Shown one piece after another: positions 1 through 21,153 of a stretch of 21,153 bases of DNA (position 1 is the stretch's first letter; every line of letters begins with the position of its first letter). The notes under the pieces were generated by a model, which worked only from the letters and a program-made list of their open reading frames with translations, was not told the DNA's origin and did no database searches. The DNA lies in IMG/VR virus record IMGVR_UViG_3300000116_000062, positions 17,480 to 38,632 of that record, one strand, 5' to 3'. Position numbers and translations under genes: made by a program. The DNA comes from a virus.

Positions 1-1266
1 ATACGAGCTCAAACATTAAAAGACTCTGGTAATAAACAAGCTTATGACGAGTTTATAAAAGCAGAAGGTCTGTATAGACAAAAGATGGAAGATTTTAATA
101 ATGATCAAATAAAACGATTATTGAATCTTCAAACAGTAAGTAATGATTTATATAAGCAAGGCGATAAAACTGCTTATAATGGTTTTGTAAGTTTTTTACG
201 AAACAACATAACTCCTCAAGCAGATGGTTCTTTTAAATCACCTAAATTTGTTGATGATATATTATTTGACCCAGAAAATACAGCAGGGCTGTTAGGATTA
301 AAAGGCGGTCTCCGTAACGCATACATGGATGAAGTGGTTGATACTGTAGGTGGAGTAATGAGACCCAAGTCTCCTAGAGCTCATGAAACTTTCATGTCTA
401 AAAATAATAATATTATTAAAAAGTTTTTCTCAGAAGATGAAATACAAGAGTTCACTAACGCAGAACAGTTTATCAACACGTTCAAACAAAGAGAACTTGG
501 TTTAACTAGGGCAAGAGATGCTATAGCTAAAAACACAAATCTATCAGACGTAGCAAAAAACTTTAAATCGCCAGAAGATTTATTCAATAATACTTGGAGC
601 CCTGGAAAAATCACAGCCACTAAAGAAGTGTTTGATGCTTTAACTAATAACGGTAGTCAAGATTTAGTGAATGCTTATAAGTCCTATATCTTTAAAGATT
701 TAGCACAGAAGACTCAGAAAAAAGGTGCTCTTAATCAAAATGTGTTTGATGGTGGTAAGCTAGATGAGTATGTAAACTTAAACAAAGATAATTTAGAAGT
801 CTGGTTTGGTAATAAATTTTCTAGTCAGCTTACAGACATAGCTAAAAAGCTAAAAGCTTTTGATGATCCTAGAGTATCTCGTGTACGAGAAGCTGACAAT
901 TTTATGTTAAATTCTTTAAATAGCTTAGCTCGTGCTTATGTAGGTTTATTTACAACTCCAGGTCGTGTGATGACAGCTGTCAAAAGTATTGTGTCAGGTA
1001 AAAAAGGCATTAAACAAATAGAACTGTTGAGTAACCCAGACATGATGTATGATGCTATCATGAAAGACCAATGGCAAAGAAATCCTGTAGTAAAAGGTTT
1101 AGTTAGGGAACTAGGTAGAATATACTATAGAGAAGACATAGCAGAAGAAGAAGCAACTACTGAAGTTACCCCAGAAGAAACAGTCAGGTTTGGTCCAGGG
1201 TTTCAAGCCCCCGAAGGTATGAACAGGGGTGGTGGTGTAAAACTAAAATACGGTTACGGAGATTAA
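1..1266 (+). CDS. Large helical virion protein, C-terminal part (5' end outside window)
   Basis: The reading frame is open from the first base, so the ATG at 85 is probably internal: the 28 codons before it continue the same Lys/Gln/Asp-rich helical style. About 421 residues are visible. The protein is mostly alpha-helical and charged, without signal peptide or recognisable enzyme motif. Near the C-terminus a less polar segment (LARAYVGLFTTPGRV, about residues 298-312 counted from the ATG at 85) resembles a segment I associate with very large internal virion or ejection proteins of marine phages. The tail is acidic, then ends in a glycine-rich M-N-R-G-G-G stretch that recurs in the next gene. 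The next gene starts one base after the stop, with GGAG six bases before its ATG. A virion or DNA-ejection role is inferred from length, composition and position; no catalytic function is visible. Confidence 0.6.
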   Translation: MRAQTLKDSGNKQAYDEFIKAEGLYRQKMEDFNNDQIKRLLNLQTVSNDLYKQGDKTAYNGFVSFLRNNITPQADGSFKSPKFVDDILFDPENTAGLLGLKGGLRNAYMDEVVDTVGGVMRPKSPRAHETFMSKNNNIIKKFFSEDEIQEFTNAEQFINTFKQRELGLTRARDAIAKNTNLSDVAKNFKSPEDLFNNTWSPGKITATKEVFDALTNNGSQDLVNAYKSYIFKDLAQKTQKKGALNQNVFDGGKLDEYVNLNKDNLEVWFGNKFSSQLTDIAKKLKAFDDPRVSRVREADNFMLNSLNSLARAYVGLFTTPGRVMTAVKSIVSGKKGIKQIELLSNPDMMYDAIMKDQWQRNPVVKGLVRELGRIYYREDIAEEEATTEVTPEETVRFGPGFQAPEGMNRGGGVKLKYGYGD

Positions 1267-1267
1267 T

Positions 1268-2338
1268 ATGGCACAAAAACCGAATGCAACTGATTTTTTA
1301 ACTAATCTATATAACAATAGAACTGCAGGGTTGTCTTCTTTAATTAATCCACAATCAACCCAGTCAACTGGGCAGTCTGATATGGACAAATTAAACGCTG
1401 CACAGTTTGATACTTTTAGATCATTTTTAAATACACCCCTCGATGAAACTTTATCTATTGACTTATCAGGGGAAGATTTAGGTATTGGTGGGGACGATAC
1501 AAGTGGTGGTTATTACGATGGTAGCCCTGTTGGGGAGTTTGAAAAAGTTGATTTAACAGACACTGATGAAACTGATGACGAAGCTGTTGACGAGGAAAAC
1601 TACGAAGACATTGGTAGCGGATACACCGATGATGAGATGGGTGTTAACATAGATGAACTTATAGAGAATATAACAGAAAAAGAAATTTTTGATTTAGTTT
1701 CAGGGGCATATGATGATTCACAAACTTATCAACTTAACGACCAAACTACGCAAGACTTACAAGATTTAGAGAACAATCTTATGATTGAAAACATGGGTAA
1801 CGAGTATGGAATAACAAGCTTGGGTGAAGATTATTCTAATGTAGTGCCTAGTTATTTAGATCTTTTTCAAGTAGAAGACGGTCTACCTGATTTAACAGAC
1901 ACTATGGGCACAACAAACGTAGATACTCAAGCTCTACTAGATTTAACCAAATTTGATCCGTTAAATATTGTAGATACACTGGGTACTCAAACTCCGAAAT
2001 TAACCAAATTTGATCCGTTAAATATTGTAGATACACTGGGTACTCAAACTCCGAAATTAACTACATTTGATCCGTTAAATATTGTAGATACACTAGGCAC
2101 TAATGCTGTAGGGACTACACCTACTCTAGATTTACCCGCACTTGTTGCACTTCAAGAAGCAATAGAAACAGGTGTTCCCATGGGAGCTGCCAGTACACCA
2201 TTAGATTTTGCTACACCTGTGTACGACACACTTGCATCAAGTATGCCTGCACTAACCCTTAAGAACAACTCACCAAACAGAATGCTTCGGGTTGATATGA
2301 ATAGGGGTGGGATAGCAACACTAAAAAGACTATACTAA
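1268..2338 (+). CDS. Acidic, repeat-bearing putative virion protein
   Basis: A 356-residue protein of unknown family. The N-terminal third is Asn/Thr/Ser-rich. Residues about 80-150 are strongly acidic (many D-D, D-E and E-E pairs). Residues 226-282 hold three tandem copies of a 19-residue unit (L-T-x-F-D-P-L-N-I-V-D-T-L-G-T...). The end is M-N-R-G-G-I-A-T-L-K, matching the M-N-R-G-G tail of the preceding gene. GGAG at 1258-1261 supports the start. The pairing with the upstream virion gene and the shared tail suggest a virion or assembly protein; the acidic composition would also fit a scaffold-like or DNA-mimic role, but nothing decides this. The 3' end overlaps the convergent helicase gene by nine bases. 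Confidence 0.65.
   Translation: MAQKPNATDFLTNLYNNRTAGLSSLINPQSTQSTGQSDMDKLNAAQFDTFRSFLNTPLDETLSIDLSGEDLGIGGDDTSGGYYDGSPVGEFEKVDLTDTDETDDEAVDEENYEDIGSGYTDDEMGVNIDELIENITEKEIFDLVSGAYDDSQTYQLNDQTTQDLQDLENNLMIENMGNEYGITSLGEDYSNVVPSYLDLFQVEDGLPDLTDTMGTTNVDTQALLDLTKFDPLNIVDTLGTQTPKLTKFDPLNIVDTLGTQTPKLTTFDPLNIVDTLGTNAVGTTPTLDLPALVALQEAIETGVPMGAASTPLDFATPVYDTLASSMPALTLKNNSPNRMLRVDMNRGGIATLKRLY
1943..2113 (+). repeat. Three tandem 57-bp in-frame coding repeats
   Basis: Units lie at 1943-1999, 2000-2056 and 2057-2113. The first two are identical base for base. The third is nearly identical for about its first 45 bases and then diverges. Each unit encodes 19 residues, so copy number can change without a frameshift. 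The identity at synonymous positions indicates a recent duplication. Confidence 0.95.
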
Positions 2339-3772
2339 CCAGTCTTTCCACTTTTCTTCACCAAGCACAGTTTGAGCAATGTTTTGTTTTTGACGTAAAG
2401 CTTTAACAATTTTTTCATCAACTGTACGTTCACAAACAATATCTATGTAAGTAACTTTATTTGTTTGACCTATCCGATGAGCACGGTCTTCAGACTGTAG
2501 TCGTTTTTCTAAGTCGTAATTATTACTGTAATAAATAACTGTGTTTGCTGCAGTAAGTGTAATCCCGTACCCACCTGTTTGAGTATTGCCTACAAAAAAT
2601 CTTAATGGGCTATCGGGGTTTTGAAATTGATCAATAACTTCTACCCTACGTTCTTGGTTCACGTCTCCGTAATAACTACCAACAGATTGTTCTCCGTAGA
2701 CCTTGGTCAACTCAGCTTGTATCTTTTGTATATCGTGTCTATAGTTTGCCCAGATAATTACTTTGCCGTCTGTCTCTTCCAGTATTTCCATAAGTTCAGG
2801 TAATCTTTGACTAGGTAATTCAGTGAGTCCTCCACCGTCAAGTCCTACAAAACCACAAGAGACTTGATGAAGCCTAATAATTTGTGTAATCAAATGGGTA
2901 ATAGTTACTGTGCCTGTGCCTAAAGAAGCTTTAGCTTGCTTCTGTAAATCTTTATAAACCCGTTTTTGTTCATCACTCATTTGAATAATTCTTTTCAAGT
3001 ACACTTTATCAGGTAAGTCTAAACAGTCCTTTTTCAGTACTCGACAGCTAAATTTAAGGAGTCCCTCGTTCAGTTCTGTCAAGTTCTTGTAGCCTAGTAC
3101 CTGTTTGAACGTCCTACCGTTCGCTGATTTTTCTATTAAATTAGCATATCTTGCTCTAAATGAAAAATAACTACTGAACCCTAATAAACTAGGATCTAAA
3201 AAATATGCTTGACTATATAAATCTAATGGGCTTTTAGTTACAGGACTTCCTGTCAATATTCTTTTGTAATATGCATACTTACCTAAACGAACTGCGTTTA
3301 TAGTTCTTTTAGCTTTATGGTTTTTTATAGTTGTACTTTCGTCAACTATAAACATAGCTTTTCTTTTAAATAAAAAGTCGGTAACAAACTGAGTACCTTT
3401 TTTAGTGCTCAATGCCTCTATGTTCATTATCAATATATTTAACCTATCTGGTTCTTCTGATAACGTAGCTAGTAACTTTTTATTCTTTTGTGTGTTAGCG
3501 TTAGACCACTTAACTGAATGATAGTTAATCTCATCGGGTACGTGGTTCGGTATCTCTTTACTGTACCATGTATCGTAGACACCTTTCGGTGCTAGTATTA
3601 ATACACCGTTTATTTTTTCTTGTCTGTATAGATGTACAAAATTATCTATAGCTACTTTTGATTTACCGCACCCCATCTCCATAAACAAGGCAAACTCTTC
3701 TCTATCATGAGAAGATTCTAATGCATCTAATTGGTGTTGGTACGGTTTAGTTTTAAATAAAAACTCTGTCAT
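2330..3772 (-). CDS. SNF2-like superfamily 2 helicase / translocase
   Basis: A 480-residue DEAD/DEAH-type SNF2-family ATPase. Visible motifs: Q-motif-like YQHQLDAL (11-18), Walker A M-G-C-G-K-S (33-38), DEST box (144-147) in the DEAH position, T-G-S-P motif III (174-177), helicase C-terminal motif V around G-G-Y-G-I-T-L-T (400-407), and the SNF2 signature Q-S-E-D-R-A-H-R-I-G-Q (426-436). It covers little more than the two RecA lobes, the usual size for phage SNF2 proteins, with no accessory DNA-binding domain visible. These enzymes translocate on double-stranded DNA; in phages roles in replication, recombination or protein displacement are proposed. It is the only clear minus-strand gene here. 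It ends convergently inside the last nine bases of the virion gene and begins at the divergent region before the replication genes, so it needs its own promoter. Confidence 0.92.
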   Translation of the reverse strand: MTEFLFKTKPYQHQLDALESSHDREEFALFMEMGCGKSKVAIDNFVHLYRQEKINGVLILAPKGVYDTWYSKEIPNHVPDEINYHSVKWSNANTQKNKKLLATLSEEPDRLNILIMNIEALSTKKGTQFVTDFLFKRKAMFIVDESTTIKNHKAKRTINAVRLGKYAYYKRILTGSPVTKSPLDLYSQAYFLDPSLLGFSSYFSFRARYANLIEKSANGRTFKQVLGYKNLTELNEGLLKFSCRVLKKDCLDLPDKVYLKRIIQMSDEQKRVYKDLQKQAKASLGTGTVTITHLITQIIRLHQVSCGFVGLDGGGLTELPSQRLPELMEILEETDGKVIIWANYRHDIQKIQAELTKVYGEQSVGSYYGDVNQERRVEVIDQFQNPDSPLRFFVGNTQTGGYGITLTAANTVIYYSNNYDLEKRLQSEDRAHRIGQTNKVTYIDIVCERTVDEKIVKALRQKQNIAQTVLGEEKWKDWLV

Positions 3773-4131
3773 GTTTCTCGTTTCTTATATAGCCTTCCCG
3801 TAGTATGGTATATATCTTATAAAAAATAAATACACGTTTTACCATTATTGCTTAAATACTTTCAATACCCCCTCAATAGCTTTTTCAATAGCTTTCAAAT
3901 CCTCAGCGTTTATAAGCTTTTTAGGATAGGAGGTATTAGCTTATTAGCAAATATAATAATTTTAAGGCATACGTCGTATATAAAATTTAAATTACTACTA
4001 TAATAATAGGGTAGTAGTAGGTAGTGGCGGTGATGCCTATAAGTTTTTTAACACACCGTCAACCTGTTCCTTTACCTTTAAGTTTATAAGGGTTAAAATC
4101 GATTAGGTATTAAGAAATAAGAAACAAGAAT
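3773..4131. promoter_or_regulatory. Divergent intergenic region between SNF2 helicase and replication operon
   Basis: These 359 bases separate the minus-strand helicase from the + strand replication genes, so promoters must fire both ways. Visible elements: a TATAAT at 3999-4004 with no good -35 box; an imperfect 7-bp inverted repeat, GGCGGTG at 4026-4032 with CACCGTC at 4054-4060 (one G-U); a T-rich GTTCCTTTAC at 4066-4075 that recurs at 18255-18264; and TAAGGGTTAA at 4087-4096 that recurs at 20818-20827. Direct repeats TATTAGC (3934-3940, 3942-3948) and TCAATAGCTTT (3873-3883, 3885-3895) are also present. No complete gene is visible, only an unstarted minus-strand frame at 3845-3940. Confidence 0.55.
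3845..3940 (-). pseudogene. Possible remnant of a small minus-strand gene (no start codon)
   Basis: An open frame of 31 codons plus stop, bounded upstream by a stop at 3941-3943. It has no ATG or GTG; the only TTG lies mid-frame. The predicted peptide reads like real protein: a Lys/Glu-rich amphipathic helix containing A-I-E-K-A-I-E-G and ending V-F-K-Q. It lies about 70 bases upstream of the SNF2 start on the same strand. It may be the 3' end of a decayed gene, or chance. Confidence 0.25.
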
Positions 4132-4446
4132 ATGAATCAACCTACAGTCTACGTCGCTCAAAAACCTGACGAAAAGAAAAACATAGTTTCCGCCAGTAAG
4201 TATGGAGACTTTAAGTTTATCTTACCAGAAAAAACTAACCTTATGTGGGATACAGAAACTGCTGTATCAACTATCAAAAAAGAGTTACGTTATTTTAATG
4301 ACAGAGACCACCTATTACTAATAGGTGACCCAGCAGTTATAGGTATCTGTACTGCTGTAGCTGCAGATTATAATCAAGGTCGTGTTAAATTTCTTAAATG
4401 GGACAATCGTGAATATACATATTATCCAGTGGAGGTAGAAATATGA
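4132..4446 (+). CDS. Hypothetical protein, first gene of replication operon
   Basis: A 104-residue protein of unknown function. It begins with M-N-Q-P-T-V-Y-V-A-Q, has a charged central part, then a hydrophobic stretch L-L-L-I-G-D-P-A-V-I-G-I-C-T-A-V-A-A-D-Y (about 61-80) and an aromatic, charged end with F-L-K-W-D-N-R. The alternation suggests a small alpha/beta fold. No signal peptide or metal site is evident. Its ribosome site is weak (purine-rich AAGAAACAAGA). It leads an operon of ATGA overlaps with the coiled-coil protein and SSB-like candidate before the primase, so a role in early replication is likely by position only. Confidence 0.7.
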   Translation: MNQPTVYVAQKPDEKKNIVSASKYGDFKFILPEKTNLMWDTETAVSTIKKELRYFNDRDHLLLIGDPAVIGICTAVAADYNQGRVKFLKWDNREYTYYPVEVEI

Positions 4447-4991
4447 GCATAATAGATAGAATGGAAAATGAAACTCAACCTGATGTAAAGGCTGAGGACT
4501 TAGGAAACATAAGTGACTTAGGTAGACAACTAGCAGAGCTAGAAGAAAAAATACAAATAGAAGAAGAACATTTAAAGAACCTGAAAACTGAGTTTCGTAA
4601 AATTAGCGAGGATACCTTGCCTAATAAACTACGAGAGTTAGGAGTCAGTGAATTTAAACTAGCAGATGGTACGAGTATGTCAGTACAGTCGTATTATTCT
4701 GCGAGGATTACCCCCGATAACCGTGAAGCATGCTTTCATTGGCTTGAGAATAACGGTCTAGGGGATATAATCAAAAATACAGTATCAGCTAACTTCGGTA
4801 GAGGTGAAGATGATGCTGCTAAAAATCTCATGGCTACCCTTGAAGGGGATGGGCACGACCTAACTCAAAAGAAGTGGGTAGAGCCTATGACTCTAAAAGC
4901 GGTAGTCAAAGAGCAGGTGGAAAAAGGGAACGACCTACCCTTAGAAACCTTTAATGTTTATGTAGGTCAAAAAATAAAGGTAAAAAAATGA
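4443..4991 (+). CDS. Coiled-coil replication-operon protein, function unknown
   Basis: A 182-residue protein starting at an ATGA overlap with the previous gene, with GGAGG at 4431-4435 as ribosome site. Residues about 25-56 form a clear coiled coil (L-x-E-L-E-E-K-I ... E-E-E-H-L-K-N-L-K). The rest is a mixed domain with a K-L-R-E-L-G segment and a conserved-looking T-P-D-N-R-E-A-C-F-H-W-L-E segment (about 90-102). I do not recognise a named family, but small proteins of this shape often sit next to single-strand-binding or annealing proteins in phage replication operons. It overlaps the next gene by four bases, implying coupled translation. Confidence 0.7.
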   Translation: MSIIDRMENETQPDVKAEDLGNISDLGRQLAELEEKIQIEEEHLKNLKTEFRKISEDTLPNKLRELGVSEFKLADGTSMSVQSYYSARITPDNREACFHWLENNGLGDIIKNTVSANFGRGEDDAAKNLMATLEGDGHDLTQKKWVEPMTLKAVVKEQVEKGNDLPLETFNVYVGQKIKVKK

Positions 4992-5788
4992 CAGATAAAA
5001 ATGAAAAAGTAACTGAAGAAAAAGTAACTGAGAAAACTGAAATAGCGGAGAAGAAAACAACAGCTCTTACCACTGCTTCGGCTTTTGAGGAAGACGCAGG
5101 TGGGGGCTTAGAAAACCTTACAGCTGATGATCTTACTATACCTCGTTTAAAAATACTTCAAGCGTTAAGCCCAGAAGTAAATAAAAGAGACGGTAAGTAT
5201 ATAGACGGTGCTGCTGCAGGTGATATTATTAATACAGTAACGAGTGAACTCTATACAGAGGAAACTGGTTGTGTAGTAATCCCTGTGACATATAAACGTA
5301 TGTTTCTAGAATGGCAACCACGTGAAAACGGTGGTGGTTTAATTCAACAACACACTGACCCTCAAATTCTTTCTAAAACTACGAAAGATAAAACTGGTTC
5401 AGACGTGCTTGAAAACGGTAACTACATACAAACGTCGGCTACTCATTACGTTTTGACGGTAAGTGGTGACTCTTATCAGCAAGTAATGATTCCTATGGCT
5501 GGTACGCAGTTGAAAAAGTCTAGGACTTGGAACTCTGTGATGGCCAGTTTGAAAGTAAAATCTAGTGAAGGCAGGGTATTTACCCCACCATCATTCAGTC
5601 ATAAGTATAAACTAACGACTGTAGCAGAATCCAATGACCGTGGTACATGGTTCGGTTGGAGCATAGAAAACCTTGGAGTATTAGAAGAAGCAGAAATGCA
5701 TTTATATGATGCAGCTAAAAGCTTTGCTGGTAGTATCAGCTTTGAAAATAGTTTTGGTTCTACTGATTCATCAGAAGCTCCATTTTAA
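4988..5788 (+). CDS. Putative single-stranded DNA-binding-like protein
   Basis: A 266-residue protein. The first 40 residues are Lys/Glu/Thr-rich and probably disordered. A folded core follows from about residue 45 (L-T-I-P-R-L-K-I-L-Q) with beta-rich stretches such as C-V-V-I-P-V-T-Y-K-R-M-F-L-E-W (95-109) and Y-V-L-T-V-S-G-D. The C-terminus is Ser/Glu-rich and ends S-S-E-A-P-F, recalling the acidic tip ending in P-F with which bacterial and phage SSB proteins recruit partners. Position just before primase and helicase fits an SSB. A classical OB-fold pattern cannot be confirmed by eye, so the call rests on tail, context and beta-rich character. A strong GC hairpin follows the stop. Confidence 0.5.
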   Translation: MTDKNEKVTEEKVTEKTEIAEKKTTALTTASAFEEDAGGGLENLTADDLTIPRLKILQALSPEVNKRDGKYIDGAAAGDIINTVTSELYTEETGCVVIPVTYKRMFLEWQPRENGGGLIQQHTDPQILSKTTKDKTGSDVLENGNYIQTSATHYVLTVSGDSYQQVMIPMAGTQLKKSRTWNSVMASLKVKSSEGRVFTPPSFSHKYKLTTVAESNDRGTWFGWSIENLGVLEEAEMHLYDAAKSFAGSISFENSFGSTDSSEAPF

Positions 5789-5802
5789 TCATAGGGTAAC
5801 TT

Positions 5803-5825
5803 GGGTGGGGGTTCGCCCCCCACCT
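5803..5825 (+). terminator. Very stable GC hairpin between SSB-like gene and primase
   Basis: GGTGGGGG at 5804-5811 pairs with CCCCCACC at 5817-5824 (8 bp, a ninth G-U possible), leaving a T-T-C-G-C loop. The stem is nearly all G-C in an otherwise AT-rich genome. No T-run follows, so it is not a classic intrinsic terminator. It could be an attenuator, mRNA 3'-end protector or processing site that lowers expression of the downstream primase. Confidence 0.65.
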
Positions 5826-5842
5826 CAATCGGAGTGTGACCG

Positions 5843-7354
5843 TTGGAGATAGCAGAAAAATTAAATCAGATCTTTCACGGCTCTAGTAGAGCTCACGGCA
5901 CTTTTACTGTAGAAAATAATATAATAGGACAAAAGACTCAAGGAAAAGCAAAGACTATCAAAACCGTAGGTGCTAGTATTAAGCACTGGCAAGACCATTT
6001 AGAAGGCAAGCAAGGTTTAGGTATTATACCCATTGATGAAGATAATTTAGTAAAATGGGGAGCGATAGATATCGACATATATTCTCTTAATTTAGAGAAG
6101 TTAGTTAATAAGATAGAAGAATTTAAATTACCTTTAGTAGTTTGTAGAAGCAAGAGCGGTGGTGCTCATGTGTATTGTTTCTTAAAAGAAAAAGCCCCCG
6201 CTGCAGATATGCAAGATAAGCTAAGAGAAATAGCTGCAGGATTAGGGTACGGTGGTGTTGAAATATTTCCTAAGCAAAGGGAAGTTTTAGTTGACCGTGG
6301 TGATATAGGAAGTTGGTTAAATATGCCTTATTTTGAAGGCGATGAGTCAATGCGATATGCGTTTGACCCAAAGGCGCAAGCCTTATCATTAATCAATTTT
6401 ATAAGTTTTATAGAACAAAGACTTATCTCTCATGAAGAGTTAGTTGAATTAGAAGTACCCGTATTAAATGATATAAAAGATGGTCCCCCTTGTTTACAAG
6501 TATTACTAAAGCAAGGTTTCCCTGAAGGTACAAGGAATAATGGATTGTTTAACGTGGGTGTTTATCTTAAAAAGTCAAGCCCAGAAAACTGGGAGCTTGA
6601 GATAGAGGAATATAATCGTAAGTACGTGCATCCTCCTCTACCCGCTCAAGAAGTTTTGACTTTGATAAGCACATTAAAGAAAAAAGAGTATAACTATAAG
6701 TGTAATGATGAACCAATCAAATCATATTGTAATGTGGCTAAGTGTCGTGGTTGTAAGTACGGTGTCGGTGGCGGTAATAACACACCAACCTTTTCTAGTC
6801 TTTCTAAACTTGATACCAAACCACCTTTATGGTTCTTATCTATAAATGATATGCGGTTAGAACTTAATACTGAACAGTTACAGAATCAATTAAAGTTTCA
6901 AAGAGCTTGTATGGAAATATTAAATATGATGCCTGCTCGTATGAATGATAGAGCGTGGCAGACTTTAATACAGACGTTGATGGATAGCGGTATGGAAGTT
7001 ATAGAAGTAAGTGATGACGTAACTATAGAAGGTCAGTTTATGGAACTGTTAGAATCATTCTGTACAGATATGGCTCAAGCTAATACTAGGGATGAATTAT
7101 TATTAGGAAAGCCATGGACTGAGGACGGTAAAACCTACTTTAGAATCAAAGACTTAAAAGACTACTTAGCTAAGCACAGGTTTACAGATATGGAGACTAA
7201 TCGTATAGCCTCTAAGTTGCGTGACTTAAAGGCTAAACATAAGTTCTGGAATATCAAAGGTAGAGGTACAAATGTTTGGTACATTGATGAGTTTAGTTAT
7301 AGTGACGCTGAAGATCTATTAGATCCTCAGAAGTTTGACGAGAGTGAACTATAA
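5843..7354 (+). CDS. AEP-type primase-polymerase with PriCT-like and Zn-binding region
   Basis: A 503-residue archaeo-eukaryotic primase superfamily protein. The catalytic pair is D76 and D78 in A-I-D-I-D-I-Y; the S-x-S-G-G-A-H motif is at 103-109 (H109), and the fold continues through G-Y-G-G-V-E-I-F-P-K (135-144). A PriCT-like helical part follows at about 225-285 (P-E-G-T-R-N-N-G-L-F-N). C287, C296, C301 and C304 could bind zinc. The C-terminal third is helical and probably winged-helix (A-S-K-L-R-D-L-K). It would make primers for PolA. The start is TTG, with GGAG at 5831-5834; a TGA six bases upstream in frame leaves no earlier start. The weak start after a strong hairpin suggests low expression. 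A TAATG junction couples it to the helicase. Confidence 0.82.
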   Translation: MEIAEKLNQIFHGSSRAHGTFTVENNIIGQKTQGKAKTIKTVGASIKHWQDHLEGKQGLGIIPIDEDNLVKWGAIDIDIYSLNLEKLVNKIEEFKLPLVVCRSKSGGAHVYCFLKEKAPAADMQDKLREIAAGLGYGGVEIFPKQREVLVDRGDIGSWLNMPYFEGDESMRYAFDPKAQALSLINFISFIEQRLISHEELVELEVPVLNDIKDGPPCLQVLLKQGFPEGTRNNGLFNVGVYLKKSSPENWELEIEEYNRKYVHPPLPAQEVLTLISTLKKKEYNYKCNDEPIKSYCNVAKCRGCKYGVGGGNNTPTFSSLSKLDTKPPLWFLSINDMRLELNTEQLQNQLKFQRACMEILNMMPARMNDRAWQTLIQTLMDSGMEVIEVSDDVTIEGQFMELLESFCTDMAQANTRDELLLGKPWTEDGKTYFRIKDLKDYLAKHRFTDMETNRIASKLRDLKAKHKFWNIKGRGTNVWYIDEFSYSDAEDLLDPQKFDESEL

Positions 7355-8847
7355 TGTGGAACGTGGTACTTGGTCCACCTGGAACTGGTAAAACTACTTA
7401 TCTATTAAACAAGGTAGAAATGTTTTTAGAAGCAGGTATAAAACCAGATAAACTAGGTTATGTTGCTTTTACTAAAAAAGCTGCAAACGAAGCATTAGTG
7501 AGGGCTGTAGACAAGTTTGAGTTTGACCCAAAAGAACTTGTATACTTTAGAACACTTCACTCATTGTGTTATCACTGGCTTGGTCTAACTAGAAGTGATG
7601 TTATGGCTCGTAGTAATTTACGAGAGTTTAGCAGAACTATTGGTGAGCGTATAAATTCTGCTTGGGACGGTGAAAACATGATGTCATTAAAAAGCAAAGG
7701 GGATACGATGCTGTTTATAGAAAACATGGCACGCAATAGATGTGTGGGTTTTAAAGAGCAGTGGAATCAAGCAGGAAGTAATGTTTCTTGGATGCATTTT
7801 GATTGGTTTGTAAACAACTACACTAATTATAAAGAAGGTAATTTCCTAGTAGACTACACAGACATGCTAGAAATGTTTTTACAATCAAACGGTAAGCCTA
7901 TGTTAGATGTATTAATAGTTGATGAAGCTCAAGACCTTTCTGCACTACAGTGGGAGTGTGTAAAGAAATTAGCAGAAGGTGTAGAAGAAGTTTACATAGC
8001 AGGAGATGATGACCAAGCTATATACCGTTGGGCAGGTGCAGATGTAGAACAGTTTATAGATCTTAAAGGTAAAACTCAATACTTAAAACAATCTTACCGT
8101 GTACCTAGAAAAGTTCATGATGTAGCGTTATCCGTGGTCAAACGTATAGGTAATAGAAAAGAAAAAGTATGGGAGCCTAAAGAAGAGGAGGGCTCAGTAA
8201 CTCATCACGCTAGTTTTGAACATGTAAATATAGATGATGGTGATTGGCTATTCCTAGCTAGAAACAATTATCTATTAAATCAAATAGAAGATTATTTAAA
8301 ACTACAGGGTAGGGTTTATCAAAAAGGTACTAAATCTTCTGTGTCAGAAAACTTAATTACAGCTATTAGAGACTGGGAAGCTTTACGCAAAGGAGCTCAA
8401 ATAGAGGCAGGTAGGATAAGAAAAATATACGGTTATATGAAGGTTGACAAAGGGGTGAAAAGAGGGTATAAAACGCTTAAAACAGTTAGGGATGATATCC
8501 CTTTAAATATGGATCAACTTAAAAAAGATTACGGTTTATTAGCAGACTGTTTGTGGCATGAATGTTTTGATTCTATTGGTAATACTCAAAGAGAATATGT
8601 TATATCTTGTTTAAGAAGAGGTGAAAAATTAATGTCCTCTAAAATAAAGCTAAACACTATACATGCTGCTAAAGGTGGCGAGTCTGAGAACGTTGTACTA
8701 CTTACAGACTTAGCTAATAAAACATGGGAAGAATTATATATAAACCCAGACAATGAATGCCGAGCATTTTATGTAGGGGTAACTAGAACTAAAAATAATC
8801 TGCACATAGTGCAAGGTAAAACACGCAAGGAGTTTTTATTCGTATGA
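7354..8847 (+). CDS. UvrD/Rep-like superfamily 1A helicase
   Basis: A 497-residue ATP-dependent DNA helicase. Motifs in order: Walker A G-P-P-G-T-G-K-T (7-14), motif Ia F-T-K-K-A-A-N-E-A (39-47), Walker B V-D-E-A-Q-D (189-194), motif III G-D-D-D-Q-A-I-Y-R-W-A-G-A (217-229), motif IV S-Y-R-V-P (247-251), motif V T-I-H-A-A-K-G-G-E (435-443) and motif VI V-G-V-T-R-T (474-479). It is compact beside bacterial UvrD (about 720 residues), as is usual for phage Dda-like or UvrD-like helicases. Its start shares one base with the primase stop, so it is probably the fork helicase working with that primase. No DnaB-type helicase is in the window. Confidence 0.93.
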   Translation: MWNVVLGPPGTGKTTYLLNKVEMFLEAGIKPDKLGYVAFTKKAANEALVRAVDKFEFDPKELVYFRTLHSLCYHWLGLTRSDVMARSNLREFSRTIGERINSAWDGENMMSLKSKGDTMLFIENMARNRCVGFKEQWNQAGSNVSWMHFDWFVNNYTNYKEGNFLVDYTDMLEMFLQSNGKPMLDVLIVDEAQDLSALQWECVKKLAEGVEEVYIAGDDDQAIYRWAGADVEQFIDLKGKTQYLKQSYRVPRKVHDVALSVVKRIGNRKEKVWEPKEEEGSVTHHASFEHVNIDDGDWLFLARNNYLLNQIEDYLKLQGRVYQKGTKSSVSENLITAIRDWEALRKGAQIEAGRIRKIYGYMKVDKGVKRGYKTLKTVRDDIPLNMDQLKKDYGLLADCLWHECFDSIGNTQREYVISCLRRGEKLMSSKIKLNTIHAAKGGESENVVLLTDLANKTWEELYINPDNECRAFYVGVTRTKNNLHIVQGKTRKEFLFV

Positions 8848-9422
8848 TGAAAGTTATAAAGAAAGCGTTAGTAGACTATCAGCCAGTGATTACTGAGTGG
8901 GATGAGCCTGTCATACGAGAGTTTGATGGTAAAAAAGTTATAGGTAGACCTACAAAAGCTTACGGAACTAAATCTTTTGAGTATGCTGGTAAACTTTATA
9001 AACCTGAACCGTGGTCTATTTCTATGAGTGTATTAAAAATGGCTACTCAATTATTAATCTATAAAGAGCTAAACAAAATCGTTAGATTTAATTTTTGTCT
9101 TTGTGGTTTATATAAAACAGGAGAAACAGGTATTCCTCATCACTCAGATACTGTACCAACAGAAAATGACTTAGTAGTTGGGGTTTCTTTTGGTGCTGCT
9201 AGAAGCATGGAATGGAATCAATACGATACTTATATAAAAGACCATACAAACACCAGCGAGATAGATAAAAAGATGAAGTGGGCACTACAGAAAACGTATC
9301 TGCTTAATGATGGGGATGTATATATATTTGATGGAGAATCACAGATGAACAGTACTCACGCAATACCTCCTATGGAAAACGTGGGTGAGCGAATAAACTT
9401 AACATTTAGGACAGGTTTATGA
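8844..9422 (+). CDS. AlkB-like 2-oxoglutarate/Fe(II) dioxygenase
   Basis: A 192-residue enzyme of the AlkB branch of 2OG-Fe(II) oxygenases. The iron ligands appear as H100-x-D102 (in P-H-H-S-D) and H172 (N-S-T-H-A-I). R183 and R189 in G-E-R-I-N-L-T-F-R are the 2-oxoglutarate-binding arginines; L-x-D-G-D-V-Y-I-F-D-G-E-S matches the AlkB strand before the distal histidine. AlkB enzymes oxidise methyl groups on bases. The usual phage role is repair of alkylated DNA, but oxidation of a base as a modification step is possible here, since base-chemistry genes follow. Two adjacent ATG codons (8844, 8847) could both serve; the first gives the ATGA overlap. Confidence 0.85.
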   Translation: MMKVIKKALVDYQPVITEWDEPVIREFDGKKVIGRPTKAYGTKSFEYAGKLYKPEPWSISMSVLKMATQLLIYKELNKIVRFNFCLCGLYKTGETGIPHHSDTVPTENDLVVGVSFGAARSMEWNQYDTYIKDHTNTSEIDKKMKWALQKTYLLNDGDVYIFDGESQMNSTHAIPPMENVGERINLTFRTGL

Positions 9423-9484
9423 TAAAAATTTTAGCAGGATTCCTATACTTTCCCTTTACTTGTAAAGTAAAATATACCCTATGA
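9419..9484 (+). CDS. Possible 21-residue coupled mini-ORF
   Basis: An ATG at 9419 overlaps the oxygenase stop as ATGA, and this short frame ends in a TGA that overlaps the next gene's ATG, again as ATGA. The product would be hydrophobic and aromatic (contains G-F-L-Y-F-P-F-T-C). The gene at 9481 has no ribosome site of its own, so passage of ribosomes through this mini-ORF would explain how it is translated. The same stretch carries motifs shared with non-coding gaps, so it may instead be regulatory DNA, or both. Confidence 0.3.
   Translation: MIKILAGFLYFPFTCKVKYTL
9442..9480 (+). promoter_or_regulatory. Candidate regulatory element before the Cys/His/Trp-rich gene
   Basis: Holds CCTATACTTT (9442-9451), TCCCTTTAC (9451-9459), a perfect short inverted repeat CTTTAC-tt-GTAAAG (9454-9467) and TATACCCT (9473-9480) touching the ATG. 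CCTATACTT and TATACCCT occur together again at 18907-18926, and CCTTTAC recurs in other gaps. It could be a promoter or operator; function is inferred from recurrence only. Confidence 0.35.
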
Positions 9485-9948
9485 ATATTTTTAAGTTAGA
9501 TACAACTCCTTTGCTTTGCGCTCAAACGCACTGCGATAAACATGTATCTAAGATGATATTAGAATCAGCTCAGATGCTTTGTACTAGCCTTTGGACTAAC
9601 GGTCAAAGTGCTCCGTATAAGTCTGTACACGCTAAACACCCTTGTACACTATGGGCTGGGGAAAGCCTAGATAACTGGCTTTGGCTTAAAGAGTTAGCTA
9701 TATATTTAAATGAGGAGTTTTGCTGGCGCTACGGGAGGTCAGCTTGTCATAAGTCTATTGACGTAGTCAATGAATTATGCCCCCCACTTATAAGAAGTAA
9801 AGGTTTACAACAACACCCACAATGCATGCCTGATGAGTATAAAGTCACCAATGACCCTATATCTGCGTATCGTAAATACTATATAGGTGAAAAGAATGGT
9901 TTTGCTAAGTGGACTAAACGTGAGGTACCCGAATGGTTTCAAATGTAG
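9481..9948 (+). CDS. Conserved-looking Cys/His/Trp-rich phage protein, function unknown
   Basis: A 155-residue protein with the N-terminal pattern M-N-I-F-x-L-D and C-D-K-H-V-S-K-M-I-L-E-S-A-Q-M-L (about 18-33), then H-P-C-T-L-W (53-58), E-S-L-D-N-W-L-W-L and R-Y-G-R-S-A-C-H-K. I recall similar M-N-I-F proteins in marine phages and cyanophages, without a function I can vouch for. The many Cys, His and Trp residues suggest metal or nucleotide binding. There is no Shine-Dalgarno site before the ATG. It lies between an AlkB-like oxygenase and the putative base-modification protein and overlaps the latter by 16 bases, so it may belong to the same pathway. Confidence 0.72.
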   Translation: MNIFKLDTTPLLCAQTHCDKHVSKMILESAQMLCTSLWTNGQSAPYKSVHAKHPCTLWAGESLDNWLWLKELAIYLNEEFCWRYGRSACHKSIDVVNELCPPLIRSKGLQQHPQCMPDEYKVTNDPISAYRKYYIGEKNGFAKWTKREVPEWFQM

Positions 9949-10763
9949 AAGGTTTTTATGACTATATTAATGAAAGGCATGCTATTTATTTAAAACGCTT
10001 TATAGGAGAACCTCATCCGTGGACTGATGATGAGATACTACAGACGTACAGTTTTTGTAATGTGTATCGTGAGTTAGATAAAGTCACTGTTTGGATACGT
10101 GAAAACTGGAAAGAGCCTTACGCTGACCACCCTAATCTGCCTTTTGCTATGGCTATGGCTCGTCAAATAAATTGGCCAGATACTCTACAGGAACTAGGTT
10201 TTCCTGAGCATTGGAACCCTGAGCGTATTAAAGCTATTATGCAAGGTAGAATGGATAGGAAAGAAAAAGTTTACACAGGTGCGTATATGTTGACTGGTAC
10301 GTTAGGAGGCACTAAAGTAGAGCAAACCATAGATAAAATATTAACACCCCTATATGAAAACCCACCCACTATTTATAAAAATAGTTTAGAAAAAACATGG
10401 GCTGAGTATTTACCGTATGCTGGGTTTAGTGGATTTATGGCTTATGAGGTAGTCACAGATCTACGTCATAGTAAGTATTTAGAAAATGCTGAGGATATTA
10501 TGACTTGGGCTAACGCTGGTCCAGGAGCAAAACGTGGGTTAAATAGAATACACGGTAGATTACTTGAGCAAACTATAAAACCACGTCAGTTAACTATAGA
10601 GATGCAAGAATTATTAGATATGGCAGGCGACTACATAGGAAGTTTTTTACCTGACCTAGAGATGAGAGAAATAGAACACTGCCTGTGTGAATATGATAAA
10701 TATGAAAGAGTACGTCTAGGGGAAGGCAGACCTAGAGCAAAATATAAATATAAAGGAGAATGA
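9933..10763 (+). CDS. Putative DNA base-hypermodification protein (thymine pyrophosphorylase / 5-hmdU kinase helical-domain-like)
   Basis: A 276-residue all-helical protein. The N-terminus has F-Y-D-Y-I-N-E-R-H (8-16), P-W-T-D-D-E-I-L (29-36) and F-C-N-V-Y-R-E-L-D-K-V-T (41-52). This pattern I associate with the related families predicted to act in thymine hypermodification: the alpha-glutamyl/putrescinyl-thymine pyrophosphorylases and the helical domain of 5-hmdU DNA kinases. Further on are F-S-G-F-M-A-Y-E (165-172), a helix-hairpin-helix-like A-G-P-G-A-K-R-G-L-N-R (195-205), and C-L-C-E-Y-D-K-Y-E-R-V-R-L-G-E-G-R-P-R (250-268), which resembles a DNA-glycosylase-like scaffold. No P-loop kinase domain is present. 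GAGG at 9922-9925 supports the start. Which family it belongs to cannot be settled by eye. Confidence 0.65.
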   Translation: MVSNVEGFYDYINERHAIYLKRFIGEPHPWTDDEILQTYSFCNVYRELDKVTVWIRENWKEPYADHPNLPFAMAMARQINWPDTLQELGFPEHWNPERIKAIMQGRMDRKEKVYTGAYMLTGTLGGTKVEQTIDKILTPLYENPPTIYKNSLEKTWAEYLPYAGFSGFMAYEVVTDLRHSKYLENAEDIMTWANAGPGAKRGLNRIHGRLLEQTIKPRQLTIEMQELLDMAGDYIGSFLPDLEMREIEHCLCEYDKYERVRLGEGRPRAKYKYKGE

Positions 10764-10764
10764 T

Positions 10765-11088
10765 GTGGGTGTAAATTCAAAACATATGTTTGAATTAGTC
10801 GATGAAGACGTGCGTGCTTTAGATAAAGCAGAAGAAAGTTACGGAGATAGTTGGCGTAAACGTGGTGGCGTAGGAGCTTTTATGATGTTAGCACGTAAAT
10901 GGGATAGGATAGAAAATCAAACATTTAAGGAGGGCTACGATATATTTGACGCTATAGCTAAAGACCCAACTGATACAGGTATTTTAGATGACATACGAGA
11001 CTTAAGAAGATATTTAATTCTCGTTGAATCTTTTATGACAATAATTGAAGAAAAAAGAGAGGATAAATATGAAGAAAGTAGAGATTAA
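10765..11088 (+). CDS. MazG-like / nucleotide-modification-associated helical protein
   Basis: A 107-residue helical protein with Y-G-D-S-W-R-K-R-G-G-V-G-A-F-M-M-L-A-R-K-W-D-R-I-E (about residues 26-50) followed by D-D-I-R-D-L-R-R-Y-L (75-84). The pattern of a Y-G-x-S-W helix, an R-K-x-x-R-I-E helix and an acidic D-x-x-D-L helix resembles all-alpha NTP pyrophosphatases (MazG-like) and the DUF1599 nucleotide-modification-associated family. Such enzymes hydrolyse or sense (d)NTPs. It starts with GTG, well supported by AAGGAG at 10753-10758, immediately after the base-modification protein and before dUTPase, which supports a nucleotide-pool role. Family assignment is tentative. Confidence 0.55.
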   Translation: MGVNSKHMFELVDEDVRALDKAEESYGDSWRKRGGVGAFMMLARKWDRIENQTFKEGYDIFDAIAKDPTDTGILDDIRDLRRYLILVESFMTIIEEKREDKYEESRD

Positions 11089-11527
11089 ACTAATAGACCC
11101 AAGTTTATTTGACCACACTGACCCACACATACTACCCGAGTATGCTACAGTAGGTTCAGCTGGTCTAGACTTACGGTCAGCGGAAGATTATGAGCTGGCT
11201 CCAGGAGAGTCGCACACATACCGTACAGGGTTAGCTATGTATTTAGGTGACTTTGAACTTTGTGGTATGCTTGTGCCTCGTTCTAGTTTAGGTATTAAAA
11301 AGATACACTTAACTAATACGTTAGGAATTATTGATGCAGATTATCAAGGTGAGTTAATGGTTCCGTTAACTAATAACGGAGAAGATAATATTCTTATAGA
11401 AAAAAGTCAAAGGATAGCACAGTTAGTTATAGTGCCTGTGGTTCAGGTGCTGTGGCAACCAGTTTTAGAATTTAGCGGTATTACTATGCGTAGCATTGGT
11501 GGTTTTGGTAGCACAGGTACAAAGTAG
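11069..11527 (+). CDS. dut: dUTPase (deoxyuridine 5'-triphosphate nucleotidohydrolase)
   Basis: A 152-residue trimeric-type dUTPase with all five motifs: I G-S-A-G-L-D-L-R-S (29-37), II P-R-S-S-L-G-I-K (70-77), III L-G-I-I-D-A-D-Y-Q-G-E-L (85-96), IV S-Q-R-I-A-Q-L-V-I (113-121) and V R-S-I-G-G-F-G-S-T-G (141-150). It converts dUTP to dUMP and pyrophosphate, keeping uracil out of DNA and supplying dUMP to the ThyA-like enzyme encoded nearby. A longer frame from a TTG at 11045 exists, but the ATG at 11069 has a good site (GAGAGGA, 11057-11063) and gives the normal family length. It overlaps the upstream gene by 20 bases. Confidence 0.96.
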   Translation: MKKVEIKLIDPSLFDHTDPHILPEYATVGSAGLDLRSAEDYELAPGESHTYRTGLAMYLGDFELCGMLVPRSSLGIKKIHLTNTLGIIDADYQGELMVPLTNNGEDNILIEKSQRIAQLVIVPVVQVLWQPVLEFSGITMRSIGGFGSTGTK

Positions 11528-11529
11528 TT

Positions 11530-11685
11530 ATGAGAAAAGGAACAAGTAATTTAGAAAATACATTTAAATCTGGTGCTAGAGGTAAAAAGACTTCTATCGG
11601 TTTCGGTAATGTAGGCACCAGCACAATGAATAAAGGTAAAAAACGCATGCGAGGTAAATCTGCATATAGGGGGCAAGGTAAATGA
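11530..11685 (+). CDS. Small basic glycine-rich protein (51 residues)
   Basis: A small gene between dUTPase and the glycosyltransferase. It starts two bases after the dUTPase stop and ends in an ATGA overlap with the next gene, so it fills the gap exactly. The product has 14 Lys/Arg and a single acidic residue in 51, is rich in Gly and Ser, and ends R-M-R-G-K-S-A-Y-R-G-Q-G-K. It is probably disordered and nucleic-acid binding. No good Shine-Dalgarno site is visible, so translation is likely coupled to dUTPase. I recall similar Y-R-G-Q-G-K/R tails in marine phage proteins but cannot name a function. Confidence 0.72.
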   Translation: MRKGTSNLENTFKSGARGKKTSIGFGNVGTSTMNKGKKRMRGKSAYRGQGK

Positions 11686-12467
11686 AAATATATATACCAA
11701 CAAGAGGTAGACCGTTTAATCAAGAAACTTTAAAATGGTTTAATGGAGAAATGAAAAGTAATGGGGAAGTTGTTTTAGTAGTTGACCCAGACGAAGAGGA
11801 AAAGTATGACCACTGGGCTAGTACCCCTAAGATGGTTGTACCTGAAGACTGTATAGGTATTGGTCCAAAGCGTAAATACATTGTAGAAAATACAGATGAC
11901 CCACACATAGTTATGTTAGATGATGACTTACGTTTTTATATTCGTAAAAGTCCAACTGACTGGCATTTAAGATATTTAGAAACTCATGAGTACCCAGCAT
12001 TGTTTGGCTTGCTTGATGAGTGGATGGATCAAGGGTATGCTCATGTAGGGGTTAGTGCTAGAGAGGGTAATAATAGGGTAGAAGAATTATCTGTAGAAAA
12101 CACACGGTATATGCGAGCATTAGGTTATAACTTAAAAGAATTTCCTAGTGATGTTGAGTGGGGTAGGACTCGGGTTATGGAGGACTTTGATATATCTTTA
12201 CAGCTCCTTAGGAGAGGTAAAGCGTGTAAGGTCAGCTACTACTACGCTCAAGGACAAAAGTCCTCTAACGCTGACGGTGGCTGTAGTGAGTGGAGAACTA
12301 TTGACGTACATAATGAGGGAGCTCAAAGGCTTCATGAACTTCACCCTACGTGTGTCAAGATTGTAGAGAAACAAACTAAAACTGCGTGGAACGGTTTACC
12401 ACGTAAAGATGTAATCATAGGTTGGAAAAAAGCCTACAAAGAAGGAGTAGAGAATGCAGGTAATTGA
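11682..12467 (+). CDS. GT-A glycosyltransferase, TET-associated glycosyltransferase (TAGT)-like
   Basis: A 261-residue GT-A-fold enzyme. It begins M-K-I-Y-I-P-T-R-G-R (1-10), followed by a nucleotide-sugar-binding-like part, G-P-K-R-K-Y-I-V-E (61-69), the metal-binding D-D-D (80-82) in V-M-L-D-D-D-L-R-F, and a late acidic motif V-M-E-D-F-D-I-S-L-Q-L-L-R-R-G (165-179), as in inverting GT-A enzymes. The I-P-T/S-R-G-R start with a L-D-D-D-L core resembles the TET/JBP-associated glycosyltransferases that decorate oxidised pyrimidines in phage DNA. Glycosylation of another phage or host target cannot be excluded. It lies between the basic protein and the ThyA-like gene and overlaps the latter by 14 bases. 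Confidence 0.68.
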   Translation: MKIYIPTRGRPFNQETLKWFNGEMKSNGEVVLVVDPDEEEKYDHWASTPKMVVPEDCIGIGPKRKYIVENTDDPHIVMLDDDLRFYIRKSPTDWHLRYLETHEYPALFGLLDEWMDQGYAHVGVSAREGNNRVEELSVENTRYMRALGYNLKEFPSDVEWGRTRVMEDFDISLQLLRRGKACKVSYYYAQGQKSSNADGGCSEWRTIDVHNEGAQRLHELHPTCVKIVEKQTKTAWNGLPRKDVIIGWKKAYKEGVENAGN

Positions 12468-13467
12468 GGTAAGAAACGTTCATGACGCTTTAGTGCGTGG
12501 CATGGATTTATTACAGATAGAAGATTTCACGAATGAGAGTAGGAATGGTAGAGTGTATCAAGCAAAAACTCCAGTAACTACAGTTTATGAAAGACCCAAA
12601 GAAAGAGTTTTGTTTTGGGCTGAACGAGACGCTAACCCATTCTTTCATTTTATGGAAGGTCTATGGATGCTTGACGGTCGTAATGATTTAGAGTTTGTAA
12701 AACACTTTGCTAAAAGTATGGAAAATTATAGTGATGATGGTAAAAGCCTTTGGGGAGCATATGGTTGGAGATGGCGTAGTTATTTTGGCTACGATCAACT
12801 AAGAGTCATTATAGAAAGACTAAAGAAAGATGGCGAAGATAGACGTTCTGTATTACAGATGTGGGACGCTGAAAATGATTTAGGCAGAGACGGTAAAGAT
12901 GTGCCTTGTAACACTTCTATATATTTTAAAGAAGATACTACAGGTTGTTTACAGATGACGGTTAGTAATAGATCTAACGATATTATCTGGGGTGCATATG
13001 GCGCTAACGCAGTACACATGTCTATGCTTCATGAATATATGGCTTCTAATATTGGCAGACCTGTAGGCAGGTATTATCAGATTAGTGATAATTTCCATGC
13101 GTATGAAGACGTGTTTAATAAATTATTAAATAAGTTAATTGGCACAGATGCTTTAGATTTTTATACACAAAGAACAGCCATGAAAAATAACCCATATCTC
13201 AAAGGTGAAGTTGCACCATATTCTATGATAAACGTTAGCCCAGATTTATGGGACATAGACTTAGTTAATTTCTTAGACAGAGTGCCTTTTGAAGACATAG
13301 ACTTTAATGATAGGTTTTTCACAGAGGTTGCTGTACCAATGCAAGATGCTTTTTGGTTACATAAGTTAGGTAAGACAGAAGAAGCTATAATAGAGATACA
13401 AGCATGTGCTGCTACAGATTGGCGCAAAGCATGTTTTGAGTGGTTAGATAGAAGATTAAATAAATAA
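12454..13467 (+). CDS. Thymidylate synthase / pyrimidine hydroxymethylase superfamily enzyme
   Basis: A 337-residue ThyA-superfamily protein, longer than bacterial ThyA (about 264). Seen: L-W-G-A-Y-G-W-R-W-R (99-108), the D-R-R-S region (129-132), catalytic C152 in V-P-C-N, the phosphate-binding and substrate segment R173-S-N-D176, N185 in W-G-A-Y-G-A-N-A, and H215-A-Y217. The family methylates or hydroxymethylates dUMP or dCMP with methylene-tetrahydrofolate. R-S-N-D and P-C-N differ from the usual bacterial forms (R-S-C/A-D, P-C-H); R-S-N-D is the form I recall in T4 dCMP hydroxymethylase, so a hydroxymethylase is possible. N185 fits the Asn that selects uracil. AAGGAG upstream supports the start. 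Confidence 0.85.
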   Translation: MQVIEVRNVHDALVRGMDLLQIEDFTNESRNGRVYQAKTPVTTVYERPKERVLFWAERDANPFFHFMEGLWMLDGRNDLEFVKHFAKSMENYSDDGKSLWGAYGWRWRSYFGYDQLRVIIERLKKDGEDRRSVLQMWDAENDLGRDGKDVPCNTSIYFKEDTTGCLQMTVSNRSNDIIWGAYGANAVHMSMLHEYMASNIGRPVGRYYQISDNFHAYEDVFNKLLNKLIGTDALDFYTQRTAMKNNPYLKGEVAPYSMINVSPDLWDIDLVNFLDRVPFEDIDFNDRFFTEVAVPMQDAFWLHKLGKTEEAIIEIQACAATDWRKACFEWLDRRLNK

Positions 13468-13476
13468 GGAGATAAC

Positions 13477-14157
13477 ATGATACCTCAATGGTCATATAGC
13501 AGATTAAGTTGTTTTGAAAAATGCCCTAAACAGGCGGAATTTAAATTCATTAAAAAGATAAAAGAGCCTGGAAGCCCAGCAATGGATAGGGGTAAAGATA
13601 TCCATAAATTATGCGAAGATTTTATAAGGGGAAGCCTAGAAGAAATGCCAGCTCAGTTACAAGACTTTGAAGATGCTTTTGTATTACTCAAAGATCTGTA
13701 TCTACACGGTCACGTTATTTGTGAAAGTGATTGGGCGATAGATAAAAACTGGGTGAAGACTGGGTGGTTTGAAGATGATACTTGGGGTAGAGCAAAAGTA
13801 GATGCTTTTGTATACGAGGAAGGTATCAGTAAAGAAGCCAGAGTTATAGACTTTAAAACAGGTAGATACGACGGTAATCAAGAAGTACATAGAGAACAGT
13901 GTGAGCTTTATGGGGCTATAGCTCTAAGTCGTTACCCTGAATTAGAAAGTATAACTACAGAGATGTGGTATTTAGATCACGGTAAGATCGACCGTTACAT
14001 ATACACACCAGAAAGTATTAAAGTAAAACAAGATAGATTAAACCTAAGAGCTATCGCTATGACTACAGCAGAAGAGTTTCCAGCTAACCCTTCTACATTT
14101 AAATGTAAATGGTGTTACTTTGGAAAACAGAATATGTGCAGAGAGGCAGCAATATGA
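13477..14157 (+). CDS. Cas4/RecB-family PD-(D/E)XK exonuclease
   Basis: A 226-residue nuclease. The N-terminal signature W-S-Y-S-R-L-S-C-F-E-K-C-P (5-17) is typical of the Cas4/AddB/RecB group. Catalytic residues: H43 in D-I-H-K, D109 (A-K-V-D-A), D125 and K127 in V-I-D-F-K-T-G, then Q141 and Y145 (Q-C-E-L-Y). C16 with C210, C213 and C221 would hold a 4Fe-4S cluster as in Cas4, Dna2 and AddB. Such phage enzymes act in DNA end processing and recombination. A strong AAGGAG lies at 13466-13471. There is no CRISPR array nearby, so this is a replication or recombination nuclease. It overlaps PolA by four bases. Confidence 0.88.
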   Translation: MIPQWSYSRLSCFEKCPKQAEFKFIKKIKEPGSPAMDRGKDIHKLCEDFIRGSLEEMPAQLQDFEDAFVLLKDLYLHGHVICESDWAIDKNWVKTGWFEDDTWGRAKVDAFVYEEGISKEARVIDFKTGRYDGNQEVHREQCELYGAIALSRYPELESITTEMWYLDHGKIDRYIYTPESIKVKQDRLNLRAIAMTTAEEFPANPSTFKCKWCYFGKQNMCREAAI

Positions 14158-16037
14158 CACAAATGGTTATGGAATTTTTAGTACCAGAAACAGATTGGAG
14201 TCCGCCCACCTCTTTCCCTGATTTAACTAATCAAAAAGAAATAGCTATTGATTTAGAAACCTGTGATCCGTGGCTCAGGTCTCATGGTCCAGGATGGGCT
14301 TGTAAAGACAGGGGTTATATTATAGGCATAGCTGTAGCAACGGAAGGTTGGCGTGGATATTTTCCTGTGGCGCATACTACTGGAGCTAATCTAGATAAGG
14401 GTGTGGTTCGTAGGTGGCTACAGAAACAGTTAGATGCACCAAACGCTAAGATATTTCATAACGCTCAGTATGACGTAGGTTGGTTGATGGCTGAAGGCTA
14501 TACAATCAACGGTGAGATACACGATACTATGATGGCTGCTCCGTTACTGAATGAAAATGAATATAGTTATTCTCTTAATAGTTTAGGTAAGATGTACCTT
14601 GATGAAGTAAAAGATGAAACTATGCTCACAGAAGCTGCACAAATATTCGGAGTTGACCCTAAATCTGAGATGTATAAGTTAGCCCCTAAATATGTAGGTG
14701 TCTATGCTGAGCAAGACGCTGACCTTACCTATAGGCTTTGGCAAATATTAAAGAAAGGTATTAGCGAAGACAACATAACTGAGATTTATAATCTAGAGCG
14801 TGCATTATTACCTGTGCTTATAGACATGAGATCAAAAGGTGTGCGTATAGATACAGATAAAGCACAACAGGTAAAACAGCAACTTAAAAAAGATGAAGAT
14901 AAAGTAATCAAAGAGATTAAAAATTGGTATGGCATAGCACCTGATTTATGGGCAGCACAATCTTTAGCACAAGTGTTTGATAGGGCAGGGCTTGAATACC
15001 CAAGAACCCCTAAAACACAAGCCCCTAGTTTTGTAGCTAACTGGTTAGAGAGTCAAGAACATAAATTACCTATGGCTATAGCTAAAGCTAGAAAGCTTAA
15101 CAAAGCTAGAACTACGTTTATAGATAAAATGATACTAGAGCATTTAGTTGACGGTAGAATCCACGGGGAGCTACACCCTTTGAGGTCAGATAGTGGAGGT
15201 ACAGTAACAGGTAGGTTTAGTTGTAGTAACCCAAACCTTCAACAAGTACCAGCTAGAGATCCTATGATAGGTAACTTAATAAGATCATTATTTATACCAG
15301 AAGAAGGTAGGCACTGGGGATGCTTTGACTACTCTCAACAAGAGCCTAGACTTACCGTACATTATTCTGTACTAACTCAACAGGATGGGGCAGAAGAAGC
15401 AGCACTAGACTACCACGACGACGACGCAGACTTTCATCAGATAGTAGCAGACATGGCTAACATAAGCCGTAAGGAAGCCAAAATTATTAATCTAGGGTTA
15501 AGTTACGGTATGGGTAAAGATAAGCTAACGACTCAGTTGGGTATCAGTAATGAAGAAGCTGAGATACTTTTTGATCAGTATCATGAACGAGTACCTTTTG
15601 TTCGTGGACTGCGTGACTCTGCTGCTCGTCAAGGGGCTAACAGAGGTTACGTTAAAACTATTCTAGGTCGTAAGTGTAGGTTTAATCTATACGAGCCTCA
15701 CGATAGAAGAGAAATGCCACTACCTTTTGATAAAGCCATGGATGAATATGGCGGTAGATTAAAAAGAGCGTACACCTATAAAGCTATGAATAAACTTATA
15801 CAGGGTTCAGCTGCAGATATGACAAAGCAAGCTATGCTTGATCTATATAAGGAGGGTTTACTTGCCCACACCCAAGTACACGATGAACTTAATATATCTG
15901 TAGAAAATAAACAAGAGTGTGAAAAAGTTATAGAAATAATGAGAGACTGTGTAGAACTGAAAGTACCTAATAAAGTGGATGCAGAAATTGGTCCAAGCTG
16001 GGGTAACGTTACAGATTATAGAGAATATTTTAAATGA
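14154..16037 (+). CDS. polA: Family A DNA polymerase (Pol I-like) with 3'-5' exonuclease
   Basis: A 627-residue replicative polymerase. Exonuclease: Exo I D33-x-E35 (I-D-L-E-T), Exo II F-H-N-A-Q-Y-D (101-107), Exo III Y184-x3-D188. Polymerase: T-G-R-F (352-355), motif A D392-Y-S-Q-Q-E-P-R, motif B R439...K443...L447...Y451-G, and motif C H576-D-E578. There is no 5'-3' exonuclease domain, as is usual in phages. The residue equivalent to E. coli F762 is Leu (L447). The start at 14154 is chosen because it makes the ATGA overlap and has GAGAGG upstream; a longer frame from 14109 would run inside the nuclease gene. It works with the primase and helicase encoded at 5843-8847. Confidence 0.97.
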   Translation: MTQMVMEFLVPETDWSPPTSFPDLTNQKEIAIDLETCDPWLRSHGPGWACKDRGYIIGIAVATEGWRGYFPVAHTTGANLDKGVVRRWLQKQLDAPNAKIFHNAQYDVGWLMAEGYTINGEIHDTMMAAPLLNENEYSYSLNSLGKMYLDEVKDETMLTEAAQIFGVDPKSEMYKLAPKYVGVYAEQDADLTYRLWQILKKGISEDNITEIYNLERALLPVLIDMRSKGVRIDTDKAQQVKQQLKKDEDKVIKEIKNWYGIAPDLWAAQSLAQVFDRAGLEYPRTPKTQAPSFVANWLESQEHKLPMAIAKARKLNKARTTFIDKMILEHLVDGRIHGELHPLRSDSGGTVTGRFSCSNPNLQQVPARDPMIGNLIRSLFIPEEGRHWGCFDYSQQEPRLTVHYSVLTQQDGAEEAALDYHDDDADFHQIVADMANISRKEAKIINLGLSYGMGKDKLTTQLGISNEEAEILFDQYHERVPFVRGLRDSAARQGANRGYVKTILGRKCRFNLYEPHDRREMPLPFDKAMDEYGGRLKRAYTYKAMNKLIQGSAADMTKQAMLDLYKEGLLAHTQVHDELNISVENKQECEKVIEIMRDCVELKVPNKVDAEIGPSWGNVTDYREYFK

Positions 16038-16432
16038 TAAAAGGTTTTACCTGCGGTTGTTTTGATTTGCTACATGCTGGTCATATAGTGATGCTAAAAG
16101 AAACAAAAGAAAATTGTGATTACTTAATTGTAGGTCTACAAACAGATCCATCAATTGACAGAAAAGAAAAGAATCCACCTGTACAATCAGTTTACGAAAG
16201 GTTTGTTCAACTAAACGCAGTTAAGTATGTAGACGAGATAATACCATACGACACTGAAGAAAGTCTTATAGATTTACTAGAGTCTACACCTATTGATATC
16301 AGGTTTGTGGGTGAAGATTATACAAACATAAGTTTTACAGGTGAAGGTCTGCACGAGATTTTTTACACAAGTAGAAAACATTCGTTTAGCACAAGTGATT
16401 TAAGGAGGAGAGTATCCAATGAAGAAAGCTGA
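16034..16432 (+). CDS. Cytidylyltransferase-like nucleotidyltransferase (TagD-like)
   Basis: A 132-residue HxGH-class nucleotidyltransferase, normal length for glycerol-3-phosphate cytidylyltransferases. Motifs: G-C-F-D-L-L-H-A-G-H (8-17, with H14 and H17), Y-E-R at 54-56, V-G-E-D-Y (92-96) and a C-terminal S-F-S-T-S-D-L-R (117-124) corresponding to the S-T-x-L-R motif. It would transfer CMP or AMP to a phosphorylated small molecule. No partner using the product (such as a teichoic acid or lipid gene) is visible, so its substrate is open: host envelope chemistry, cofactor metabolism, or a donor for the modification genes. It begins at an ATGA overlap with PolA. Confidence 0.82.
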   Translation: MIKGFTCGCFDLLHAGHIVMLKETKENCDYLIVGLQTDPSIDRKEKNPPVQSVYERFVQLNAVKYVDEIIPYDTEESLIDLLESTPIDIRFVGEDYTNISFTGEGLHEIFYTSRKHSFSTSDLRRRVSNEES

Positions 16433-16718
16433 GTTAAAAGATATATATTTTAATATATATATGACCTATACAAACAGTTATACAACGCTTGAAGATATAG
16501 GCTACAAGTATGACATATCAAAACAACGAGTGTGGCAAATAATACGTTACTGTACACTAGGGGATGGTAACTACTACAAAGGTCTAGAGTCGTATAACAA
16601 GGTACATAAAAAGATGAAAGATACTTTTAAAGAAAACGGTTCTAAAGCAGTTAATGAAGCTATGAGAAACTGGTTAGAATCAGAAGGTGTGAGGTTAATA
16701 AAAACAAAACATGGGTAA
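16419..16718 (+). CDS. Small helix-turn-helix protein (sigma-70 region 4-like HTH)
   Basis: A 99-residue basic protein. Residues about 22-43, T-T-L-E-D-I-G then Y-D-I-S-K-Q-R-V-W-Q-I-I, match the helix-turn-helix of sigma-factor region 4 and related regulators (I-G-x-x-x-x-I-S-x-x-R-V-x-Q-I). The rest is Lys-rich and helical. It may regulate phage transcription or act as a sigma-like factor, although region 2 is absent, so it is not a complete sigma factor. The ribosome site AAGGAGGAG at 16402-16410 is among the strongest in the window, implying good expression. It overlaps its neighbours by 14 and 8 bases. Confidence 0.7.
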   Translation: MKKAELKDIYFNIYMTYTNSYTTLEDIGYKYDISKQRVWQIIRYCTLGDGNYYKGLESYNKVHKKMKDTFKENGSKAVNEAMRNWLESEGVRLIKTKHG

Positions 16719-17109
16719 AATAAATTCAAGAAATAAAGGGGCTTCTTTTGAACGTGAAATAGCTAACCTTATTAATAGGTACTTTGACGAAATAGGGTAC
16801 GACTATAAAGTCAAACGCAACTTAGAACAGTATCAAGAAAAAGATTTAGGTGACTTAAATATACCGAATCACACACTTGAATGTAAACGTTATGCTTCTG
16901 GTAACTGGTATAAAGAAGAATGGTGGAAACAAGTCTGTGGTGCGTGCGGAGATACTATCCCTGTTCTGATCTGGAAATATAACCACCAACCAATAAGAGT
17001 CTGTGTTCCTTTGTGGTCTATGCTGGAGATGGGGATACGAGATAATTCTATTACAGTAGTCCTTACATTTGATAACTGGTTAAGTTATGAACTTGCCTAT
17101 AATCTTTAA
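16711..17109 (+). CDS. PD-(D/E)XK endonuclease, Holliday-junction-resolvase-like
   Basis: A 132-residue protein. N-terminal R-N-K-G-A-S-F-E-R-E-I-A (7-18, E14), central G-D-L-N-I (47-51, D48) and L-E-C-K-R-Y (56-61, E57 and K59) form the PD-(D/E)XK arrangement of Hjc-type resolvases and related phage nucleases. A W-W-K-Q-V-C-G-A-C-G segment follows. It probably resolves branched phage DNA before packaging or takes part in recombination, complementing the Cas4-like nuclease upstream. It overlaps the HTH gene by eight bases and ends the long + strand run that began at 5843. Confidence 0.8.
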   Translation: MGKINSRNKGASFEREIANLINRYFDEIGYDYKVKRNLEQYQEKDLGDLNIPNHTLECKRYASGNWYKEEWWKQVCGACGDTIPVLIWKYNHQPIRVCVPLWSMLEMGIRDNSITVVLTFDNWLSYELAYNL

Positions 17110-17110
17110 G

Positions 17111-17192
17111 ATTATGCTTTTATCCTTAACGCTTTTATATAAAGTAGTACCTATGTTAAGTAATTATACGAAGACATTTATAGAAAGGAGAA
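17111..17192 (+). promoter_or_regulatory. Upstream region of the DUF932 gene
   Basis: The gap holds TATGCTTT (17113-17120), ACCTATG (17149-17155) and the 12-mer GTTAAGTAATTA (17155-17166). All three recur in the gap after the small terminase gene (20811-20818, 20808-20814, 20823-20834). An AAGGAG ribosome site precedes the ATG. The shared 12-mer and the preceding ACCTATG point to a common promoter or operator; which bases act as -10 is not clear. Confidence 0.4.
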
Positions 17193-17196
17193 AATT

Positions 17197-18225
17197 ATGG
17201 CTGATGCTGTAGAAACGATGGCTTATGCTGGGGAAACCCCTTGGCATGGTCTAGGTGTACAGGTCGAAGATGACCTAACACCACAAGAGATGCTGGTTGC
17301 TGCTGGACTTGACTGGACAGTAAGTAAAAGGCATTTATTTACCCACGCTGACCCAGACGTAAACGCTAGTGATGAAATCATTGGTGTAGAAAATTACTCT
17401 GTGTTAGTCCGTGATAGTGATAACAAAACTTTTGGTCCATGTGGTCCAAGGTTTGTCCCTAGCCAAAACTCAGAGGCTTTTGAATTTTTCAAAAAGTTTA
17501 CTGACGCTGGACACATGAAAATGGAAACTGCTGGGTCGCTGAAAGGTGGCGAGCAGGTTTGGGGCTTAGCTAATGTCAGTAAAGACTTTACGCTTCCAGG
17601 TGATGACCGTGTACTAGGGTACTTATTAGTAAACGTGTCTCATAAATGGGGTAGGTCTAATGAGATTAGGTTTACACCTATCAGGGTAGTTTGTAATAAT
17701 ACGTTGACCATGGCTTTGTCTGACAAACGCACCGCTGGTTTTAAGATGCCTCATGTTAAGGCTCTTGACCATCAAGTGTTTGCTTCAGCAGAGCAGGCTT
17801 TGGGTCTAGCTGGTAACCGCATGGAGGAATTTAAGCAGAGTGCTGAGTTTCTTAGTGGTAAACAGTTTAGCAAAGACACGGTTGTTAACTACATTGCTGA
17901 CCTGTTTCAACCTGAGCTACTCGTAGCCCAAGCTGAGATAGAAAAAATGAGTAATGTCAAAGCGATAGCGACACGTCAATCTATGGTTGATGAGTTTAAA
18001 CGCATACCATCTTTGGTACACCAAGCGATTGAGGAACAGCCAGGAGCTAACCTTAAATCATCTAAGGGTACGTGGTGGGGTGCTATGAATGCTGTTACTT
18101 TCGTAGTTGACCATAAGTGGGGTCATGACCGTGACGCGTCTTTACATAATGCTTGGTTTGGTGGTCGTGCTTCGTTGAAGCAGAAAGCTATGACTAAAGC
18201 TATTGAGTACGCTAACGTTGCATAA
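17197..18225 (+). CDS. DUF932 phage/plasmid-like protein (TIGR03299 type)
   Basis: A 342-residue protein of the DUF932 family. Typical features are the N-terminal E-T-P-W-H-G-L-G (13-20), L-T-P-Q-E-M-L-V-A-A-G-L-D-W (27-40), the central F-T-P-I-R-V-V-C-N-N-T-L (about 158-169) and a helical C-terminal half. Members are common in phages, plasmids and mobile elements and are often highly expressed; the biochemical function is unknown, with DNA transactions suspected. Here it has a strong AAGGAG site, its own upstream regulatory region and a hairpin after the stop, so it behaves as a single-gene unit. By eye the gene contains more GC-rich codons than its neighbours, which would fit selection for high expression. 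Confidence 0.88.
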   Translation: MADAVETMAYAGETPWHGLGVQVEDDLTPQEMLVAAGLDWTVSKRHLFTHADPDVNASDEIIGVENYSVLVRDSDNKTFGPCGPRFVPSQNSEAFEFFKKFTDAGHMKMETAGSLKGGEQVWGLANVSKDFTLPGDDRVLGYLLVNVSHKWGRSNEIRFTPIRVVCNNTLTMALSDKRTAGFKMPHVKALDHQVFASAEQALGLAGNRMEEFKQSAEFLSGKQFSKDTVVNYIADLFQPELLVAQAEIEKMSNVKAIATRQSMVDEFKRIPSLVHQAIEEQPGANLKSSKGTWWGAMNAVTFVVDHKWGHDRDASLHNAWFGGRASLKQKAMTKAIEYANVA

Positions 18226-18233
18226 CTGTGTAT

Positions 18234-18262
18234 GGAACGGTGTTTTACGGCACCGTTCCTTT
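18234..18262 (+). terminator. Hairpin after the DUF932 gene
   Basis: GGAACGGTG (18234-18242) pairs perfectly with CACCGTTCC (18251-18259), with an 8-base loop and TTT after the stem. The 9-bp stem just after a stop codon fits an intrinsic terminator, though the T-run is short. Its 3' arm lies within GTTCCTTTAC, a 10-mer also found before the replication operon (4066-4075), so this site may double as a start signal for the next gene. Confidence 0.6.
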
Positions 18263-18293
18263 ACACTATCTTAATCGTAATTAAACTACTACC

Positions 18294-18875
18294 ATGGAAA
18301 AACAATTAAATAAAACTGAAGTGATTGCCTTTATCAGTAACACAACTGATGGGATTGATTGGAAAAGAGTTGTGTTAACTACAGTAGAAAATGTAGGTAA
18401 ATTAAAAGGTGGTTCTGCCTTACTATATGACCCTGATAGATTTAGCGGTCGTACTTGGTTAAACGCAGAAAAACATTTCATGCTGTATAACATGTACAGT
18501 AAAAAGAAATTAAAAGAACATGCTAAACTTAATGGCAATAGACAAAAAATGTCTCATCAAATATGGCAACTAGTAAAGCCCCATGCTGTAAAGCCAGCTG
18601 ACAAAGATTTATCTAGTCACTATGTACACAGTCCTGTAAAAGAAGATACACCTGTCGTTAAAGAATCTAAGCCAGTAAAAGCTAGTGTAGGAATAAATGA
18701 TGAAAGTATTATCAAAGCTACAGGCAAAAAAGCTAAGTCCCCAACTAATAATGCACGTCATAAACTGTACAAAGTAACAAAGGTGAAAGAAATAATAAGA
18801 AGAAGCAAGGACACCATAAAACTTGCTGATATAAAGTATGATATCAAGTCTGGTTATGCTGAAATAGTCGGCTAA
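18294..18875 (+). CDS. Hypothetical Lys-rich protein
   Basis: A 193-residue basic protein with no recognised domain. The first part (to about residue 95) looks folded: it holds W-K-R-V-V-L-T-T-V-E-N and Y-D-P-D-R-F-S-G-R-T-W-L, then a Lys-rich helix. Residues about 105-150 are low-complexity with Pro, Lys and Val and probably disordered. The end returns to a folded segment (I-K-L-A-D-I-K-Y-D-I-K-S-G-Y). Nucleic-acid binding is plausible from charge alone. There is no clear ribosome site before the ATG. It lies alone between two gaps carrying candidate promoter motifs. Confidence 0.65.
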   Translation: MEKQLNKTEVIAFISNTTDGIDWKRVVLTTVENVGKLKGGSALLYDPDRFSGRTWLNAEKHFMLYNMYSKKKLKEHAKLNGNRQKMSHQIWQLVKPHAVKPADKDLSSHYVHSPVKEDTPVVKESKPVKASVGINDESIIKATGKKAKSPTNNARHKLYKVTKVKEIIRRSKDTIKLADIKYDIKSGYAEIVG

Positions 18876-18906
18876 ATGCAGCCCCTTACAGCGTTGAAAA
18901 TAATAA

Positions 18907-18926
18907 CCTATACTTAGGTATACCCT
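18907..18926 (+). promoter_or_regulatory. Candidate regulatory element before second 2OG oxygenase gene
   Basis: CCTATACTT (18907-18915), AGG, then TATACCCT (18919-18926). The core TATAC-ttag-GTATA is a perfect 5-bp inverted repeat. The same two half-motifs occur, farther apart, at 9442-9480. It lies about 30 bases before the oxygenase ATG, which has GGAG at 18945-18948. Confidence 0.4.
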
Positions 18927-18953
18927 AGCTAAAAACAATTAAATGGAGCCCTT

Positions 18954-19655
18954 ATGCAACCCCCTCCGTACCTGATTAAAAACTTTTTACTTACTATTAA
19001 AGCTGAGTGGATGCTAGATAAAACTACTCTTGAGTTAACTAAAGATTCTATGAAAAGTTTACAGGAGTTTCATCAAAGTGAAGGGTTAGGTGATGTGAAC
19101 AATTTACTGCAAGAATATGTCACTGACCACGGGAATGATATATATTCTGTGCCTTTATTTACGCAAGAGTTTTGTGACACCATGTTAGACGAAATAGAGA
19201 ATATGAAACAACATTTGGCTTTTGAACCTAACGCAGAAGAAGATGAACTTAGACAGATACCAGAAATAATACTTCACGAAAAAGCACCAGAATTATTTAA
19301 CTCGATGCTTGGCGTAGTCTTTAATGTTATGAACCCTATCTTTATGTCAATATGGCAACGTTACTGTAGTTCTGCTTCAACTATACAGATTGCGAACTAT
19401 AACGTAAAAGATAAAAAGCAAGGTGCGTGGCACCATGACCAGACTGCAGATATTAGTATGGTTGTACCGTTAAACACTGGCAACTATAAAGGTGGTGGAA
19501 CTGAGTTTCATGGTCGTACTACTGTAGAACCGTTACCGAATGGGCATGCTTTATTTTTCCCTAGCTTTACACACATGCACCGTGGCTTACCAGTTGATGA
19601 AGACGGTGACCGTTACTTGCTGGTATTTTGGTTGTACGGTGGTGGTAATGATTAG
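18954..19655 (+). CDS. Prolyl-4-hydroxylase-like 2OG-Fe(II) oxygenase
   Basis: A 233-residue oxygenase. The N-terminal 60 residues are helical and unassigned. The catalytic double-stranded beta helix is at about 140-230: iron ligands H160-x-D162 (W-H-H-D), the strand Y-K-G-G-G-T-E-F (178-185) typical of P4H-like enzymes, distal H209 in H-M-H-R-G-L-P-V, and R220 in G-D-R-Y-L-L-V-F-W for 2-oxoglutarate. Such enzymes hydroxylate proteins, small molecules or nucleobases; the target is unknown. It differs clearly from the AlkB-like enzyme at 8844, so the phage carries two separate 2OG oxygenases. GGAG six bases before the ATG supports the start. Confidence 0.85.
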   Translation: MQPPPYLIKNFLLTIKAEWMLDKTTLELTKDSMKSLQEFHQSEGLGDVNNLLQEYVTDHGNDIYSVPLFTQEFCDTMLDEIENMKQHLAFEPNAEEDELRQIPEIILHEKAPELFNSMLGVVFNVMNPIFMSIWQRYCSSASTIQIANYNVKDKKQGAWHHDQTADISMVVPLNTGNYKGGGTEFHGRTTVEPLPNGHALFFPSFTHMHRGLPVDEDGDRYLLVFWLYGGGND

Positions 19656-19690
19656 CTTTACTCTAAGTTAGAAGTAAACTAAAGTATATG
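19656..19690 (-). promoter_or_regulatory. Inverted copy of the intergenic motif pair
   Basis: Read on the minus strand, this gap contains TATACTTT then TTTACTTCTAAC, the same order as on the + strand at 20783-20807. On the + strand TTTACT...AAGTAAA also makes an imperfect palindrome around 19658-19677. It could be a binding site that works in either orientation. AAGGTG before the ATG at 19715 is the ribosome site of the next gene. Confidence 0.3.
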
Positions 19691-19714
19691 TTTAAATAAA
19701 TAAAAAGGTGATAA

Positions 19715-20053
19715 ATGTTTGATAAAGATTATAGAAAAGTTATCTGGCAAGACATAGAACTTATTAATAAGTTTGCAGAAAAGCATGGATACAACCGTCA
19801 GGTTGATATAGATAAACTTAAAGTAGATCTAAAAAAGTCAATAGAATCAATGGGTTATAAAGACTTTGACTCAATAGTTTTTGTAGCAAGTGCACTTTTA
19901 TTACATCAACATAAAAGCGGTGAAGAGTGTGAACCACACATGAGAATTAGTATATTTCTGCCAGACCTTGGCTCAGCTATAATTGACTGTGACATTGATA
20001 TCTGGAGATCTTTAGAAACTATCGACAAAAACTTAGTACCAAGCATACATTAA
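19715..20053 (+). CDS. Hypothetical protein
   Basis: A 112-residue acidic protein of unknown family. The first half is helical and charged (I-W-Q-D-I-E-L-I-N-K-F-A-E-K-H-G-Y). The second half is more hydrophobic (F-D-S-I-V-F-V-A-S-A-L-L-L-H-Q-H), then a C-E-P-H segment and strand-like I-S-I-F-L-P-D-L-G-S-A-I-I-D-C-D-I-D-I-W. No motif identifies a function. It is followed after three bases by the next gene, with which it is probably cotranscribed up to the small terminase. Confidence 0.65.
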   Translation: MFDKDYRKVIWQDIELINKFAEKHGYNRQVDIDKLKVDLKKSIESMGYKDFDSIVFVASALLLHQHKSGEECEPHMRISIFLPDLGSAIIDCDIDIWRSLETIDKNLVPSIH

Positions 20054-20056
20054 ATT

Positions 20057-20299
20057 ATGAAAATATCCTCTTTTGAAAAAGGTGTTCCTATACCTGAAAT
20101 TATGCCTCGCAATAATAAATATAATCTACATCTAATGAAGGTAGGTGAAAACTTTACCGTTGAGTATTGGGACTCTGATGATATACAAAAACTTAGGGTA
20201 GCCTTATCTAATTATGCTAGAAGAAATAAAAAGAAATTTATTACACGTAAAATAGAGGAAGAAGGTGACTATAAACTACGTGTGTGGAGAGAATTTTGA
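20057..20299 (+). CDS. Small phage protein with G-V-P-I-P / V-G-E-x-F / R-V-W-R motifs
   Basis: An 80-residue protein. The pattern E-K-G-V-P-I-P-E (7-14), M-K-V-G-E-N-F-T-V (27-35), a central helix with N-Y-A-R-R-N-K-K-K-F-I-T-R-K (52-65) and the end Y-K-L-R-V-W-R matches a small family widespread in phages, with V-G-D-S-F and K-F-T-T-R-K in other members. I believe it has only a DUF name; DNA-binding regulatory function is suggested by its basic helix but not shown. Its stop overlaps the TTG start of the small terminase gene. Confidence 0.7.
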   Translation: MKISSFEKGVPIPEIMPRNNKYNLHLMKVGENFTVEYWDSDDIQKLRVALSNYARRNKKKFITRKIEEEGDYKLRVWREF

Positions 20300-20760
20300 G
20301 TAAGAAACTAACCCCTAAGCAAGAAAAGTTTGCACAAAACGTAGCGAAAGGTATGAAAAAGAAAGACGCTGCAAAAAGTGCTGGCTACAGTGAGAAAAAC
20401 GCAGGTCGTGCTGGCACTATGTTAAGTAGTGACGCAAACCCAGTAGTCAAAGATCGTATTCATCAATTACAAACCAAAGCTGCAGATAAAGCTGAGCTCA
20501 CGCTAGGTAACCATTTAGTAGATCTCAAAGAGATACGTGATGGGGCTATGCGTAATGGTGCGTGGTCTGCTGCCGTAACTGCCGAAGTGGCAAGAGGTAA
20601 AGCAGCAGGTCTTTATGTAAATCGCAGTGAGCTAACTGTTAATAGAGTAGACAGCATGTCAAAAGAAGAAGTGCTAGAACGTATGCAACAACTCTACTAC
20701 GAAACAGGTGGCATCCTACCTCAAGGCAAGGTTATAGAAGGAGAATACGAAGAGCATTAA
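20296..20760 (+). CDS. Terminase small subunit
   Basis: A 154-residue DNA-packaging recognition subunit. The N-terminus K-K-L-T-P-K-Q-E-K-F-A-Q-N-V-A-K-G-M-K-K-K-D-A-A-K-S-A-G-Y-S is the typical small-terminase helix-turn-helix, followed by a central helical oligomerisation region and an acidic tail (G-E-Y-E-E-H) that would contact the large subunit. Two starts are possible: GTG at 20284 and TTG at 20296. I prefer TTG because it overlaps the previous stop as TTGA, has GGAGAG five bases upstream and puts K-K-L-T-P-K-Q at the N-terminus as in the family. The large subunit is not in the window but is expected downstream. Confidence 0.85.
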   Translation: MSKKLTPKQEKFAQNVAKGMKKKDAAKSAGYSEKNAGRAGTMLSSDANPVVKDRIHQLQTKAADKAELTLGNHLVDLKEIRDGAMRNGAWSAAVTAEVARGKAAGLYVNRSELTVNRVDSMSKEEVLERMQQLYYETGGILPQGKVIEGEYEEH

Positions 20761-21006
20761 CCTTTGCCTTTCTTCCTAAACTTATACTTTACTTTCCTTT
20801 ACTTCTAACCTATGCTTTAAGGGTTAAGTAATTAACTATAGAATGTGCGGTTAGCCTTCGTTGAGAGAGTTGAGAAAAGTTGCAAACGAGTATCAATAAT
20901 CAAAGCGGTCTAGCAACGGTCAAGGTTGTTAGTAAGTGAACCTAAGTGGTGGGGTCAGCATAGATTGTTAAAAGACTGCATATTCTATATTATTATAGGA
21001 GAGGTT
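20761..21006. other. Non-coding stretch after the small terminase gene
   Basis: No convincing gene in 246 bases. It holds a pyrimidine-rich tract; TATACTTT (20783-20790), TTCCTTTAC (20794-20802), TATGCTTT (20811-20818) and TAAGGGTTAA (20818-20827), shared with other gaps; an inverted repeat GTTAA-gtaa-TTAAC (20823-20836); iterated GTTGAGA (20860-20866, 20869-20875) with a further GTTG; and a hairpin CTAGCAAC (20910-20917) with GTTGTTAG (20925-20932, one G-U). It could hold a promoter, a small RNA or the packaging site read by the small terminase. I see no tRNA. Confidence 0.5.
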
Positions 21007-21153
21007 ATGGAAGAATTTAAGTATGAAAACAGTGATACGTACGAGCAAAACTTTATTAGATGGTATAGTATGAACTGTAAAGAGAAAAGAGTCCACAAAG
21101 AGGAAGAATATTCTAAAGCGGAAGGGCTCAAAGTATTTGAAAAAATGCATCGT
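21007..21153 (+). CDS. Start of a hypothetical charged protein (3' end outside window)
   Basis: An ATG at 21007 with AGGAGAG at 20997-21003 opens a frame that runs to the window edge, giving 49 residues: acidic and aromatic at first (M-E-E-F-K-Y-E-N), with W-Y-S-M-N-C and then K-E-K-R-V-H-K-E-E-E-Y. The strong ribosome site makes it a real gene. Position after the small terminase would allow a packaging or morphogenesis role; nothing in the visible part identifies it. Confidence 0.6.
   Translation, partial: MEEFKYENSDTYEQNFIRWYSMNCKEKRVHKEEEYSKAEGLKVFEKMHR

Follow-up and report, generated by a model that had tools for sequence, protein, structure and literature searches.

A virus record that probably derives from a marine, SAR11-infecting phage carries a gene cluster which, judged from its protein families, is likely to be an M6-type cassette for thymine hypermodification, with tailoring by glycosylation and not by phosphorylation. 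The window (the whole stretch of DNA analysed, 21,153 nucleotides) covers positions 17480-38632 of the 38,632-base record IMGVR_UViG_3300000116_000062, and its proteins were searched against Pfam, PHROGs and NCBIfam profiles. An initial annotation had read eight nearly gapless ORFs on the + strand as a base-hypermodification locus. All eight were present where it had placed them, and profile searches confirmed its HMUDK_hel, TAGT, ThyA-superfamily, AlkB-like and dUTPase calls. The reading of the locus was upheld by these matches and by the recurring synteny of three genes: a stand-alone HMUDK_hel protein, or HEL (9933..10763, +; PF18723, 9.5e-47), a GT-A-like TAGT glycosyltransferase (11682..12467, +; PF20691, 2.8e-22; phrog_842, 3.2e-50) and a ThyA-superfamily enzyme (12454..13467, +; Thymidylat_synt, 3.7e-18; phrog_5131, 4.2e-121). 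The PF18723 and PF20691 profiles put the first two proteins inside base-modification families.

In the pathway that we propose, the ThyA-family enzyme would convert dUMP to 5-hydroxymethyl-dUMP, which would be phosphorylated to the triphosphate level and incorporated by the phage polymerase in place of some thymines. HEL would recognise, and perhaps expose, 5-hmdU in duplex DNA, and TAGT would move a sugar onto the hydroxymethyl group. The product would be a base-J-like glycosyl-5-hmdU that may protect against restriction. A MazG-like protein would tune the dUMP/dTMP pools together with a dUTPase or, among related phages, a nucleotidase resembling YfbR.

The remainder of the record encodes CsgF, CsgG, FecR and a CHASE2-adenylate cyclase. 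The accessible part of a study of HTVC023P-type pelagiphages (PMC9599517) describes a curli cluster (T8SS) in those phages; because the record carries this cluster, its host is probably SAR11. Megablast revealed no cultured phage close to the window at the DNA level. The record ends at a small terminase gene, and among the ORFs of its 38.6 kb none for a large terminase, a portal or a capsid protein was found, indicating that it is a fragment.

Apparently exchangeable partners of HEL

We surveyed viral contigs and genomes and collected 372 HEL loci, which formed 190 clusters at 90% identity. TAGT was found in 38 of these clusters and the P-loop 5-hmdU kinase in 45, with neither in 107 and both in none (Fisher p 9e-6, with no correction for kinship). 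HEL, TAGT and ThyA occurred together in 37 of the 190. The three genes are syntenic in dozens of marine contigs, a recurrence that speaks against a chance arrangement. Many phage loci with neither partner had a GT-B-like glycosyltransferase adjoining HEL. These proteins belonged to two families (PF00534, 1.3e-4; PF13524, 5.8e-7), the first of which also matched solved glycosyltransferases (1.8e-5). In other such loci a methyltransferase-like (MT) protein (PF13489, 2e-5) adjoined HEL. Several slot proteins, those of L278, L265 and L242, were assigned to no family. ThyA, along with flanks of 4 kb or more in either direction, was present in 102 clusters, of which 32 were of the TAGT class, 28 kinase, 17 GT-B, 9 MT and 16 none. 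Two classes never met in one cluster, while shuffles gave an average of 20 two-class clusters and a minimum of 10; exclusivity of GT-B and MT is partly built into this count because those families were defined from kinase- and TAGT-free loci, which leaves the comparison of TAGT with kinase unaffected. Outside the 102-cluster set, one locus (L233) carried TAGT and GT-B together.

Exchange in place was seen in four related pairs of loci (L047/L069, L284/L247, L202/L206 and L282/L240), in which one member has TAGT and the other a GT-B gene instead. Many of the surrounding genes are collinear in these pairs, and their identity is often 55-80%. Some pairs also differ in other genes, such as those for a radical-SAM SPASM protein, YfbR or dUTPase. 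On the HEL tree (111 rows) the partner label switched at least 21 times, and a wider FastTree gave 38 switches, a type of count that tree error inflates. These patterns suggest that the sugar-adding gene occupies an exchangeable slot, which elsewhere would hold a kinase or an unrelated glycosyltransferase.

The TAGT of the window scored 80.1 bits against a PF20691 cut-off of 27.5, and its D80-D81-D82, a DxD-type metal-binding motif, was kept in 42 of 42 aligned homologues. A search of PDB sequences with this protein gave no match. In T-even phages, proteins of this family are predicted to glycosylate DNA (PMC13390438). Some loci carry a pair of TAGTs or of GT-Bs, a doubling that would fit the formation of disaccharides.

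Proposed roles of HEL and ThyA

HEL shares 44-45% identity with the homologous proteins of phages Sonora and M6. It had been likened to the thymine pyrophosphorylase / 5-hmdU kinase helical families; the family was correct, and the pyrophosphorylase name (aGPT-PPlase1) is an older one, as Pfam now describes the family as the helical domain of the 5-hmdU DNA kinase. The AlphaFold2 model was all-helical (pLDDT 95) and had no significant Foldseek match in the PDB; its top TM-scores of 0.3-0.4 were to the helix-hairpin-helix DNA glycosylases MagIII and AlkA at E > 1, a resemblance that is only a hint. PDB sequences gave no match to HEL either. Residues invariant among 92 proteins include F41, R46, D49, K128, F168, D176, G196-P197-G198, G202, C252, E253 and K256. 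Direct fusions of HEL to a slot enzyme were sought, and none was found.

We propose that HEL is a recognition subunit for 5-hmdU DNA, a role drawn from genomic context since the protein has no confident structural relative. Biochemistry of another enzyme is relevant here: T4 beta-GT glucosylates 5hmU in duplex DNA only if it is mispaired, opposite G (PMC4111573). Given this requirement, glycosylation of 5hmU:A pairs may call for an accessory protein such as HEL. A less likely but substantial alternative is that TAGT glycosylates without HEL, which would serve separately in a second modification, in packaging or protection through binding to modified DNA, or in catalysis of its own. The polar residues among the invariant set (R46, D49, K128, D176, C252, E253 and K256) and the old name, which implied catalysis, are compatible with this separate role, as is the presence of HEL in many bacterial and archaeal loci that have no kinase, TAGT or nearby ThyA; nor does any structural template limit what HEL might do. 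Against it, in phage groups HEL keeps ThyA and the slot gene as neighbours even as the slot enzyme is exchanged, and Pfam files HEL as a domain of a kinase acting on 5-hmdU. Thus recognition of 5-hmdU for the slot enzyme is the role that we favour.

Whether the target base would be thymine or cytosine bears on the ThyA enzyme, which is about 49% identical to its M6 homologue. The R-S-N-D noted earlier in this protein corresponds to R173-S174-N175-D176. In the T4 enzyme, an Asp position marks hydroxymethylation and a specificity position marks the preference for dCMP over dUMP (PMC6400193). In the window's enzyme D149 lies three residues ahead of the catalytic C152, and 134 of 135 homologues have this Asp. 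The base-specificity position holds N185; the window is one of the 134 among 135 homologues that have Asn there and not Asp. The Asp of the T4-type dCMP hydroxymethylase (T4 D179) is hence not present. A second hydroxymethylase marker, Ser-x-Tyr (T4 S94-x-Y96), was not obvious at G101-A102-Y103 as read from the window's own sequence, a point against the cassette reading. Pfam's thymidylate synthase match ends at 222 of 266, without a TS-like C-terminal match. Because of D149, N185 and this truncated match, the sequence points to a predicted dUMP 5-hydroxymethylase. It is improbable that the enzyme instead makes 5hm-dCMP and that TAGT turns it into a T4-like glycosyl-5hmC. Such a route would agree with the name of phrog_842, which refers to 5hmC glycosylation, with the action of T-even TAGT on 5hmC and with a CMP hydroxymethylase being the nearest solved relative of ThyA; that TAGT elsewhere acts on 5hmC derivatives also counts against the cassette reading in general. 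The Asn at the specificity position and the close kinship of ThyA to the enzyme of thymine-hypermodified M6 argue against this route.

The initial annotation had remarked on a glycosyltransferase without a P-loop 5-hmdU kinase. This held: TAGT was found, and the kinase profile PF18748 had no match in the 38.6-kb record, though with the record incomplete the absence is not proof. A divergent kinase, or one from the host, might still phosphorylate 5-hmdU while TAGT sugars another product, and a divergent kinase could escape profiles; indeed, in two records the kinase scored below the family cut-off. We consider this very unlikely, as iterated profiles found no kinase in TAGT-bearing clusters, and none occurred in the 42 of 50 whole records that bear TAGT, several of which are about 60 kb long. 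The ADDT, PLP and radical-SAM tailoring genes, frequent in kinase-class clusters, were likewise absent from TAGT-class clusters. Tailoring of 5-hmdU by TAGT is therefore preferred over a hidden kinase.

Neighbouring and accessory genes

The protein at 10765..11088 (+) is small and helical with a putative MazG-like fold, and it had no match in Pfam or among PDB sequences. Its AlphaFold2 model was a small helical bundle (pLDDT 89) whose best PDB fold matches were mostly pyrophosphohydrolases of the MazG/dCTPase (DCTPP1) type, none of them significant (E > 1). MazG-like proteins were present in 28 of 36 TAGT, 10 of 36 kinase and 11 of 11 MT-class viral clusters, and also in GT-B loci. A related domain forms the C-terminal part of ThyA in phage LuckyBarnes and at loci on bacterial chromosomes (15 ORFs in a search of 16, E 2e-9 to 1e-4), and this fusion ties the MazG-like protein to the hydroxymethylase.

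The dUTPase (11045..11527, +; Pfam, 6.4e-30) is predicted to supply dUMP. It had been counted as part of the locus, which could not be maintained: it is an alternative present in part of the window's clade only. It occurred in 6 of 36 viral TAGT clusters, never alongside the YfbR-like 5'-deoxynucleotidase (PF12917, 1.6e-17) that is common in most phage classes. Least probable of all is that the cluster combines plain nucleotide metabolism (thymidylate synthase, dUTPase and MazG-like protein) with an unrelated glycosyltransferase moron, for although genes for dUTPase and MazG-like proteins are common in the nucleotide metabolism of phages and neither the AlkB nor the phrog_624 neighbour is specific to the cassette, this is at odds with the hydroxymethylase-type residues and truncated Pfam match of ThyA, the tight HEL-TAGT-ThyA synteny and the in-place swap for other glycosyltransferases.

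Other members of the run are, like dUTPase, optional and not constant neighbours of the putative glycosylation cassette. They comprise the AlkB-like 2OG oxygenase (8844..9422, +; PF13532 2OG-FeII_Oxy_2, 7.2e-16), a Cys/His/Trp-rich protein (9481..9948, +; phrog_624, 1.2e-50) and a basic 51-residue protein (11530..11685, +; weak PHROG match only). The AlkB-like protein carries the AlkB RxNxTxR motif and had been suggested as the oxygenase of the pathway. We rejected this role, since the gene is absent from many core loci, its position varies and ThyA already provides the hydroxymethyl group; the protein probably stands outside the pathway. No TET_JBP profile match was obtained among the proteins scanned, whose 2OG oxygenases were of PF13532 (AlkB-type) and PF13640 only. 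The 51-residue protein was also dismissed as a component, as it adjoins the module in the nearest relatives only (L007, L008 and L087-L090) and beyond them gave just two isolated matches, both distant from the module.

Directly after ThyA lies a PD-(D/E)XK nuclease (13477..14157, +; PF12705, 2.5e-16), which is syntenic in 26 of 36 viral TAGT clusters. A family A DNA polymerase follows (14109..16037, +; PF00476, 1.3e-62) and offers a setting in which a modified dNTP could be incorporated. The cytidylyltransferase-like nucleotidyltransferase at 16034..16432 (+; PF01467, 1.2e-16; TIGR02199, 2.2e-20, below cut-off) occurs in glycosyltransferase classes, mainly in one lineage, and in none of the kinase-class clusters; it might make the activated donor.

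Relation to known hypermodification systems

The cluster represents a variant of a type of thymine hypermodification that is already known. HEL (about 44% identity) and ThyA (about 49%) are common to it and the M6/Yuavirus cluster, and in each the two genes lie a short way upstream of a gene for a family A DNA polymerase. By contrast, M6 has the P-loop 5-hmdU kinase, ADDT, PLP and radical-SAM genes, and the window has TAGT without those. The Stenotrophomonas phage Sonora combines HEL and ThyA with a P-loop kinase and ADDT; PLP and radical-SAM are mentioned for M6. Taken over both phages, identity to the window's HEL and ThyA is 44-50%. The DNA of M6 carries 5-NedU (5-(2-aminoethyl)deoxyuridine), whose presumed route of synthesis runs via 5hmdU and a 5hmdU DNA kinase (PMC6449724), and its cluster is listed in PMC9476957.

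The combination of genes had been put forward as new, which was too strong. Thymidylate synthase, aG/PT-PPlase1 and a putative beta-glucosyl-HMC-alpha-glucosyltransferase near PolA were already noted in 2022 in HTVC023P-type pelagiphages, as the accessible part of that paper records (PMC9599517). This part treats the set as M6-like with a possibly broadened function, and no discussion of kinase absence or slot-enzyme exchange was found in it. The apparent novelty lies in the exchangeable slot and in reading HEL as an adaptor shared by several enzymes instead of a kinase part. Neither these nor the exclusivity of partners was found in the literature covered, which leaves out the main primary papers on the pathway. 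The chances seem to us evenly balanced that HEL is a general adaptor for 5-hmdU DNA, that a chassis of hydroxymethylase, HEL and often a MazG-like protein takes in one gene slot a P-loop kinase, a TAGT, or an enzyme of two GT-B-like families or a methyltransferase-like one, and that marine phages make undescribed glycosylated thymines. If so, a base-J-like sugar thymine would be widespread in abundant ocean phages through a modular system with an exchangeable tailoring enzyme, and the Pfam family now called a kinase domain would be recast. The TAGT, GT-B and methyltransferase-like slot enzymes and HEL would then be direct targets in the search for new DNA bases or for enzymes writing on 5hmU:A.

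Among cultured phages, LuckyBarnes (Brevibacterium, NC_047851) has contiguous ThyA-TAGT-TAGT-HEL genes; its ThyA includes a MazG-like domain as a fusion, and a search of the whole genome gave no PF18748 kinase. It is very distant from the window's phage, differing in its HEL (about 30% identity), its two TAGTs and its actinobacterial host. PaMx11 and Microbacterium phage Golden were considered as cultured TAGT models and set aside, as no TAGT is annotated beside their HEL. T6-like systems share the use of the TAGT family on hydroxymethylated pyrimidine DNA; their target is 5hmC, probably with addition of a second sugar, whereas 5hmU is predicted for the window. Base J of kinetoplastids shares the predicted glycosylated 5-hydroxymethyluracil in DNA. 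There JBP oxidises thymine within DNA, whereas the window's enzymes would make the hydroxymethyl group at the mononucleotide level.

Proposed exchangeable and additional tailoring genes

In loci encoding both HEL (HMUDK_hel, PF18723) and ThyA, a predicted dUMP 5-hydroxymethylase, the proposed slot for an exchangeable tailoring enzyme can be occupied by a methyltransferase-like conserved protein of about 280-310 aa in place of the kinase or glycosyltransferase (L239, L253, L277, L280, L285, L290, L292, L296 and L300). Slot-position proteins without a Pfam family were also found near HEL/ThyA at L278:2339-3337, L265:8206-9938 and L242:2465-5021; these are candidates for further, new kinds of tailoring enzymes. 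A SPASM-type radical SAM protein adjoins HEL/ThyA in several glycosyltransferase-class loci (L079, L282, L284, L261, L291 and L262), possibly serving a modified sugar or a second tailoring step. At L230:3477-5060, a single ORF joins an ADDT (amino acid:DNA transferase) to a GNAT acetyltransferase domain, with HEL immediately downstream.

HEL homologues in cellular genomes

Haloarchaeal and nanohaloarchaeal genomes encode HEL homologues (L326, L328, L329, L331 and L335), and no ThyA, kinase or TAGT glycosyltransferase was present within the fetched flanks of these loci. On bacterial chromosomes, HEL adjoins a long ThyA whose C-terminus is similar to the MazG-like protein (L351, L343, L344, L356, L367, L369, L373, L376, L378 and L380). 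The Brevundimonas locus (L351) has a TylF-like methyltransferase between HEL and ThyA, as well as an Nmad2 protein close by. These bacterial loci may constitute a cellular system for base modification or defence.

Further genes of the phage

A second 2OG-Fe(II) oxygenase is encoded in the window at 18954-19655 (PF13640, 1.2e-8), and it recurs downstream within the window's clade. Upstream of the window, the same genome carries a Curli/T8SS cluster (L006:2711-7426) comprising CsgF, CsgG, possible curlin repeats, FecR and a CHASE2-adenylate cyclase, which marks the phage as HTVC023P-type pelagiphage-like.
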